A stretch of DNA of 64,000 nt. It comes from Bacteroidetes bacterium 46-16. Lineage in GTDB: Bacteria; Bacteroidota; Bacteroidia; Chitinophagales; Chitinophagaceae. The notes under the pieces were generated by a model. That model was not told where the DNA came from, did no database searches, and saw only the letters and a program-made list of their open reading frames with translations. Positions 1 through 64,000 of the stretch are shown piece after piece. The position numbers and the translations under genes are program-made. The stretch covers positions 1-64,000 of the forward strand of contig MKUN01000022.1 in the NCBI GenBank assembly GCA_001897835.1, written 5' to 3'. The first letter of the stretch is position 1, and the number at the start of each line of letters is the position of its first letter.

Positions 1-39
1 AGGCACTGAAATTTTTGTAGGAATCCTATCTTAGCATAT

Positions 40-951
40 ATGCAGCATCCACCGTATTTGCAACAAGGCGCACTCATTGGCATTACCTGTCCTTCAGGCT
101 ACATGCCTATGGAGCGGATCGTGCATGCCATCAGTGTATTGGAACAATGGGGCTTTAAGGTAAAGGTCGGTAAGACGGCAGGTATGGATAAAGGCATCTA
201 TTTTTCCGGCAACGATGAAGACCGCCGGGATGACCTGCAGGCCATGCTTGATGATCCCGAAATTGACGCCATACTTATGGGCCGGGGTGGCTACGGCCTC
301 AGTCGTATTATCGATGCACTCGATTTTACTGCATTCCTCAATAAGCCCAAATGGATATGCGGCTTCAGCGATATCACGGTATTACACAGCCACATAATGG
401 CTCAATACCATATACCCACGCTGCATAGCCCCATGTGCGGGGCCTTTAAGCCGGGCACCGAAGATAGCAGCTATATCAGGAGTTTGCATGAGGCACTTAC
501 CGGCGCAGCACTCAGGTATCAACTGCCTGCTGCGCGGTACAACCGCAATGGCACAGCCTCGGCTATCATCACGGGCGGCAACCTGAGCCTGCTGGCCCAC
601 CTAATAGGCACGGCCTCTGACGTGGATACGGATGGAAAAATATTATTCATTGAAGACACCGGAGAATACCTTTACCATATCGACAGGCTGCTCGTGCAAC
701 TGAAACGTACGGGTAAACTCGCTGGGCTGGCCGGGCTGCTGGTAGGCCACTTCGATAATATGAAAGAAGTTACGCGCCCCTTTGGCCAAAATATTGTGGA
801 AATAATATGGGATAAAGTAAAGGATTACGATTACCCTGTTTGCTTCAATTTCCCCGCCGGCCACGAGGATATAAACTATAGCCTGCGCCTCGGTATGGAG
901 CACCAACTCACCGTAAACGATAGCGGCACAGTACTGGAGCAGTTAGGCTGA
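40..951 (+). CDS. ldcA: Murein LD-carboxypeptidase (peptidase family S66)
   Basis: This is a cytoplasmic serine peptidase of the LdcA/S66 family, which removes the terminal D-Ala from tetrapeptides during murein recycling. The 303-residue length fits the family. The triad is visible: Ser110 in GFSDIT, Glu205 in FIEDTGEY and His275 in AGHEDIN. The early GxxG-rich segment GRGGYGLSRI (81-90) is also typical. No signal peptide is seen, in line with a cytoplasmic recycling enzyme. ATG at 40 gives the expected N-terminus (LxxGxxIGITCPSG). The next gene is convergent and ends directly after this one, so this transcript probably serves ldcA alone. Family assignment is firm; substrate specificity is inferred. 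Confidence 0.92.
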   Translation: MQHPPYLQQGALIGITCPSGYMPMERIVHAISVLEQWGFKVKVGKTAGMDKGIYFSGNDEDRRDDLQAMLDDPEIDAILMGRGGYGLSRIIDALDFTAFLNKPKWICGFSDITVLHSHIMAQYHIPTLHSPMCGAFKPGTEDSSYIRSLHEALTGAALRYQLPAARYNRNGTASAIITGGNLSLLAHLIGTASDVDTDGKILFIEDTGEYLYHIDRLLVQLKRTGKLAGLAGLLVGHFDNMKEVTRPFGQNIVEIIWDKVKDYDYPVCFNFPAGHEDINYSLRLGMEHQLTVNDSGTVLEQLG

Positions 952-1245
952 TCATACCAGTTTTTTCCAGCGGTTCAGTCCCCCTTCAAGATTATATAAG
1001 TTATCAAAGCCCAGCGCTTCGAGTTTTTGTATGGCTATCGCACTGCGCATACCTTTTTCGCAATACACAATAACGGGGGCGCTTTTCGATATTTCATCTT
1101 TCCGGCTCATTACTTCACCCAGGGGTATATGCAGGCCACCTATATTATAAGCAGCATGCTCCCACTTCTCACGCACATCCACCAGCAGGAAGAACCTGTT
1201 ATCTTCTATCCACTGCTTAAGTTCCGTTGCACTTATTTGTCTCAT
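952..1245 (-). CDS. Rhodanese-like domain protein
   Basis: This is a single rhodanese domain of 97 residues, the size of the GlpE/PspE type. The putative catalytic cysteine is Cys62 in the loop YCEKGMRS, flanked by the conserved LVDVREKWEH early motif (21-30) and a C-terminal NLEGGLNRW. Rhodaneses move sulfane sulfur between carriers; the real acceptor cannot be read from sequence. No signal peptide is present, so it should be cytoplasmic. It lies 13 nt downstream of obg on the same strand and may be the last gene of an adk-obg-rhodanese transcript. Confidence 0.88.
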   Translation of the reverse strand: MRQISATELKQWIEDNRFFLLVDVREKWEHAAYNIGGLHIPLGEVMSRKDEISKSAPVIVYCEKGMRSAIAIQKLEALGFDNLYNLEGGLNRWKKLV

Positions 1246-1258
1246 GCTATACCGCTGT

Positions 1259-2254
1259 TCATTCTTTGGTAAGGGCCTGCCAAAGCATATCTTTCAGCTC
1301 GTTGATACTTTGCCGTGTAACCGATGAAATAAATATATGGGGGATGTCCGGCGGCAGGGTTTGCGCTATCTCCGCTTTCAGCTCATCATCCAGCATATCA
1401 CTTTTGCTGATGGCAATAAGCATTTTTTTGTGCAGCAGTTCCGGGTTATACTGTTCCAGCTCACGATACAGTATCTCAAATTCCTTTGCATGGTCATCGC
1501 TGTCTGCCGGCACCAGGAACAGCAGTACCGAGTTACGTTCTATATGCCGCAGGAAACGGTGACCGAGTCCTTTACCCTCTGCAGCGCCTTCTATGATACC
1601 CGGCAGGTCGGCCATGCAGAACGATTTATTATCCCGGTACTCTACCATGCCCAGTTGTGGCGCCAGTGTTGTGAAGGCATAATTGGCTATTTTAGGTTTA
1701 GCTGCACTCACCACGGAGAGCAGTGTCGATTTACCTGCATTGGGAAAACCTACCAGCCCCACATCGGCCAATATTTTTAATTCAAGAAATTTCCAGCCCT
1801 CTATGCCCTGTTCACCCGGCTGTGCATATTCCGGCGCCTGGTTGGTGGCCGATTTAAAGTTGCTGTTGCCCAGGCCACCACGGCCGCCCGGTATCCATAT
1901 CACCTCTTGCCCGTCTTCCAGTACCTCTGCCTCCACTTCACCACTCTCTTCATCTTTGGCAATAGTACCCAGCGGCACTTCTATGATCACATCTTTACCA
2001 TCACGGCCCGTGCAGTTGTTCTTACTACCGTTCTCACCATTTTCAGCCAGCACGTTTTTATAATAGCGCAGGTGCAGCAATGTCCATAGCTGTGCATTGC
2101 CTTTTAAAATGATATGCCCGCCGCGGCCACCGTCGCCGCCATCAGGCCCTGCCATAGGATTGAATTTCGTACGCGCGAAGTGAGCACTGCCAGCACCTCC
2201 TTTACCAGAGCGGCAGAATACGCGTATATAATCTACAAAGTTTCCCTTCTCCAC
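1259..2254 (-). CDS. obg: GTPase Obg/CgtA
   Basis: This is the essential ribosome-associated GTPase involved in 50S assembly and stringent control. The N-terminal glycine-rich OBG fold (about 1-160, with GGDGGRGG near 39-46) is followed by a G domain with G1 GFPNAGKST at 169-177 and the switch DLPGIIEGA. At 331 residues it lacks the C-terminal OCT extension of some Gram-positive homologues, which is normal for Bacteroidota. The start shares its last base with the stop of adk upstream (both touch 2254), so the two genes are translationally coupled. Confidence 0.96.
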
Positions 2255-2835
2255 TATGCTGGTAACAAATATTTGTCTATCTCCCTCGAGAGCAGCTTAA
2301 AGGTATCCTGTATGTCAAGATCACCTTTTATCCGCTCCAGTTTACCCTGCGCATCATAATACTCTGCCACAGGAGCTGTCTTTGCATGATATTCTTTGAT
2401 GCGTTTTGATATCACCTCTTCATTATCATCACTGCGGTCGGATGTTGCAGCACGGCCCAGCATACGGCGCACCAGTTCATCTTCGGGCACCTCGAGCGAT
2501 AATACAAGGTGTATCTGCGTATTTTTAAATTCAAGCAATTTATCCAGCGCCTCAGCCTGTGCCTTCGTGCGGGGAAAACCATCGAAGATAATGCCACGCA
2601 CGCCGGGGTTCTCATCTATCTTACCGCTTATCATGCCTATCACCACTTCATCAGGCACCAGGAAACCCTGGTCCATATATTTTTGGGCTTCTACACCCAG
2701 CGGGGTTTGCCTGCTCACTTCATCACGCAGCAGGTCGCCTGTCGATATATGTTGCAGGTTATATGATTTCACAATGTTGGTCGATTGTGTGCCTTTCCCG
2801 CTGCCGGGAGGGCCAAACAAGATCAGGTTAAACAT
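2254..2835 (-). CDS. adk: Adenylate kinase
   Basis: This enzyme catalyses AMP + ATP = 2 ADP in the cytoplasm. The P-loop GPPGSGKGT is at residues 8-16, followed by the AMP-binding segment STGDLLRDE and FDGFPRT. The LID is short, as in the compact forms of about 190 residues in Bacteroidota. An in-frame upstream Met at 2859 would add eight residues before [10 protein letters not shown], but that codon lies inside a -7 promoter box. The ATG at 2835 is therefore chosen, giving 193 residues. It is the first gene of an apparent adk-obg(-rhodanese) operon. Confidence 0.95.
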
Positions 2836-2858
2836 AAATATCTTATATTTTACAGGCA

Positions 2859-2888
2859 CAAAAATAGTTATCCCTGCGAATTAGCAAT
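2859..2888 (-). promoter_or_regulatory. Putative Bacteroidota-type promoter of adk-obg
   Basis: On the minus strand a TATTTTTG box (2859-2866) matches the TAnnTTTG -7 consensus. An ATTG (2885-2888) lies 18 nt upstream, in the place of the -33 TTTG. The start codon of adk at 2835 is about 23 nt beyond the box, which leaves a short leader. The assignment rests on consensus match and position only. Confidence 0.55.
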
Positions 2889-3180
2889 AAAAAGATGGAA
2901 AACAGTAGTTTAATTTTTTATTTCAAATGACATGTATATCATAAATGTCATGCATTACTACCGGTCATATCATATATAAATGACACTATGAATCATAACG
3001 GCGGCTGCCTGTAAACAGAATAAGCAGCGAAAGCAAAAATAACCTTATCATATCCTCTATATTGTTACACAATTTAGTATATAAAAACCATGCTCCGGGT
3101 ATGCACCTATCGGTTTTTATCCACATGTTATCCAGTTTCGTCTAACACATATTCTATGATAAAACGCATTCTGCGGTTAT
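2889..3180. other. Intergenic stretch with imperfect ATGACAT repeats
   Basis: No gene is seen in this AT-rich gap between adk and the pseudouridine synthase gene. ATGACAT (2927-2933) and its inverse ATGTCAT (2945-2951) form a 7-bp inverted repeat with an 11-nt spacer. A further half copy (ATGACA) lies near 2980. The repeat could be an operator but could also be chance in AT-rich DNA. Confidence 0.3.
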
Positions 3181-3774
3181 TTATTTTGCTTTATCCAGCA
3201 AAGCCTGCTTTATCTCCTCACCGGCTTCTTTATATTCACCCGGCCTCATACCGGCAATATTTACACGTCCTATACTGTAACGCACCAGTCGCAATGTTGG
3301 GAAACCTACCGCTGCTGTCATTTTACGCACCTGCCTGTTCTTACCTTCAGTGAGTGTAAGCGATATCCAGGATGTCGGTATATCTTTCCGAAAACGTATT
3401 GGCGGATCCCTGTCAGGCACTCCAGGTTCCTGCTCCAATATTCTGGCTGTCGCTTTTTTTGTTTTGTACTTTTTACCATCAACATTTATCGTAACACCTG
3501 CTGCTAGTTCTTTGATCGCTTCATCTTTCACTTGTCCTTCCACCTGCACAAAATAAGTTCTGCCATGCGCAAATATTGGATCAAGTAAACGGGCAGTAAG
3601 CGACTTGTCATCGGTCAAAATAAGTAAGCCTTCACTATCATAATCAAGCCTGCCAACCGGGTAAATATTTTTGGGCAGACCGGGGAAATAATGAGCAAGT
3701 GTTGCTTTTTCGCCTTCCTGCGAAAATTGACAAAGTACCCGGTATGGTTTGTAAAAGATGAAGTAACGAGACAT
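3181..3774 (-). CDS. rluE: rRNA pseudouridine synthase, RsuA/RluE type
   Basis: This protein isomerises uridine in rRNA. The family signature GRLDYDSEGLLILT holds the catalytic Asp44, and the later KKMTAAVGFPTLRLVR-like segment (KNRQVRKMTAAVGFPTLRLV region, 138-160) is typical of RluE and RsuA. There is no N-terminal S4 RNA-binding domain: the protein starts directly with YFIFYKPYRVLCQF, as RluE does. Its length of 197 residues fits RluE (23S U2457 in E. coli). The exact target base is inferred. It is preceded on its own strand by a hairpin and a terminator-like structure, so expression may be separate from batB-batC. Confidence 0.85.
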   Translation of the reverse strand: MSRYFIFYKPYRVLCQFSQEGEKATLAHYFPGLPKNIYPVGRLDYDSEGLLILTDDKSLTARLLDPIFAHGRTYFVQVEGQVKDEAIKELAAGVTINVDGKKYKTKKATARILEQEPGVPDRDPPIRFRKDIPTSWISLTLTEGKNRQVRKMTAAVGFPTLRLVRYSIGRVNIAGMRPGEYKEAGEEIKQALLDKAK

Positions 3775-3791
3775 ATGCTTTTTGCATCGCG

Positions 3792-3824
3792 GGCTGAAAA
3801 CCGCTGCAGCAAGGCTTTTCAGCC
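3792..3824. repeat. 9-bp inverted repeat upstream of the pseudouridine synthase gene
   Basis: GGCTGAAAA (3792-3800) pairs exactly with TTTTCAGCC (3816-3824), with a 15-nt loop that itself contains GCTGCAGC. It lies just downstream of the terminator hairpin at 3831-3867 and just ahead of the start codon at 3774 on the minus strand. It could be part of an mRNA leader structure, but no function is demonstrated. Confidence 0.4.
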
Positions 3825-3830
3825 TGTAAT

Positions 3831-3867
3831 AAAAAAAGCCCGGCAGGTGTTGTGGACCGCCGGACTT
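3831..3867 (-). terminator. Rho-independent terminator (minus strand)
   Basis: On the minus strand AAGTCCGGC (3859-3867) pairs with GCCGGGCTT (3836-3844), with one G-U pair, and is followed by a run of U from 3837 down to 3831. It ends a minus-strand transcript that lies between batC and the pseudouridine synthase gene. That transcript could be the batB-batC mRNA with a 225-nt tail or a separate small RNA. Confidence 0.75.
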
Positions 3868-4091
3868 CTATAAAGGATGGGTTAGTAAGTACAATCCTTT
3901 CACAATATTAAAAAGAATTTTTTCTACTAAAAAAAAATCTTTAAAGTTTTTTTTGAGAATGTTGAAAAGATGTTGACAAACACAGATGGCATTATCACTG
4001 TTTCACATCCCCGCTCTTTGAAAAAATAAAGAAATTGCTATCATCACTTAAGTCTCCTTTCGCGATCACGGCAATTGGTTTATCGATTGCA
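3868..4091. other. AT-rich intergenic region with boxA-like motif
   Basis: No coding sequence is recognised here. The plus strand has A/T runs (3925-3955), a TTGACA (near 3973-3978) and then CGCTCTTTGA (about 4012-4021), which resembles boxA antitermination sites found in rRNA leaders. No rRNA gene follows; the plus strand runs antisense into batC. On the minus strand the same DNA precedes the terminator at 3831-3867. Confidence 0.3.
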
Positions 4092-4856
4092 TTACCAGTC
4101 CTTTTCTGTTTTTACCGGTACACCTTTTGCCTTTTGCATTTTATCCTGCAGCTTTTTTTCTTCCTGCTGCAATGCATTCAATAACTGGTCGGCTTGCTGT
4201 TTAGAGAGTTTGCTCGGCTGCGACTGGGGATGTTGCTGATCTTTATCCTGCTGGTCCTTCTTCTGCTGGTCTTTATCCTTGTCCTGTTTATTGTCCTGGT
4301 CTTTATTTTGCTGGTCCTGTTTATTCTTGTCTTTGTTATCCTTGTTCTGCTGATCTTTATTTTTATCCTGGTCTTTATTTTTGTCTTTGTTCTTATCGTT
4401 GTTCTTTCCGCCACCGCCTTGTTGCTTCTTCATCATTTCCAGTGCATACGACAAGTTGTATTTTGCATCTGCGTCCTGCGGGTTGTTCCGCAAAGCCTGC
4501 TTGTATGCATTTACGGCATCCTCCCACTTCTGCTCCGCCATATAAGTATTACCTATATTGTAATTAGCACCTGCCTTGCCGCCTTTATCTTGTGTCTTCT
4601 TCGCAGTTGCGCTCAGCACCTTCCTTGCAGCTTCAAACTGCTTCTGCTGATACAGGCTGTTGCCGAGGTTAAAGAGACCCGGCACATAATTGGGGTTCTT
4701 CTGCAGGGCCTTTTGGTAATCGGCTGCCGCTTCTTTATATTTTTTTTGGTCGTACAACTTGTTCCCTTCACGCACATACTTATTGGTTTGTGCATGCAAG
4801 CTGCCCGCCAATATGCAGGCAACAGGGATCAATATGTAGCATATCCTCTTCATCAT
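4092..4856 (-). CDS. batC: BatC-like TPR protein with charged low-complexity tail
   Basis: This is a periplasmic or membrane-anchored TPR protein with a signal peptide (KRICYILIPVACILAGSLHAQ) and about three TPR units between residues 25 and 140, with NYVPGLFNLGNSLYQQ as a typical helix pair. A tract of roughly 75 residues made almost only of K, D, N and Q follows. ATG at 4856 was chosen because it overlaps the batB stop in an ATGA, which implies translational coupling; an upstream in-frame start at 4901 would precede the signal peptide by 15 charged residues. Bat proteins are associated with aerotolerance in Bacteroides, but the biochemical role is unknown. Confidence 0.8.
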   Translation of the reverse strand: MMKRICYILIPVACILAGSLHAQTNKYVREGNKLYDQKKYKEAAADYQKALQKNPNYVPGLFNLGNSLYQQKQFEAARKVLSATAKKTQDKGGKAGANYNIGNTYMAEQKWEDAVNAYKQALRNNPQDADAKYNLSYALEMMKKQQGGGGKNNDKNKDKNKDQDKNKDQQNKDNKDKNKQDQQNKDQDNKQDKDKDQQKKDQQDKDQQHPQSQPSKLSKQQADQLLNALQQEEKKLQDKMQKAKGVPVKTEKDW

Positions 4857-5863
4857 GCGCTTCCTGCCTTCATTTTTAATCCTGCCCCGGGCAATAACCA
4901 TTCAACGAACAATAGTATCAAAGCCGCTAAAAGGAAGTACTGGAAATAGCTGGTAAAGTCTGTGAACACAACCGAGCCCAGGCTCTTTTGCTCCATATTC
5001 GCCATCGCATCTACCAGTTTTTCCGCAGCATCATCGGTATTGCGCAGCAGGGTATAAGTACCATGGCCTGTACTGGCCAGCGATCTCAATTCGTCTTCAT
5101 TCAGTTTGCTCACTACCGGTGCGCCATTTTCATCCAGCTTCACCGATCTTGTATCGGGGTCGTATAGCGTAGTGCCTTGCGGTGAACCTATACCCACAGT
5201 ATGTATCGTCACACCCGATTCGGCAGCTTCTTTTGCTTTAGCCAGTGCCTGCTCATCATGGTCCTCACCATCCGATATGATCACCAGCGATTTATATTTC
5301 CTTTCTTTCTGGGAAAATGATTGCATGGCCATATCTATAGCATCACCTATCACCGTACCCTGCGTGGGTATTAAACCCGTATTCACAGTGTTCAGCATCA
5401 TCTTCAGGGCGCTGTAGTCTATCGTTAAGGGTACCTGCAGGTATGCCCTGCCTGCAAATACGATCAGCCCCACCCTGTCGTTCTGCATCTTATCCGTCAT
5501 GCGGCTTATCAGCTGTTTCGCTTTGGTAAGCCTGTCCGGCTGCACATCACGGGCCAGCATACTCTTGCTCAGGTCCAGGGCTATGATCACATCCACACCT
5601 TTACGCTGCACCTTCTCTGTCTTATCGCCCGATTGCAGGTTGGCCCAGCCAATACCTAATAAAGCAAAAGCAATGGTAAGCAATATGAACTTTAAGGTAC
5701 TTCTGCCCTGCACAAGACCCAGCATCTGCCCGGCCACCAGTTCCGTATCGCCCAGTTTTTTCAGCTTGTTCTTACGCCAGTATAGCAGCCATATGAACAG
5801 CACGATGAATACCGGCACCAGGGCCAGTGAAAACAAATAGGATATGTGCTGAAAACGGAGCAT
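4853..5863 (-). CDS. batB: BatB-like von Willebrand factor A membrane protein
   Basis: The order of parts is an N-terminal membrane helix (about 8-28), a second helix (58-76), a VWA domain with the metal site D97-L-S-K-S (DxSxS) and IISDGEDHDEQA, and a C-terminal helix (about 308-326). The 336 residues and layout match BatA/BatB of the Bacteroides aerotolerance operon. Its stop overlaps batC by 4 nt. The usual partners moxR, DUF58, batA and batD are not adjacent, since the next upstream gene is divergent. A TAAATTTG box at 5880-5887 may be its -7 element. Confidence 0.85.
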   Translation of the reverse strand: MLRFQHISYLFSLALVPVFIVLFIWLLYWRKNKLKKLGDTELVAGQMLGLVQGRSTLKFILLTIAFALLGIGWANLQSGDKTEKVQRKGVDVIIALDLSKSMLARDVQPDRLTKAKQLISRMTDKMQNDRVGLIVFAGRAYLQVPLTIDYSALKMMLNTVNTGLIPTQGTVIGDAIDMAMQSFSQKERKYKSLVIISDGEDHDEQALAKAKEAAESGVTIHTVGIGSPQGTTLYDPDTRSVKLDENGAPVVSKLNEDELRSLASTGHGTYTLLRNTDDAAEKLVDAMANMEQKSLGSVVFTDFTSYFQYFLLAALILLFVEWLLPGAGLKMKAGSA

Positions 5864-5879
5864 GTGCTTTGTGTATGCG

Positions 5880-5887
5880 CAAATTTA
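5880..5887 (-). promoter_or_regulatory. Possible -7 promoter element of batB
   Basis: The minus-strand sequence TAAATTTG fits TAnnTTTG and sits 16 nt before the batB start. A TTG at the usual 19-22 nt distance is missing, although TTTTG occurs about 28 nt upstream, so the call is weak. Confidence 0.3.
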
Positions 5888-6033
5888 ATCGTACAGCAAT
5901 TTATTTTTTTATTAGCAAAAGTTTTTTTCTTTTTTTTAACAGCATGGCTAAACATTTATAGCTTAAATATTTTGTCATATCAGGTACTTATTTATGAAAA
6001 AGGGGCTTATCTTCAATTCCCAAAATCAAATCG

Positions 6034-7071
6034 ATGTCTGACCGTCGGAAGTTTCTGAAGTTTTCAATGCTGGGTGCTGCTGCAACATTTGTAGGGAAAA
6101 ATGCACTTGCAAGCCCCGATCACGATCATTATTACGAAACGGTCCGGGATGAACCTGTTGTTGTTTCTACATGGAATTTCGGCATGGAGGCAAACGCTGC
6201 AGCATGGGAGATATTGAAAGATGGCGGCCATGCACTCGATGCGGTAGAGGCGGGTGTAAAAGTACCTGAAGGCAACCCCGACGTGAGTACTGTCGGTCTC
6301 GGTGGCACACCCGATCGCGATGGCAGGGTCACGCTCGATTCCTGCATCATGGATGATAAGCACAGGTGCGGATCGGTAATGTGCCTGGAGCATATAGTAC
6401 ATGCAGTATCCGTAGCAAGGCTGGTGATGGAAAAGACGCCGCATATCGTACTCGTAGGCGATGGTGCGCTGCAATTCGCACTCGAGAATGGTTTTAAGAA
6501 AGAGAACCTGCTGACGCCCGCCAGTAAAAAGGCCTGGCAAAAATGGCTGCAGACCTCAAAATATGAACCAGTAAATAATATCGAGAATAAAGTGCCGCAT
6601 CACAAAAAAGCACCGATGCCGGGCAGCAAAACCAATCACGACACCATCGGTATGCTGGCCATGGATGCCAATGGCAACTTAAGCGGCGCCTGTACTACCA
6701 GCGGACTCGCTTATAAGATACATGGCCGTGTTGGCGATTCTCCCGTTATAGGTGCGGGGCTCTATGTGGATAATGAAGCAGGTGCTGCTACAGCCACCGG
6801 TGTGGGCGAAGAAGTGATACGTGCCGTAGGTGCCCACCTGATAGTAGAGCTTATGCGTATGGGCTATAGCCCCGAAAGGGCTTGTAAAAAAGCTGTAGAG
6901 CGCATTATACGGTATAATCCCGGGGAAGCGCAAAAGATACAGGTGGGTTTCCTTGCCATGAATAAATATGGCGAATATGGTGGCTATTCATTACAGCCGG
7001 GCTTTTCTTATTCTGTTCGCACCCGCGATACTAATCGCATTTTTCACGCACCAAGCATTTACAAAAAGTAA
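6034..7071 (+). CDS. N4-(beta-N-acetylglucosaminyl)-L-asparaginase (glycosylasparaginase), Tat-exported
   Basis: This is an Ntn-hydrolase that cleaves the GlcNAc-Asn bond of N-glycopeptides. The nucleophile generated by self-cleavage should be Thr204 in NHDTIGMLAMD. The upstream GLGGTPDRDGRVTLDS and downstream ACTTSGLAYK, GRVGDSPVIGAGLY and GAATATGVGEE segments match the family. The N-terminus SDRRKFLKFSMLGAAATFVG carries a twin-arginine motif, so the folded enzyme should reach the periplasm. It is 345 residues and sits 3 nt before cutC, probably as an operon. Substrates in this organism are unknown; foreign glycoproteins are a plausible source. Confidence 0.92.
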   Translation: MSDRRKFLKFSMLGAAATFVGKNALASPDHDHYYETVRDEPVVVSTWNFGMEANAAAWEILKDGGHALDAVEAGVKVPEGNPDVSTVGLGGTPDRDGRVTLDSCIMDDKHRCGSVMCLEHIVHAVSVARLVMEKTPHIVLVGDGALQFALENGFKKENLLTPASKKAWQKWLQTSKYEPVNNIENKVPHHKKAPMPGSKTNHDTIGMLAMDANGNLSGACTTSGLAYKIHGRVGDSPVIGAGLYVDNEAGAATATGVGEEVIRAVGAHLIVELMRMGYSPERACKKAVERIIRYNPGEAQKIQVGFLAMNKYGEYGGYSLQPGFSYSVRTRDTNRIFHAPSIYKK

Positions 7072-7074
7072 TAC

Positions 7075-7755
7075 ATGCCCGGTAAACACCTGCTGGAGGT
7101 CTGCGCTTACAATACCGATTCCTGCATCATTGCCCAAAAGGTTGGTGCAGGGCGCATAGAATTGTGTGCCGGGGCAGCTGTAGGTGGCACTACACCATCA
7201 GCCGATACGATCCGCGAAGTAAAGGAAAAGGTAACTATACCGGTATATGCCATGATACGCCCGCGTGGTGGCGATTTTTTATACAGCGATGCGGAGATAA
7301 GTACTATGCTTCGCGATATAGATACATGCTGGCAACTGGGCTGCGAAGGCATCGTTACAGGAGTGCAGTTACCCGATGGTAATATTGATGCTTCTTTACT
7401 CACAAGACTGGTTGAGCGTGCTTATCCTATGAAGGTGACCTGTCACAGGGTATTCGACCGCTGCCCCGACCCATTCAAGGCCCTTGAAGATATCATTTCA
7501 GCAGGTTGCGAACGAATATTGACCTCAGGGCAAAAGGACAGAGCCATCGAAGCCACCCAACTACTGGCGCAGCTTATAGAGGCCGCAGCCGGCAGGATCA
7601 TCATTATGCCCGGCAGCGGGGTACGCGCTGCCAACATTAGCCGGCTGGTAACCGAAACAGGCGCCAGAGAGTATCATACATCAGCCCTTATACAGGGTGA
7701 TGTTGCCGACGAGGAAGAGCTGCAAAAGATCATGCAGCTTTTACACAGCTCATAA
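7075..7755 (+). CDS. cutC: CutC family protein (copper homeostasis)
   Basis: This is a TIM-barrel CutC protein of 226 residues. It shows the family segments LEVCAYNTDSC, GAGRIELCAGAAVGGTTPS, VYAMIRPRGGDFLY, VTCHRVFDRCPDP and ILTSGQ. The family name comes from copper tolerance mutants in E. coli; a direct copper role has been questioned and the real reaction is uncertain. It has no signal peptide and is presumably cytoplasmic. It follows the asparaginase gene by 3 nt, with the start codon right after the stop of the first gene. Confidence 0.9.
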   Translation: MPGKHLLEVCAYNTDSCIIAQKVGAGRIELCAGAAVGGTTPSADTIREVKEKVTIPVYAMIRPRGGDFLYSDAEISTMLRDIDTCWQLGCEGIVTGVQLPDGNIDASLLTRLVERAYPMKVTCHRVFDRCPDPFKALEDIISAGCERILTSGQKDRAIEATQLLAQLIEAAAGRIIIMPGSGVRAANISRLVTETGAREYHTSALIQGDVADEEELQKIMQLLHSS

Positions 7756-7784
7756 AAAACTGTCCCGCCATTTGGGCGGGACAG
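7754..7784 (-). terminator. Rho-independent terminator of the T9SS cargo gene
   Basis: CTGTCCCGCC (7760-7769) and GGCGGGACAG (7775-7784) form a perfect 10-bp stem with a 5-nt loop. The A run at 7754-7759 gives a U-tract on the minus strand. It should end the transcript of the gene at 7818-9080. The stem may also help stop cutC transcription, but no T run follows it on the plus strand. Confidence 0.8.
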
Positions 7785-7817
7785 ATGTTTCACTTTAAAG
7801 TGTATATAGAGGCAGGC

Positions 7818-9080
7818 TTATTTTACGATCTTGAAGATCACATTGCCTTCAGCAGTGTTCACATGCAGCATATACATGCCTTTGCTTAACGAGGCAGCGG
7901 GTATGATCACCGGTTCATTTTCATTGAAATGATGTGTATATACTATCATGCCGTTCATTGCGGTCAGCACTACATTCTTTGCACCGGTTATATTGCTTAC
8001 ATTGATCCTGTCGCTTGCAGGGTTAGGGAAGGCTATAGCATCTTTCAGTGCAGCAGGCACATTGCCTACCGATGTAGCGGTGATATAATGACCTTCAAAT
8101 TCATGCTGGTGCTCCTGGAATTCTATATTGTTCAATGATTGATGTGTTGCATCAAGTGTTACCAGTAATGGAGGATTTTGTTTGCCGCCAACATCGCCAA
8201 ACAGCTTGTAATTACCATAAGGCAGGTTGCTGAAGCTGAAATGGCCGCTTACATCCGAATACGTGTATGCTATTGCCTGGTCATTGATGTCGGTCAGTAT
8301 CAGTATCTTATTCGGCAGCGGGTCACCTACTGCGGTTGACTTATTCGCACCCTGTGCTACATTACCGCCTATGAAGGCCGGGCCGCCCGGGTTAACACCT
8401 GCTATAAGCTGTATATTAACACCATTGGCCGGCAAAGGATTGGGCAGGTTTGAAGCACCAGACCATATTAACGACGATGTGTAGTATGTTGGCAGGTAAT
8501 TGCTGTAATTAGCGTTAGCAGGCAGTAAAGCCGCTTTTACCATGAACTGGGGCGCCCAGAAGTTAGGGTTGTTGAGCGTGTAATGTCCTAAAGTATCAGT
8601 ATATGTGCTGTCAATAGCTGTAAGCGTAGTATCATTGGTCATTGAATCTACAGTCATCTCTATCAGGTATACAACTGCATTATATTCACCCAGCGACGGG
8701 TTGCTAGCAGTTATCGTACCTGTTATATTAGCCGGTGGTGGTGGCGGTGTAGCGCAAATGTTGAAGTCATTTATGATATTATTGCCCATGTAGGTAACCG
8801 TATCATCTACCACTGCGTTATTGCAGTCATACAAGTATATGTGAAAGAGGGTGCCATTTCCAGGAGTATTCACAAAATTAATGGTATAATCCCCATTGGC
8901 ATCAGTATTGGCCTGGCCCCAGTATATCTGCTGGTTAGGTATGGAGTCAGTGTAAGCGTAAACGGTCTTGTTGTTAATAGGTTGCTGGTTGAGGTCTGTT
9001 ACATTGCCACTTACAGTCACCTGCGCAAAGGCAGTGCTGCAAAGGAGTGATAAAACAGCTAATAAGGAGATTTTTCGCAT
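7818..9080 (-). CDS. T9SS type A sorting domain protein with repeated regulatory-like domains
   Basis: This is a secreted protein of 420 residues with signal peptide MRKISLLAVLSLLCSTAFA. Several beta-sandwich repeats of carboxypeptidase-regulatory/CNA-B kind follow (VSGNVTDLNQQPINNKTVYAY, NITGTITASNPSLGEYNAVVY region, and GHFSFSNLPYGNYKLFG). The last 75 residues form a T9SS type A sorting domain (AFPNPASDRINVSN ... LSKGMYMLHV). It is probably secreted by the T9SS and attached to the cell surface. The mature function is unknown; the repeats suggest an adhesin or scaffold. It lies downstream of the sigma/anti-sigma pair on the same strand with an 80-nt gap, so it might be a target of that sigma factor. 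Confidence 0.85.
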   Translation of the reverse strand: MRKISLLAVLSLLCSTAFAQVTVSGNVTDLNQQPINNKTVYAYTDSIPNQQIYWGQANTDANGDYTINFVNTPGNGTLFHIYLYDCNNAVVDDTVTYMGNNIINDFNICATPPPPPANITGTITASNPSLGEYNAVVYLIEMTVDSMTNDTTLTAIDSTYTDTLGHYTLNNPNFWAPQFMVKAALLPANANYSNYLPTYYTSSLIWSGASNLPNPLPANGVNIQLIAGVNPGGPAFIGGNVAQGANKSTAVGDPLPNKILILTDINDQAIAYTYSDVSGHFSFSNLPYGNYKLFGDVGGKQNPPLLVTLDATHQSLNNIEFQEHQHEFEGHYITATSVGNVPAALKDAIAFPNPASDRINVSNITGAKNVVLTAMNGMIVYTHHFNENEPVIIPAASLSKGMYMLHVNTAEGNVIFKIVK

Positions 9081-9160
9081 AATAAAAATTGAAATTTTTT
9101 TATAATTATAGTCCTGGAAAATGGTTACGCTATATAGTGACGGGATATTATCCCGATACG

Positions 9161-11425
9161 TTAGTGCTTTCTATGTTTTTTATCGTTTTTATTACTGTTA
9201 AATAACCGGTATCCTGCACTAAGCCGTACATAAGGCTGTGTGTATATGCCCCGCACGTCCTTGTTCGGTACATAATTCATATTCGACAGGTTTTGCTGTA
9301 CCGACACGTCTATCAGGAATTTGTCGTGTATCGTATAACTGGCACCCAGCATATAGCCTGCCCTTACCTTCATCGAACTGGCATCCTGGTAATCGGCATT
9401 GCTGTATTTTATATATGCTATACCGGGATAATGGAACACACTGCTTGCCTCAGGTATATCCGGTGCCGGTGTATTGGCATTAAAACTATCGCTGTATATA
9501 TAACTACCGGTTTTAGAATTTACCTGCCTGTCTTCCTTTATTCGTATAACTGTATTACTATAGTTAATAAGCATCCCCCCATATACCGACAGGTTTTTGG
9601 CCGGCTTATATTTCAGTAGCAGGGGTAGCTCTATCTCAGCATACGATTTGGTTTCTATATGGTGCCCTATCGAAATGGAATCATGTGTTTCTGAGTAAGC
9701 GTACATACGTACCCGTAAAGAATCAGCAGTATAAATAGTATCAGATATTGTGGTGTAATACGGATCACTCGTCACGTTATAATAGGTTTCTGTACTTCCC
9801 AGGTTACTTGTATGTGCGTTCCGGGCTATTTTAATAGCAGGCTGCAGGGATATCCCGAATTTGCCAATATTGTATTGTACATAAGGCGCAATAACATACT
9901 TGTTTGCAGCGAAACGGTTGAAACCAATTTCATAGCCCAGCATGATCCCCTCTTCAACACTGGTCCGGTATATTTTCTTTTTAGGTTTATCCTGTGTTGT
10001 AAGATTATTTAAAAAATCCGTTGTTGAGAGCGGCTTTTGTTTTACTGTATTCCCACTGTTGCCAGCTTGCGCATTCAGCACTACCTTATTGTTTGCTACA
10101 GGCGGTACAGAACTGCCACTTACCTGGCTTCTTGCTGCATTTGGCAGAGGGCTATTATTGCCGGTACTAGTCGCAGCTATGTTTTGTGCTGCTGCACCTG
10201 TGGTATTATTTTTTGTTGCTGCATTTATCACCTGTTCCGGCTCTTTATTTCCTATTGCCTGCTGCCTCCTATTATCCGCTTGTTGCGCAGCCAATGCGTT
10301 CACTTCAGCACCGCCCTCTTTAGCCGCACTTATTTCATCCTGCTGTTCTCTACCCATAGCGGCTTTATTTGCATTACCTACCTCTTTGCCACTGCTAACA
10401 ACTGGCTTATTTTCCATCTTCGCTGCTGCATTGTTGCCCTTCTTATTTTTATCGGCTTGTGCTACTGCTTTATCAAGATTCTGTTTAGCATTTCCGGCAT
10501 CGCCTGCAGCTGGTTTTTCCATATTCTTGCTATCGGCAATGGAATTACCCTTCTTTTGGCTCCCAGCTATTGTCGGCGCATTATCCGCATCAGCCACTTT
10601 AGCAGTCTTAGCTGCGTATACATTTTTACCAGTGCCTTCCTCAGCCTTTTTACCTGTAGCCTTATGGCCTGTTGCAGCGACATCATTTCCTTCACTTATG
10701 TTGTCATGTGCCTCACCCGCTACATGTGCAGCATCATTTTGCGATAAATGGTTTCCCGTATTTGCACCTTTATTCGTCCATTGCTCATCGCTATGGTATT
10801 TATAATTGTCCTTCACCGCTTTTGCTGCATAGGCATGCATATTGCCGCCCTTCATACTGCTGGCCAGCGTATTATCATCCTCTTTCTTCTTTGCGCCTGT
10901 GTTTGTTGATGTATATCCTTTGTTCTGTGTACTATTTGTTGAGGTATTCTTATTGTTCAGTGATGCTTCTAAATTGTTATTTGCCTGTTCACCCGGTAGC
11001 GGTGTTGCAGCGGCTTGCCTGTTAGCGCTTTCTACACCTGCACCATCATTATGGTCGCTATTACTGCCTGCCTGCTCTATGGCTGCAGTATGGGCAGTAT
11101 TTGCACTATAGTTACCGGCTACAGCATTGCCGGCAGCTATACCTGTATTATTTCCGCTTCCGTTCATCGCCACCCGTTCCGCATTACTATGCTTCACATC
11201 ACCGGTGTCGGCAAACTTCCTGTATCCCAGGAATACGAGTACGCTCAGTACGCATAATACCACGCCGTATCGCAACCATTTATAGTACGATACCACGCTG
11301 GCGGGAGTAGCTGTGCTGTCCAGCTTTTGCTCCAGCGATTTCCAAACGAAAGGTGGCGGCGCCTCACTGTGCGCTTCCATCCGCTCGCGGAAAAAGTCAT
11401 CAATATGTTTTTTCTGTTCAGGCAT
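9161..11425 (-). CDS. Dual-membrane anti-sigma-like protein with outer-membrane beta-barrel (Dma-type)
   Basis: This 754-residue protein reads in four parts. The first is a short soluble N-terminus (1-48, HIDDFFRERMEAH ... WKSLEQKL). Next come one hydrophobic helix (about 50-68) and a tract of about 415 residues rich in A, N, K, G, T and Q without aromatic patches. Last is a C-terminal beta-barrel of about 250 residues with alternating aromatic strands (YVIAPYVQYNIGKFGISLQP, SVYGGMLINYSN, YVRLSAGYRLF). Proteins of this layout encoded next to ECF sigma factors were described in Bacteroides thetaiotaomicron as dual membrane-spanning anti-sigma factors. The ECF gene ends 4 nt before this ATG. 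An in-frame GTG at 11428 is an alternative start. The anti-sigma role is inferred from layout and context. Confidence 0.75.
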   Translation of the reverse strand: MPEQKKHIDDFFRERMEAHSEAPPPFVWKSLEQKLDSTATPASVVSYYKWLRYGVVLCVLSVLVFLGYRKFADTGDVKHSNAERVAMNGSGNNTGIAAGNAVAGNYSANTAHTAAIEQAGSNSDHNDGAGVESANRQAAATPLPGEQANNNLEASLNNKNTSTNSTQNKGYTSTNTGAKKKEDDNTLASSMKGGNMHAYAAKAVKDNYKYHSDEQWTNKGANTGNHLSQNDAAHVAGEAHDNISEGNDVAATGHKATGKKAEEGTGKNVYAAKTAKVADADNAPTIAGSQKKGNSIADSKNMEKPAAGDAGNAKQNLDKAVAQADKNKKGNNAAAKMENKPVVSSGKEVGNANKAAMGREQQDEISAAKEGGAEVNALAAQQADNRRQQAIGNKEPEQVINAATKNNTTGAAAQNIAATSTGNNSPLPNAARSQVSGSSVPPVANNKVVLNAQAGNSGNTVKQKPLSTTDFLNNLTTQDKPKKKIYRTSVEEGIMLGYEIGFNRFAANKYVIAPYVQYNIGKFGISLQPAIKIARNAHTSNLGSTETYYNVTSDPYYTTISDTIYTADSLRVRMYAYSETHDSISIGHHIETKSYAEIELPLLLKYKPAKNLSVYGGMLINYSNTVIRIKEDRQVNSKTGSYIYSDSFNANTPAPDIPEASSVFHYPGIAYIKYSNADYQDASSMKVRAGYMLGASYTIHDKFLIDVSVQQNLSNMNYVPNKDVRGIYTQPYVRLSAGYRLFNSNKNDKKHRKH

Positions 11426-11429
11426 CACT

Positions 11430-12020
11430 TTACTTCATTAAAGAGTTTATTTTTTCCTTCAGGCTTTTCCTGGCCATATTCAGGTACCACCTGCTGTTGT
11501 TTTCAGTTATGTTTAATAATGTTCCAATGTCCTTATGCGGCAGGCTTTCAAATACGTGCAGGTTGAAAACCGCCTTTTGCATCTCCGGCAAGCCGTGTAT
11601 CAGGTCCAATAGCTCCTTATAGGCCATTCCCTGCACTGCACTGCTGTCTATATATGCATTATAATCCTGCAATTCATTATGCACCACCTGCTTATCCTTC
11701 ACATACTTCCTGATATGGTCCGTGATCGTGTTAATGGCGATACGCCTCATCCAGCCCTCTATCGCACCCTCAAATGAATATTGCTCCAGCTTGGTGAATA
11801 CCTTCAAAAAAACGTCGTTCAATATCTCTCCCGCTGCCTGCTCGTTATATTCATAACGCTTTATTATAGTATATATGAGCGGCGAATAACGATCGTAGAA
11901 CCTTCTCTGCGCCAGGCGGTTCTGGGCAATACAGTCCCTCACAAGGGTGGTTAGGTCTGCCACCTCCCCCGTTTCCCGGTAAGTATTCCCTGAAATGTTA
12001 TACTGCTCCGCCAAGTGCAC
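11430..12020 (-). CDS. ECF-type RNA polymerase sigma factor
   Basis: This is a sigma-70 family factor of the extracytoplasmic-function class (196 residues). Region 2 is visible as RRFYDRYSPLIYTIIKRYEYNEQAAGEILNDVF (residues about 39-71) with the following GWMRRIAINTITDHIRK. Region 4 is GLPEMQKAVFNLHVFESLPHKDIGTLLNITENNSRWYLNMARKSLKE in outline. The first 25 residues are poorly conserved, so the true start could be internal. It is followed after 4 nt by the Dma-type membrane protein, the expected arrangement for a sigma factor held by its cognate anti-sigma. The activating signal and the regulon are unknown. Confidence 0.92.
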   Translation of the reverse strand: MHLAEQYNISGNTYRETGEVADLTTLVRDCIAQNRLAQRRFYDRYSPLIYTIIKRYEYNEQAAGEILNDVFLKVFTKLEQYSFEGAIEGWMRRIAINTITDHIRKYVKDKQVVHNELQDYNAYIDSSAVQGMAYKELLDLIHGLPEMQKAVFNLHVFESLPHKDIGTLLNITENNSRWYLNMARKSLKEKINSLMK

Positions 12021-12159
12021 TTGTAGATTTTTTATGCCATATAGTATGGTTCGGTCCTTATACAGTAAGACGAAACATACACGCTCAGTGTTAGATTATA
12101 CTATAAATATATTAATATACAATGTAAAGGTACCACAAAACAATACTCATTCCTCATAC

Positions 12160-12167
12160 TATATTTG
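12160..12167 (+). promoter_or_regulatory. Possible -7 promoter element for the membrane protein gene at 12211
   Basis: TATATTTG fits TAnnTTTG and lies 43 nt before the ATG at 12211. No clear TTTG is present 19-22 nt upstream, so support comes from only one box. Confidence 0.35.
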
Positions 12168-12210
12168 CAATAATGCCTTCATACTTTAATACTGAAACAG
12201 TGCTTTGCAT

Positions 12211-13875
12211 ATGACTCGCAACCTTAAGCTGAACAACCTGGGTATTTTTATCCTGCTTTGGGTCCTCCTTTTTACCCTTTACCTTCCCGCTGCCCGCGCA
12301 GGTTTTGTTACTGATTTTACCGGCTGGCTCTACGAAATAAAAAACGATGATTTTTTAACATATGTCAACCGTTCTAATTTTCATGTAAAAAGCCTGTACC
12401 AATTCACCCAGTGTACAACTTATTTCTTTTACTTGATCTTTAAAGCTAATCCATGGTTGTGGCATTTGTTATTCATTACTTTGCAGGCATTAAACGGTTT
12501 TTTGCTTTGGCTGTTTTGCTCACGCCTGTTTCTTTCCTCAGGAGTAAATAATGAATCGGGTATTGCTTTAGCCGGGGTAGCACTGTTTTGCATATGCCCG
12601 GCTATTTCAGAAGTAGTAGTATGGGAGCCCTCATATCACTATCTGCAAGGTCTGCTAATGATGCTCGCTATTCTTATTTGCCTGCAAAACTACCTGCATG
12701 TGCAGAAACGATCTTATATCATTATTGCTCTATTTATATATACACTATCGCTCTTCTCACTCGAATACTTTTACCTTACTCCCTTACTTTCCCTGGCATT
12801 AATTGGCTTTTACAAATATGCATTACAGTACCAGCGCATCGTATATAAAAAAGCAATGCTTTATTTTACCCTGCCGTTATTTTTGCTGTTTACCGCCCGG
12901 CTGGTACTCTTCAAACTTTTATACCATGACTGGGTATCGCGTATCGGCTCAGCAACATTGTTCCAGTCTTTACATGATTACATTATAAAGCCACCGAAAT
13001 ACATTTTTCACCTTGTATTTCTTGGGCGGTTTTTTTCTCATGAGTATCGTCAAAAAGTATATGCATTTTGCGAATCAACACTAGGCTTAGGCATTTTCTA
13101 TACACTATTTGCAGTACTTATAGGTTACATACTGCTACGTTTCCGGAAATTCAACAATAAAGCTAAGCTCCTCAGCCTGGTGTTTTTATTCGTTATCCTC
13201 GCAACAGCTCTTGTCTTACCCATGTGGTTCCCCGATCTGCAACTCGTTGCTTTCGACCGGTATATGTACATGCTCAGTGCTTTCCTGTTTATGCTTATTG
13301 CCCTGTTAATAAGCTATATACCGCGCATGTCGCTTGCACTTGTGGTGTTTGCCTTTATTGCGCTTATCAACCTGCGTTATACCATCCGGGTCAACAGGTA
13401 CTGGATGAAAGCCCAGCGTATCGACGAAAAACTGCTCGACACCTTCCCCGGTAGCAACGACAAGATAACCATACTGCTCGACCAGCCCGAAAATATGCAC
13501 GGCATACCTATGATACAGGCTACACATGGCAATGAATTTAAACTGATGTATAACCTGCTTAAGCCCGATAGCATACAGGGACTCGTATTCGATGGCTTGT
13601 CATTCAACATGGAAACTCCGGAAGACGGGGCACATGTGACTGTATTGAATGATAGTATGGCGCGAATTACACTCAACCAATGGGGCACATGGTGGTGGTT
13701 CGATGGCTTTGGGGCTACCGATCGCGAGAATGAGTATTATAAGATACACGTACCCGATGCTCACTTTTATGACATCACTTTAAGAAAACCACCTGCTCAA
13801 TACCGGTTACTATATCAAACTGCCGGTAACTGGAAAGAGGTGGACTGGAACAGGAAAAACGAGGACCAGTACTAA
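12211..13875 (+). CDS. Multi-pass membrane protein of unknown function, glycosyltransferase-like
   Basis: This protein of 554 residues has about ten hydrophobic helices in the first 400 residues and a soluble C-terminal part of about 160 residues (from VNRYWMKAQRIDEKLLDTFPG). The helix pattern and early acidic loop (TDFTGWLYEIKNDDF) recall GT-C type dolichyl-phosphate-sugar mannosyltransferases and related polymer-export proteins. No diagnostic motif was recognised, so no function is assigned. TTG at 12205 is an in-frame alternative, but ATG at 12211 is preferred. Its stop overlaps the stop of the convergent reductase gene by 4 nt. It diverges from the ECF sigma gene and could share that control region. 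Confidence 0.6.
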   Translation: MTRNLKLNNLGIFILLWVLLFTLYLPAARAGFVTDFTGWLYEIKNDDFLTYVNRSNFHVKSLYQFTQCTTYFFYLIFKANPWLWHLLFITLQALNGFLLWLFCSRLFLSSGVNNESGIALAGVALFCICPAISEVVVWEPSYHYLQGLLMMLAILICLQNYLHVQKRSYIIIALFIYTLSLFSLEYFYLTPLLSLALIGFYKYALQYQRIVYKKAMLYFTLPLFLLFTARLVLFKLLYHDWVSRIGSATLFQSLHDYIIKPPKYIFHLVFLGRFFSHEYRQKVYAFCESTLGLGIFYTLFAVLIGYILLRFRKFNNKAKLLSLVFLFVILATALVLPMWFPDLQLVAFDRYMYMLSAFLFMLIALLISYIPRMSLALVVFAFIALINLRYTIRVNRYWMKAQRIDEKLLDTFPGSNDKITILLDQPENMHGIPMIQATHGNEFKLMYNLLKPDSIQGLVFDGLSFNMETPEDGAHVTVLNDSMARITLNQWGTWWWFDGFGATDRENEYYKIHVPDAHFYDITLRKPPAQYRLLYQTAGNWKEVDWNRKNEDQY

Positions 13876-14927
13876 AGCTCAAGCGCTGCATCACCACCCA
13901 CCGGGTACCCCACGCAGGTAAGCACCAGGCCTTTTTCTATGTCCTTGTCTGTCAGCACCTCGTTTGCCGACATCCATATGCTGCCATTTATACAGCGCGC
14001 GGCACAGCTGCCGCATTGCCCCAGTTCGCAACTGTATGGTATCTGTATCCCCATTTTTTTCGCAGCCTGTAAGATCGTTTCGGGATACTGGCAGTTAAGT
14101 TCATATTCATCCTCCCCTATGCTGATACGAACATGGTGAGGCTCTTTGTCTGGCGGCATTGCCTTTCTTACAGGTATATGCACATCAAAATTCTCCTTCT
14201 TTATTTGCCCGGCTTTTATGCCATATTCTTCCAGCGCCAATATCACCATGCGCATATAATCAAAGGGTCCGCAGGTATAGAACAGCATTTTGTCCTTCTC
14301 CGTAAGCGCATACTCATCTACCAGTTGGGGCAGCAATGCTTTATTCAGCCTGGCCCGCGCAAGTGTGAATGCGCTGCTGTATAAGAACTCAATACGCAAC
14401 CTGCCGGGATATGCCACCTGTAGTTCCACCAGTTTTTCATAAAATACCACATCCTCTTTTTTCTTGTTGCTGTAAAGGAGCACAATGTTTTTACTGCTAT
14501 GCTGCAACAACGATTTTATAATCGCGAATACGGGCACGATACCAATGCCCGCTGCCATAAAGAACACTTGCTCATATGCTGCCAGGTCACCGGGCAATAC
14601 GAACAAACCCGCAGCCCCGGTTGTATAAAGTACATCCCCGGCCTTTGCATCGTCCACCAGGTAGCGGGTAAAGACGCCATTATCTATTCTTTTTACGGTG
14701 ACCGCCAAAGGCTCACCCCGTTCCGGATTGCTGGAGATAGAGAAAGATCTCCGCTCTTCTTTATGATGGTTTTGAAATGCAAATGTGAGGAACTGTCCCG
14801 CTTTATATACTATGCCCCCCTTATCCTGCGGTTCCAGTATAAATGTTTTTACACCGCGCACTTCCTCTATGACCGAAGTGATCGTTACTGCTTTGTATAT
14901 ATTATTGGCGGGTGCTGCAAGTGGCAT
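13872..14927 (-). CDS. Ferredoxin-NADP reductase-like protein with C-terminal 2Fe-2S domain (PaaE/HmpX type)
   Basis: A flavin reductase domain comes first: FAD-binding RSFSISSNP at 60-68 and the NAD(P) domain with AAGIGIVPVFAIIK at 125-138 and FYTCGPFDYM at 216-225. A plant-type 2Fe-2S ferredoxin domain follows, with Cys300, Cys305, Cys308 and Cys338 (CELGQCGSC ... TC). Such proteins pass electrons from NAD(P)H to an oxygenase, as in PaaE of phenylacetyl-CoA epoxidase or ketosteroid hydroxylases. No oxygenase partner is near, so the acceptor is unknown. It is cytoplasmic and lies 35 nt downstream of the ParA gene on the same strand. Confidence 0.88.
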   Translation of the reverse strand: MPLAAPANNIYKAVTITSVIEEVRGVKTFILEPQDKGGIVYKAGQFLTFAFQNHHKEERRSFSISSNPERGEPLAVTVKRIDNGVFTRYLVDDAKAGDVLYTTGAAGLFVLPGDLAAYEQVFFMAAGIGIVPVFAIIKSLLQHSSKNIVLLYSNKKKEDVVFYEKLVELQVAYPGRLRIEFLYSSAFTLARARLNKALLPQLVDEYALTEKDKMLFYTCGPFDYMRMVILALEEYGIKAGQIKKENFDVHIPVRKAMPPDKEPHHVRISIGEDEYELNCQYPETILQAAKKMGIQIPYSCELGQCGSCAARCINGSIWMSANEVLTDKDIEKGLVLTCVGYPVGGDAALEL

Positions 14928-14962
14928 ACCGCAAAATAAAGCTAAACAGTGTAAACCCCCTA

Positions 14963-15703
14963 TTATTCAAGTACCCCTTCCTTTATCTCGTTCCACAGCG
15001 CACGGTAGCAGGTGGCAGCATAGCCCGATGCAGCAAATGTTTCTACCGGGGCCTGGTAGATACCCATCTTCTCTATATCCGACAGGTTGGGTATGTAATA
15101 TTCAAAGAAGCGCTTGTCTTTATAGAGCTGGCGCATCACTTCATTATGCATATTCTTCCTGATGTCCACCATCGTGAAGAAGCACATCAGCTTATCCAGC
15201 TCGGCTTTGTCCTGGAAATAGGTCTTTACAAGCTCATAGGTGCGCACCGATAAAGTAGTTGGTATCACGGGCATCAGTACCGCATCCGAAGCGAAGAATA
15301 TATTATCGGCAAGCAGGGAAAATCCCGGGGGGCAGTCAATGAAAACAAAGTCATATTCATCATTCAGCCCCCGCAGCACATTCCTGATCTGCTTTTTCGA
15401 AGCGTTATGGTCGTCGAGTATCAGCTCCATCTTCCTAACCGAATGGTCGGCAGGTATGATATCAAGCCTTTCATACTCCGTATTGCATATAGCTTCCTGT
15501 AAGGGGTGCGCATGTTCTATTATTTTCTTGATACTTACTTTTGATCTTGGCTCAGCTTTATAATAAAAGCCCGCCGCGCCCTGCGGGTCAAGGTCCCATA
15601 TCAGGACCTTAAAACCGTCTTTTGCGGCCATATAGGCAAAGTTGACGCAGGAAGCCGTTTTCCCTACGCCACCTTTCAGGTTATATAACGAAGCTATGAA
15701 CAT
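14963..15703 (-). CDS. ParA/MinD-family ATPase
   Basis: This is a deviant Walker A ATPase of 246 residues with KGGVGKT at 10-16, IWDLDPQGA at 35-43 and the Walker B-like FVFIDCPPGFSLL. The N-terminus begins directly with the P-loop strand, without the HTH extension of plasmid ParA proteins. No parB gene or obvious parS palindrome is adjacent, so it is an orphan ParA. It could position chromosome, pole or secretion components, but nothing in the sequence says which. The following gene on the same strand is the reductase. Confidence 0.88.
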   Translation of the reverse strand: MFIASLYNLKGGVGKTASCVNFAYMAAKDGFKVLIWDLDPQGAAGFYYKAEPRSKVSIKKIIEHAHPLQEAICNTEYERLDIIPADHSVRKMELILDDHNASKKQIRNVLRGLNDEYDFVFIDCPPGFSLLADNIFFASDAVLMPVIPTTLSVRTYELVKTYFQDKAELDKLMCFFTMVDIRKNMHNEVMRQLYKDKRFFEYYIPNLSDIEKMGIYQAPVETFAASGYAATCYRALWNEIKEGVLE

Positions 15704-15775
15704 AAACCATTTGTATTGAATGCTTACCTGTTAACAGGGTAATAAAGCTAATGATTTAGCGCTTTTTTTGCAATC

Positions 15776-17845
15776 TTATTGCGCCTTATCACTCTTTTCT
15801 GCATCTGCTTCGGCAGTTTTACCACCTATATTAAACAGGCGGTAAGCCATATCCACGCCTGCCTCTTCTGTCTTTTTGGTCTGGTACAGGCAGGTTTGCC
15901 TGGGCACTACATAGTCGCCGTTCCGGTCCAGTACATAATATTCAATGCGCCTTTTTGCTCCCTGTCCCCTGAATATCATGTAGGCCGACAGGGCAGGTAT
16001 ACTGCTGTTGCTTACCCAGTTTATGCTGCAGTCTTTAAGTCTTGCTACCAGTTTCTGGTCCACATCACCGCTCACATGCAGCTGCATATTGGACTCCAGT
16101 CCTGTATAGGGCACCAGTTGGGGATATAGCTTGCATAGCCGGTACATCCAGTCATTATATGCCGCCTTATCTTTTCTTTCTTTGGCACAGCCTGCCTCCG
16201 CTTCATATATCCGTGCCAGGAATAGTTGTTCGTATTCCTTATCTATGTCCGGGTCCTGCAATATACCATCCAGCATTTTACGCGCCTCGGTATAGTTGCC
16301 TTCTTTCATCTGCAACTTTGCAACGAAGAGTTTGAAATACTTGCGGATATACTTCCTGTTGTCTGTTTGTGCCTCTTTCGCAAACTTATCAATGAAGAAG
16401 CGGGTACTGAAATCCTTGATCAGGTACCATATCTCGTCCCAGCATACTGTGCTCTCTGTCGAGAAGAGCTTGTAGATCACCCGGTCACGTTCCGGGTTCT
16501 GCGAAAACTGGTTGATGATCAGGAACTGTTGCATATATTTCTGGCCCAGCAGTTTCGACATATTGCCCAGCACCATGGGGTTGTACCACCAGTTCTTATG
16601 TTCAAATTCCTGCATTTGCCACCTCGCCTGCAGGTTCATCAGTTTATCCAGCTGCACACTAAAGTCATAGCTGCTCTGGCCTAGTGTGGTACCTATGTGC
16701 ACTTCCTTAAATGCTGCAGCCTTGTCTATATAGCGCTCAGCCTCTTTTATCTGCCCGTCATAGTGCATGCAGCGCGCCAGCGCTATATTATACCAGCCAA
16801 AGCCCGGTGTCGAGCCATTCGCCATGATCATGCCCTTCATCAGCTCTATGCCGCTTTTCGGCTGGCCCTTGTATATATCCAGTATAGAGGTATAGTAGGC
16901 CCACTCCTGCAGCCGCTTGTCACCATTATCCTGTGCCGATGCTATGTTGTATTCCTTCTCCGCTTCCCTGAAGTCGCCGCATATCGTCCTGAAGGTAGCA
17001 TAGTTGTTATGGGGAAATATCCCGGTATTGCGCATCAGGTCAAAATAATGCATGGCCGAATCAATATTGAACGAATAGCTGTACAGGATGCATTTATAAT
17101 GATATACGGATAGCTTATCGCCCTTCTCATAGCCGGGTTGAAAAATGTGTGCGTTAAGAGCCATATCTCGCCTTATCTTCCTCAATTGCGAGTCAAGATA
17201 GCGGTTGGCCAGCTTTTCATTCTCATTTATAGAGTTTTTCAGGAAGTGGTATTTGTCACTCGTATAAAACCGGTTACGATGCACCGTCCAGCCCAGGAAA
17301 TCATATGCATCCATATAATACTCCCGCTGGAAATTCCATTTCAGTACCCGGCGCAGCAATGTATATACCTTATCGGGCTCTTCCATATTGCTGTAGCAAT
17401 GCATCAGGTACATCGCTATCATCGTATAATCTATCTGGAACTTGTATGCAGGATAATAGGTCAGCAGTTCCGATGTACGCGTGGCCAATTGTTTCCGGTA
17501 ATCTCTTTCTATGAGGTTGAGCGCCCTTTCCAGCGGACCTGCTGCATTTTTATAACCCAGGTAATCTGCTGCATGGTTGTATTTATAAGCGCCTTCAAAA
17601 AGCCAGCCAACATAATAGGTGCTGTCCACCCTTTTAAATTCACGCGACCTGGGCAGGGCGTCTTCACTGTTCGGCGATACACCCATGCGCTTGGCATCTA
17701 TTTCGTAGCGCTCCGATAGTTTGGCTGCGGGGTGCACCTGCGCAGGCTGTAGCACCTGTGGCTGCTGCTGGCCCCCCTGCTGGTTATCCTGTGCATATAC
17801 AGTGCCGCAGCAAAGCAAAAGCATTACTACTGCAAGTATATTCAT
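15776..17845 (-). CDS. Secreted TPR-like repeat protein of unknown function
   Basis: The signal peptide MNILAVVMLLLCCGTVYAQ is followed by a Q-rich stretch and then about 550 residues of helical, TPR-like repeats (for example NLIERDYRKQLATRTSELLTYY, AERYIDKAAAF and EARKMLDGIL). The last 100 residues look like a small beta domain (LDRNGDYVVPRQTCLY). ATG at 17845 was chosen over 17872 because it begins the signal peptide. The protein is 689 residues and is presumably periplasmic. It starts 40 nt after the MoxR gene on the same strand, so the two are probably co-transcribed; a MoxR-assisted maturation is possible but not shown. No named family was recognised. Confidence 0.7.
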   Translation of the reverse strand: MNILAVVMLLLCCGTVYAQDNQQGGQQQPQVLQPAQVHPAAKLSERYEIDAKRMGVSPNSEDALPRSREFKRVDSTYYVGWLFEGAYKYNHAADYLGYKNAAGPLERALNLIERDYRKQLATRTSELLTYYPAYKFQIDYTMIAMYLMHCYSNMEEPDKVYTLLRRVLKWNFQREYYMDAYDFLGWTVHRNRFYTSDKYHFLKNSINENEKLANRYLDSQLRKIRRDMALNAHIFQPGYEKGDKLSVYHYKCILYSYSFNIDSAMHYFDLMRNTGIFPHNNYATFRTICGDFREAEKEYNIASAQDNGDKRLQEWAYYTSILDIYKGQPKSGIELMKGMIMANGSTPGFGWYNIALARCMHYDGQIKEAERYIDKAAAFKEVHIGTTLGQSSYDFSVQLDKLMNLQARWQMQEFEHKNWWYNPMVLGNMSKLLGQKYMQQFLIINQFSQNPERDRVIYKLFSTESTVCWDEIWYLIKDFSTRFFIDKFAKEAQTDNRKYIRKYFKLFVAKLQMKEGNYTEARKMLDGILQDPDIDKEYEQLFLARIYEAEAGCAKERKDKAAYNDWMYRLCKLYPQLVPYTGLESNMQLHVSGDVDQKLVARLKDCSINWVSNSSIPALSAYMIFRGQGAKRRIEYYVLDRNGDYVVPRQTCLYQTKKTEEAGVDMAYRLFNIGGKTAEADAEKSDKAQ

Positions 17846-17885
17846 CGGTCTTTTACAGCTACAAAAACACATCAGCCTGTTCTGC

Positions 17886-18902
17886 TTATTTGTATAGTTT
17901 CAGCCGGGCCAGTCGTTCAGCTTCTTTATGTATTATACTGTTGAGCGCCTTCTCGCGTCCGTCCTTATTGCGGTATATCAGGCGGTGGTCCAGCACGGCA
18001 TAGGCTATATCTTTTACATCATCTTCTATTACGAAGGTCCGCCCTTTTACCAGCGCATAGGCCTTCAGGCAGCGCAGGAAGGCAATACCGCTCCGTGTCG
18101 ATGCACCCAGTACTATATCCTGGTGTTCGCGGCTGCCGCGCACTATGTGGCTCACTCCCTGCACGATCTCATCATGCACAAATACCTGCCTTGCCTCCTC
18201 CTGCAATTGCAGCAGGTCCTGCATGCTCAGCACTTGTTCTATCTGCACAAGGTTCTGGGCAATATCCAGGTATTCGCGATATATATTCAGTTCTGTCTGC
18301 TCATCTACATAGCCAAAGATGATCTTCATGAAAAAACGATCCAGTTGCGCAGCAGGCAAGGGGTAAGTACCCTCCATTTCTATGGGGTTTTGTGTAGCTA
18401 TGGTAAAGAACAAGCGTTCCAGCTTCAGGGTAGTATCACCTACGGTCACCTGCTGCTCTGCCATAGCTTCCAGCAGGGCACTCTGCACTTTGGGCGATGC
18501 CCTGTTTATTTCATCGGCCAGCAATACGTTACAGAACAACGGCCCTTTCTTAAATACGAATTCTTTGTTCCGGTCGTCGAATATATGGGTGCCTATCAGG
18601 TCCATGGGCAGCAGGTCTGGCGTGAACTGTATGCGCTTGAAGATCACATGCTCACTCCCCATTTCGCCGCTGATGCAGTGCGCCAGCGTCCGGGCCAGCA
18701 CAGTTTTACCCGTACCGGGATTATCTTCCATCAGTATATGCCCTCCCGCCAGCAGGCAGGTCACTACCAGCTCTATTTTATCCCTTTTGCCACGTATTAC
18801 TTTTTCTACCTGGTCTATCAAATGCTTTATCGAGCCCCCAGCATTTCTTTCCTCGCTGCCAGCACCGGGCATTTGCTGCTCATCCGAAACGTTTTCCATC
18901 AT
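17886..18902 (-). CDS. MoxR family AAA+ ATPase
   Basis: MoxR proteins are chaperone-like AAA+ ATPases that often work with VWA proteins. Walker A is NPGTGKTV at 61-68, Walker B is VLLADEINRA and sensor 1 is TQNPIEMEGTYPLP. A C-terminal lid includes LGASTRSGIAFLRCLKAYAL. There are two Met codons at the start (18902 and 18899). No VWA or DUF58 gene is adjacent; the downstream gene encodes a secreted TPR protein. This is one of two MoxR paralogues in the window and is distinct from the one at 42360-43367. Confidence 0.9.
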   Translation of the reverse strand: MMENVSDEQQMPGAGSEERNAGGSIKHLIDQVEKVIRGKRDKIELVVTCLLAGGHILMEDNPGTGKTVLARTLAHCISGEMGSEHVIFKRIQFTPDLLPMDLIGTHIFDDRNKEFVFKKGPLFCNVLLADEINRASPKVQSALLEAMAEQQVTVGDTTLKLERLFFTIATQNPIEMEGTYPLPAAQLDRFFMKIIFGYVDEQTELNIYREYLDIAQNLVQIEQVLSMQDLLQLQEEARQVFVHDEIVQGVSHIVRGSREHQDIVLGASTRSGIAFLRCLKAYALVKGRTFVIEDDVKDIAYAVLDHRLIYRNKDGREKALNSIIHKEAERLARLKLYK

Positions 18903-19011
18903 AGGATATAAACTTTGTACAATTTTAATGATTTATAAATTGGCTTAAGCCATGATGCTGATAATTTTTTGTGAAAAGTCCTACATTCACATAAGCCTTA
19001 ACCGGTTAAAG

Positions 19012-19512
19012 ATGAAAAAAGTACGCTGCTCCATAATTTTTGTCACGGCTTTGCTCCTCCTGCATGCCTGCAGCGATAGCAACAGCAAAAACAATGCCCC
19101 TGCGGGCAGGCTTGCCTCCTGCTCATGGATATTAGGCGATTGGTATATGGACACTCCCCGCGGGCAGCTGATCGAATCCTGGCAAAAGGTTTCCGACACT
19201 ATGTTCTCCGGCTATAGCATAATGCGCGCAGCTAACGGCGACACCTTATTCTCGGAAAAGATAAAGCTCGTACAGCGTGGCGATACCTTATGGTACATCC
19301 CACTTGTCAGCAATCAGAACAATGGTGAAGAAGTGCCTTTTAAGGAAATATCCTGCAATACATCGGGGATGATATTTGAAAACCCAACGCACGATTTCCC
19401 CCAGCGTATCATTTACCGGCATAGTTCCGATTCCTCTTTATTTGCACGTATCGAAGGCATGGAGAACGGCGTAAAAAAAGCCAGCGACTTTCCCTATCGG
19501 CGGTCAAAATGA
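19012..19512 (+). CDS. Small lipoprotein, DUF6265-like
   Basis: The lipoprotein signal MKKVRCSIIFVTALLLLHAC has the lipid cysteine in LLHAC. A beta-rich domain follows: ASCSWILGDWYMDTPRGQLIESW, VPFKEISCN and ENPTHDFPQRIIYR. The pattern of GDW, an ExW and a late NPxHDFPxRIxYR matches the DUF6265 group of lipocalin-like proteins as I recall it. No function is known. ATG at 19012 begins the signal peptide; an upstream in-frame start at 18952 would add 20 residues before it. The neighbouring DUF1648 gene is convergent. Confidence 0.7.
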   Translation: MKKVRCSIIFVTALLLLHACSDSNSKNNAPAGRLASCSWILGDWYMDTPRGQLIESWQKVSDTMFSGYSIMRAANGDTLFSEKIKLVQRGDTLWYIPLVSNQNNGEEVPFKEISCNTSGMIFENPTHDFPQRIIYRHSSDSSLFARIEGMENGVKKASDFPYRRSK

Positions 19513-19519
19513 TCGCCGG

Positions 19520-20032
19520 TCATGGGCGACTGCTTCCCATAAGTATTTTCCTGCGGTTGGTGATATAGTACAACAAAGGAACAAGCAGTAACAACAATTC
19601 GCATACCGTAGCAGGCCAGCCCGGTTTACCCAGATCTTTATATGATAACCTGATGGTCTCTCCCAGTTCAATGGTACAGGCTACCAGCACAGCAAGCTTC
19701 ACCAATATCAGTGTCTTCACCGAAAAGCCATGCTGCATACTGCTATGGCCCTGTTCATCATCCGTTACCTGCACCGGGTTGCTGCTCATCAAGGTAATGG
19801 CAAAATACAGGAAAATACCTATGGACGGGATAACAAAAAAATATGCTTTGGTGGTATAATCATCTGTATGACCAACAAGGCTAAAATGCATGGGTATAGC
19901 ATCCGGCAGCAGGATATAGCTTACGTTACAGGCTATGAACAACAGTATCAGCAGCACAATATTCGTCCGTTCCATCAGCTTTTCCATCTTCCCGGGCATC
20001 ACCCATATTTCCTGTACTTTCTCGTCCCACAT
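19520..20032 (-). CDS. DUF1648-domain membrane protein
   Basis: This protein of 170 residues has four predicted membrane helices (about 24-43, 65-85, 107-125 and 137-157). The segment IPMHFSLVGHTDDYTTK after the first helix is the signature of DUF1648 (IPxHxxxxGxxDxYxxK), found in SdpI-like immunity and regulatory membrane proteins. It lies 16 nt downstream of porX on the same strand. The function is not known, and a link to T9SS is only suggested by position. Confidence 0.75.
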   Translation of the reverse strand: MWDEKVQEIWVMPGKMEKLMERTNIVLLILLFIACNVSYILLPDAIPMHFSLVGHTDDYTTKAYFFVIPSIGIFLYFAITLMSSNPVQVTDDEQGHSSMQHGFSVKTLILVKLAVLVACTIELGETIRLSYKDLGKPGWPATVCELLLLLVPLLYYITNRRKILMGSSRP

Positions 20033-20048
20033 AAGCTTGCATTTTTTA

Positions 20049-21605
20049 TCACTTGCTATGCAGCCTTATCACCGGCACTATCATTTCTTCTAATGATATG
20101 CCACCATGCTGAAAGGTATTGCGATAGTAATTTACATAATGATTATAATTATTAGGGTAACAAAGGAACACATCTTCCTTAGCAAAGATGAAGGTAGAGC
20201 TCACGTTGGGCCTGGGCAAGCCTGCTTCTCTCGGATCGCGGAAGGCCAGTACGTCCTTTTCTTCATACTGCAGGTTGCGCCCGTGCTTGTAGCGCAGGTT
20301 GGTCGTTGTGTGCCTGTCGCCGATACATTTGCTCGGTTGCTTTACCCGCACGGTACCATGATCTGTGGTAATGAATACTTGTATATCCTTATCGGCAATC
20401 TTACGCATGGCACGGTATAGTGGCGAGTGTTCGAACCAGCTCACCGTCAGCGACCGGTACGATACCTCATCGCCGGCCAGTTCCTTGAGCACTTCCATCT
20501 CCGTGCGCGCATGCGATAGCATATCCACGAAGTTGTACACCACTACCGTCAGGTCGTTATTCAGGCAGTTGTGTATATTATCTTCGAAGCTTTTGCCATC
20601 TTCATTGTTCGTTATTTTTATGTATTGCCATTTCAGGCCGTCCAGTTTCAGGTCTTTTAGCTGCCCGCGCATAAATGTTTCTTCAAACAGGTTCTTCCCG
20701 CCTTCTTCATCATCGTTCTTCCACTCATTGGGAAATTTCTTTTCTATATCCACAGGTAGCATACCCGCAAACAGGGCATTGCGGCTATATTGCGTAGCGG
20801 TAGGCAGTATGCTGTAGAATGAGTCCTCCTCTATTGTCTTGAACGATTCGTTCACGATCGGTTGCAATACCTTCCATTGGTCATACCTCAGGTTATCGAT
20901 CACCAGCAAGAAGGAGGGCTTGCCTTTTTCAAGGAAGGGAGCCACCTTTTTCTTGATCACATCATGCGAGAACAGAGGCGCCGAATCAGGATTTTTGATC
21001 CATTTGGCATAGTTCTTCGATACATATTTGCTGAATTCCGTATTGGCTTCCGATTTTTGTGATTGCAGCACTTCCATCATTTCCGAGCTGTCGCTCCTGG
21101 CCATTTCCAGTTCCCAGTACACCAGCTTCTTATACAGTTCTTTCCACTCTTCATGGTCCGGGCTCGAGCTCAGTGCCATAAAAAGATTGCGGAATTCCTG
21201 CTGGTATGCCGATGTGGTTCTTTCCGATACCAATCTTTTGGTATCCATTATCTTCTTTAGCGATAGCAGCACCTGGTTGGGGTTCACCGGTTTTATCAGG
21301 TAATCGCTTATCTGCGAGCCTATGGCTTCTTCCATAATGTACTCCGCTTCGTTCTTCGTCACCATCACCACGGGCATTTGCGGGTGCGTTTCTTTTATTT
21401 TAGCCAGCGTTTCCAGCCCTGTCATGCCCGGCATGCTCTCATCCAGCAGCACCACGTCCATATCCTTTTCCTTCAGCAGTTCCAGCGCATCATGCCCGTT
21501 CGACATGGGCGTTACTTCATAACCCTTATTTTTCAGGAAGAGGATCTGCGATTTCAGCGAGTCTATTTCGTCGTCCACCCATAATATTTCACCTTGTGTG
21601 CTCAT
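20049..21605 (-). CDS. porX: PorX, PglZ-domain response regulator of the type IX secretion system
   Basis: An N-terminal receiver domain carries the phospho-acceptor Asp55 (VVLLDESMPGMTG), the acidic pair DDE near residue 11 and the conserved Lys in DYLIKPVN. A helical linker and a PglZ/alkaline-phosphatase-like effector domain follow (LLVIDNLRYDQWKVLQ, TQYSRNALFAGMLP and FITTDHGTVRV with metal-binding residues). This architecture and the 518-residue length match PorX of Porphyromonas gingivalis, which regulates T9SS genes and interacts with PorL and the ECF factor SigP. The sensor PorY is not in the window. Known PorX proteins hydrolyse oligonucleotides; that activity here is inferred. Confidence 0.93.
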   Translation of the reverse strand: MSTQGEILWVDDEIDSLKSQILFLKNKGYEVTPMSNGHDALELLKEKDMDVVLLDESMPGMTGLETLAKIKETHPQMPVVMVTKNEAEYIMEEAIGSQISDYLIKPVNPNQVLLSLKKIMDTKRLVSERTTSAYQQEFRNLFMALSSSPDHEEWKELYKKLVYWELEMARSDSSEMMEVLQSQKSEANTEFSKYVSKNYAKWIKNPDSAPLFSHDVIKKKVAPFLEKGKPSFLLVIDNLRYDQWKVLQPIVNESFKTIEEDSFYSILPTATQYSRNALFAGMLPVDIEKKFPNEWKNDDEEGGKNLFEETFMRGQLKDLKLDGLKWQYIKITNNEDGKSFEDNIHNCLNNDLTVVVYNFVDMLSHARTEMEVLKELAGDEVSYRSLTVSWFEHSPLYRAMRKIADKDIQVFITTDHGTVRVKQPSKCIGDRHTTTNLRYKHGRNLQYEEKDVLAFRDPREAGLPRPNVSSTFIFAKEDVFLCYPNNYNHYVNYYRNTFQHGGISLEEMIVPVIRLHSK

Positions 21606-21823
21606 AATTCTTAGATTTCTTATTTTAATTACAACTTACGCTAATTTGATGGATATTTCCCCACACAAATACAAGCCCGCTACCTATTTAACGCAAGTTT
21701 GGCAACAATAGTTTGTGCTTTGTTAACTATTCCGCAAATATCTGGTCCGTTTTCTTACGCCTATCTGCTTTACGTGGTTATTTTTGCTTTTTAACTTTCA
21801 ACTTATTTAGATATAAAATAATT

Positions 21824-22294
21824 ATGCCCCCGGTTTCCATCCGTCCCGCACAAGCCGCCGATTGCCCGCAAATGCTGCAATTGGTCCGCGAACTTGCTGA
21901 ATATGAGCGCGCTCCCAACGAGGTCACCATCAGCCCCGAACATTTTACCGAAAGCGGCTTTGGGCCTGATCCCGTCTGGTGGGCCATAGTGGCTGAGGCC
22001 GGTGGACAAATTGTCGGCTTTGCCCTGTATTACATACGCTTCTCTACCTGGAAGGGGCAAAAAATGTATCTTGAGGATATAATTGTTACCGAAGCATGGC
22101 GTGGTAAAGGCATCGGCACTTTGCTCATGGATGAGCTAATTAAAATTGCCCGTACCAAAGGTTTTATCGGCATCAACTGGCAGGTGCTCAACTGGAACGA
22201 ACCTGCTATTAATTTCTACAAACGCTACAATGCTGCTTTTGATGGGGAATGGCTTAATGCTTCGATCGATGTAGAAAATAATAATAACAAATGA
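21824..22294 (+). CDS. GNAT family N-acetyltransferase (diamine acetyltransferase-like)
   Basis: This is an acetyl-CoA-dependent acetyltransferase of 156 residues with the GNAT core: SIRPAQAADCPQMLQLV, YLEDIIVTEAWRGKGIGTLLMDEL (CoA pyrophosphate loop R/Q-G-K-G-I-G) and the C-terminal INWQVLNWNEPAINFYKRYNA. The last motif is typical of spermidine/spermine and thialysine acetyltransferases. ATG at 21824 starts the domain; an in-frame extension to 21713 is not supported. The substrate is not determinable from sequence alone. Confidence 0.9.
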   Translation: MPPVSIRPAQAADCPQMLQLVRELAEYERAPNEVTISPEHFTESGFGPDPVWWAIVAEAGGQIVGFALYYIRFSTWKGQKMYLEDIIVTEAWRGKGIGTLLMDELIKIARTKGFIGINWQVLNWNEPAINFYKRYNAAFDGEWLNASIDVENNNNK

Positions 22295-22358
22295 ATGTTT
22301 TATAATAAGTAACTTTAGCCTGCAGTTTCCTTATTATCCCTAAAGCTCAGGCTTGCTT

Positions 22359-24002
22359 ATGCTTAAACACCTCACTCTTTTCACGGCGATGTTCCTTTTC
22401 GTCGCAGCATCATCCTTCGCGCAGACTATTCCTCAATGGCAATGGGCTGCCTCAGGCCTCGCAAGCCACGAACGTTATACGATGGACATTACCACCGACC
22501 GTTGGGATAATGTATACATTACCGGATCTTTCGACGATACACTTACATTTCCGGGTGACACCCTCATTAGTAGGGGAGACAAAGATATCTATTGGGCCAA
22601 GTTTAGTCCTTCAGGCCAGTTCCTTTGGGCGGCTAGTGCCGGTGGTATCTACGACGATGAAGGTACCGGGATAGCGACCGACAATTATGGAAATGTATAT
22701 GTGGCAAGCTATTTTAACGACACAGCCTTTTACGGTATCGATACCGTCAAGACGAAAGGCCAGTCTGATATTGTATTAGCCAAATATGACAACTCTGGTA
22801 ATCGGTTATGGCTTAAAACATGGGGCAGTATTTACCCTGACCAAGGAGTAAAAATAGCGATCGATAAACATGGTAAAATCTTCCTGACAGGCACTTTTGC
22901 TGCCGATGGTGGATCTCCTCCTTCGCACGGCACCATAACGTTTGACAATTTCAACATTACAAGCACTGGCGGCGGTGACATTTTCCTGGTAAAGCTGGAT
23001 ACTAATGCAACGATCATATGGGGCACGCATGCTGGTGGCGTATTTGGCGATGATGCCGGCAATATCACTTTGGATAGCATGGGTTATATATACGTTACGG
23101 GGTCGTTTGATGCGCCTTGGGCCGATTTCGTTAATAAACGTATCAATGCCAAATTTGGCCCGTTTAACGATATGTTCGTCGCTCAGTACGATAGCACTGG
23201 TTACCCCGTTTGGGTAAAAGGGGCAGGCTCATTATATCCGACTGGGGGCTCTGGGGTCGCTGTTGATGGACAGGGCAATGTATTTGTCGCAGGAGGTTGT
23301 GCTGCAAGGTTGCCAATAAAATTTGAGAACAACCTGATACTTGATAGCACAAGAGGTTTCGTAGCTAAATATGATTTCACCGGTAACCTGGTTTGGGCGC
23401 AAAGGGTCGATGTATGGTCTAATGGCTGGCTTAGCGATGTAGTAACTGATCCTGAGGACAATATTTATACGATTGGTTTCTTTTCTATCGGATTTACTTT
23501 CAATGGCGACACTATAGCCCCGAATTATGATGATCTTTTTGTAAATAAATATGATAATAATGGCACGCCGCTATGGACAAAAGAACCCATGGGTCCCGGC
23601 TCGCGGGGCGCCGTCATTACATTGAATAATGCAGGAGATGTATTAGTTGGCGGCATCTCCATTCCAGGCGGGCCCATTTTCGGCCCTTCCACTCTGCCTG
23701 ACTCAAGTGCAGTCCTGGTGGCCAAATTAGGCTCCAGCCTCACTGCCTCCCATCTCTCAGCCAGCCAGGCAGATATCAATATCTATCCCAATCCTGCAGA
23801 TAACAAACTATATATTTCCTTCAATGCCGAAGCTCCTGTTCACTTGAAATTACATGACCTTTTAGGTAGAACTTTGACATCGGAGAAGATCACTTCAGAC
23901 CAGCCTGTAATAGATATATCAGCGGTGCCGCCGGGCTTGTATTATCTTCAGATTTCAGGGTGTAACTATAATGTTTGCAAAAAGCTGATCATCCAGCACT
24001 AG
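22359..24002 (+). CDS. T9SS type A sorting protein with SBBP-type beta-propeller repeats
   Basis: The signal peptide ends at SFAQ. The body has repeated units of about 45-50 residues with the pattern D..GN.Y..G.F..T..FG..T..S.G..D.F..KYD..G...W....G (for example NVYVASYFNDTAF and DSMGYIYVTGSFDAPWADF), the SBBP seven-bladed-propeller type. The last 75 residues (NIYPNPADNKLYISF ... VPPGLYYLQISG) form a type A T9SS sorting domain. The 547-residue protein should be surface-exposed or secreted; ligand and role are unknown. TTG at 22353 is an alternative start. The preceding gene encodes an unrelated acetyltransferase. Confidence 0.87.
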   Translation: MLKHLTLFTAMFLFVAASSFAQTIPQWQWAASGLASHERYTMDITTDRWDNVYITGSFDDTLTFPGDTLISRGDKDIYWAKFSPSGQFLWAASAGGIYDDEGTGIATDNYGNVYVASYFNDTAFYGIDTVKTKGQSDIVLAKYDNSGNRLWLKTWGSIYPDQGVKIAIDKHGKIFLTGTFAADGGSPPSHGTITFDNFNITSTGGGDIFLVKLDTNATIIWGTHAGGVFGDDAGNITLDSMGYIYVTGSFDAPWADFVNKRINAKFGPFNDMFVAQYDSTGYPVWVKGAGSLYPTGGSGVAVDGQGNVFVAGGCAARLPIKFENNLILDSTRGFVAKYDFTGNLVWAQRVDVWSNGWLSDVVTDPEDNIYTIGFFSIGFTFNGDTIAPNYDDLFVNKYDNNGTPLWTKEPMGPGSRGAVITLNNAGDVLVGGISIPGGPIFGPSTLPDSSAVLVAKLGSSLTASHLSASQADINIYPNPADNKLYISFNAEAPVHLKLHDLLGRTLTSEKITSDQPVIDISAVPPGLYYLQISGCNYNVCKKLIIQH

Positions 24003-24040
24003 TTCAGGAAAGGTACATCGTCAAAATGCAGAACTTAGCA

Positions 24041-24910
24041 TTAATCCGTCCTGAAATCGTGGTTGATGTAACCGGGGCATTTGTACACCTTTAACTGGAA
24101 GGAGACATTGATCATGAACATCATATACTGGTCGCGGGTGCTGGTATTACCCCGCTGCTTGCCCGGCCTGCCCAATGGGTCATTGGGTGTCAATTCTGTA
24201 GAGCGGTCCTGCAGGTAATAGGCCGGTGGTTGCTGCACGCTTGGGTCTTTGGCAAAATATTGCGAACCCACATAGTAAGAGCTCACATCGTCCAGGTAGT
24301 CGGTCATAGTCAGCCGGTCGGCTATCTCAAAGCCCACATTCGTACCGGGGTTCATCCACCACTTCACACCCACGCCCACAGGAAAGCATACACTTACGGG
24401 CTGGTATTTATGACTGTCGAAGCCTGCGTTCTGTCCCTCTGTACCCAGCGGGCGCAGGTAGTATCTTTTACCATTAAGGTGGGTGTAGGGGTTATAATAG
24501 AAAGCGCCCACGCCACCCGTCAGGTAAGGTGTGAACCTGCTGCCAAAATCACCAGTCGAGAAACGGACAAAATTAAACTCGCCCTGCACGCAAAACTCTA
24601 CCACATCACTCTTAAAGTTCAGGTTGCGCCTTTGTTGAAAAGGGTCGGAGGAATACTTATCGTCATAGCCTACTTTAGCATAGTTCAGCGTGGTCTTGAT
24701 GGCTATATACGGGTTCAGGTGAAAACGGATGAAAGCACCACCCGCAGGCCGCACATACTTAAAACCATAATTAGTGTTCAGGTCGCCGAAATATTCAGCG
24801 CCGCCTAAGGAAACACCGTATTCCTTACCGCTATAGAAATACTGCGCACCGGCCCTGCCGGCACCTGAAAACAGCAATACCAGTAATAATATCTTTGTGT
24901 GCTTACTCAT
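24041..24910 (-). CDS. porG: Outer-membrane beta-barrel protein, DUF6089/PorG-like
   Basis: The signal peptide (KHTKILLLVLLFSGAGRAGAQ) precedes an eight-stranded-like barrel of about 270 residues: YFYSGKEYGVSLGGAEYFGDLN, FIRFHLNPYIAIKTTLNYAKVGYDD, RFTPYLTGGVGAFYYNPY and VGVGVKWWMNPG. The early GGAxYFGDLN and later RNLNFKS and YMMFMINVSF segments match DUF6089, the family that I recall includes PorG of the T9SS trans-envelope complex. The gene lies next to nadK, and P. gingivalis porG also sits in an envelope-biogenesis cluster. ATG at 24910 begins the signal peptide. The PorG identity is probable, not certain. Confidence 0.7.
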   Translation of the reverse strand: MSKHTKILLLVLLFSGAGRAGAQYFYSGKEYGVSLGGAEYFGDLNTNYGFKYVRPAGGAFIRFHLNPYIAIKTTLNYAKVGYDDKYSSDPFQQRRNLNFKSDVVEFCVQGEFNFVRFSTGDFGSRFTPYLTGGVGAFYYNPYTHLNGKRYYLRPLGTEGQNAGFDSHKYQPVSVCFPVGVGVKWWMNPGTNVGFEIADRLTMTDYLDDVSSYYVGSQYFAKDPSVQQPPAYYLQDRSTELTPNDPLGRPGKQRGNTSTRDQYMMFMINVSFQLKVYKCPGYINHDFRTD

Positions 24911-24931
24911 TAAAGCCATAAAATGTAACGG

Positions 24932-24939
24932 CAAAAGTA
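24932..24939 (-). promoter_or_regulatory. Possible -7 promoter element of the porG-like gene
   Basis: TACTTTTG on the minus strand fits TAnnTTTG and lies 22 nt before the start at 24910, in the 52-nt gap after nadK. No clear -33 TTG is at the right distance. Confidence 0.35.
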
Positions 24940-24962
24940 GTTTTTTATTGTTTTACTTGTTT

Positions 24963-25841
24963 TTAGTTCCGCCTGTCGATACCCCAATATAGTTTCTGGC
25001 GTATGGTTTTCAGGAAGTTATGTTCGTCAGGTCGCACCAGCGATATGGTAAACTGCTCCTTTTTCACCGCAAGCTGCACATTACTGGTTATGGTCTCTGT
25101 CCTTGAGTCAAGGGTACATAAAAACTGTTCCGTACGGCCCTCCACCTCAAATGATATCACATTATCATCCGGCACCACGATGGAGCGCGTGTTGAGGTTA
25201 TGAGGGGCTACCGGTGTTATCACAAAGCTCGATGTTTGCGGGAACACCACCGGGCCGTTGCAGCTCAGCGAGTACCCTGTAGAGCCGGTAGGCGTGGCTA
25301 CGATCAGGCCATCGGCCCAATAGGTGTTCAGGAACTCGCCGTTCAGGTACGTGTGTATTTTGATCATCGAGGAGGAATCCTTGCGGTGCAGGGTAAATTC
25401 GTTCAGCGCAAAAGGTGCCCCGTCGAACAGGGGTATACTGCTGTCGAGGTGTATCAATGTGCGTTTCTCCAGGGTGTAGGATCCCCGCACCAGCGATAGT
25501 ATGGCCGCATCTACCTCTTCCTCCGGTATTGCTGCCAGGAAGCCCAGCCGGCCCAAATTAATACCGATAAGTGGAATATTGCTGTTGCCCACAAAACCGA
25601 CCGTATCCAGCAGCGTACCATCACCTCCCAGGCTAAAGAGCATATCGGTATGCGCGGGAAGGTCTTTCTTCCCGGTAAACAGTTGCGGTGTGCAGCCCAG
25701 CGCTATATGGGGTGCTATCCTTTCATAAAAATCCCTGTAAAAGACCATTTGCAGGTTATGCTCCTGCAGCATCTGCACTATATGCTTCAGCACAGGTATA
25801 TCCTGTTCTTCGAAAGTGCGGTTGTATATGGCTACTAACAT
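24963..25841 (-). CDS. nadK: NAD kinase
   Basis: This enzyme phosphorylates NAD to NADP in the cytoplasm. The catalytic motif GGDGTLLDT is at 72-80. The substrate-binding ALNEFTLHRKD and the C-terminal glycine-rich ATPTGSTGYSLSCNGP are both present. The 292-residue length fits the family. It is followed by the porG-like gene on the same strand with a 52-nt gap, an order also found in other Bacteroidota. The start ATG at 25841 directly precedes the Rossmann-like LVAIYNR strand. Confidence 0.95.
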   Translation of the reverse strand: MLVAIYNRTFEEQDIPVLKHIVQMLQEHNLQMVFYRDFYERIAPHIALGCTPQLFTGKKDLPAHTDMLFSLGGDGTLLDTVGFVGNSNIPLIGINLGRLGFLAAIPEEEVDAAILSLVRGSYTLEKRTLIHLDSSIPLFDGAPFALNEFTLHRKDSSSMIKIHTYLNGEFLNTYWADGLIVATPTGSTGYSLSCNGPVVFPQTSSFVITPVAPHNLNTRSIVVPDDNVISFEVEGRTEQFLCTLDSRTETITSNVQLAVKKEQFTISLVRPDEHNFLKTIRQKLYWGIDRRN

Positions 25842-25974
25842 AGGCAGATGTTTGTACGAATTTCGCGCAAATTAATCCTTTTTCCCTCATTCGGCCTTTC
25901 CTATGACCAGCATCAGCCCCCGGCAGCGGGCTATATCGCTATTATGTTGTAATTTCATTTATCGACAAGCCCAT

Positions 25975-27459
25975 ATGCATTCTCGTATCATAACACTCAT
26001 TGCCTGCTGTGCGATACTCCTTTACCTGCTGGGGTCGTGTAAGCATTCACCCTTCCCTGCCCCGGCTTCAGGCGATGGCAACTACCCGGATAGTATTGCG
26101 GCCATATTCGTTAGCAAATGCGCCACTGCGGGTTGCCACGATGCCGCCGGCTATGTGAATGCCGCCAACCTGCGCCTCGATACCTGGGAGCATCTTTTCG
26201 AGGGCTCCTCAGGAGGTGCGGAGGTGATCCCTTACAACCCCAAGTACAGTGCACTACTCTATTTTATCAATACCGATTCTAACCGCGGGCTCATGGTGCC
26301 GCCTACCATGCCCTACAATTTGCCCCCGCTCTCCGAACAGGAATATTATACCATTAAGAACTGGATAGCTGCGGGTGCCCCGGATAAGAACGGTAACATA
26401 GCCTTCGCTTCCAACCCCGATACCCGGCAGAAGATATACCTCACCCAGCAGGGCTGTGACCTTATGGCTGTCATCGATGGCAAGTCGGGGCTTATCATGC
26501 GCATATTCCCCATCGGCATTTCGCCTGTAGTAGAAGCGCCTCATTGTGTACACTTCAGTAAAGACGGTAAATATGCTTATGTGTCCTTTGCTTCCGGCAC
26601 GGGCACCCAGCAGATAGACGCCGGTAAAGACACGGTGATCGCCAGCATCGATCAACATGAAAATGGCGGCATAGCCAACATTAGCCCCGACGGGCTGCAC
26701 GTAATGGTCTCTACCTACTTAAGTAACGGACAACTGTTCGAGAACAATTTTTCCACGATGAGCGCTACGGGTACAGGTGCCAGCACATTCAACCTGCCTC
26801 ATGGCATTGCCTCCACTCCTTCCTGGGACACCTTTTATGTCACCTCGCAGAATGGCAACGTGGTATATCGCTACACGCCCGGCAAGCTACCGCCCATAGT
26901 GCTGCTGCCGCTCGATACCACACAACCTGCCGTAGCAGGCACACCGGGCTTGTACTCCGACCCGCACGAGATCATTATGACTCCCGACCAGTCCAAATTC
27001 TTCGTGACCTGCCAGAACACCAACGAGGTTCGGGTATTAGATGCGCATACCTATAAAGTACTGGCAGTAATACCTGTGGGCACAAGGCCGCAGGAGTTTG
27101 CCATTGCACCTTCGAAGCACCAACTGTTCGTAAGTTGTATTTACGATGGGGCCAATCCTAATCCCGGCTGCCTGGGTTCGGTATATGTCATAGACTATAA
27201 CACGCTGCAACTTGCAGGTGGCCCTATATACGGCGACTTCTATGAGCCCCACGGCATTGCCGTGGACGAGCAGAACAATAACCTTTATGTCGTTAGCAGC
27301 AATGTAGGCGGCGAGGGACCTCCACCTCACCATGTGTCGGAGTGCGGCGACAGGGCCGGCTGGTACAGCATTTACGACCTCAGCACCCTTCAGCCCCGTA
27401 ACCACTGGCGTTACCAGACGGGCAATGCGCCCTACTCAGCCGATACGAGGTTCAGGTAA
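25975..27459 (+). CDS. Lipoprotein with c-type cytochrome-like domain and YncE-type beta-propeller
   Basis: A lipoprotein signal (IITLIACCAILLYLLGSC) is followed by a heme-binding-like domain. That domain holds CATAGCH, a Cx4CH variant of the c-type motif, and a possible distal ligand in RGLMVPPTMP. It resembles the planctomycete/Bacteroidota cytochrome C-like domains with SLLYFI and LSEQEYYTIKNWIAAGAP. A seven-bladed propeller of YncE/lactonase kind follows (IDGKSGLIMRIFPIGISPV, SPDGLHVMVSTY, TPDQSKFFVTCQNTNEVRVLD). The protein has 494 residues. ATG at 25975 starts the signal peptide; an upstream in-frame start at 25903 is not supported. A surface or periplasmic redox or binding role is inferred. 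Confidence 0.75.
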   Translation: MHSRIITLIACCAILLYLLGSCKHSPFPAPASGDGNYPDSIAAIFVSKCATAGCHDAAGYVNAANLRLDTWEHLFEGSSGGAEVIPYNPKYSALLYFINTDSNRGLMVPPTMPYNLPPLSEQEYYTIKNWIAAGAPDKNGNIAFASNPDTRQKIYLTQQGCDLMAVIDGKSGLIMRIFPIGISPVVEAPHCVHFSKDGKYAYVSFASGTGTQQIDAGKDTVIASIDQHENGGIANISPDGLHVMVSTYLSNGQLFENNFSTMSATGTGASTFNLPHGIASTPSWDTFYVTSQNGNVVYRYTPGKLPPIVLLPLDTTQPAVAGTPGLYSDPHEIIMTPDQSKFFVTCQNTNEVRVLDAHTYKVLAVIPVGTRPQEFAIAPSKHQLFVSCIYDGANPNPGCLGSVYVIDYNTLQLAGGPIYGDFYEPHGIAVDEQNNNLYVVSSNVGGEGPPPHHVSECGDRAGWYSIYDLSTLQPRNHWRYQTGNAPYSADTRFR

Positions 27460-27502
27460 CCGCCTGCTTGTGCGCTTATGGGCAATCCACTAAATTTGCT
27501 CC

Positions 27503-27841
27503 ATGCTTAGCATCTCCCTGCACGGTATCCGTATACATGCCCCGATAGGTATGTACCCGGAAGAGCGCATACATGGCAATGACTTCGAGATAGACGTGGA
27601 TATATATATACCGGTGAACAATGACCTGCCCTGGCCCTTCGTGGATTACAGCATGATACAAAACACCGTAGCTACCATCTTCGCACAGCCGGGTGAATTA
27701 CTGGAGACCTTTGTGCGCGAGATACATGAAAGCCTGAAAAAGCAGGTGCCCACTGCAGAAAAGATCAGGGTGTGCATCCGGAAGATGAACCCACCTATGC
27801 CCGGCGATATACGCTATGCGCAGGTGTGCTACGAAGCTTAA
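27503..27841 (+). CDS. folB: Dihydroneopterin aldolase
   Basis: This is a folate biosynthesis enzyme that converts 7,8-dihydroneopterin to 6-hydroxymethyl-dihydropterin. The 112-residue length fits FolB. Conserved segments are SLHGIRIHAPIGMYPEER, VDYSMIQNTVATIF and LLETFVREIHESL, with the lysine and glutamate of the active site in KIRVCIRKMNPPMPGDI. Its TAA stop overlaps the purL stop (TAA on the other strand) by 4 nt. No other folate genes are in the window. Confidence 0.92.
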   Translation: MLSISLHGIRIHAPIGMYPEERIHGNDFEIDVDIYIPVNNDLPWPFVDYSMIQNTVATIFAQPGELLETFVREIHESLKKQVPTAEKIRVCIRKMNPPMPGDIRYAQVCYEA

Positions 27842-30045
27842 TTACTCAACAGCTTTTCCAGTGCAGTGTCATAGGCCTCTTTCCAATCGCTGATGTAGCC
27901 CCATGTTTCGTGGTCTATCTTAATAGCGCCATCGGCATTTACCGTACCTATTTTGGTGCAGGGCATTCCCTTCAGTTCGGCTTCGAACATGGCATGCACT
28001 GCGGGATTGACACTTACCACTACGCGGCTCTGGGCCTCGCCAAAGAGGAAGGCATCTTTACGGATATCCTTATCGGTATCGATACTGAAGCCATGGCCAT
28101 CGCTGCTCATGGCGCTTTCTAAAAGCGTGGTGAACAGGCCGCCTTCCGAAACATCGTGGGCGGAATTGATAAGTTTTTCGCTGATGAGGTTGATCACGGT
28201 TTCCTGCAGTTGTGCCTCTTCGTCCATATCGAAGTGCGGTGCAGGGCTATGGGTGATGCCTACTATATGATGCAGGTAATCGCTGCAATTGATATCATTA
28301 CGGTTAACGCCCAGCACGTAGATGAGGTCGCCGGCGTGCTTGAAGTTGAGGCTCATCTTCTGCTCCAGCGTATCGAGCACACCCACCATGCCTATTGTGG
28401 GCGTGGGGTACACGGGGCCGTCCTCGCTCTGGTTGTAGAAGCTCACGTTACCACCCGTAACCGGCGTACCCAGCCTGGTACAGGCGGTGGTCATGCCCTT
28501 GATGGCGTGCACGAACTGGTAATATACCTCGGGATTGTAGGGGTTGCCAAAGTTGAGGCAATTGGTGATGGCCACTGGCAGGCCGCCGCTGCACACTATG
28601 TTGCGGGCTGCTTCGCTCACCGCTATCATACCGCCCTTATAGGGATCGGCCCATACGTAGCGGCTGTTGCAATCAGTTGTTACGGCAAGGCCTTTTTTGC
28701 TATCGTGCACGCGCACTACTGCGGCATCGCTGGGGCAATTGGTATGGGTATTGCCCGTCATTACCATGCTATCGTACTGCTCCCATATCCAGCGCTTGCT
28801 GGCTATATTGGGAAGCTGCACCAACTGGTAGGCCACGTCCTTAAGGTCGGCAGGTACGGGCACTGTATCGGGGTTGAATTTGTTGATCTCCGCAAAGTAT
28901 TTGGGTTCGCTGTACTCGCGCTCGTACACGGGCGCGCCGCCACCCAGCACCATGCTTTCAGCAGGCACATCGGCCACCAGCTCGCCATGCATATAATACT
29001 TCAGGTTCTTGTCTTTGGTCACTTCGCCAATCTGCACGCAGTGGATGTCCCACTTATCAAATATCTTCTGCACATCGGCCTCGCGGCCTTTCTTCACTAC
29101 TACCAGCATGCGCTCCTGGCTCTCGCTGAGCAGCATTTCCCAGGGCTTCATATTGTCCTGGCGGCAGGGTACTTTATCGAGGTGGATGATCATGCCGTGC
29201 TCGCCCTTGGCGCTCATCTCGCTGGTGCTGCAGGTGATGCCCGCTGCACCCATATCCTGCATGCCGATAACGGCGCCGGTAGGTATTACCTCGAGGCAGG
29301 CCTCGAGCAGTTTCTTTTCTTCGAAGGGATCGCCTACCTGCACGGCGGGCAGTTGCTCGGCACTGCTCTCGCTGATATCGGCACTGGCGAATGATGCACC
29401 GCCTATGCCATCTTTACCGGTGGAGGCACCTACGATGAACACCGGGTTGCCCTCGCCATAGGATGTGGCGCTGACGGTTTGCCCTGCCTTTACCACGCCC
29501 ACGCTCATGGCGTTGACGAGGGGATTGGTCTGGTAGCAGTTCTCATAATATACCTCGCCCGCTACCGTTGGCACACCGAAGCAGTTGCCATAGTGACCGA
29601 TACCTTTTACCACACCTTTTAGCAACCATTTGGTCTTAGGGTTGTCCATCTTGCCGAAGCGCAAAGAGTTGAGCGAGGCTATGGGCCTTGCCCCCATGGT
29701 GAAGATATCGCGGTGTATGCCGCCCACGCCGGTGGCCGCACCCTGGAAGGGCTCGATGGCCGAGGGGTGATTGTGGCTCTCGATCTTGAAGACGCAGCCG
29801 AGGCCATCGCCTATATCCACGAGGCCGGCGTTCTCCTCACCTGCCTTTACGAGCAGGCGCTCGCCCTCGCGGGGGAGGGTCTTGAGCCATTTTATGGAAT
29901 TTTTGTAGCTGCAATGCTCGCTCCACATTACGGAGTACATGGCTACTTCATTGAAATTGGGCGTGCGGCCCAATACTTCACATATCTTCTGGAATTCTTC
30001 TTCGCGGAGGCCCAGCTTAACGGCCTGCTCGACAGTTGCTTGCAT
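27838..30045 (-). CDS. purL: Phosphoribosylformylglycinamidine synthase subunit PurL
   Basis: This is the fourth step of purine synthesis: FGAR + Gln + ATP to FGAM. The 735-residue, small-type PurL has no glutaminase domain, so PurQ and PurS should be encoded elsewhere. Motifs include FNEVAMYSVMWSEHCSYKNS near the start, VFKIESHNHPSAIEPFQGAATGVGGI, GIGHYGNCFGVPTVAGE and the ATP-site segment EKLINSAHDVSEGGLFTTLLESA. ATG at 30045 gives the expected N-terminus; the extension to 30060 would add only MYFCA. A -7 box lies immediately upstream of the start codon (30050-30057). Confidence 0.95.
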   Translation of the reverse strand: MQATVEQAVKLGLREEEFQKICEVLGRTPNFNEVAMYSVMWSEHCSYKNSIKWLKTLPREGERLLVKAGEENAGLVDIGDGLGCVFKIESHNHPSAIEPFQGAATGVGGIHRDIFTMGARPIASLNSLRFGKMDNPKTKWLLKGVVKGIGHYGNCFGVPTVAGEVYYENCYQTNPLVNAMSVGVVKAGQTVSATSYGEGNPVFIVGASTGKDGIGGASFASADISESSAEQLPAVQVGDPFEEKKLLEACLEVIPTGAVIGMQDMGAAGITCSTSEMSAKGEHGMIIHLDKVPCRQDNMKPWEMLLSESQERMLVVVKKGREADVQKIFDKWDIHCVQIGEVTKDKNLKYYMHGELVADVPAESMVLGGGAPVYEREYSEPKYFAEINKFNPDTVPVPADLKDVAYQLVQLPNIASKRWIWEQYDSMVMTGNTHTNCPSDAAVVRVHDSKKGLAVTTDCNSRYVWADPYKGGMIAVSEAARNIVCSGGLPVAITNCLNFGNPYNPEVYYQFVHAIKGMTTACTRLGTPVTGGNVSFYNQSEDGPVYPTPTIGMVGVLDTLEQKMSLNFKHAGDLIYVLGVNRNDINCSDYLHHIVGITHSPAPHFDMDEEAQLQETVINLISEKLINSAHDVSEGGLFTTLLESAMSSDGHGFSIDTDKDIRKDAFLFGEAQSRVVVSVNPAVHAMFEAELKGMPCTKIGTVNADGAIKIDHETWGYISDWKEAYDTALEKLLSN

Positions 30046-30049
30046 GGCG

Positions 30050-30057
30050 CAAAAGTA
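30050..30057 (-). promoter_or_regulatory. -7 promoter box abutting the purL start codon
   Basis: TACTTTTG on the minus strand fits TAnnTTTG. Four bases (CGCC) separate it from the ATG at 30045, so transcription would begin at or near the start codon. The same 12-mer TACTTTTGCGCC occurs upstream of ychF. Confidence 0.45.
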
Positions 30058-30138
30058 CATTTTTTAAGGTTTATAAATAGGTGTGGATTCGGTCCATATA
30101 CCTACTGTCTGCTTCTTGTTATATTAAGTTCTTTAATT

Positions 30139-30281
30139 ATTTCCGGTTGTATTTCCGCTTTGAGTTATTTCCGGTTTCCAATGGCCTCATCGGCCGAAAG
30201 CCGCTCCTGTGGCTTCATATTAAATTGTGGAATTATTTCTGGTCATTTCCGCTTTACCGGAAATAATGCCCCGGCGGAAAT
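30139..30281. repeat. Cluster of seven ATTTCCGG-like repeats in the purL-darT intergenic region
   Basis: Five direct copies (ATTTCCGG/C/TGG at 30139, 30151, 30167, 30235 and 30245) and two inverted copies (CCGGAAAT at 30257 and GCGGAAAT at 30274) lie within 143 bp, with starts 10 to 68 nt apart. Between 30232 and 30267, ATTATTTCTGGT and ACCGGAAATAAT form a 12-bp hairpin with one G-U pair and a 12-nt loop. The rest of the 406-bp gap (30046-30451) holds no gene that I can support. Operator cluster or mobile-element remnant are both possible. Confidence 0.6.
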
Positions 30282-30451
30282 TTGATATGCTATATGCGTT
30301 GTAGATATTCCCATTGCGATACAAGGTTTTAGTTAGGCTAAAGATACGAAATGGGGGGAGGGGGTTCCAAATAAGGATATCCACATTGTCAAACTAACTT
30401 CTAGTATGCTTTAGGAAAGAATTGTAAATTGTGTGCAGAACAATGGAGTAA

Positions 30452-31108
30452 ATGGATTTGGCGACAATCAAAATATACAGAATGACTCACATTGAGAATG
30501 TACCACATATTTTGGAACACGGGATCACCCATAAAACGTCGCCAAATGCTAACCCTGAATTCAGAACTATTGGAGATGTGAGTTTGATAAGTACACGAAG
30601 CACTAGAGCAGTTGCAATAGACAATGGAGATTTTCTCAATTTTGGTGCACCTACTATTGTATTAGGTGATTTCATCCCATTTTATTTTGGAGTAAAAATG
30701 CCCATGTTGTACGTGATCCAAAATGGAGGCAATTTTGTACAGCAAGCGACACCTCCAAAGGATATAGTTTATCTTGTTTGCTCTATAAATAAAATAATTA
30801 AATCAGGGTTAACTTGCTATTTCTCCGATGGACACGCCACTGACCATTTAACTACTTTTTATGATGACAGCAAAATAAAAGATCTTCCTAATATTATAGA
30901 TTGGACAGCTATAACTACAGCTTATTGGGGTGGACAGGAAAATCTAAATATCAAACGCAAAAAACAGGCGGAGTTTTTGGTTTCGGATGATATCCCTGTG
31001 GATGATATTATCGGGTTCGGATGTTATAATGAATCTGCAAAGAAAAAATTGTTAGAAATGGGCATTGCGGACGAAAAGGTCAAGGTAATTTCAGGAGCAT
31101 ATTTTTAA
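30452..31108 (+). CDS. darT: DarT-type DNA thymidine ADP-ribosyltransferase toxin
   Basis: DarT transfers ADP-ribose from NAD+ to thymine in single-stranded DNA, blocking replication. The 218-residue protein shows the family order: His13 in YRMTHIENVPHILEHGI, Arg49/Arg52 in STRSTRAVAI, the hallmark FIPFYFGVKMPMLYVI (74-89) and the catalytic Glu174 in KKQAEFLV. ATG at 30452 is preferred because it places His13 as in characterised DarT and an upstream ATG runs into a stop. darG follows 9 nt downstream. A/T-ending codons contrast with purL. Modified bases and target sequence here are unknown. Confidence 0.9.
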   Translation: MDLATIKIYRMTHIENVPHILEHGITHKTSPNANPEFRTIGDVSLISTRSTRAVAIDNGDFLNFGAPTIVLGDFIPFYFGVKMPMLYVIQNGGNFVQQATPPKDIVYLVCSINKIIKSGLTCYFSDGHATDHLTTFYDDSKIKDLPNIIDWTAITTAYWGGQENLNIKRKKQAEFLVSDDIPVDDIIGFGCYNESAKKKLLEMGIADEKVKVISGAYF

Positions 31109-31117
31109 GGTAATTAG

Positions 31118-32146
31118 ATGATAAAATACGTAACAGGAGACATTTTAGAAAGCAGTGCGCAGGCACTCATTAATACCGTCAATACAGTGGGAGTGATGGG
31201 AAAAGGTATTGCTCTGCAATTTAAAAAAGCATTTCCAACTAATTTCAAAGCATACATTGATGCATGTAAACGTGGCGAAGTGAAAGTGGGTAAACTATTC
31301 GTAACAAAAGATAAAAACTTAAACACCGGAGAAAAAATAATTATCAATTTTCCGACAAAAACCGATTGGCGTAAGCCCTCTGAATACAGTTATATTGATC
31401 AAGGATTAGATAATTTGACCCACGTTATTCAAGCTTATAATATAAAAAGTATTGCAATTCCACCGCTGGGCGCCGGAAATGGGGGTTTAGATTGGGAAAG
31501 GGTAAAAAAAATGATTGAACACAAATTCAGCGGTTCAGAAATTGATGTGTTCGTGTACGAGCCTACAAAAGAGATTAAAGAACATTTAAAATCAGAAAGG
31601 ATTAAGCTTACAGATGCACGGGCATTATTGCTTTATGTTCTTTACGATCTGGTTAGGAATGGAGAATTTGCATCTGAATTTTCAAGTGAGAAAGTCTGCT
31701 ATTTTTTGCAAAAATTTGGAGCAAAAAAATATTTCAAATTGACTTTTGAGCCAAATTTTTATGGTCCTTATTCAGGCAAGGTTAGGTTCGTTCTGAATGT
31801 TTTGAATGGCAGTTATATAATGGGATATAGTGACATGAATAAGAAACCCTTTGAACCGCTAACGTTGGTTGCAGATGGCTACAATTCTGTCAAAGAACAT
31901 ATAGAAGCCAATAGCGAACTAAATGATATTGCAAATACGACAATGAAATTTTTAAACGGCTTTTACTCCGAATTTGCTTTGGAACTCCTTTCGTCAATTG
32001 ACTATATTGCTACTACCAATAAAACGTTTGAGATTGATGTAATCTCTCAGGGATTGGAAAAATGGAGTGATAGAAAACGTAGCCTTTTTTCAGATAAAAA
32101 ATATATAGAAATTACGACCCGCCATTTGAAAGAATTTTTAGCTTAG
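31118..32146 (+). CDS. darG: DarG macrodomain antitoxin
   Basis: DarG reverses DarT modification with its N-terminal macrodomain and also binds the toxin. The macrodomain spans about 1-155: VTGDILESSAQALINTVNTVG, GVMGKGIALQFKKAFP and AIPPLGAGNGGLDW carry the ADP-ribose site. The C-terminal domain (about 160-342, KLTDARALLLYVLYDLVRNGEF onward) matches the DarG C-terminal region that neutralises the toxin. At 342 residues it has full length for the family. It forms a two-gene operon with darT. Codon use is AT-rich like darT. Confidence 0.9.
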   Translation: MIKYVTGDILESSAQALINTVNTVGVMGKGIALQFKKAFPTNFKAYIDACKRGEVKVGKLFVTKDKNLNTGEKIIINFPTKTDWRKPSEYSYIDQGLDNLTHVIQAYNIKSIAIPPLGAGNGGLDWERVKKMIEHKFSGSEIDVFVYEPTKEIKEHLKSERIKLTDARALLLYVLYDLVRNGEFASEFSSEKVCYFLQKFGAKKYFKLTFEPNFYGPYSGKVRFVLNVLNGSYIMGYSDMNKKPFEPLTLVADGYNSVKEHIEANSELNDIANTTMKFLNGFYSEFALELLSSIDYIATTNKTFEIDVISQGLEKWSDRKRSLFSDKKYIEITTRHLKEFLA

Positions 32147-32165
32147 TTATTTAATCTTTTCTGCC

Positions 32166-32190
32166 GTTGTTGGTGTTCCTCACCAACAAC
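32166..32190. repeat. Perfect 10-bp palindrome downstream of darG
   Basis: GTTGTTGGTG and CACCAACAAC flank a TTCCT loop. No T run follows on either strand, so a typical intrinsic terminator is not supported. It lies 20 nt after darG and 31 nt before the end of the convergent hypothetical gene, and might be a REP-like element or an atypical terminator. Confidence 0.5.
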
Positions 32191-32221
32191 CGAAGCGCGC
32201 ATGATAATGAGTCCTTAACTA

Positions 32222-32545
32222 TTAAACACTCTGATATTTAAGCATCACTTGGTGCTGATTAGCTTTCCATCCCTGGCCTTTAAAAATTTCCTTATCTGCT
32301 GTACGCCATATGAATTCATATTGCGAGGTGCTTCCTAACTTTATCTCCAGTTCACAAGGTTGATTAGTATTCCCCAAATCAAAATAAAAACAATCATATA
32401 GCCCTATAATATCCGTAGTATCACCTGTCCTCTTTCTGGCAATTTCATTGTATATTTTATTGCCCGTATCGTCGTTAGCATAGGTACCGTTTAAGCATCC
32501 ATCCGGTAATATTTCGTAAACCTGAACTCCTTGTGTTTTTGCCAT
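32222..32545 (-). CDS. Hypothetical protein, 107 residues
   Basis: I do not recognise this protein. It has no signal peptide or membrane helix and is rich in polar residues. Several Trp, Tyr and Phe positions (LYDCFYFDLGN, YEFIWRTADKEIFKG) and two cysteines may form a small beta domain. It stands alone, convergent to darG, in the AT-rich accessory segment. A real gene is likely because it is the longest frame in this stretch and has a start with few alternatives; the function is unknown. A link to DarTG is possible but unsupported. Confidence 0.5.
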   Translation of the reverse strand: MAKTQGVQVYEILPDGCLNGTYANDDTGNKIYNEIARKRTGDTTDIIGLYDCFYFDLGNTNQPCELEIKLGSTSQYEFIWRTADKEIFKGQGWKANQHQVMLKYQSV

Positions 32546-33043
32546 AACAATTATTTTATAAAAATAAATAATCCTTCTACTCCTTAATAAAGCACTACTA
32601 TTAGCTGCTCCTCAATCCATAACCAAAGCCATCACAATGCCCAGGAAGCAAAGCAATAGCACCGCTATAAAAAATGCCCTTTCGCCATAGGTGAACGGCC
32701 TCATACGTAATAGCATTTGGTGGCTACAAAATACGGCATGCGGGAGGTGCGGGACAAGGGGAAAAACACCCATTTTTATTTGCAGGCTGTACGCCGGAGC
32801 AGGGAGCAGGGTACCACGACTAGCCGGTACAGGTATAAGCCACATATTTTTATTAAAAAATACCTGTTTTACCCTTTGCAGGCGTGATTTTGTTATCATT
32901 TGGCCGAATTTAAAAAGACCGGTTGATGGAAAAGTGTTCCAAGTGTATTAGTTTTCCGTGCATCACCATTTAAAAGGGCAACAAATCGGGCGTATATTAC
33001 CCCTTATATGCATGATCTATTGCTTATCAAAAAAGCTTGACCC
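32546..33043. other. Intergenic stretch, no confident gene
   Basis: Only weak frames are present. On the minus strand a 95-codon frame (32612-32899) ends in a possible membrane helix (RPFTYGERAFFIAVLLLCFL, about 30 codons from an internal Met at 32704 to 32612). Its upstream part looks random. On the plus strand a competing frame of 86 codons overlaps it. No tRNA, transposase or terminator was seen. Confidence 0.3.
32612..32704 (-). CDS. Possible small membrane peptide (30 residues)
   Basis: From an internal Met at 32704 the frame reads as a short peptide with a basic N-terminal part (MRPFTYGER) and one hydrophobic helix (AFFIAVLLLCFLGIVMALVMD). It could be a single-pass micropeptide. The frame is open further upstream to 32899, but that part has no coding character, and expression is undetermined. 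Low confidence. Confidence 0.2.
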   Translation of the reverse strand: MRPFTYGERAFFIAVLLLCFLGIVMALVMD

Positions 33044-33316
33044 ATGACGAAGCGTTTCATAGAACTGGATGAGTTTAAAGGCCTGTCCCTCCTTGAGCAG
33101 CTAAACATACTATACAAAGACGGCGTACATATAGGTAAAAGAACCGTAGACGGTAAGGCGGTGATCCTGTACCAGGTAAATAATTTCTACGCAGAGGTGT
33201 ATTACAAAGTATACAGGAAAGATGTGGCGAAACTGCTTTTGAGCGATAACGTGGAGGTAGTGCAGCCTTACCTGGACCAAATACAGGTAAAAGACCTGGA
33301 CGAATCGCATGAATAA
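33044..33316 (+). CDS. Conserved-looking hypothetical protein, 90 residues
   Basis: This is a soluble 90-residue protein with no signal peptide. Its pattern of alternating strands and helices (VILYQVNNFYAEVYYKVYRKDVAKLLL) is compatible with a small alpha/beta fold. I do not recognise a family. The gene precedes a CheY-like regulator with a 60-nt gap on the same strand, so the two may be linked. Codon usage is again GC-richer than in darTG, so this marks the return to core DNA. Confidence 0.6.
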   Translation: MTKRFIELDEFKGLSLLEQLNILYKDGVHIGKRTVDGKAVILYQVNNFYAEVYYKVYRKDVAKLLLSDNVEVVQPYLDQIQVKDLDESHE

Positions 33317-33376
33317 TACGTAAATGTATTTTAAAGTGTGTAGGATATTCACAATCTTTACATCACAAGCTGTGCT

Positions 33377-33823
33377 ATGACAAAATCTGTACCTTCCAAA
33401 AGCCTTGTATTATATGCGGATGACGACCCGGATGACCTGCACCTGGTGGAGCATGCTTTCAGCGACTATGCACAAACGGTGGAGCTGAAAACATTTATGG
33501 ACGGTGAGGCGCTGCTGCGGTATATAAACGAGTATAAAGATGCCGAGCCTTTCCCCTGCCTGATCATCATTGATATCAACATGCCGCGCATAAACGGTAA
33601 GGAGGTACTGAAAAAGCTGCGGGAAACTGCGGGCTACGAGGATGCCCCCGTGGTATTATTTTCGACCTCTACCCTGCCAGCGGATATGGCATTTGCCAAA
33701 AGTTACGGTGCAGGGTTTATGACCAAGCCCCTGCACTACAGCCAGATATACCAACTGGTGGACAAGATGATAGACCACTGCGCCGATGATGTGAAAAAGT
33801 ACATCAGGAGCACCAGGAAATAA
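33377..33823 (+). CDS. Single-domain response regulator (CheY/Rcp-like)
   Basis: This receiver domain has no output domain (148 residues). The phospho-acceptor is Asp66 in LIIIDINMP, the acidic pair is in YADDDPDD (14-20), and the conserved Lys117 is in GFMTKPLH. A short helical tail (VDKMIDHCADDVKKYIRSTRK) follows. Rcp1-like regulators of this shape work with phytochrome or other hybrid histidine kinases. No kinase gene is in the window, so the partner is unknown. It lies 60 nt after the small hypothetical gene. Confidence 0.9.
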   Translation: MTKSVPSKSLVLYADDDPDDLHLVEHAFSDYAQTVELKTFMDGEALLRYINEYKDAEPFPCLIIIDINMPRINGKEVLKKLRETAGYEDAPVVLFSTSTLPADMAFAKSYGAGFMTKPLHYSQIYQLVDKMIDHCADDVKKYIRSTRK

Positions 33824-33927
33824 GATACCTGCGGCCCGGTGCGGGCTGCTCTCCTCCTCTTGTTAAAACATACCTAAATAACAAAAGTGCCTATACAGCA
33901 TGTAGTGGCGCAGTGTAGCTTTATGCT

Positions 33928-34782
33928 ATGCGTTACTTACTCTGCTTACTACTGATAATCGCACTGGCGGGCTGCCATGAGGCGACACCAACAAATAATA
34001 ACAAGCAAGCTGCTGGCGATGAGGCCTTCTACTCGCAGGCGGTGGGTGACAGCTTCCGGCTAAGGGTGCAATTGCCTGAAAGTTACAACAGCAAGGAACA
34101 CTACCCTGTACTGTACCTTACGGATGCCAATATGTACTACAGCATGATGGCTGCCACCCTGCGCCAATACGAGGAGCTGGGCGCACCGCCCATGATACTG
34201 GTGGGCATAGGCTACAAGGACTTTGAAGCGATGGACTCGCTGCGCAACCGCGACTATACCTGGCCGCTTGCCGATGCCAAAGACAGCTTTGCCGTCAGCG
34301 GCGGCGGGGAGCGCTTCCTCCGCTTCATCAACAGCGAGCTGTGCCCTTATATAGAGCGGCAGTATAGTACCGATACGGGCAAGCGCCTATTATTGGGCCA
34401 TTCGCTGGGGGGCTACTTTACGATGTATGCCCTGCAACAGGCACTGCTGAAAAAGGCGCCTTGCTTTTATGCCTATATCGCGGCAAGCCCCTCGCTGCAC
34501 TACCACCACTACAGCCTGCTTGACGGGCTGGAAAGCAGCGGCACAACAAAGGCCAACACGCAGCTATATGTGACCTATGGTGGCCTGGAGGATGAGGAGG
34601 ATGAGGAGGATGCCGATGAGCCGGGCCTGAGAAAAAATACTGAGGTGCTGGCACAACTAAAACGTTCGCTGGATGGGCGCATCGGCTACCAGCAGGATAT
34701 GTATTCGGCCTTCGGGCATATGGATATGGCCATACCCACCTTTACCAAGGGACTGCAAAAAGTGTTCACGGAAGAAGAATAA
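33928..34782 (+). CDS. Putative esterase lipoprotein (esterase D/IroE-like alpha/beta hydrolase)
   Basis: The lipoprotein signal MRYLLCLLLIIALAGC places the lipid on Cys16. The alpha/beta hydrolase domain has the nucleophile Ser159 in GHSLGG and a late His in FGHMDMA, as in the putative esterase family that includes IroE/BesA siderophore esterases and esterase D. An acidic loop (EDEEDEEDADE, around 220) is unusual and might bind metal. The start ATG and length (284) are typical. It is probably at the periplasmic face of a membrane or on the surface. Substrate unknown. Confidence 0.8.
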   Translation: MRYLLCLLLIIALAGCHEATPTNNNKQAAGDEAFYSQAVGDSFRLRVQLPESYNSKEHYPVLYLTDANMYYSMMAATLRQYEELGAPPMILVGIGYKDFEAMDSLRNRDYTWPLADAKDSFAVSGGGERFLRFINSELCPYIERQYSTDTGKRLLLGHSLGGYFTMYALQQALLKKAPCFYAYIAASPSLHYHHYSLLDGLESSGTTKANTQLYVTYGGLEDEEDEEDADEPGLRKNTEVLAQLKRSLDGRIGYQQDMYSAFGHMDMAIPTFTKGLQKVFTEEE

Positions 34783-34825
34783 TGGATATTCCTTTCTACA
34801 TTTATGTATGTTCGGCATAGCCAAT

Positions 34826-35734
34826 ATGAAACAGTTTTGCATTAGGGTATCGTTGCTCCTGCTTTGCTGCAGCTCCTGCACGTTCAACAAACTGTTTTAC
34901 CAGCCGGAGCGGATGCCCAAACCGCCCGTGAGCTTCCAGCTAAGGAACAGGGAAAAGCATGATACGGTATATGTAAGCATAGCCGACAGTAATTACCAGC
35001 CTGTATTCCGAAATGCGCAGCAGGGGCCCTATGACCCGGGGTATACCCTGGAGAGCGTACGCTTCAGGAGCGGGGATGGCAACCGGCTGAACGGCTGGTG
35101 GCTGAAACCGGGACAAGTAAAGCCCAATGGCATAACGCTGCTGTTCCTGCATGGCAATGGCGGTAATGTGCTCTCGCAGTTCGCAGGGGCAGTACCTTTT
35201 GTGAAGCGGGGCTTCAAGGTATTACTGATCGACTACAGCGGCTATGGCTACTCTGAAGGACACCCGACAAGAAAAAATTTCCTCACGGACGGCAACTCTG
35301 CACTGAGCTACCTGCTGGACCGGCCCGATGTGCATGGCGATAAGATCGTGATCTACGGACAGTCGCTGGGCGGCCACCTCTCGGCCACAGTAGCGGCGCA
35401 AAACGAGGCCCGCATAGACGGGCTGGTGATGGAGGGTGCACCCTCATCGCACAAAGACATAGCGGCTTATATGTCGCGGCCTTTCGGCTTCATGGCACGC
35501 TTGCTGGTGAAGGAGGGCTACTCAGCCAGGGCATCGATAGCGCAATACCACAAGCCACTGCTGCTGATACACAGCAGCGAGGATGGAACAGTGCCCTTCT
35601 TCCTGAGCCATAAGATATACGAGCGGGCTAATGCACCTAAGGAATTCTACGAGATAAAGCATGCCCATATCATGGGCCCGGAGTATTACGCGGACAGCAT
35701 AGCGGGAAAGATCGTAAAGATGGTAAAGGGGTAG
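34826..35734 (+). CDS. Lipoprotein alpha/beta hydrolase (BEM46/YqkD-like)
   Basis: This 302-residue protein has a lipoprotein signal (KQFCIRVSLLLLCCSSC) and an alpha/beta hydrolase domain. The domain shows LLFLHGNGGNV (oxyanion region), the nucleophile Ser in YGQSLGGHL and the catalytic Asp/His in SSEDGTVP and KHAHIMGPEYY, in the order of BEM46/YqkD-type hydrolases. ATG at 34826 starts the signal peptide; the longer frame from 34673 overlaps the preceding esterase gene by more than 100 nt and is rejected. The two hydrolase genes are 43 nt apart on the same strand and may form an operon. Substrate unknown. Confidence 0.82.
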   Translation: MKQFCIRVSLLLLCCSSCTFNKLFYQPERMPKPPVSFQLRNREKHDTVYVSIADSNYQPVFRNAQQGPYDPGYTLESVRFRSGDGNRLNGWWLKPGQVKPNGITLLFLHGNGGNVLSQFAGAVPFVKRGFKVLLIDYSGYGYSEGHPTRKNFLTDGNSALSYLLDRPDVHGDKIVIYGQSLGGHLSATVAAQNEARIDGLVMEGAPSSHKDIAAYMSRPFGFMARLLVKEGYSARASIAQYHKPLLLIHSSEDGTVPFFLSHKIYERANAPKEFYEIKHAHIMGPEYYADSIAGKIVKMVKG

Positions 35735-35764
35735 CTCCTGGCACCGGGGACAGAAAGATGCAGC

Positions 35765-36361
35765 TTATATTCTTTTCAGCCAGCCGGTAACGCTCAGGCG
35801 GGGGCGCGTGGCGGCCATCACTTCGTGCTCCAGGTCATCGCTGCGAAAAAAAACGGCCCTGCCTGATGCAGGTAATATCTTTTGCACCGTATCGTCCTTG
35901 TATACCTGCAACTCACCACCATCAGTATTGAGCCAGTTATCATTGAGGTAAGAGACCAGCGAATACTTGCGTGCCGCATCGTTACGGAACTGGTCTTTGT
36001 GGCGCTTGTAAAAACTGCCTGCCTCGTAATATGCATAATGAAACTCACAGGCATTGATACCGGTATAGCAGCTGCGGTTGAGGTAGTCGATAAACTGATC
36101 GATCATATCGAGAAACTCGAGCTGGTCGGTATCATGATTCTTTTTATCGAGCCAGTATATCTTATCGCCACGCAGATTTTGTTTTGGGTCTTTGAGGGCG
36201 GTACGGTTGCCCACATTGGCCTGTTGCATCAGCCCCTCTGTATGCATACGCATGAGGTTCTGCTGCAACTTTTGCGCAAGTGGCGCTGCAAGAAAAGCAT
36301 CGGATATACCGATCTTACCGGTGACAAAACTCTCTGTCAATTCTTCGAAACGGGCGAGCAT
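35765..36361 (-). CDS. 2-oxoglutarate/Fe(II)-dependent oxygenase (prolyl 4-hydroxylase-like)
   Basis: The C-terminal half carries the double-stranded beta-helix metal site: His and Asp in FYKRHKDQF, a distal His in DDLEHEVM and the 2-oxoglutarate-binding Arg in TRPRLSVTGWL. The N-terminal half is helical. The 198-residue size is close to that of PKHD-type and prolyl 4-hydroxylase family proteins. ATG at 36361 is preferred to an upstream ATG at 36382. No signal peptide is present. The substrate could be a protein or small molecule; neighbours give no clue. It is convergent with the hydrolase gene. Confidence 0.85.
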   Translation of the reverse strand: MLARFEELTESFVTGKIGISDAFLAAPLAQKLQQNLMRMHTEGLMQQANVGNRTALKDPKQNLRGDKIYWLDKKNHDTDQLEFLDMIDQFIDYLNRSCYTGINACEFHYAYYEAGSFYKRHKDQFRNDAARKYSLVSYLNDNWLNTDGGELQVYKDDTVQKILPASGRAVFFRSDDLEHEVMAATRPRLSVTGWLKRI

Positions 36362-36475
36362 AAGCGCGCAAATGTACGCCAATTATTGACATGTATAACT
36401 TACAGAAAATAAATAAAAAAGGGCGATCAGAAGCCGATGTATATCGCAGGATCACAAAGTGTAAAAGGGGCTTAA

Positions 36476-38095
36476 CTACCGTACAAGTGTAACATCGCCC
36501 TTACGAAAGATCTCATCGCCTTTGAGGCAGCGCAGCTTAACGAAATAATAATAGGTACCTGCATCACAAATACGGCCATCGTAAGTACCGTCCCAGCTAT
36601 GGCCAATGGCGGAAGTGTAAAAAACAGGCTGGCCCCATCGGTTGTATATCTCCATATGGAAGGATTGGAGCTCGCCGCTGATCACATTGAAACGGTCGTT
36701 CCGACCATCGCTATTAGGACTAAAGGCTGTGGGTATGGAAAGGATACAATTACAATCGTGTTGCTGAACGCGGAAAGTATCTATCACATCGGGGCAGTGC
36801 CCGGTGGCCCTGACCCAATAGATCCCTGAGGTATTGACAGGCAGGGTTGCCGTAGTATCGCCATTGCTCCAGATGTAGCTGCTGTAACCGGGCGGCGCCT
36901 GTAATTGTAATGGATCGCTGCTGATGCAGGTAGCAGTATCCACCATATCGTTTTGCTGCCTATCGCCTGCTGGTACAGGATTGCCTAAGCCTACCTGGAA
37001 ATGCATGTCGGGATCGGTGGAAAAGCTGAGACTTGTTACGTTACAGGCAGCACCTTTTGCACCAGGATCGTTGATGCGTATCATGAGGTTTTCGTTGGCA
37101 TGTGAGGTATATAGTTTACCGTCCGGGCCAATACGCAGGGTACCATAAGAGCCGCTATCACCTATTGGTGTGGCCGATGCATTAACGGCATCCATATCGG
37201 GCAGCAGGGAAAGATCATACTGTAATATATGCCCCATGAAAGGTGTGACATAAAGCTTATTACCGGTGGGAGAAAAACCGATGCCATAACCATTGGGCAA
37301 AAGCGAATCGAGGGCACGGGCATTACTGATGTGGCCGGTTGCATTGTCGAAAGAAAAGAGCTCAACATGCCCCCAGGACGAACAGGTAGCCAGCAGGCGC
37401 GTATCAGGCGACACTTTTAACTCCCCAAACATATAGCTATTAGAATCGGGTACTGCTGAAGTAGTGGCATAAGAGGAAACCGGCACTGTATCAAGCCCCG
37501 AAGCGCTGATCTTGTAAGCAAGGAACTGGCCGGAGCCATAGCTATGCGTCAGTAACCAGTTGTAACAGCCCGCACCGGCAACAGCGTAGGCCTTCTCGGC
37601 CACATGCGACACCAGCTTCTTATTTTTCACGCTGCTGTCCACATCACCCAGGCCATTGTTGAGGCTCATATCAATAAGGTTATACCGTAGATACCCGGGA
37701 TAAAAACCGGATGCGATAGACTCCACGCAATCAGTAGTGAACAGGTAAAATCTATTGGTATCGTCAATAACGGGTACTATGGTAACGCCCTGTGTAGAGG
37801 AGCCATAATTGATCGCCCAACCACCGGTATTGCCCAGCAGGCCATCGCCATGAGGCATAATGTTACCGTTACGATCCCATACATGATTACCATCGCTGTA
37901 AAAGAGCAGCCGGCCATTTGCATTGCAGGCCGCAGCCGCACCTTCGCTGGTCTGCATATGGGTACGTAACAACAAGGGTATACCGGTACTGAAATCAAGG
38001 CCGCAATTGATACCAAAGGCCCATATGTTATCCTGGCCTTGAGCATATACAGCAACAGGGAGCAGTACAAAAAATACAATACAGATATGTTTCAT
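36476..38095 (-). CDS. T9SS type B sorting domain protein with propeller-like repeats
   Basis: The signal peptide MKHICIVFFVLLPVAVYAQ is followed by a region of about 380 residues with propeller-like repeats (YNWLLTHSYGSGQFLAYKIS, LRIGPDGKLYTSHANENL). The C-terminal 85 residues read SIPTAFSPNSDGRNDRF ... IYNRWGQPVF ... WDGTYDGRICDAGTYYYFVK, a type B (gliding-motility-associated) sorting domain. The protein should be secreted by the T9SS. ATG at 38095 was chosen to begin the signal peptide. The function of the body is unknown. The downstream neighbour is the convergent oxygenase gene. Confidence 0.88.
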   Translation of the reverse strand: MKHICIVFFVLLPVAVYAQGQDNIWAFGINCGLDFSTGIPLLLRTHMQTSEGAAAACNANGRLLFYSDGNHVWDRNGNIMPHGDGLLGNTGGWAINYGSSTQGVTIVPVIDDTNRFYLFTTDCVESIASGFYPGYLRYNLIDMSLNNGLGDVDSSVKNKKLVSHVAEKAYAVAGAGCYNWLLTHSYGSGQFLAYKISASGLDTVPVSSYATTSAVPDSNSYMFGELKVSPDTRLLATCSSWGHVELFSFDNATGHISNARALDSLLPNGYGIGFSPTGNKLYVTPFMGHILQYDLSLLPDMDAVNASATPIGDSGSYGTLRIGPDGKLYTSHANENLMIRINDPGAKGAACNVTSLSFSTDPDMHFQVGLGNPVPAGDRQQNDMVDTATCISSDPLQLQAPPGYSSYIWSNGDTTATLPVNTSGIYWVRATGHCPDVIDTFRVQQHDCNCILSIPTAFSPNSDGRNDRFNVISGELQSFHMEIYNRWGQPVFYTSAIGHSWDGTYDGRICDAGTYYYFVKLRCLKGDEIFRKGDVTLVR

Positions 38096-38170
38096 CAAAG
38101 AGGTAAGCAAGTGTACCCGAAATAAACGAAACAAGACTGTATTTATTTTACCGGGCCTTGCAGGTAATCG

Positions 38171-39049
38171 TTATTCTACTACGAATTTGCCCGCCAGCGT
38201 ACCGAAATGATAGAAGTAAATACCGGCCGCATATTCACTGCTGCTGATGGCGATATCAGTATTACCCTGTACGGGATATTGATGCAGCAATACACCCCTG
38301 CAATCATATACCTGTACGTTGCCATCGGCTGCGGGATCGCTTATGTGGATGGTACCTGTACCGGTAAGCGGATTAGGATAAAGTGTAATCGTCGCTTTGT
38401 TTTCGCTCAACTCTTTTACAGCGAGCGTACTTTCAAGGCAATCGACCGTGTTGTAAGCGGGATTGTGGTACAACCATTCGCCATCCTGCCTGAAGCAGAT
38501 GATGTTTTCGGCACAGTCGCAGGTGGGTTGCAACATGCCAGGACCCAGTAGTCCTCCTACCGATGAATTGCCCATGCCTTCTATCCATGCACCATAAATC
38601 CAGAAGTTGCCATCGTATGACTGGAAGTTGATACGCCTATGAAAAACGCCGGACAGATCTACAGAATCGATAGAACTGACTATGCCGGCAGATCCGGGAT
38701 CATAATCAACTGTATCGCCGGGCTGTACCATAAAGTCGTAGAGCATACGCTCGTGGCCTGCTGCAAAGTCGTAGAAATAGACACGCCTCATGCTATCTTC
38801 ACGCAAGCCCCCCACACATTCTGAAGGCTGAAAGATCGTATCTGCAGATTTGAAGAGCCTGTGATAGTTGAGCAGATTTATCGTAGTGTCCTCGCTGGTG
38901 AGGCCATAGCAAAAGTAGGAGGGTGTAGTATCTCCATTGCCATGGCGTTGTGTCCATATAGTGTTAGATGTCGGGAATGGGATATAGCTCTGTGCCTGTG
39001 CAGAGATCGCTGCCACGAATAATATCAAAAGTATAAAAAGCCTTTTCAT
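38171..39049 (-). CDS. T9SS type A sorting domain protein
   Basis: This 292-residue protein has signal peptide MKRLFILLILFVAAISAQAQ, a body of unknown fold (about 21-210) with several cysteines (QPTCDCAENIICF), and a C-terminal sorting domain (ITLYPNPLTGTGTIHIS ... EYAAGIYFYHFGT). The body resembles many short Chitinophagaceae secreted proteins whose role is unknown. Directly downstream on the same strand is the larger type B protein with a 75-nt gap, so the two may be co-expressed. Confidence 0.87.
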   Translation of the reverse strand: MKRLFILLILFVAAISAQAQSYIPFPTSNTIWTQRHGNGDTTPSYFCYGLTSEDTTINLLNYHRLFKSADTIFQPSECVGGLREDSMRRVYFYDFAAGHERMLYDFMVQPGDTVDYDPGSAGIVSSIDSVDLSGVFHRRINFQSYDGNFWIYGAWIEGMGNSSVGGLLGPGMLQPTCDCAENIICFRQDGEWLYHNPAYNTVDCLESTLAVKELSENKATITLYPNPLTGTGTIHISDPAADGNVQVYDCRGVLLHQYPVQGNTDIAISSSEYAAGIYFYHFGTLAGKFVVE

Positions 39050-39152
39050 ATGCAGGTAAGTTTAAATAATAGTTCGTAATGGTTATCAACAGTATTGACG
39101 TAAACTAAGGTCAAAACGTTAGAACACATTATTTGCCAGCGGCAAAAAGCCT

Positions 39153-40250
39153 TTAAACATTAAACCTGAAGTGGAGCACATCGCCATCCTGCACTATGTA
39201 TTCCTTACCCTCTATGCGCAGACGGCCGTTCTCGCGACAGGCGGCCTCGCTGCCATATTTTACATAGTCGTCATAAGCTATGGTCTCGGCCTTGATGAAG
39301 CCTTTCTCAAAATCGGTATGTATGACACTGGCAGCCTGCGGGGCTTTCCAGCCACGGTGTATGGTCCATGCACGCACTTCCTGCACACCGGCAGTAAAGT
39401 AAGTGATAAGATTGAGCAACTGGTAAGTGGCACGGATGAGGCGATTGAGGCCCGGCTCTTTAAGGCCATACTCGTCAAGGAACACAGCTTTGTCTTCCTC
39501 GTTCTCCATCTCTGATATCTGGGCCTCTATATTGTTGTTCATCACGATAACGCCTGCGCCTTCTTCATTGGCGGCCTTTACCAGCGCTTCGGAGTATTTG
39601 TTGCCTGTCTGTATAGCGGCCTCATCAATATTGGCTACATAGAGCACGGGCTTTTGTGTGAGCAGGAAGAGATCGGCAATAGCCTCGAGGTCTTCACCCT
39701 CAAGTTGCAGGCCGCGTATGTTCTTACCCTGGAAGAGATGATCTTTACATTGCAGGAGCACATCGAGCACACGCTTTGCCTTGGGATCGTTCTTAGCTAT
39801 TTTTTCGGTACGCTGTATCTTCTTCTCTACACTATCAAGATCTTTGAGCTGCAGCTCGGTATCTATTATCTCTTTATCGCTTATGGGGTTGATCTCGCCT
39901 TCTTCGCGTAAGATGTTCTCATCTTCAAAGCAACGGATGACATGCACAATGGCATCGACCTCTCGGATATTGGCCAGGAATTTATTACCAAGACCTTCAC
40001 CTTTACTGGCTCCTTTCACAAGGCCTGCGATATCCACAAATTCAATAGTGGTAGGCACCACGCGCTGTGGCTGCACCAGCTCGGCCAGCTTTGCGAGGCG
40101 CTCATCAGGTACATCGACCTGGCCTACATTGGGCTCTATGGTACAAAAGCGGTAGTTGGAAGCCTGCGCTTTGGCGCTGTTGCTTACCGCGTTGAAAAGG
40201 GTCGATTTACCTACGTTGGGGAGTCCTACTATGCCTGCCTGTAAAGCCAT
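39153..40250 (-). CDS. ychF: Redox-regulated ATPase YchF (Obg-like)
   Basis: YchF/Ola1 is an Obg-superfamily P-loop protein that prefers ATP to GTP. It has 365 residues with G1 GLPNVGKSTLFNAV near the start, FVDIAGLVKGASKGEGLGNKFL (G3/switch) and a C-terminal TGS-like domain (LLNLITYFTAGVQEVRAWTIHRG). It is cytoplasmic and ribosome-associated in characterised cases. A TACTTTTGCGCC box with ATTG 22 nt further upstream lies just ahead of the start codon. The next gene downstream is the T9SS cargo at 38171, separated by 103 nt. Confidence 0.95.
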   Translation of the reverse strand: MALQAGIVGLPNVGKSTLFNAVSNSAKAQASNYRFCTIEPNVGQVDVPDERLAKLAELVQPQRVVPTTIEFVDIAGLVKGASKGEGLGNKFLANIREVDAIVHVIRCFEDENILREEGEINPISDKEIIDTELQLKDLDSVEKKIQRTEKIAKNDPKAKRVLDVLLQCKDHLFQGKNIRGLQLEGEDLEAIADLFLLTQKPVLYVANIDEAAIQTGNKYSEALVKAANEEGAGVIVMNNNIEAQISEMENEEDKAVFLDEYGLKEPGLNRLIRATYQLLNLITYFTAGVQEVRAWTIHRGWKAPQAASVIHTDFEKGFIKAETIAYDDYVKYGSEAACRENGRLRIEGKEYIVQDGDVLHFRFNV

Positions 40251-40270
40251 TTTACTTTAAAAATTTGGCG

Positions 40271-40304
40271 CAAAAGTATGTAAATAATAGCTAAATGGCT
40301 CAAT
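40271..40304 (-). promoter_or_regulatory. Putative promoter of ychF
   Basis: On the minus strand TACTTTTG (40271-40278) fits the -7 TAnnTTTG box. ATTG (40301-40304) lies 22 nt upstream in place of the -33 element, at the long end of accepted spacing. The start codon is about 20 nt beyond the box. Confidence 0.5.
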
Positions 40305-40371
40305 ACCCGGTGAACAATGCCATATGAGCATGCAAGCGCTTAATAATACCAATGCCTGAAATGCAGCATGT

Positions 40372-41121
40372 TCATGACATCGGGTAGCCGGGTTTGGCTT
40401 TGCGCAGGGCCTCTGCCAGTATCCTGCCTACCTTCTCCTTAAGTGCGGGCACATCGGCAAGGGTGAGGCCATCCACTGGTATAGGATCAAGATAAATGGC
40501 CCGATTGCGGCCCGGCCACACTGCCCACCAATGGCTGTAATGCCAGCGGTCGACCGTATCGGGGAAGATCATGGGGAAGATGGGCGTTTGCGCGTTGATG
40601 GCCAGCCTAAAAGCCCCATCGAAGAGCTCTTTTACAGGTTCTGCAGTTTCATTGAATGTGCCTTCAGGAAAAACGAGCACAGAGCTTTCGTACTTCACAG
40701 CCCGCCACATGAGGCGCATACTACGCGCACGGTTGTGCGCGCTATCGCGCTTTACCATGATAACGATCTGCTTATAAATAAAACCCAGCAGGGGCATTGA
40801 CGACATCTCCGCCTTGCCCAGTGCGCGGAAATACCAGGGAATGGCAGAAAAGACCACTACAGTATCCATATAGGAGATATGATTGGCCACTATAACATAA
40901 CGGCGTTGGGGTGGTTTTGGCCCCTGTATGCGCATAGGCATGCCCACTATCAGGAGCCAGAACTGCGACCAGGGCCTGATGATGCGCCATATACTGCGGC
41001 GCGCCCAGGCATTATTGGGAATGCTTACCGCAATAAAGAAGGGGAAAAGCAGGAGCAGGCATACCACAAAGGATAGTATGACCCATGCGGAGTAAAAAGG
41101 CTGCAATAGCTTACGCACCAT
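40372..41121 (-). CDS. plsC: 1-acyl-sn-glycerol-3-phosphate acyltransferase
   Basis: This membrane enzyme makes phosphatidic acid from lysophosphatidate. The acyltransferase motif I is NHISYMD (HX4D), with FPEGTF as motif III. An N-terminal hydrophobic segment (VILSFVVCLLLLFPFFIAVSI) anchors it to the inner membrane. The 249-residue length fits PlsC. It starts 3 nt after the small membrane protein gene, so the two form an operon. The specific acyl donor is unknown. Confidence 0.9.
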   Translation of the reverse strand: MVRKLLQPFYSAWVILSFVVCLLLLFPFFIAVSIPNNAWARRSIWRIIRPWSQFWLLIVGMPMRIQGPKPPQRRYVIVANHISYMDTVVVFSAIPWYFRALGKAEMSSMPLLGFIYKQIVIMVKRDSAHNRARSMRLMWRAVKYESSVLVFPEGTFNETAEPVKELFDGAFRLAINAQTPIFPMIFPDTVDRWHYSHWWAVWPGRNRAIYLDPIPVDGLTLADVPALKEKVGRILAEALRKAKPGYPMS

Positions 41122-41124
41122 AAA

Positions 41125-41586
41125 CTATACGGACATGCCGGGAAACAATGGACGAGCCACCTCGCGACCGGGCCATGGTATAGTGGCCAGTATAATGATC
41201 ATGGCTATGAGCGTGAACCAAAAGAGGCGTTTGAACTTGGAACCATCGGGTATGTTCTTTTTAGTGGCGCTGTAGCCAAGATGCACCAGGATAATGGCCA
41301 CGAGCATGCCTACTGCATGCTCCACTGCAAAAAAGCGGTTATAATTGCTGGCCATAGCCGAGCCACCTGTAAGTACGCTCCACCAGCCGGCAAGCACGTA
41401 CAATACAAGGCCGAGCAATAATTGTATATCACAGCATATCATCAGGAACAGCGCTATGCGTTTATCACCTTTGGCAAATGCTTTCTTACCGTTCATACCG
41501 CCGATGCCCTTTATTATCGCGAGCAATGCGAACAGCAATATCAACCACCTCATTACATTGTGCAGATCAAGAAGCCCTTTTTGCAT
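41125..41586 (-). CDS. Four-helix membrane protein, cytochrome b-like
   Basis: This 153-residue protein has four hydrophobic helices (about 12-30, 45-66, 88-104 and 122-139). His9 (LLDLHNVMRW), His90 (AVEHAVGM) and His102 (LVHLGYSAT) could serve as heme ligands. It is a short Bacteroidota protein often named cytochrome B, but this name rests on weak similarity. The gene lies 3 nt upstream of plsC on the same strand. Function unknown. Confidence 0.6.
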   Translation of the reverse strand: MQKGLLDLHNVMRWLILLFALLAIIKGIGGMNGKKAFAKGDKRIALFLMICCDIQLLLGLVLYVLAGWWSVLTGGSAMASNYNRFFAVEHAVGMLVAIILVHLGYSATKKNIPDGSKFKRLFWFTLIAMIIILATIPWPGREVARPLFPGMSV

Positions 41587-41693
41587 GATATGAAAATTTG
41601 TAAGCTAAGGTAAGGGCTAAAGTCAAAAATCAAAAGGTAAAATTCAAAAAAAGGGTCCGTATCCGGTACATACCTGCCTAGCGATGTGCATTA

Positions 41694-42233
41694 TTACCAG
41701 TTCATCCTTTCCTTCAGCGTGCGGATATGCTCCATATGGTGGCGGCTGTGCCATGCATACAGTGCAGCTACCTCCCAAAGGGGCACATTGCGTTTGTACT
41801 CCGGGTGATAATAAGTGCGCTGCCAGTCGGCCTCACTCATGCTGCGCATCAGGGCACCCCAGCGGCGATGCAAAGCATGCAGCAGGGTTACCGATACATT
41901 AAGCGGAACAGAAAAGTTATCAGGCAGTTCGGCCCAGGCAGCTTCCATGTATGGCTTCACCTGGGGGTTGTCTTCGGTAAGAGCCAGTTTGAAGCGTACA
42001 TAGGCATTCATATGACTATCGGCCAGGTGGTGCACCACCTGGTTAACTGTCCATCCGCCGGGGCGGTAGGGCGTTTGCAACTGCGCTTCATCCAGGTTCT
42101 CTATCACTACATCCAGCCATGATGGCAATGCATCTATTGCAGCCATCCATTCCTGTAACAGCCCGGCATCATGGCTTGCAGGTTTTTCATATTTTCCAAT
42201 GGGGTACTTGAGCAGTTGGAGGTCATCCGTCAT
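41694..42233 (-). CDS. DinB/YfiT-family putative thiol transferase
   Basis: This four-helix-bundle protein of 179 residues has the metal-binding His pattern of the DinB superfamily: one His in HHLADSH (67-73) and two in HSRHHMEH near the C-terminus. The N-terminal KYPIGKY and YRPGGWTVNQVVHHLADSHMN segments match the YfiT/BstA branch (bacillithiol S-transferase in Bacillus). Whether this organism makes bacillithiol is unknown. It is cytoplasmic. A strong terminator lies upstream of it, after MoxR, so it probably has its own promoter. Confidence 0.85.
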   Translation of the reverse strand: MTDDLQLLKYPIGKYEKPASHDAGLLQEWMAAIDALPSWLDVVIENLDEAQLQTPYRPGGWTVNQVVHHLADSHMNAYVRFKLALTEDNPQVKPYMEAAWAELPDNFSVPLNVSVTLLHALHRRWGALMRSMSEADWQRTYYHPEYKRNVPLWEVAALYAWHSRHHMEHIRTLKERMNW

Positions 42234-42263
42234 TTTGAAGCGGGATTTGTTAGCTATGAAAGT

Positions 42264-42298
42264 AAAAAATGTCCCGCACTTTTACAGTAAGGGACATT
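42264..42298 (-). terminator. Terminator after the second MoxR gene
   Basis: AATGTCCC (42268-42275) and GGGACATT (42291-42298) form an 8-bp stem; the A run at 42264-42269 gives a U-tract on the minus strand. It lies between the MoxR stop at 42360 and the DinB gene. Confidence 0.7.
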
Positions 42299-42320
42299 AA
42301 TTCTATTGAGTTAAGTGCAG

Positions 42321-42357
42321 ACCTCTGGAGATCTCTCTCATCGTTCGAAATGACGAA
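42321..42357. repeat. Likely dispersed intergenic repeat copy
   Basis: Read on the minus strand this is GTCATTTCGAACGATGAGAG followed by AGATCTCC. It strongly resembles the GTCATTTCGAACG...GAGAAATCT repeats scattered in many bacterial genomes. It abuts the MoxR stop. Only this one copy was noticed in the window, so repeat status rests on resemblance to known families. Confidence 0.5.
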
Positions 42358-42359
42358 TT

Positions 42360-43367
42360 CTATGGCACTTCCACAACATTCAGTATCTCGTTCAGGATAT
42401 GCTCACTGGTAATGTTCTCGGCTTCGGCCTCATAGGTGATCCCTATACGGTGGCGCATGACATCGTGGCATATAGCACGTATATCCTCAGGTATCACATA
42501 ACCACGGCGCTTAATGAAAGCATATGCTTTTGCCGCGAGGGCGAGGCTGATGCTGGCACGGGGTGAAGCACCATAACTGATCAGCGGTCTCAGCTTATTG
42601 AGCTTGTACTCTTCAGGGTAACGTGTAGCAAATACTATATCGAGTATATATTGTTCTATCTTTTCGTCCATATACACCTCGCGCACCAGGTTGCGTGCTT
42701 TGAGTATATCCTCTGGCGTTACCACGGGGTTGATCTTAGACATGCCCTGCGGGTTGAGATTGTAACGGATGATGTTGCGCTCTTCTTCCTGCTTGGGGTA
42801 AGTGATCACTACCTTGAGCATGAAACGGTCAACCTGCGCTTCGGGCAGTTCGTAAGTACCTTCCTGCTCTATGGGGTTTTGTGTAGCCAGTACCAGGAAA
42901 GGCTCTTCGAGCTTATAAGTACTATCGCCTATGGTCACCTGCCTTTCCTGCATGGCCTCCAGCAAAGCACTCTGCACTTTTGCAGGTGCACGGTTTATCT
43001 CATCGGCCAAAATAAAGTTGGCAAATATGGGCCCCTTACGCACAGCAAACTCGTGGGCCTGCGGATTATAGACCATTGTACCGAGTACGTCGGCAGGCAA
43101 CAGATCGGGCGTGAACTGTATGCGCGCAAAACGTGCATGGATGGCTGAGGCCAGCGATTTGATGGCAAGGGTCTTTGCCAGGCCGGGCACGCCCTCCAGC
43201 AATACATGGCCATTGGCCAGCAAGCCGATCAACAGGCGCTCAACCATGTGCTTCTGGCCCACTACGGTCTTATTCAGTTCCATACTCAGCAGATCGATGA
43301 AGGCGCTCTGCTGGTGGATGCGTTCATTCAATTCGCGGATATCGGGTGATGAAGAAGTTATTTCCAT
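42360..43367 (-). CDS. MoxR family AAA+ ATPase (second copy)
   Basis: This is a 335-residue MoxR with the family Walker A variant GVPGLAKT (about 60-67), Walker B NFILADEINRAPAKVQSALLEAM and sensor ATQNPIEQEGTYELPEAQVDR. The C-terminal lid contains YGASPRASISLALAAKAYAF. In Bacteroides-type aerotolerance operons moxR precedes DUF58 and batABCD, but here the following gene is DinB-like and no VWA gene is near; batB-batC are 37 kb away. It is more similar to the canonical MoxR than the copy at 17886. Possibly it works in trans with BatB. Confidence 0.92.
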   Translation of the reverse strand: MEITSSSPDIRELNERIHQQSAFIDLLSMELNKTVVGQKHMVERLLIGLLANGHVLLEGVPGLAKTLAIKSLASAIHARFARIQFTPDLLPADVLGTMVYNPQAHEFAVRKGPIFANFILADEINRAPAKVQSALLEAMQERQVTIGDSTYKLEEPFLVLATQNPIEQEGTYELPEAQVDRFMLKVVITYPKQEEERNIIRYNLNPQGMSKINPVVTPEDILKARNLVREVYMDEKIEQYILDIVFATRYPEEYKLNKLRPLISYGASPRASISLALAAKAYAFIKRRGYVIPEDIRAICHDVMRHRIGITYEAEAENITSEHILNEILNVVEVP

Positions 43368-43395
43368 ATTTAGTTCGATAGTTCTGTAATAAGTT

Positions 43396-43403
43396 CAAAA
43401 GTA
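43396..43403 (-). promoter_or_regulatory. Possible -7 promoter element of the second moxR
   Basis: TACTTTTG on the minus strand fits the -7 consensus and is 29 nt ahead of the start. The TTTTG at 43416-43420 is too close to be a proper -33 element. Confidence 0.35.
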
Positions 43404-43527
43404 TAAACTCAAAGGCAAAAAGAAATTACAACAATATACTTTTAACTTTTTTTAAAACCTAAGCCGGCCACTTTAAAGGGCTTTATGGATAAGTTGCTTA
43501 GTTTTGCATAAAATACGGATAGGGATT

Positions 43528-43854
43528 ATGGATAATATGGAAGAACGCTGGAAAGAGACCGAGCAAATGCTGACGGAACGTTTTGGCAAAGTGCCCGATA
43601 TGGAGGGTATCCTGTTCCTGATCGGGGTAAACGAGCTGGGCAATGTACCCGCAAGGAAATTCAGCAAGGAGCAGAAACAAGACCTGATGCATGTGGCCGT
43701 ATGCACACTATTAAGCCAGGCCGGGTATTATGAATTTGAAGGACGCGACCAGGATGGCTGGCCCCATTTTAAAGAAGTGGAACAAGTGCCGCTAACAAGC
43801 ATGGCCGAGCAGGAGGAATTACTCAAGGCCTGTATCATAGAATATTTTGCGTAA
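43528..43854 (+). CDS. Hypothetical protein, 108 residues
   Basis: This is a soluble, mostly helical protein (MDNMEERWKETEQMLTERFG, VNELGNVPARKFSKEQKQDLMHVAVCTLLSQAGYYE) that ends with EELLKACIIEYFA. It has no known family to me, but the compact, regular pattern and good codon use make a real gene likely. ATG at 43528 follows an AGGGA, a rare purine-rich site; the in-frame TTG at 43504 is less likely. It is convergent with the GLPGLI gene, ending 6 nt from it. Confidence 0.65.
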   Translation: MDNMEERWKETEQMLTERFGKVPDMEGILFLIGVNELGNVPARKFSKEQKQDLMHVAVCTLLSQAGYYEFEGRDQDGWPHFKEVEQVPLTSMAEQEELLKACIIEYFA

Positions 43855-43860
43855 ACCGGG

Positions 43861-44610
43861 TCACAGCGCACACCACCAGATATTACGGCTGGCCATTTTA
43901 CCCCATTGTTTCAGGCTTTCCTGTAGTTTGCCTACCATCTCGCCCTGGTTCATCTCTTTACCTTTCTCCTCCATTTCAAAATCCGAGTCTTTAGGTGGAA
44001 TAAGCTCTACTTTGGTAGCTACCCATGTGGTATAAAGGCGGGGCACTGCCAGTTCCAGTATCATACCGGGCAGGCCGCTGAACATCTCCGGGCCGCCACT
44101 CACAGTGATATCTTCTGTGTAGAAGGCAACCACATAGACCGAATCGCAGATGATGCTCACTGCTTTGCGGCACTTGTAGTTGGCTATGGTGCGCACCTCG
44201 TCCAATATCTTCCATTTCAGTACCCTCATACTATCATCAATATGAAACTTCTGATCGTACACCTGCTTATTGGCCGATACTTTGTGTGCATCCAGATCTG
44301 TTAGCACCACATTTTCAGCAGCAGGCCCGCCACCGAACATCTTAAACTGGTTCTCTGATTCGCGACCGGGTTTGTACATCACTTTATTGGTATTGAAGTA
44401 CATATCAAAATAGGATGTGCTGAACTTGGGTGCTTTTGACTTAAAGCGTTCTATCCAGGTAGCATTCTGCGCATCATCGGCCATCTCATCGAGCTGGCGA
44501 TGGATATTCACTTTGCGCTCATACTCTATCTTGCCATAGGTAGTGAACTGCGCCTTTGCTGTAAGCGCAACAAAAAACATCCCTATCGTTATGAATAAAA
44601 TCTTTTTCAT
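43861..44610 (-). CDS. GLPGLI family protein
   Basis: This is a secreted Bacteroidota family of unknown function, named for the motif seen here as SGLPGMILEL (about 180-189). The signal peptide is MKKILFITIGMFFVALTAKAQ. The body of 249 residues contains KMFGGGPAAENVVLTD and ANYKCRKAVSIICDSVYVV with paired cysteines. GLPGLI genes often lie next to a TonB-like outer-membrane protein, and here the partner ends 9 nt upstream. A periplasmic or surface role with that barrel is inferred. Confidence 0.88.
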   Translation of the reverse strand: MKKILFITIGMFFVALTAKAQFTTYGKIEYERKVNIHRQLDEMADDAQNATWIERFKSKAPKFSTSYFDMYFNTNKVMYKPGRESENQFKMFGGGPAAENVVLTDLDAHKVSANKQVYDQKFHIDDSMRVLKWKILDEVRTIANYKCRKAVSIICDSVYVVAFYTEDITVSGGPEMFSGLPGMILELAVPRLYTTWVATKVELIPPKDSDFEMEEKGKEMNQGEMVGKLQESLKQWGKMASRNIWWCAL

Positions 44611-44619
44611 TCTTGTTAT

Positions 44620-47463
44620 TTATCCGCGCCACCTCATTTTAGGGCCATCATCAGGTGGTGCTGCGCCCGCTGAGGTCTTTGTAAAGTTCCAAATAAGGCT
44701 CAGCAAACCGTAGCGACGTATCGTGTTGTAATTATTCTCGTAGATATAGCTGCTCTGGGCATAGCGGTTGAAGCCTTTATTCTGATCAAGTATGTCGAAT
44801 GCAGATACCCGAAGTTCCAGCTGGCTTTTCTTCAGGAATTTCTTGCTTACGTATGCATTCCACCTGAACACATTGTTGTTGGTAGTGAACACATCCGTCC
44901 TTTCGCGCAGGTACCAATTGATATCCGTACCGACCTCGAACTTCAAAGGCAACTGAACAGAGCCATCAAAATCGATCTGCCCCGACCAATAGCTGGCTAT
45001 GTTGGTACTGATGGTAGCTTTGTTATCATTATAAACTACCTGGGGAGAAATAGTGAATTCAAATTTATCAGGCTTATTGTATTCTATCCTGGGGCCAAAA
45101 GTATAGGAGTTATTGTCACTCACATTTTTTTGCCCGTTCACGAGCGTATTGGAATGCGCCAGGTTGACATTCAACCAAAAGCCAGCCTGTACCTGTGTTT
45201 TAGGTATCCGCGACCCGTAGCCGCCAAAAGCTGACACAAAATAATTACCATTCATATTACGGTACTGGTATTCGCGCAAGCCACCGGGGAAGACGGTATC
45301 TGTGCGGGTAATGGCATTTTGCACGAGGCCGAGCGTAGCCCCCGCCCATATGTACCTGCCGGAAAGTACTTTGTAACTATTGTAGCGGGCATTTATGGTA
45401 TGCCGGAACTCCTGTTTCAGATCGGGGTTGCCAATTGCAATGTTGAGCGGATCGGTATTATCGCGCAATGGCTGCAACTGTGATAATGAAGGTTGTCTCG
45501 TAGCACCATAGTAATGGAAATTGAAAGAAGCCTGGTTCTCAAACTTATAAGAGAAATCGGCTTTGGGGAAAAAGTTCAGGTAGTTGTAATTATAAGTAGT
45601 GTCATAATTGAGGTCCTGCTGTTTAAAGGCAGCATTGGCCACAGTACCCCCAAATGAAAAATTGAATTTCTTATAAACAAACCGAAGACTTAAACCGCCT
45701 GAATTGGTCAACACATTATACAGGTAATTACTGGTGTACAGGGCATTGGTATCTGTGTAATTGCCATCAATATTATTTGTATCCAGCGTGGTCCTTGCCG
45801 CTTTACTATCGTCCATCTTCAAGCCATAACTGGCATCAATGTATGCCACTTTCGACAAGGGTTCTGTGTACTCGATCTTGGTACCTATCGAGAAGGTAGC
45901 ACCTGTATTCAGTTTTTCCTGATTAACCGGCAATGTGTAACTATATGGGTTACCGAGTGTATCGGTATAATGATAGGTATTGGATGAGATAAGATAGCTT
46001 GTGCTATTAGTTTCCTTATAACTTTCCGGTATATCAATAGATATGGTACGTCCTTTTTTCTTAAAACGCTTACGCCAGAAGATATCCACTTTCTCGCTTT
46101 TCGAGCTTGCATCACTATTAATGCTTCTATGCCCGCTATTCATCAGGGAGTCTTCCGGTGTGCGGGAATCCGTGGTATAATCGGTATGGCTTTTAGTATT
46201 CGCATAATTACCGCTTACCGACACCTTGAGGTTAGATAAGCTATCGGTCTTCCATTCAAAAAGCCCACCAAGATTATGGCGCAGTCCGCTGCTGAAAGCA
46301 TTCCTTTTTTCAACCGTGGTGTATGATGAGCCGGGCGTTATATACTGTGTAGTGGTATTGCCGGCAGTTTCAATATTCTGCTTGGCAAAGCGATAGTTTG
46401 CAGAAACGTGCTCTTTGTCCTCGTTCCATTTATTGGCATAATGTGCCCCCGTGGTCCATACGGTCGGGAGGCCTTCACCATTATAGGTACCATTCCAGCT
46501 TACATTATCATTATCCTCGTTATCGTAGTAAGAGGTTACAGAGCCATCGGATGATACATCGAAGGAGTTGTTGCTCGTGCCATATTTCTCTGCATCATTC
46601 CAGCCAAGGCCTGCTTTACCGGTATTGGACATGATACCGAATACCGACAATTGCCTTTTGCCTTTAAAACCATTGATCATGGCCTGGTTCTCGAAAAAGC
46701 CATTGGGACTGCCATCTGTGCCCCCACCCGCTACGGCTTTACCAAAAAATCCCTTCTTCCGGTCCTCTTTCAGTTTCAGGTCAATGGTCTTTGTTTTTAT
46801 ACCATCATCAATCCCGGTAAACTCAGCCTGGTCGCTCTTTTTATCAAATACCTGTACTTTATCAATAGCATTTGCCTGCAGGTTACGGGTCACCACAGCA
46901 GGATCGTCGGAGAAAAACTCTTCCCCGTCCACCAGTATTTTCTGTACTTTCTCGCCTTGTGCAGTTACCTGCCCGTTACGGTCCACCTGCAGACCGGGAA
47001 GCCTTTTCAGGAGGTCTTCAACAGTAGCATTATCTTTTGTTTTAAAACTATCGGCCACATACTCTATGGTATCGCCTTTTACTTTTATTGCCCCCCGGTT
47101 CTGCTCAAAAACGAACTCGGTAAGCAGGTGACTTCGGGTGATCATGGGTATATTGCCCATATCTTTGGTCTTACCGTCTTTTACGGTAACGATATCTATA
47201 TAATCTACAAATCCGGGATAGGTGATCATGACCAGGTACCTGTCGCCCGATGCAGCATGCAGCTCAAAACTACCATCATCTTTGGTACGGGCAAAGGTCT
47301 CCATTATGGAATCGGAAGCATGGATCAGGGTCACCGCAGCGTGGGGCAGGTAATTGTTGTTGAGTGTATCCTGTATCCTGCCTTTTATTATGGCCTGCTG
47401 CGCATAGGAAATATTGCTCCATAATATGAAGAACAGCAAAATAAAGGATAGGCGAATACGCAT
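44620..47463 (-). CDS. Outer-membrane beta-barrel protein with carboxypeptidase regulatory-like and plug domains
   Basis: This 947-residue protein has a signal peptide (LSFILLFFILWSNISYAQ), a carboxypeptidase-regulatory-like domain (KGRIQDTLNNNYLPHAAVTLI, about 26-105), a plug-like part (NATVEDLLKRLPGLQVDRNG, AQGEKVQKILVDGEEFFSDDP) and a large barrel ending in YGLLSLIWNFTKTSAG. This is the OMP_b-brl_3 type of TonB-dependent-like transporter without a clear TonB box. It pairs with the GLPGLI gene 9 nt downstream. The substrate is unknown. The C-terminus has a short tail after the last strand. Confidence 0.88.
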   Translation of the reverse strand: MRIRLSFILLFFILWSNISYAQQAIIKGRIQDTLNNNYLPHAAVTLIHASDSIMETFARTKDDGSFELHAASGDRYLVMITYPGFVDYIDIVTVKDGKTKDMGNIPMITRSHLLTEFVFEQNRGAIKVKGDTIEYVADSFKTKDNATVEDLLKRLPGLQVDRNGQVTAQGEKVQKILVDGEEFFSDDPAVVTRNLQANAIDKVQVFDKKSDQAEFTGIDDGIKTKTIDLKLKEDRKKGFFGKAVAGGGTDGSPNGFFENQAMINGFKGKRQLSVFGIMSNTGKAGLGWNDAEKYGTSNNSFDVSSDGSVTSYYDNEDNDNVSWNGTYNGEGLPTVWTTGAHYANKWNEDKEHVSANYRFAKQNIETAGNTTTQYITPGSSYTTVEKRNAFSSGLRHNLGGLFEWKTDSLSNLKVSVSGNYANTKSHTDYTTDSRTPEDSLMNSGHRSINSDASSKSEKVDIFWRKRFKKKGRTISIDIPESYKETNSTSYLISSNTYHYTDTLGNPYSYTLPVNQEKLNTGATFSIGTKIEYTEPLSKVAYIDASYGLKMDDSKAARTTLDTNNIDGNYTDTNALYTSNYLYNVLTNSGGLSLRFVYKKFNFSFGGTVANAAFKQQDLNYDTTYNYNYLNFFPKADFSYKFENQASFNFHYYGATRQPSLSQLQPLRDNTDPLNIAIGNPDLKQEFRHTINARYNSYKVLSGRYIWAGATLGLVQNAITRTDTVFPGGLREYQYRNMNGNYFVSAFGGYGSRIPKTQVQAGFWLNVNLAHSNTLVNGQKNVSDNNSYTFGPRIEYNKPDKFEFTISPQVVYNDNKATISTNIASYWSGQIDFDGSVQLPLKFEVGTDINWYLRERTDVFTTNNNVFRWNAYVSKKFLKKSQLELRVSAFDILDQNKGFNRYAQSSYIYENNYNTIRRYGLLSLIWNFTKTSAGAAPPDDGPKMRWRG

Positions 47464-47570
47464 GCGTGAACTTTAGAAATAAATAAATTAATGCGACAAA
47501 AATGGGAACAAATGTTCAGACTAACAAAATACACATTTGTTAAAGTTCCTTAACAATGCTTAATACCTCG

Positions 47571-50500
47571 TTATTTAGCCTTCCCTGTTTCCTTGAGATA
47601 CACTGCCCTCCTGCTTTTGTTTTGCGGCAGGCCCAGCGACTGGTATATATAATCCTGCGCAACGGTGCGCACACTCAGGTGATTGATCTTGCCATTATCA
47701 GCAGACGGGTTCACCCTGTTGGAAAGGAATACGAAGACAACGCCCGTACCGGGATCGGCCCAGGCGCTGGTACCGGTGAAGCCCTGGTGACCAAAAGCAT
47801 AACCTGTACAATAAGCGCTTGCAGGGCCTCCATCGTCGCTATCGGCACTGGGCTTATCAAAGCCATAACCACGCCTGCTGATGCCTGAATGATATGCCGT
47901 AAAGAGGTTTACGGTGGCATCTTTAAAATAACGTTTGCCGTTATAAACACCTTTGTTCAGCAGCATCTGGAATATTGCAGCCACATCACCGGCGGTAGCA
48001 AATACACCGGCATGGCCCGCCACACCGCCAAACATAGCAGCACCGGGATCGTGCACATAGCCATGTATCAACTGCCCCCGAAAGGTCATATCCTGCTCGG
48101 TAGGCGCTATATCGGCAAGGGCAAATTTCTTCAGCGGCAAATAATCAATATGCTTTAATCCCATAGGATGATAAAACTGCTCTTCCACATACTGGTCAAT
48201 ACTTTTACCAGAAATTTTTTCCACTATAGCAGCAAGAAAATAAAAATCAAGATCGCTGTACACATAGTGCCCCCGGTTCTCCAGCGGTGTGCTGAGGATA
48301 CGCTCCCATACGGTATCTACCCAATCGTTGCGGATGTAAAGATCATTGGCCACCTGTATGTTATAGTCGCCTGACCGCGTGTGTTTGTATAGATCGCTGC
48401 GCAGGTGGCCTGTTTCATCCAGCGTCTCTTTATAAAATGGTATCCAGCTTTTCAGGCCTGCCTGGTGCATCAGCATATCAGCTATGCGCAAGCCCGCCTT
48501 GTTGGTATTTTTTGTCCAGGGCAGGTAATCGCCTGCTGTTTTATACAAACTGATCTTACCGGTCTCATAAAGCCGCATAACAGCGAGCGTGGTTGCCAAA
48601 ACCTTTGTGACAGAGGCCATATCGTAAACAGTGTTGTTGTCTACAGCCTTCTTTTTATAATAATCGAAATAGCCAAAGCTTTTGTCGTAGAATATCTTGC
48701 CATCTTTAGAGGCCAGCACACGGCATCCCGGGAAAGCCCCGGCTACGATGCTGCGCTGTATGAACATGTCGAGCTTATCGAGCATATCAGGATTCACTAC
48801 GCCGGCATCCTGTGTAAATTCTTCTTTTTTTAAGGTTTTGGCCTGTTTCTGTGGTTTGGGTTTTACCGTTTCGTGCTGCACAGCACTGTTTGCCGGAGCC
48901 CTCATTGCAGCACATGGTGATACAGGAAGCATGCCTACAATATTTTTTTCGCCCAGTAAAGCGCGGGCCATAGATGCTTCAGAAATAGTGTCATCTTCAT
49001 AAGCCACCAATGCCGACCTGGTATCGCAAAGCTTACTTAAGAGATAAGGATTGCCCATGTCCACAATGATCACATTCTTCAGGTTGTTGGCTTTGGCAAG
49101 AAAGTCGAGCTGGCGGCTGTCCAAACCATAGTTGCCGCTTGATCCCGGGTAAAAGCTCATATCGTGCACGGCTACTATTGTTGCATCATTCTTTGCAATG
49201 CTGCTGAGGATATTCGTTACATCTGTTGCAGCGCTTCCTTTAGGCAGCCAGTCGGCCTTAATATCCTGCAAGGCATTTTTCAGATCTTCATACAGCTTAG
49301 TGCTGCGATCGGCATTGACACCTACGTAGCCTATGGTGGTATTGTCGGCAAGTATTTTGTCCAGCACTTTATTTTTATCCGCCACCAGTGTAATGGCTTT
49401 ATTGCTTACACGCGTGCGCAGGGTAACAATGGCATCATTAAGGTCCTGCAGGGCAAATTCGGGATTGATACGGCCGATATGCGTAAGGCCCGCATCGTAT
49501 TTAGCTCCCAGTATTTTTTTAACGCTTGTCTCCAGGTGCTCTTCCGTGATCTGCCCGGACACAAGAGCTTCTTTTATTTTAGCAATGGCCGTTGGCACAT
49601 CCTGCGAGAACAGCAGCACATCATTACCGGCCATAAAAGCACGAAGATCCACCTCACCGGGTGAAAAATATTTCGTCACCCCTTTCATATTCAGGGCATC
49701 GGTGAAGACGAGGCCTTTGAAGCCCATCTTTTTCTTCAGCAGGTTGGTTATGGTGTTCTTTGATAATGTAGTGGGCACATGGGCCTCATTTTCGAGCGCG
49801 GGCACTTGCAGGTGAGCGACCATAATACTTTTTACGCCTGCTTCTATCATTTCTTTGAAGGGGTATAGCTCCAGCGATTCCAGCTGCGCCATTGACTTGC
49901 GGATCACCGGCAGGTCTTTATGCGAATCGACATCAGTATCGCCATGACCCGGGAAGTGCTTGGCACAAGCCATAATACCCTGTGTATGCAGGCCATTCAT
50001 ATAAGCTATAGCCATCTTCGCCACCCTTGTTTTATCCTCGCCGTAAGAGCGTGCGTTGATGACCGGGTTGTTGGGGTTGTTGTTCACATCCACTACGGGG
50101 GCAAAATCGATATGGACACCCATACGTTTGCATTGCTTGCCTATGGCTACGCCGGTAAGGTAAGCCATTTCGGTATCGCGCGTCGCACCCAGCATCATCT
50201 GCCGGGGCATATCGGCAACGCCCGTAAGGCGCATACCCAGGCCCCATTCGGCATCCATGCCTATCAGCAATGGTACCTGTGCCATAGCCTGGTATTTATT
50301 GGTCTGCTCAGCCTGGCTTGCCGGATCGCCCTGCATAAAAATAAGGCCGCCTATTTGATGCTTATTGATGAGATCGGTAATACCTGCCTCGTTGTAATCT
50401 TTGCCACCGGAATATGCAGCCACCATGAACAACTGACCGATACGCTCTTCCGTATTCAGTTTATTATAAGTATCATTTATCCATCGCTGCTTATCTCCTG

Positions 50501-50582
50501 CATCGCTTTGCGCAAAAGCGCCGGTAGCCAAAAAGATAAACAGCACAAAAAATAATCCTTTATAAAAACGAGTACACACCAT
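47571..50582 (-). CDS. Fused GH3 beta-N-acetylhexosaminidase and serine hydrolase (beta-lactamase fold)
   Basis: The signal peptide (FYKGLFFVLFIFLATGAFAQ) is followed by a GH3 domain with IDFAPVVDVNNNP and the NagZ-type loop KHFPGHGDTDVDSHKDLP. A GH3 C-terminal domain follows (to about 590). A class C beta-lactamase-like domain completes the protein, with SxxK in YDMASVTKVLA, a YSD in place of the usual YxN (HYVYSDLDF) and HTG-like GYAFGHQGFTG. Total length is 1003 residues. The pairing suggests peptidoglycan turnover: GlcNAc removal plus peptide or ester hydrolysis in the periplasm. It lies just downstream of ispE. ATG at 50582 was chosen over 50633. Confidence 0.9.
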   Translation of the reverse strand: MVCTRFYKGLFFVLFIFLATGAFAQSDAGDKQRWINDTYNKLNTEERIGQLFMVAAYSGGKDYNEAGITDLINKHQIGGLIFMQGDPASQAEQTNKYQAMAQVPLLIGMDAEWGLGMRLTGVADMPRQMMLGATRDTEMAYLTGVAIGKQCKRMGVHIDFAPVVDVNNNPNNPVINARSYGEDKTRVAKMAIAYMNGLHTQGIMACAKHFPGHGDTDVDSHKDLPVIRKSMAQLESLELYPFKEMIEAGVKSIMVAHLQVPALENEAHVPTTLSKNTITNLLKKKMGFKGLVFTDALNMKGVTKYFSPGEVDLRAFMAGNDVLLFSQDVPTAIAKIKEALVSGQITEEHLETSVKKILGAKYDAGLTHIGRINPEFALQDLNDAIVTLRTRVSNKAITLVADKNKVLDKILADNTTIGYVGVNADRSTKLYEDLKNALQDIKADWLPKGSAATDVTNILSSIAKNDATIVAVHDMSFYPGSSGNYGLDSRQLDFLAKANNLKNVIIVDMGNPYLLSKLCDTRSALVAYEDDTISEASMARALLGEKNIVGMLPVSPCAAMRAPANSAVQHETVKPKPQKQAKTLKKEEFTQDAGVVNPDMLDKLDMFIQRSIVAGAFPGCRVLASKDGKIFYDKSFGYFDYYKKKAVDNNTVYDMASVTKVLATTLAVMRLYETGKISLYKTAGDYLPWTKNTNKAGLRIADMLMHQAGLKSWIPFYKETLDETGHLRSDLYKHTRSGDYNIQVANDLYIRNDWVDTVWERILSTPLENRGHYVYSDLDFYFLAAIVEKISGKSIDQYVEEQFYHPMGLKHIDYLPLKKFALADIAPTEQDMTFRGQLIHGYVHDPGAAMFGGVAGHAGVFATAGDVAAIFQMLLNKGVYNGKRYFKDATVNLFTAYHSGISRRGYGFDKPSADSDDGGPASAYCTGYAFGHQGFTGTSAWADPGTGVVFVFLSNRVNPSADNGKINHLSVRTVAQDYIYQSLGLPQNKSRRAVYLKETGKAK

Positions 50583-50629
50583 ATCAGCAAAAGTAAATTT
50601 TAGCAGGCAGAATATTGCTTGCAATAAGA

Positions 50630-51430
50630 TCAAATATAAAAGGTTTCGGCCTGGATGTTTAAACGGGCCCGCTCGCCTTTGTTAAAAATACCATACACAG
50701 CACTGCCACTGCCACTCATGGCTGCATATAAAGCTCCCTGTTCATAGAGCTGGCTCTTAAGTTCGGCCAGTTGGGGATGCTGTTCAAATACAGGTTTTTC
50801 AAAATCGTTGCTAATATGATGCTGCCATTCTGCAACAGGCAAATTACTTATAGTGCACAGATCGAAAGGTGCCGGTTTAGCCGTTATAAGTTTAAAAGCC
50901 GCTGCCGTGCTTACATGTATTCCCGGGCAAATTAGCTGTATGCTGTATGCTGAGAGATCGAGTGCAATGGGCGATATATTCTCGCCACGCCCTTTTGCAA
51001 AACAGGGTGTATTGTATATAAAGAAAGGGCAATCGCTTCCTAATCTCAAAGCAAAAGCCGCCAGCGCCGCTTCACTCAAACCCAGGCTGTAATGATCATT
51101 CAGCAGCTTTAACATAAATGCCCCGTCCGACGAGCCGCCGCCGAGGCCGGCACCCATGGGTATCACTTTAAGCAGGTGTATATCAAGCGGCTGTATGCCG
51201 GAATATTCCTGCTGCAATAATGTATATGCTTTATAAATAAGGTTATCTTTAGTATCGCCTGCTATTGTTTTACCATGCATGTGCATCGTGGTTTGTTCCG
51301 CAGGCACTATCTCCAGCACATCTTCCCAGGGCAGGGGATAGAACAGCGTTTCTATATTATGATAGCCATCGGGACGGCGCTCCGTAACATATAGCCCTAT
51401 GTTTATTTTACAGTTGGGAAAACACAGCAT
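50630..51430 (-). CDS. ispE: 4-diphosphocytidyl-2-C-methyl-D-erythritol kinase
   Basis: This GHMP kinase acts in the MEP isoprenoid pathway. The signature PMGAGLGGGSSDGA (about 92-105) binds ATP and SGSGSAVYGIF is the C-terminal GHMP motif. The 266-residue size fits IspE. The N-terminal CFPNCKINIGLYVTERRPDGYHNIET is typical. It diverges from the ABC ATPase gene at 51478 and precedes the GH3 fusion gene on its strand with a 47-nt gap. No other MEP genes are in the window. Confidence 0.94.
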   Translation of the reverse strand: MLCFPNCKINIGLYVTERRPDGYHNIETLFYPLPWEDVLEIVPAEQTTMHMHGKTIAGDTKDNLIYKAYTLLQQEYSGIQPLDIHLLKVIPMGAGLGGGSSDGAFMLKLLNDHYSLGLSEAALAAFALRLGSDCPFFIYNTPCFAKGRGENISPIALDLSAYSIQLICPGIHVSTAAAFKLITAKPAPFDLCTISNLPVAEWQHHISNDFEKPVFEQHPQLAELKSQLYEQGALYAAMSGSGSAVYGIFNKGERARLNIQAETFYI

Positions 51431-51477
51431 AAGCGATGCGTGAAATTATGCGTATTTTTGGTACACACAAGCGGCAG

Positions 51478-52176
51478 ATGAAAGAAATAATCAGGCTTAA
51501 CGAGATAAAGAAGAGTTATTACCTGGGCAGGCAGGAATTGCCTGTGCTTAAAGGCATCAACCTGCTGATAACGCGTAATGAATATGTGGCACTTATGGGA
51601 CCCTCGGGCTCGGGCAAAAGTACCCTGATGAACATACTGGGTTGCCTGGATACCCCAACGGCAGGAGAATACATCCTGAACGGGAAGAACGTGAGCCGTA
51701 TGGAAGACAATGAACTGGCAGACGTGCGCAATACAGAGATCGGTTTCGTGTTCCAGCAATTCAACCTGTTGCCCAGGCTTACCGCATGGGAAAATGTGGC
51801 CATGCCGCTTATATACGCAGGCGTAGGTAAAACGGAACGTGAAGAAAGGGCCCGTGCCATGCTCGATAAAGTAGGGCTTGGCGACAGGGCACACCATAAG
51901 CCCAATGAGCTATCGGGTGGCCAGAGCCAGCGTGTGGCCATCGCAAGGGCGCTTATTAATAACCCGGCCCTCATACTGGCCGATGAGCCCACCGGTAACC
52001 TGGACAGTAAAACATCGGTCGAGATCATGGAGCTCTTCGGGCAGATACAGGAGCAGGGCAATACCGTAGTACTCGTGACACATGAAGAGGACATAGCCCA
52101 GTTTACCCACAGGATAGTGCGGATAAAGGACGGGCTGGTGGAAACGGATAAAAGAATAAAAGAATTAGCAAGTTAG
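51478..52176 (+). CDS. ABC transporter ATP-binding protein (LolD/MacB type)
   Basis: This is a 232-residue ATPase subunit with Walker [11 protein letters not shown]-loop [12 protein letters not shown], signature [15 protein letters not shown], Walker B LILADEP and the H-loop VLVTHEE. The size and the [26 protein letters not shown] part put it in the LolD/MacB/FtsE-like group that exports lipoproteins or substrates with an FtsX-like permease. No permease gene is adjacent. ATG at 51478 gives [14 protein letters not shown]; an upstream ATG at 51436 lies almost on the divergent ispE start and is less likely. Confidence 0.9.
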
Positions 52177-52179
52177 CAA

Positions 52180-52740
52180 ATGGCATTCAAGATATATACC
52201 AAAACGGGCGACAAAGGCAGTACCAGCCTTATAGGAGGGGTACGCGTAGCCAAAAGCCATATCAGGATAGAGAGCTATGGCACCGTAGATGAACTGAACT
52301 CGTACCTGGGCATGGTAAATGATATGGCAGCGGATGAACAGGTAAGCGATTGGCTGCGCGAGATACAGGACCGCCTTTTTACCATCGGTTCTGAACTGGC
52401 CACCACGCCTGATAAGGAAATAAAAATGAAGCTTCCCGACCTGCACGACAACGATATCAAATGGCTGGAAGAACGTATTGACGAGATGAACGAAACATTA
52501 CCCGAAATGCGCTCATTCATCATTCCCGGGGGCAACCTTGCGGCATCGACCTGCCATGTGGCCCGCTGTGTTTGCCGCAGGGCCGAGCGCATTTGTGTGG
52601 CCATGCAGGAGCAGGGAGCAACAATACCTGAGCTCATAGTACCCTACCTCAACCGCCTCTCCGATCTTTTATTTGTGCTCGCACGCTATATTGGTCATAT
52701 CAATGGCGCTGCCGAACTACCCTGGAGAGCCAGGCTATAA
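52180..52740 (+). CDS. Cob(I)alamin adenosyltransferase (PduO type)
   Basis: This enzyme attaches the adenosyl group from ATP to cob(I)alamin. The N-terminal ATP-binding KTGDKGSTSLIGGVRVAK motif is clear. RLSDLLFVLARYIGHINGA near the C-terminus and a helical bundle in between match PduO-type ATR. It is 186 residues long. It follows the ABC ATPase gene by 3 nt on the same strand, so the two are co-transcribed, and ends at a strong bidirectional terminator. No cobalamin riboswitch was seen. Confidence 0.92.
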   Translation: MAFKIYTKTGDKGSTSLIGGVRVAKSHIRIESYGTVDELNSYLGMVNDMAADEQVSDWLREIQDRLFTIGSELATTPDKEIKMKLPDLHDNDIKWLEERIDEMNETLPEMRSFIIPGGNLAASTCHVARCVCRRAERICVAMQEQGATIPELIVPYLNRLSDLLFVLARYIGHINGAAELPWRARL

Positions 52741-52755
52741 AAACAATGGATTCAT

Positions 52756-52789
52756 AAAAAAGGCCCGGCTATCCTAGCCGGGCCTTTTT
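52756..52789. terminator. Bidirectional rho-independent terminator
   Basis: AAAAAGGCCCGGCT and AGCCGGGCCTTTTT form a stem of 14 bp, or 9 bp of GC core, with the loop ATCCT (52771-52775). A and T tracts on both sides let it serve the cobalamin transferase transcript (plus) and the convergent type B protein gene (minus). Confidence 0.85.
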
Positions 52790-52813
52790 CGTTTACTATA
52801 CTTGCCTGCTATA

Positions 52814-55519
52814 TTATCGCAATAAGGTAACATCGCCTGTGTATAGCTTTTGCGTACCATCAGGCCTTGCTATACGTATGATGTAATTATACACCCCTGC
52901 ATCGCAAACTGCGCCATTCCAGGTGCCATCCCAGCCTTTTGTATCATCTATCGTATCAAAAACCTTTTCTCCCCAGCGGTTATATACCCTGAATTCGAGC
53001 AGGCGCTGGTATTTCATGTTAAACACTTTGAACAGGTCGTTCTTTCCATCACCATTAGGCGTGAATGCAGAAGGTATGAATTCAGTCATGCCGTAATCTA
53101 TATCTACGAACACGACACCGGTATCACGGCAAATGCCCTCCTGCGCCATGGCATATACCGTATACGTGGTCGGCTCATATGGTGTTGCTATCGGGTCCTT
53201 GATGCTTGCATTATCCAGGTATTGTGCCGGGGTCCAGAAATAATAATATGCCCCGTCTGCATTCAGGTGTATGCTGTTACCATATTTTATCGTGGTATTT
53301 GGGGTAACATTTATATGCACCGGTGCAGATGTATGTATCACCGCATCATCGGTGGCTACACAACCTTCGGGAGAAGTTACCGTAATATGCAGCCAGTTGT
53401 ATGCCGTCAGTTGTGAGAAGAAGAGGGGTTCACGTTCAAAGGGATTACCCAGCCAATTGGTTGGCGCCCAGCTGTAAGTATAGGTGCCCGCAGAATCGGC
53501 GGGTTGAATATCGACGTATAATCTCATGGAATCTGTGAGGCATACGGTAGTATCTGTGGTCACTATGTTTGCCGTTGGCACAGTATATGTTTGTATATCT
53601 ATGTCATCCGAAGCCTTACAGCCATTGGCCGTAGTTACTGTTACCGTATAATGTGTGAGGTTCACATCGTCGGAATAATAGACCGGGTTCTTTATCGTAG
53701 GATCACTGAGATAGGTTGTGGGTGTCCATTGGAAATTAGTAAGGTTATTGGGGAAGAAACTTGTCTGTAACTGGTAATAGCTGTGTGTGCAGAAACCAAC
53801 ATAGCTTTCGCTTATATCAACGGTAGGCACCAGTAAAGTATGCACTTTTATGGAATCGATACCAATACAGTTATGAGGTGTAGCCACCGTGAGCACATAG
53901 GCATAAATACCCAGCGAATCACTATGGAACGTCGGTTGCATTATACTGGCATTGTCGATAAAGCCGGTGGGTGTCCACGTATAGGTATAATTGCCCTGCG
54001 GAGGATCTATGGTTGTAGTGAACTGTAAATTATCGTAGGCGCAAATAGATGTATCGGGCCTTACATCCACTATGGGCAAGGGGTCTATCGTTACCGTAGT
54101 AGCACGCGACACCGGCGGGCATCCCGGGTAGCTTGCCGTTACTGTATAGACTGTGGTTTGTGCTGGTGGTGGCAATGTCATGGTCAGTGTATCCGTTGAA
54201 TCGGCCACCCCGGTCGATGGCGTCCACAGGTAACTATACGCAGTATCGCCGGTCACATGCAATTCTGTGGACTGCTGGCTGCCTGCACAGAAGAAGGTGT
54301 CAGGGGTCAGCAACTGCATCTCCAGCGAATCCTGTATATGGAGCACAATACTGTCGAGCGGTGCATGTGAGCAACAATTGACATGCCTTATAATGACCGT
54401 TTCCACCGGCTCGGTCAATGCATCGAGTATGGGTGCTACCGTAACCGTAGTAGATAAGGTAAAGGGCAGAATGATAACACTATCAGCTATAAACGGATAG
54501 TCTGTACCATTGGTAGCAGTACCTGCTATTTCCAGGCATATTTTCTTACGCTGTGCAGATGCTGAATCGCGCGAGAAAACAATATCCGTCGGCGTGCAAC
54601 CTTCAACAAGATAGCCGCCATTAGTAGGTATAAAACCGGAAGCACTGAAGCTTACCGTATCGATCACAAAACTGTTCTCTTTCAGAAATACTGCAGACTG
54701 GTAAGCTTCATCGCCCACATTGGCTATAGCGAGCTTGATGTGGTAAGTATCGCAGGGTTGCAACAGCGCCTGCGCATCCAGCACGGTAGTGAAACCATCG
54801 AGAGCCACAGTAGTACCATTCGTATTGCTCACGTAATATTGCGTAAAAGGAGAACCGGGACCCATAGCAGTACAGTTGGCAAGGTTGCCGAAAATGCCGG
54901 CACCGGGATTAATACTGTTTATCGCCACAGGTATATTCGTATTGGGCACCAGGGCTATGTTCTGGTTCGGTGTGAAATTGGGTCCTGTCATCATAAAGGC
55001 AAAGACATCATTAAAACCGGAGCAGGCATATTCAGGGTATTCGTCTGAACCAAATACATACTGGAAATGCAGCATCGTTGCGGTATCAATATTCGGCACA
55101 AAGTTGAATGCCAGTGCACAGGCATCGTGCGTATTGTTGTTGCCTATGATGGCATTAAGGTCGGCATCGCCCGGTAAGCCAAAGGCATCCTGGTTCACCT
55201 GCACATTAGCATTGCCCGCAAGGCCACCATTGCCTGCTACCTGGCCCGTACACAATATTACGCCACCGGAAAGACCCAGGTTACTGTTAGTGGCTGTAAA
55301 GACACCATTATGAGTTCCCTGGCAGTTAAGCGTCTCGTTATAGACCGTAACACCTGAGCCAACAAAGCGCGATACCAGTTGCACTGCCGTTTGGTTGTCG
55401 GTTATCACCAGTTGTGCCAAAACTTTTACCGGTCCTGCGATCACAAGCAGCACAACAAGCATGACCTGAAAACACCTTTTACATCGAGATAACAGGTTTT
55501 TATTGTAAAATATGTTCAT
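52814..55519 (-). CDS. Large T9SS type B protein with choice-of-anchor L and Ig-like repeats
   Basis: This 901-residue secreted protein has an N-terminal signal (FQVMLVVLLVIAGPVKVLAQ), then a choice-of-anchor L domain (about 40-240: GSGVTVYNETLNCQGTHNGVF, LGLSGGVILCTG, YVFGSDEYPEYACSGFND). About six PKD/Ig-like repeats follow (repeated YSYLWTPSTGVAD, YTYTWTPTGFIDN, YTYSWAPTNWLGN). The C-terminal type B sorting domain reads FIPSAFTPNGDGKNDLF ... VYNRWGEKVFD ... WNGAVCDAGVYNYIIR. It is probably a surface adhesin or gliding-related protein; the ligand is unknown. The minus-strand terminator lies just downstream. Confidence 0.9.
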   Translation of the reverse strand: MNIFYNKNLLSRCKRCFQVMLVVLLVIAGPVKVLAQLVITDNQTAVQLVSRFVGSGVTVYNETLNCQGTHNGVFTATNSNLGLSGGVILCTGQVAGNGGLAGNANVQVNQDAFGLPGDADLNAIIGNNNTHDACALAFNFVPNIDTATMLHFQYVFGSDEYPEYACSGFNDVFAFMMTGPNFTPNQNIALVPNTNIPVAINSINPGAGIFGNLANCTAMGPGSPFTQYYVSNTNGTTVALDGFTTVLDAQALLQPCDTYHIKLAIANVGDEAYQSAVFLKENSFVIDTVSFSASGFIPTNGGYLVEGCTPTDIVFSRDSASAQRKKICLEIAGTATNGTDYPFIADSVIILPFTLSTTVTVAPILDALTEPVETVIIRHVNCCSHAPLDSIVLHIQDSLEMQLLTPDTFFCAGSQQSTELHVTGDTAYSYLWTPSTGVADSTDTLTMTLPPPAQTTVYTVTASYPGCPPVSRATTVTIDPLPIVDVRPDTSICAYDNLQFTTTIDPPQGNYTYTWTPTGFIDNASIMQPTFHSDSLGIYAYVLTVATPHNCIGIDSIKVHTLLVPTVDISESYVGFCTHSYYQLQTSFFPNNLTNFQWTPTTYLSDPTIKNPVYYSDDVNLTHYTVTVTTANGCKASDDIDIQTYTVPTANIVTTDTTVCLTDSMRLYVDIQPADSAGTYTYSWAPTNWLGNPFEREPLFFSQLTAYNWLHITVTSPEGCVATDDAVIHTSAPVHINVTPNTTIKYGNSIHLNADGAYYYFWTPAQYLDNASIKDPIATPYEPTTYTVYAMAQEGICRDTGVVFVDIDYGMTEFIPSAFTPNGDGKNDLFKVFNMKYQRLLEFRVYNRWGEKVFDTIDDTKGWDGTWNGAVCDAGVYNYIIRIARPDGTQKLYTGDVTLLR

Positions 55520-55952
55520 AATTACATTTGCGTTTAGGTACGTACATAGCTATAAGGATCAGCAGGTCTTATGGGGTTATGTAAGATATGAAAAAGTATT
55601 GTTAAAAAAAATACCTATAAGTACATTTTTTAAATTTCTCATGCTTTCCGTAAAAATATAAGGAGCAGGATCCTACTACAACTTTAAGTTATTCGGTTTT
55701 TACAGGAAATATGCCCCATGAGTAAATATTGGATTTAACCCAGCAGGTATATTTGCCTTACACCTCACTCGTAAATTTAAAGTTATACATACGATTTATA
55801 TTCATGCAAATAATTCCTAACCCGGAAGCGCTATAGGATAAGTGCCGATTATACGATACACTTGTTGCGTGCCGGGCACTCATTTTTTTTGAACGATCTA
55901 TGAATAAATTAGGAAGTATAATGTTATTTTGCCGCTAAGAATACTTGCCATT
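55520..55952. other. Intergenic stretch between divergent genes
   Basis: AT-rich, no gene seen. It separates the large secreted protein (minus) from the CBM9-like lipoprotein (plus), so both promoters should be here. TATATTTG at 55748-55755 (plus) fits the -7 box with ATTG only 16 nt upstream, a poor spacing, and would give a leader of about 190 nt. Confidence 0.35.
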
Positions 55953-56768
55953 ATGTACCAATTATCTCACAAGAGCTCCATAATATTCCTGCTGGTTTTA
56001 CTGGTTTCATGCCACACTGCAAAGCAGACCACCAAACCAAGCCTGCCGGGCAACTGGCCTGCCCTCCCTATTGTTGTGGATGGCTACAACCGCGACTGGC
56101 CTTCGCCCTACCCCTTTACGGACGATAAGTCGATGATCAGCTATGCCATGTCGAACGATGCAAGCAACCTGTATATAACCGTTGAAACAAATGACCCTAA
56201 AACGCAACTGAAAATACTGGATGCAGGGATGACCGTATGGATAGATACCAGCGGTGCACAGGCAATGAAAACAGGCATAAACTATCCTGCGGCCAACGAA
56301 AATGCTGCCATACCTGTGAATCGCCTTGCAGGTGAACATAACGGTGTAGAGACCGACAGGGGCGCTAGGATGCAGATGCGTGTAAAAAGCTCATTGGCAG
56401 ATGCGCAAAAAGTTTCCTTCACAGGATTCCCGGAATGCAACACAAGCTTTAACGTAGTGGATGAAAATGCCTGCAATATTAAGGTACGCATGGCTATAGA
56501 CAGCACCAGCAATAACATGGTATGGGAAGCCTCTGTGCCCTTTAAAGTACTGCTGGGCAAAGATAAGATCGATAAAAAAGATGAAGGCAAGGCCCTGGGT
56601 GTTGGCTTTAATATCTATAATTTCAAGATGCCGGCAAAATTCAAGCAGGTAGAGGAAAAGATAAAAAATGATACAACAGGCAGGATGAACGAACGCTTTG
56701 CAGAAATGAAGCCCTTGTTTGAACCCACGATCACGTGGAAACAGTTTGGGCTGGCCTACCAGCACTAA
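55953..56768 (+). CDS. Lipoprotein with CBM9/DOMON-like sugar-binding domain
   Basis: The lipoprotein signal (SSIIFLLVLLVSC) precedes a beta-sandwich with the CBM9-like start PIVVDGYNRDWPSPYPFTDDKSMISYAMSND and ASNLYITVETNDPKTQLKI, where D and W residues often bind sugar ends. The 271-residue protein has no enzymatic motif. ATG at 55953 starts the signal peptide; an upstream in-frame start at 55929 is less likely. It is probably anchored in the outer membrane. The binding target is unknown. The mtfA gene is convergent. Confidence 0.75.
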   Translation: MYQLSHKSSIIFLLVLLVSCHTAKQTTKPSLPGNWPALPIVVDGYNRDWPSPYPFTDDKSMISYAMSNDASNLYITVETNDPKTQLKILDAGMTVWIDTSGAQAMKTGINYPAANENAAIPVNRLAGEHNGVETDRGARMQMRVKSSLADAQKVSFTGFPECNTSFNVVDENACNIKVRMAIDSTSNNMVWEASVPFKVLLGKDKIDKKDEGKALGVGFNIYNFKMPAKFKQVEEKIKNDTTGRMNERFAEMKPLFEPTITWKQFGLAYQH

Positions 56769-56779
56769 TAATATTACTA

Positions 56780-57559
56780 CTATTTAACCGGGTGAAACAT
56801 CTGCTCCAGTAATTGATACAGTTCGGGGTGGTGTTGCTGCAACTGTGCAGGCCGCTCAAAAAAGTACTCGGTTACCACGGCAAAGAACTCCGCATCATTA
56901 CTGGCTCCATATAAATTAATATCCCGGCTATCACCTTCCTTCATAGCCTGTATCGTTTCGTGCATATGCTTTACCCATGGTATGATATATGGTTTTGAAA
57001 GCAGGTATTCGGGCACGCCATCAACTGCCCCGTCGGCCTTATCGAGCAAATGCGCGAACTCATGTATAGCAGTATTAAGGCCATCTTCCGGGTTTTGGAA
57101 ACTTGTCCTCAACGAGGGCTGCGATAAGATCATTTGACCCTGCATAGCACCGCTGCCCACCATGCCAATAATATTCCGGTCGTCACCATCCTGCCTGTAT
57201 TCTTTATCGAAGGCCTCCTTATACAGCAGCACTTCATCTATGTTATTGTACTTCCAGTCGGGAAATGAAAAGATAGGAATGATGGCTGCCGAGGCTACAA
57301 GCAGCCTGTCGAGGTCGGTAACCCTTACTCCTTTTATGCCGGTTATCGCTGTTCGCGCTAAAAAGTCGCGCAGCCGTTCTTCGAACATCTGCTTTTCGAC
57401 GGCACCCAGTTCGCGGTAGAAAGCAACATTTTCTTCCAATATCACTTTGGCATTTACCGGCAGTTTATATGCTGCTATCTTCTTTTTCTTCTGCTGCTGT
57501 GCACGTACTATCAACACGACGATAAGTACAAGGATACCTATAATAAACAGACCTGGCAT
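56780..57559 (-). CDS. mtfA: Zinc-dependent peptidase MtfA (M90)
   Basis: MtfA is a gluzincin-type zinc peptidase. The metal motif HEFAHLLDKADG is at about 165-176, and the downstream EFFAVVTEYFFERP contributes the Glu ligand. A single N-terminal membrane helix (LFIIGILVLIVVLIVRA) makes the protein membrane-anchored, an addition often seen in Bacteroidota homologues. E. coli MtfA binds the Mlc repressor, but no Mlc was seen here. It is 259 residues long and sits between tig (ended by a terminator) and the convergent lipoprotein gene. Confidence 0.9.
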   Translation of the reverse strand: MPGLFIIGILVLIVVLIVRAQQQKKKKIAAYKLPVNAKVILEENVAFYRELGAVEKQMFEERLRDFLARTAITGIKGVRVTDLDRLLVASAAIIPIFSFPDWKYNNIDEVLLYKEAFDKEYRQDGDDRNIIGMVGSGAMQGQMILSQPSLRTSFQNPEDGLNTAIHEFAHLLDKADGAVDGVPEYLLSKPYIIPWVKHMHETIQAMKEGDSRDINLYGASNDAEFFAVVTEYFFERPAQLQQHHPELYQLLEQMFHPVK

Positions 57560-57587
57560 ACTATAAAGATAAAACAGGCAAACAAAT

Positions 57588-57611
57588 AAGCCGTTCCTTA
57601 AGGAACGGCTT
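57588..57611 (-). terminator. Terminator after trigger factor
   Basis: A perfect 24-nt palindrome (AAGCCGTTCC, TTAA, GGAACGGCTT) lies 25 nt past the tig stop. A weak U-rich tail follows on the minus strand. On the plus strand it is followed by a T-rich tract, so it may act on both strands. Confidence 0.65.
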
Positions 57612-57636
57612 TATATATTTTTTAGCACTCGCTATT

Positions 57637-59016
57637 TTAATGGTGGTGGTGATGTGCAGCATGCGCATCGGGCAGTTTGAAGAATTCTTCCTCAGTCACT
57701 TCTTTTTCCGTGATGCTGAACTGAGTTTCCAGGAACTGGAACAGCCTATCGAACAGCAGGCGACGATATGTTTCATCCAGCGTTTTCTGGTCTTTGGCAA
57801 CTTTGGCCATATAACCTTCCATCCATGGCGCTTCATCATCTGCATCCATACCGAAATAGCTCAATACGCGTGCTTTGATATCCTGGTCCACTTCTTCACG
57901 GCTTACTTCTACTTTATTATCCAGTATCAGTTTATCCGATATGAGCGTCCAGCGGAGCTGGTGCTCAAAATTGCCGAATTCCTGCTCCACTTCCTGCTCG
58001 CTTTTAGGCTTTTCGCCACCTTCACGCAGCCAGCGCTTCAGGAAGGGCACGGGTAACTGGATATTGGTATTATGCACCAGCAGTTCATACATCTCGTTGT
58101 GCAGGCGATCGCGGGTGATGCGATCATACTCCTTGCTGAGCTCCTGCCTGATGCGTTCTTTAAAATCTGCTTCGCTGGTTATGGCATCGTTGGGGAATAC
58201 CTGCATGTATAATTCAACACCCAGCTCTGCAGGTATCAGCAAGCCCACCTTAGTGATAGTGAGTTTATAATGATTATCGGCAGCTCCGGGGCCCTCTTTC
58301 AATGGTTCGTGGAGGAAGGCATTCAGCTCGTCGCCTTCTGCAACATCGGCAGGGCGAAAAACAACGGTATCTTCCGCCTTTTTACCCATTAGTTTTTCGG
58401 CCAGTTTTGCCGGTACTTTTTCCAGCAATACGGTCTCTTCTATTTTTTGAGCACCTTCAGCTACGTTACCTTCCGCATCGCAGGCTTCATAGGTACAATA
58501 CAATATATCGTCTTTACCGCTTACAGTTTCCTGGTCCTCAACTTTGCCATAGCGGCGCTTGATGCGCTCCAGTTCATCGTCGAGCATCTTATCAGATACC
58601 TGTACTTTATAGCGGGTAAGGTCTGTTTTATTTTTAAGGGGTGTTATCTCGAAATCGGGCTTCAGGCCTATCTCGAAGGAGAAATCCACCTCTTCGGGTT
58701 TATTCATATCCAGGCGCAGGGGTGCCTCGTTGGGCAGCGACATAGGCTGCGCGAATATGGCTACTTTCTCATTATTCAGGTATTCTTCCAGCTTGCTGCC
58801 TGCGCTGCGCAGCACTTCATCTGTGAAGATGGACTGGCCATACATCTTGCGCAGCATGCCAGTGGGTACCATACCCTTACGGAAACCAGGAACATTTGCG
58901 GTTTTTGCATACTGTTTGAGGGTCTTTTCAAAGCCCGGCCAGTAATCTTCCTTTCCCAGTTTTACGGTTATCTTGTCATGCAGCGTGCCAATGTTTTCAC
59001 GATTTACCGTAGCCAT
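57637..59016 (-). CDS. tig: Trigger factor, peptidyl-prolyl isomerase and chaperone
   Basis: Ribosome-bound chaperone of 459 residues. The ribosome-binding segment NVPGFRKGMVPTGMLRKMYGQ is at about 36-56. The PPIase domain is hard to see, as in many Bacteroidota homologues, and a helical C-terminal domain follows. The protein ends DAHAAHHHHH, a natural histidine tail. ATG at 59016 gives MATVNRENIGTLHDKI; the frame is open upstream to 59289 but that extension runs through the tRNA-Leu gene and is rejected. A terminator separates the tRNA from tig. Confidence 0.93.
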   Translation of the reverse strand: MATVNRENIGTLHDKITVKLGKEDYWPGFEKTLKQYAKTANVPGFRKGMVPTGMLRKMYGQSIFTDEVLRSAGSKLEEYLNNEKVAIFAQPMSLPNEAPLRLDMNKPEEVDFSFEIGLKPDFEITPLKNKTDLTRYKVQVSDKMLDDELERIKRRYGKVEDQETVSGKDDILYCTYEACDAEGNVAEGAQKIEETVLLEKVPAKLAEKLMGKKAEDTVVFRPADVAEGDELNAFLHEPLKEGPGAADNHYKLTITKVGLLIPAELGVELYMQVFPNDAITSEADFKERIRQELSKEYDRITRDRLHNEMYELLVHNTNIQLPVPFLKRWLREGGEKPKSEQEVEQEFGNFEHQLRWTLISDKLILDNKVEVSREEVDQDIKARVLSYFGMDADDEAPWMEGYMAKVAKDQKTLDETYRRLLFDRLFQFLETQFSITEKEVTEEEFFKLPDAHAAHHHHH

Positions 59017-59037
59017 TTTTATATATTTTAATAGTTT

Positions 59038-59063
59038 AAAAAAAGCCGATACATGTATCGGCT
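59038..59063 (-). terminator. Terminator between tRNA-Leu and tig
   Basis: A 20-nt perfect palindrome (AGCCGATACA, TGTATCGGCT) at 59044-59063 is followed on the minus strand by seven U (59044-59038). It should stop the tRNA transcript before tig. Confidence 0.8.
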
Positions 59064-59075
59064 GCTTGTTTTTAG

Positions 59076-59157
59076 TGCGGGTGGAGGGACTCGAACCCCC
59101 AAGCCTCGCGGCACTAGATCCTAAGTCTAGCGTGTCTACCAATTTCACCACACCCGC
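59076..59157 (-). tRNA. tRNA-Leu (anticodon TAG)
   Basis: The 82-nt cloverleaf reads on the minus strand with acceptor GCGGGTG (59157-59151) and its complement CACCCGC (59083-59077). It has an anticodon arm CTAGA-CTTAGGA-TCTAG with anticodon TAG, a long variable arm typical of Leu, and T-arm GGGGGTTCGAGTCCC. The discriminator base is A and CCA is not encoded. It is the only tRNA in the window and is flanked by a strong promoter and a strong terminator. Confidence 0.97.
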
Positions 59158-59168
59158 TTTTGGGACGG

Positions 59169-59199
59169 CAAAGGTAGCTAAATTTCTCAATTGAACAAT
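59169..59199 (-). promoter_or_regulatory. Promoter of tRNA-Leu
   Basis: On the minus strand TACCTTTG (59169-59176) is a full TAnnTTTG box. ATTG (59196-59199) lies 19 nt upstream, in the -33 position. The mature 5' end of the tRNA is 11 nt beyond the box. It is the best promoter in the window because it precedes a stable RNA with unambiguous orientation. Confidence 0.8.
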
Positions 59200-59355
59200 T
59201 GAAATAAAAGCCCTGTTCATACTCCTCTTTGCAGCTTTCCTGTTATTTGATGCGCTTTCATTTTTTATTTTATTTATTTTCGTGACCATGTCGTTAGCTC
59301 CATGAGCTGCCAGCCGGCAGGCATGTATTAGCTAAATAATTAATCATTCGAACAA

Positions 59356-60066
59356 ATGGCCGCAAAAGAAAAAAAAGCCTCGTTATTGGTTGTTGAGGAC
59401 GAGGAGAGCCTGCGCGAGGCCCTGAAACTGAACCTGGAACTGGAGGGTTACGAGGTGACCACTGCCGACAATGGCCCTATAGTACTGAAACTGGTCAAGA
59501 ACGAATACTTCGACCTCATAATACTTGATGTAATGCTGCCCGAAATGGATGGCATAACCGTATGCGAGACCATACGCATGCAGCATAATGATGTGCCGAT
59601 CCTCTTTCTTTCGGCCCGCAACTCAAGTGTGGACCGCGTGGAAGGACTGAAAAAGGGGGGCGATGATTACCTAACCAAACCCTTCAACCTCGAAGAACTA
59701 CTGCTGCGTATAGACAAACTGATCGTAAAGAATAAAAAGATAAAAGAACCACAGGCGGTTGCCAATATTTACGAATTCGACGGTTGTAAGATAGACTTTG
59801 ACGCGCATGAGTGTACTGATATCAATGGCGACCAGCAGGAGCTAAGTAAAAAAGAGGCCGCACTGCTGAAGCTCCTGATTGAGCATGAAGGCGATGTAGT
59901 ATCGCGCGAGCATATATTACAGGTGGTATGGGGCTATAATGTATATCCCACCACGCGGACCATTGATAACTTCATACTCAACTTCCGTAAGTTTTTTGAG
60001 AAAGACAGCCGCAATCCAAGGCACTTCCACTCGGTGCGGGGTATTGGCTATAAGTTCACAAGGTAA
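59356..60066 (+). CDS. OmpR/PhoB-family response regulator
   Basis: This is a transcriptional regulator with an N-terminal receiver (phospho-acceptor Asp in FDLIILDVMLP, acidic VVEDEE at the start, Lys in DYLTKPFN) and a C-terminal winged helix (LSKKEAALLKLLIEHEGDVVSREHILQVVWG, then YPTTRTIDNFILNFRKFFEKD and GIGYKFTR). The 236-residue length fits. No sensor kinase gene is adjacent on this strand, so it is orphan within the window. The regulon is unknown. Confidence 0.93.
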   Translation: MAAKEKKASLLVVEDEESLREALKLNLELEGYEVTTADNGPIVLKLVKNEYFDLIILDVMLPEMDGITVCETIRMQHNDVPILFLSARNSSVDRVEGLKKGGDDYLTKPFNLEELLLRIDKLIVKNKKIKEPQAVANIYEFDGCKIDFDAHECTDINGDQQELSKKEAALLKLLIEHEGDVVSREHILQVVWGYNVYPTTRTIDNFILNFRKFFEKDSRNPRHFHSVRGIGYKFTR

Positions 60067-60084
60067 GTGCCATAAGCCTGTTGG

Positions 60085-61527
60085 CTAATCTATCTTGCTT
60101 ACCATATCCTCGCTGTTCATATTCTTTTGCTGCACCATCTTACGCAGGCCGTTATTTACACGGTCTATACCATCTACGTTCAATATGATGACCGGCCTTT
60201 TTTTGCGGTCTGTAAAGCTGATCAGCGATTCGCGGTCGGCATGCACCTTACGCAGCTCGGGGAATATTTGCCTGAGCAGAGCGAAATCTTCGCTATGGTT
60301 GTGATGAATGATAAATAACTGTGTACCGGGCGATCTCTTTACCAGGTTAAGCGTCTGGTTGTCGGCTATAGGGAACGATGAAGAACAGCTTGTAATATTA
60401 TAATACTTCCTCAGGGTCTTATTGATCCAGTGCATCTCATCCATATTGGCCGCATCGGTGTACAACGACACCCTGTTGAGCAGGTTATCGTAATCGCTCA
60501 CCGCATCGGGAAATTTCTTTTTGAACTGGTCAATGGCGTTTTTGATAAAGGCCTCATCTATCCTTTTATGCCGGTGGATGTACGATTTCACCATGGGATA
60601 TATCGCCTTCGCGTAGTTATTTATATAGGTGTTGTCGTACCAGTTGCCCTTGTCGGTATGCCCGGTAAGGTATTCATAGGCCCAGCCATTACCACATGCT
60701 GTGGCGAGGGCCTCATCAAAATAGGTATAGGCATATTTGGCATAGCCCGATCTTTGGGCTGCAAATGCGGAATCTTCCCTCCACTGTGTCCGAAAGGGTT
60801 GCCTGTCGTACAGTACATGGCACATCTCGTGCACGGCCACACCTATGCGCATGGCATAGTTGCGTTCGCCGGTCAGTACTGCCAGCACCAGGTTATTGCC
60901 ATGCGGCGTGGCCGTGGTGTGGCCATGCTCACCGGGTATGGGATATATACCTATTTCGAAAGAGGTATTGGCGGGCCAGCTGCTGCCATAAAAATCCTTG
61001 AGCTTGCCGAAGATAATATCGACCTTACCGGTGTATTTTTCCAGTTCTTTCAACTGCCTTTCCGCATCATCTTTATACTCCTTCCAGATCATGTCGTTGT
61101 AATAGGGCTCTGCCCAGTACATCACATCGCGCAGTTTTTGCAGTTGATCATCGGGCATGATGCCGATGCTGTTATGCAGGAATTTTTCCGTGTACTTAGA
61201 CCTTACCGCGGTGCCTTTTATGATATTATATACCGATTTGTTTTTTTGTCTCGCTGCAGGCAGGTCGTCCGAAGGCCGGTAGGTAGACATATTGATGCTG
61301 GCAAAGCGATCCACCATCCTATAAAAATCTTCGCGGTTGGCAACGGGTACATGCTTATATATATATGCAGAGTATGTGCGTGAAGCATCCCATTGTTTGT
61401 TGGCGGCCTCCAGGAAGGTAAGCAGGCACAAGGGCTTGCTGATCCTGAAGTGTACTATGGACTGCGCAGTGCCGGTACTTTGACAAAAAATGAGCACTAT
61501 AAGGGTGAGCGTACTGAACCTTTTCAT
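60085..61527 (-). CDS. Secreted HExxH protein of unknown family
   Basis: This 480-residue protein has a signal peptide (MKRFSTLTLIVLIFCQSTGTAQ) and a zinc-protease motif GVAVHEMCHVLYD near residue 245 (HEMCH). FDEALATACGNGWAYEYL about 50 residues later could hold the third ligand, as in gluzincins. A C-terminal part of about 120 residues follows. The protein is probably periplasmic and a metallopeptidase, but no named family was recognised. ATG at 61527 starts the signal peptide. The small hypothetical gene upstream ends 23 nt before it, so the two may form an operon. Confidence 0.65.
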   Translation of the reverse strand: MKRFSTLTLIVLIFCQSTGTAQSIVHFRISKPLCLLTFLEAANKQWDASRTYSAYIYKHVPVANREDFYRMVDRFASINMSTYRPSDDLPAARQKNKSVYNIIKGTAVRSKYTEKFLHNSIGIMPDDQLQKLRDVMYWAEPYYNDMIWKEYKDDAERQLKELEKYTGKVDIIFGKLKDFYGSSWPANTSFEIGIYPIPGEHGHTTATPHGNNLVLAVLTGERNYAMRIGVAVHEMCHVLYDRQPFRTQWREDSAFAAQRSGYAKYAYTYFDEALATACGNGWAYEYLTGHTDKGNWYDNTYINNYAKAIYPMVKSYIHRHKRIDEAFIKNAIDQFKKKFPDAVSDYDNLLNRVSLYTDAANMDEMHWINKTLRKYYNITSCSSSFPIADNQTLNLVKRSPGTQLFIIHHNHSEDFALLRQIFPELRKVHADRESLISFTDRKKRPVIILNVDGIDRVNNGLRKMVQQKNMNSEDMVSKID

Positions 61528-61550
61528 AAAAACCGAGCAGCAATATAACA

Positions 61551-61877
61551 CTACCAGCTCAAATCTTCATCCTCTTTAGCGGGATTTGTATCCCGAAACA
61601 GCTGCCTGCTGCGTATCTTTTGCAGCTGGCGATCATATACCAGGCGGGCTATTTTATGTGCCACATCTTCTTCTTCCAGCACCCCGTTCAGTTTTTTTTC
61701 AGATATATCAAGGCGGTACATCAACTGGAAGAAAGCCTCGGGGCCGCTTTCAATAAGCGACACTATACGGTTGGCCAGGTGTGCTAATATCGCTTCTTCC
61801 GAGAGGCTTTCAGGCAGTTGCAATTCCCAATCGCGCTGCAACGCATCGGCGATCTCCCGTGTTGTCTTATCCTCCAT
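61551..61877 (-). CDS. Small conserved-looking hypothetical protein, 108 residues
   Basis: This is a soluble acidic helical protein (IADALQRDWELQLPESLSEEAILAHLANRIVSLIESGP, FFQLMYRLDISEKKLNGVL) without a signal peptide. I recognise no family, but the regular helix pattern and the compact position after glyS suggest a real gene. Its start is 57 nt from the glyS stop, with a perfect hairpin in between (61885-61911). It precedes the HExxH gene on the same strand. Function unknown. Confidence 0.65.
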   Translation of the reverse strand: MEDKTTREIADALQRDWELQLPESLSEEAILAHLANRIVSLIESGPEAFFQLMYRLDISEKKLNGVLEEEDVAHKIARLVYDRQLQKIRSRQLFRDTNPAKEDEDLSW

Positions 61878-61884
61878 AAATGCA

Positions 61885-61911
61885 AATTTGCCGGTTTATC
61901 ACCGGCAAATT
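61885..61911 (-). terminator. Hairpin in the glyS-hypothetical gap
   Basis: AATTTGCCGG and CCGGCAAATT form a 10-bp stem with a 7-nt loop. No U run follows directly on the minus strand, so it may be a weak terminator of glyS or a leader structure of the next gene. Confidence 0.45.
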
Positions 61912-61934
61912 ACACAAATCATATTATTAAATTT

Positions 61935-63365
61935 TTAAAAAGCCTTTATCTTATCGAGTACCAGTTGCTTCACCGCACTTATGGATATGCGCTCCTGCTG
62001 CATACTGTCGCGATAGCGTATGGTAACGGTCTGGTCTTCTTTGGTTTGATGATCGATGGTGACACAGAAGGGTGTACCAATGGCATCCATGCGGCGGTAG
62101 CGCTTGCCGATAGTATCCTTTTCCTCGTAGAAGCATTTGAACTCCGGCCGGCATTCGTTCATCAGGTCGCGGGCTATATCCGGCAGGCCATCCTTCTTGG
62201 TAAGGGGCAGTATGGCCAGCTTTATGGGTGCCAGCATCGGCGGGAAGCGCAGCACCACCCTGTCGTCCTTCTTCTCTTCTGTGCCCAGGTCTTCTTCTGC
62301 ATAGGCCTCGCTCAGCACCATCATCACAGCACGGTCAAGGCCTATCGAGGTTTCTATTACGTAGGGCACGTAGTGCTGGTTCAGCTCCGTATCAAAATAG
62401 GTCAGTTTCTTACCACTGTGTTGTTGGTGCTGGCTCAGGTCATAGTCGGTGCGGCTGTGTATGCCTTCCACTTCTTTGAAGCCCATCGGGAAATCATATT
62501 CTATATCGCAGGCAGCATCGGCATAGTGGGCCAGTTTCACATGATCGTGAAAGCGGTAATGCTCCTGCGGTATGCCCAGGCTCAGGTGCCATTTCATCCG
62601 CGCTTCTTTCCAGTGCTCATACCATTCCTTCTGCGTGCCGGGGCGCACAAAGAACTGCATCTCCATCTGCTCGAACTCGCGCATACGGAATATGAAACCA
62701 CGGGCCACGATCTCGTTACGGAAAGCCTTACCTGTTTGCGCAATACCAAAGGGTATCTTCATACGGCCGGTCTTCTGCACGTTCAGGAAGTTCACAAAAA
62801 TGCCCTGCGCGGTTTCGGGGCGCAGGTACACTACATTCGCCTCATCGGCCACAGAGCCCATTTCGGTAGAGAACATGAGGTTGAACTGGCGCACGTCGGT
62901 CCAGTTACTGGTGCCGCCTATAGCACATTTGATCTTATTGTCTTCTATCAGTTGTTTCAGCCCGGCAAAATCATTTACCGCCAGCAGCTGGTCCATTTTA
63001 GCCAGTAGTGCATCACCATCTTCTTTGGGTAAAGTTTCGGCATGGCCTTCTATCAGGTGATCTACCCGGTAACGCTTCTGGCTGTCTTTATTATCGATCA
63101 TAGGGTCGCTGAAGTTATCAACGTGCCCGCTGGCCTTCCATACGGTAGGGTGCATAAAGATGGCGGCATCAATACCCACAATGTTATCATTCATTTGCAC
63201 CATGCTCTTCCACCAGTAATCGCGGATGTTCTTTTTCAGTTCCGAGCCATATTGCCCATAGTCATACACTGCCTGCAGGCCGTCGTATATCTCGCTCGAT
63301 TGAAATATAAACCCATACTCCTTACAGTGTGCTATAATGTTTTGCAGCTTATTATCATTTGCCAT
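61935..63365 (-). CDS. glyS: Glycine-tRNA ligase (dimeric, eukaryote-like)
   Basis: Class II aminoacyl-tRNA synthetase that charges tRNA-Gly. The 476-residue single-chain form (alpha2) shows FIFQSSEIYDGLQAVYDYGQYGSELK near the start, motif 2 at RNEIVARGFIFRMREFEQMEMQFF and motif 3 at ETSIGLDRAVMMVL. The C-terminal anticodon-binding domain includes FPPMLAPIKLAILPL and GTPFCVTID. ATG at 63365 gives the expected N-terminus; upstream in-frame codons to 63458 are rejected. A TATTTTTG box at 63374-63381 is a possible -7 element. Confidence 0.95.
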   Translation of the reverse strand: MANDNKLQNIIAHCKEYGFIFQSSEIYDGLQAVYDYGQYGSELKKNIRDYWWKSMVQMNDNIVGIDAAIFMHPTVWKASGHVDNFSDPMIDNKDSQKRYRVDHLIEGHAETLPKEDGDALLAKMDQLLAVNDFAGLKQLIEDNKIKCAIGGTSNWTDVRQFNLMFSTEMGSVADEANVVYLRPETAQGIFVNFLNVQKTGRMKIPFGIAQTGKAFRNEIVARGFIFRMREFEQMEMQFFVRPGTQKEWYEHWKEARMKWHLSLGIPQEHYRFHDHVKLAHYADAACDIEYDFPMGFKEVEGIHSRTDYDLSQHQQHSGKKLTYFDTELNQHYVPYVIETSIGLDRAVMMVLSEAYAEEDLGTEEKKDDRVVLRFPPMLAPIKLAILPLTKKDGLPDIARDLMNECRPEFKCFYEEKDTIGKRYRRMDAIGTPFCVTIDHQTKEDQTVTIRYRDSMQQERISISAVKQLVLDKIKAF

Positions 63366-63501
63366 AACGGGGGCAAAAATAGGTAAAAGAGGGAGAATGC
63401 CTTGCGCATAATGAAGACAACAAATAGTCAATAAATAAATGTTTATGCCGATAATCAAAACCGGAAATATCAGCGGATATTTATAGAAGACATTTCTTTA
63501 A

Positions 63502-64000
63502 ATGCTTTTCCCCCGTTTTTTACTGTTTTTTGGGCTTTTTTGTTTCCTTTTCATGCCTGGATTGCAGGCCCAGTATGTGATAAAAGGTACGATATCTGAC
63601 AAAAACAATGATCCGGTTATGTTTGCTACCATTACCCTGCAGCGTACAAAAGACAGCAGTATAATTATTACAGGGCTTGCCGACAGTGCAGGTAAATTTA
63701 CTTTACAAAACAGCAATATAAAAGAAACATTCATCACAGTATCAGCACCCGGTTATATTGCGAATGCTCAAAAAATAACAGACAGTTCATCGAAAAATAT
63801 CATTCTTCAATTCACACTGAAAGGAGCAGAAAAGCTGTTAGCCAATGTTACCATAACTGCTAAAAAGCCCTTGATAGAGCGCAGGCCCGACCGTATAATT
63901 TTTAATGTAGCGGATCACATTACCAGCGATGGGAGCGATGCTATGAATGTATTAAAAAAGGCACCCGGTGTGCGGGTGCGTGACGGGGAGATATCGATAT
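63502..64000 (+). CDS. Outer-membrane beta-barrel/TonB-dependent receptor-like protein, truncated by window end
   Basis: The frame opens at ATG 63502 and runs beyond the window end. It has a signal peptide (FLLFFGLFCFLFMPGLQAQ), a carboxypeptidase-regulatory-like domain (YVIKGTISDKNNDPVMFATITLQ, about 24-105) and a plug beginning (TITAKKPLIERRPDRIIFNV, then DAMNVLKKAPGVRVRDGEISI). This is the same OMP_b-brl_3 type as the protein at 44620. Only about 166 residues of a typical 750-950 are visible. Its start diverges from glyS. Function unknown; probably surface transport or binding. Confidence 0.85.
   Translation, partial: MLFPRFLLFFGLFCFLFMPGLQAQYVIKGTISDKNNDPVMFATITLQRTKDSSIIITGLADSAGKFTLQNSNIKETFITVSAPGYIANAQKITDSSSKNIILQFTLKGAEKLLANVTITAKKPLIERRPDRIIFNVADHITSDGSDAMNVLKKAPGVRVRDGEISI

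Follow-up and report, generated by a model that had tools for sequence, protein, structure and literature searches.

We consider it likely that a gene pair of Bacteroidetes bacterium 46-16 forms a Dma-type sigma/anti-sigma switch that regulates itself and a regulon of T9SS cargo genes; the gene order, protein architecture, conservation, promoter pattern and cargo targets behind this reading were all obtained by computation. The pair is located on contig MKUN01000022.1, of which positions 1 to 64,000 of the forward strand, hereafter the window, were analysed; all coordinates are those of the window and all features named below are on its minus strand.

The sigma gene and its predicted trans-envelope partner

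The gene at 11430-12020 encodes an ECF sigma factor of 196 aa that starts with GTG; its scores for Sigma70_r2 and Sigma70_r4_2 (43.1 and 40.5 bits) both exceed the Pfam cut-offs (24 and 25.7). It is followed by the gene of a 754-aa protein, the Dma-type anti-sigma candidate (9161-11425; ATG at 11425, stop at 9161-9163), for which orthologues were found. The two genes are 4 nt apart, as a preceding sequence-only reading had stated and the gene coordinates bear out, or 1 nt apart should translation of the partner begin at the GTG at 11428. An Rfam search of positions 7000-14000 returned no matches.

The sequence-only reading had ascribed to the partner a short N-terminal part, one membrane helix, a long linker nearly free of hydrophobic clusters and a barrel expected to have eight strands, and this plan is reproduced by the full-length AlphaFold model (39 sequences in the alignment) and by VIA-align. 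The putative cytoplasmic domain at the N-terminus (residues 8-36; 11318-11404) is predicted to form two helices (8-16 and 25-36) and carries the pattern IDDxFRE..E.PP..W..LE.KL, with D9, E21, P24, W28 and L35 invariant in an alignment of 11 N-domains. A long helix of 29 residues (45-73; 11207-11293) contains the hydrophobic segment (hydropathy peak 1.88) and is the predicted inner-membrane helix. The putative periplasmic tether (residues 75-480; 9986-11203) appears disordered, with pLDDT below 50 almost throughout residues 75-454 and secondary structure absent as far as 487, and the linker has 14% hydrophobic residues vs. 21% in the lowest 400-residue stretch of the other window ORFs of at least 150 aa. 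Residues 488-742 (9200-9964) were modeled as 13 strand segments (block means 72-97) forming a predicted outer-membrane beta-barrel, which superposes on the barrels of OprF (Z 17.0, 2.4 A, 132 residues) and OmpA (Z 16.7), the next matches being NspA, PagL and OmpW. We take all these matched barrels to be eight-stranded, and the partner barrel may be called so from the structural matches rather than from the strand count in the model. Pfam and NCBIfam models gave the partner no name; for the window copy the OMP_b-brl_2 match was no better than E 0.5, while six of the 11 members of relative set A1 matched it at E 0.1 or better (best 1e-4). Architecture and the expected barrel fold support the earlier proposal that the partner is a candidate anti-sigma factor spanning the envelope in one piece, as in the Dma plan. 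For its topology, which we infer with the N-domain in the cytoplasm and the barrel in the outer membrane, the charges are mixed: around the membrane helix of the window copy three K/R follow and one precedes, which counts against the proposed orientation, and across 40 loci the positive-inside rule is obeyed in 29, even in six and broken in five.

In FecI-FecR-FecA cell-surface signaling, an outer-membrane event reaches an ECF sigma factor with the help of a FecR domain and of a TonB-dependent transducer that is a protein of its own. The switch proposed here would share the relay from the outer membrane to an ECF sigma factor, but the partner has no Pfam match to FecR up to E 1 and none was found up to 0.1 in the 11 members of relative set A1, so that assignment as a FecR-type anti-sigma factor was rejected at these thresholds; nor did the searches made reveal any TonB-dependent transducer among the immediate neighbors examined.

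Conservation and probable kinship with the Dma family

A barrel profile built from 11 relatives matched 61 of 294 family genomes at E 1e-3. From the 43 matches below 1e-30 we kept 40 distinct loci, window included, dropping two cut by contig ends (L086, L091) and one split across two frames (L109). Both N-domain and barrel are present in 39/40 loci, L101 being cut, and the sigma gene is immediately 5' of the partner, at -8 to +20 nt, in 39/39 loci with upstream sequence (L101, which begins at a contig end, is outside this count); the loci are mutually related, five of them coming from one genus, and such counts are therefore not independent trials. N-domain and barrel are conserved among the relatives and the tether sequence is variable. 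L040 has three tandem copies of the N-domain and L041 two, and in L050 it is carried by a barrel-less protein of 196 aa adjoining a sigma gene; by these repeats and this stand-alone copy it qualifies as a module, which one would expect if it binds sigma.

The length of the linker had been regarded as a peculiarity of this copy; it is indeed long, but intact relatives span 166-721 residues. A free chain of this length is compatible with crossing the periplasm, which favors neither tension sensing nor cleavage. By a polymer estimate, a chain of 418 residues under a pull of about 2 pN covers 20-30 nm; sensing of tension through the tether is therefore physically possible, though not indicated. 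Alternatively, the partner could normally be cut in the periplasm, as anti-sigma factors are in RseA-type cascades, with the barrel and the anti-sigma part acting separately, and some 400 disordered residues would presumably make an easy protease substrate. We hold this to be unlikely, since the tether keeps at least 166 residues in 39 intact loci despite its free sequence, as would suit a chain that has to bridge the periplasm, and since the domains of Dma1 are described, in the accessible text of PMC13088901, as extending from the outer membrane as far as the cytosol.

The same text reports the Dma family, whose first description it cites as PMC10927553, to be confined to the phylum Bacteroidota, and a Dma-type protein in Chitinophagaceae, the family that the window genome shares with a Flavipsychrobacter genome (NCBI taxonomy), is hence to be expected. 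The earlier remark that this copy is in a distant lineage has to be qualified accordingly. In the dma2 operon as published, with the gene order BT_1559 to BT_1555, the third gene encodes a DUF4943 protein (PMC13088901, as far as accessible). A DUF4943 search of 198 genomes recovered the order das2-dma2-DUF4943, equal to that described for BT_1559 to BT_1555, in two of them, each with a sigma gene, a membrane protein of 351-356 aa, a DUF4943 protein, a further protein and then a nitronate monooxygenase-like protein, the last called by eye; DUF4943 was also matched in four other genomes, once below cut-off, and the order was absent from three other DUF4943 loci inspected (L037-L039). Against the N-termini of these two reference proteins, named Dma2-like from gene order and not from named Dma sequences, the 11 N-domains gave an hhalign probability of 91.5 (E 8e-7, 43 columns), and the window sigma and the Das2-like one of L035 share 30% identity over 170 aa. 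On this N-terminal profile match and sigma identity the partner was filed as a Dma-type candidate; between the barrel family of the window and the Dma2-like barrel, hhalign returned a probability of 13.6 over 24 columns, too low to link the two by sequence. The two systems share the order sigma then anti-sigma, the FRxR ... W pattern of the N-domain, a single membrane helix, a disordered tether and a C-terminal barrel. They differ in the tether, about three to four times as long in the window partner by an estimate from the sequences, and in the third gene and predicted regulon, which consist of T9SS cargo here and of DUF4943, NigD or PUL genes in the Dma2 system.

Promoter pattern and predicted cargo regulon

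ECF promoters typically combine an AAC-type -35 with a CGTC-type -10 element, and ECF operons are commonly autoregulated. A predicted autoregulated promoter, CTAAC-N17-CGTC, lies 5' of the sigma operon (12069-12094), a second copy 5' of the third gene (9139-9164) and another 5' of a distant target gene (39097-39122). TAAC-N17-CGTC occurs 5' of the sigma gene in 34/39 loci, where all other spacings from 8 to 29 yielded one match in total (N25) and dinucleotide-resampled upstream sequences a mean of 0.07 loci and a maximum of one in 200 rounds; its lack in the other five counts against the proposed switch. Among the 34 copies, C precedes in 33, the base after TAAC is always A or G, the three positions next after TAACR are mostly T (25, 27 and 23), and the base after CGTC is A or T in 32. 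We predict from these features that TAAC-N17-CGTC is an ECF-like promoter.

In the window genome CTAAC-N17-CGTC has 22 sites vs. 19 at spacings 13-16 and 18-21 together. The reversed pattern is no rarer (25 vs. 22 at N17, and 242 vs. 41 over nine spacings), and the raw N17 count was rejected as evidence; as this control was not lower, the argument is carried by the comparison of spacings within the same pattern, and only this comparison and the genes behind the sites separate signal from chance. T9SS cargo genes lie directly 3' of 12/22 N17 sites (within 260 nt) and behind 0/19 control sites (Fisher p 9e-5; binomial probability of at least 12 in 22 being 8e-10 under an assumed background of 6%). 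The genome holds at least 150 T9SS tails, perhaps 4-8% of its genes given an assumed gene number. Our custom tail model was trained on 15 neighbors and near-neighbors from these very loci and could favor them, and the 19 control sites were scored with it alone; all 12 cargo targets nonetheless exceed the curated TIGR04183 cut-off (23 bits), and SprB repeats, fn3, CarboxypepD_reg or Omp28 are found among their domains. The sigma gene itself stands behind one further site. The other nine have neither a T9SS nor a sigma gene behind them (three within reading frames, five without a frame of at least 90 aa within 260 nt, one with a 91-aa frame), and speak against the switch. The predicted targets include two in the window, the third gene (7818-9080; 420 aa, CarboxypepD_reg domains, PF13620; TIGR04183 38.2 bits), for which an AlphaFold model from one sequence was not used (mean pLDDT 39.7), and a type A cargo gene like the third, at 38171-39049 (292 aa; TIGR04183 33.6 bits), whose start is 47 nt from the end of the motif at 39097-39122. 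The regulon, which the sequence-only reading had left blank, can thus be proposed from the motif sites and the genes behind them.

Sites outside the Dma loci of other genomes are followed by T9SS cargo in 16/29 cases (6/10 in G001, with 12 sites in all; 9/14 in G002, with 23; 1/5 in G004, with seven), or more fairly in 15, since the site of L198 falls inside a reading frame that probably belongs to a PorU-like gene; G003, with 22 sites, was left out of this tally. In two other genera cargo stands behind 7/18 sites (G308 3/10, G009 4/8), and TIGR04183 matched 23/23 of the cargo targets in other genomes at E 1e-3 or better. T9SS cargo also accompanies the pair itself, as an immediate neighbor on either side in 32/40 loci (frames of at least 100 aa). 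Directly 3' on the same strand, a T9SS-tail gene is present in 21/40 loci, nine of these genes having their own promoter copy (eight at spacing 17, one at 16), and in 16/40, window included, the downstream gene belongs to one family with 7818-9080 by similarity outside the tail. On the sigma side such a gene is found in 17/37 loci, and in eight loci the T9SS gene there is divergent, about 290 aa long and from a single family, with a motif copy of its own in each case; curated TIGR04183 matched all 21 downstream and all 17 upstream T9SS neighbors at E 1e-3.

The promoters might still be read by one or more other ECF sigma factors governing the T9SS cargo genes and this operon alike, the pair being a target and not the master, with its architecture correctly described. 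When CTAACR-N16-CGTCW was compared with spacing 18 over 147 family genomes, those with a strong orthologue (n = 18) had 118 N17 vs. 21 N18 sites, those with a weak one (n = 11) 33 vs. 8, and those without a detected orthologue (n = 118) 273 vs. 90, or 184 vs. 85 (n = 117) once G309 was removed. The mild excess in the last group counts against the switch and for another reader, as do the 89 sites of G309, which has no barrel match and no sigma match at E 1e-8; in the five stretches of it inspected, sites at spacing 17 or 18 precede genes other than T9SS cargo. Likewise, in G001, G004 and G308 another ECF sigma gene (192-194 aa) begins 189-256 nt after the end of the pattern, and T9SS machinery genes of Flavobacterium psychrophilum are described as having ECF-type promoters in which a CGT box is conserved (PMC9723704, in the text available). 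On the other hand, the site excess tracks strong orthologues, a large but not absolute difference (Mann-Whitney p 1e-7, kinship uncorrected), the pattern precedes the sigma orthologues as noted above, and only 11430-12020 among the 19 sigma-70 region 2 genes of the window genome follows it (within 700 nt). We regard a different reader as improbable, about on a par with periplasmic cleavage. Outside the orthologous loci, AAC-N16..18-CGTC was not found 5' of the two Das2-like genes, and was absent within 300 nt 5' of L117, the second Dma-like pair of the window genome, and of eleven further divergent or Dma2-like pairs; a twelfth, L243, has CTAAC-N17-CGTC.

Proposed switch and related systems

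For the autoregulated switch we infer the following course. The helical N-domain of the partner would bind the ECF sigma factor, holding it inhibited at the inner membrane; through the membrane helix, some 405 residues of flexible tether and the OmpA-like barrel, this domain would be linked to the outer membrane. A change in the barrel, or in its pull on the tether, would free the sigma, which may then transcribe the CTAAC-N17-CGTC promoters, including that of its own operon, the downstream cargo gene 7818-9080 and eleven other predicted T9SS cargo genes. Because a cognate cargo gene is part of the operon, secretion or surface display of cargo is the first candidate signal. A bolder version, in which the barrel senses type IX export, secreted cargo of the regulon docking on its outer loops and setting the release of the sigma, seems doubtful to us; the product of 7818-9080 would be the foremost docking cargo. 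Were it true, one polypeptide would tell RNA polymerase of the success of secretion at the surface and adjust the supply of cargo, and the flagellar secretion checkpoint would have an equivalent there. That the main output is instead vesiculation, with the T9SS genes as a side branch, is very unlikely, for although Dma1 and Dma2 mutants of Bacteroides thetaiotaomicron are reported to hypervesiculate (PMC13088901, accessible text), all 12 nameable targets in the window genome are T9SS cargo, and the analogy drawn by the sequence-only reading is not needed where a cargo regulon can be proposed.

Links between ECF sigma factors and the T9SS are known from two other systems, as far as the accessible parts of the sources describe them. 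In Porphyromonas gingivalis, T9SS-exported PorA returns a surface signal to the ECF sigma SigP through PorXY (PMC7712824, PMC4800418). SigP shares with the window its tie to the T9SS, but relies on two-component activation, targets machinery genes and has a different proposed motif, whereas the window has a candidate one-piece trans-envelope regulator and cargo targets. A reading of the 192-194 aa ECF genes behind the pattern in G001, G004 and G308 as SigP orthologues among the targets was considered and dropped. The ECF-type SM6 promoters of F. psychrophilum, too, have a CGT-type -10 box, are linked to the T9SS and serve a sigma/anti-sigma pair, but parts of the T9SS machinery are among their targets (PMC9723704), whereas those predicted here are cargo. 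In the open-licence literature, to the extent that its texts were available, vesicles, glycan use and NigD genes are the context in which Dma proteins are treated, sigma control of the T9SS is tied to two-component activation or machinery genes, and the one paper found under both subjects, dual membrane-spanning anti-sigma factors and type IX secretion, concerns TamL. The architecture is of a known kind; its proposed wiring to T9SS cargo, with a promoter, a regulon and a cognate cargo gene, would be new.

How the cell interior learns of events at the outer membrane is an open question, and T9SS cargo forms a large class of surface proteins in Bacteroidota whose genes are switched on by means of which little is known. 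If the proposed switch is true, a one-piece trans-envelope regulator would govern T9SS cargo genes through a defined promoter, with a defined set of targets and a single cognate cargo.

Variants of the N-domain and a second sigma/Dma-like pair

The own genome harbors a second pair of sigma factor and Dma-like protein (contig 8, L117, 5177-7565), in which the putative sigma-binding N-domain and the outer-membrane barrel were recognized with E-values of 1e-6 and 6e-12, respectively, and whose upstream region, when checked, lacked the predicted ECF-like promoter pattern CTAAC-N17-CGTC. Among the relatives, the N-domain occurs in tandem ahead of the membrane helix, with three copies in L040 (7604-9670) and two in L041 (7372-9387), an arrangement by which one protein might hold several sigma molecules. 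In L050 (5940-7216), the N-domain is carried by a 196-aa protein without barrel that adjoins a sigma gene; here the module takes a short form that involves a single membrane.

The divergent neighbor of the sigma gene

Divergent from the sigma gene of the window lies a gene (12205-13875) for a 556-aa protein with many hydrophobic stretches and no match in Pfam; a similar 554-aa gene is found at the same place in two close relatives (L026 and L027).

The predicted promoter pattern beyond the sigma operon

The small genome G309 (2.3 Mb), where a genome search returned neither a barrel match nor a close relative of the window's sigma factor, contains 89 copies of the stricter pattern CTAACR-N16-CGTCW, vs. 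5 with a spacing of 18, and the few sites inspected (L237-L241) precede genes other than T9SS cargo. This small genome appears to have a large ECF-like regulon. In L174, L200, and L247, the pattern ends 189-256 nt 5' of a conserved ECF sigma gene (192-194 aa) other than the partner-linked one, and therefore the regulon of some relatives may include a second sigma factor.
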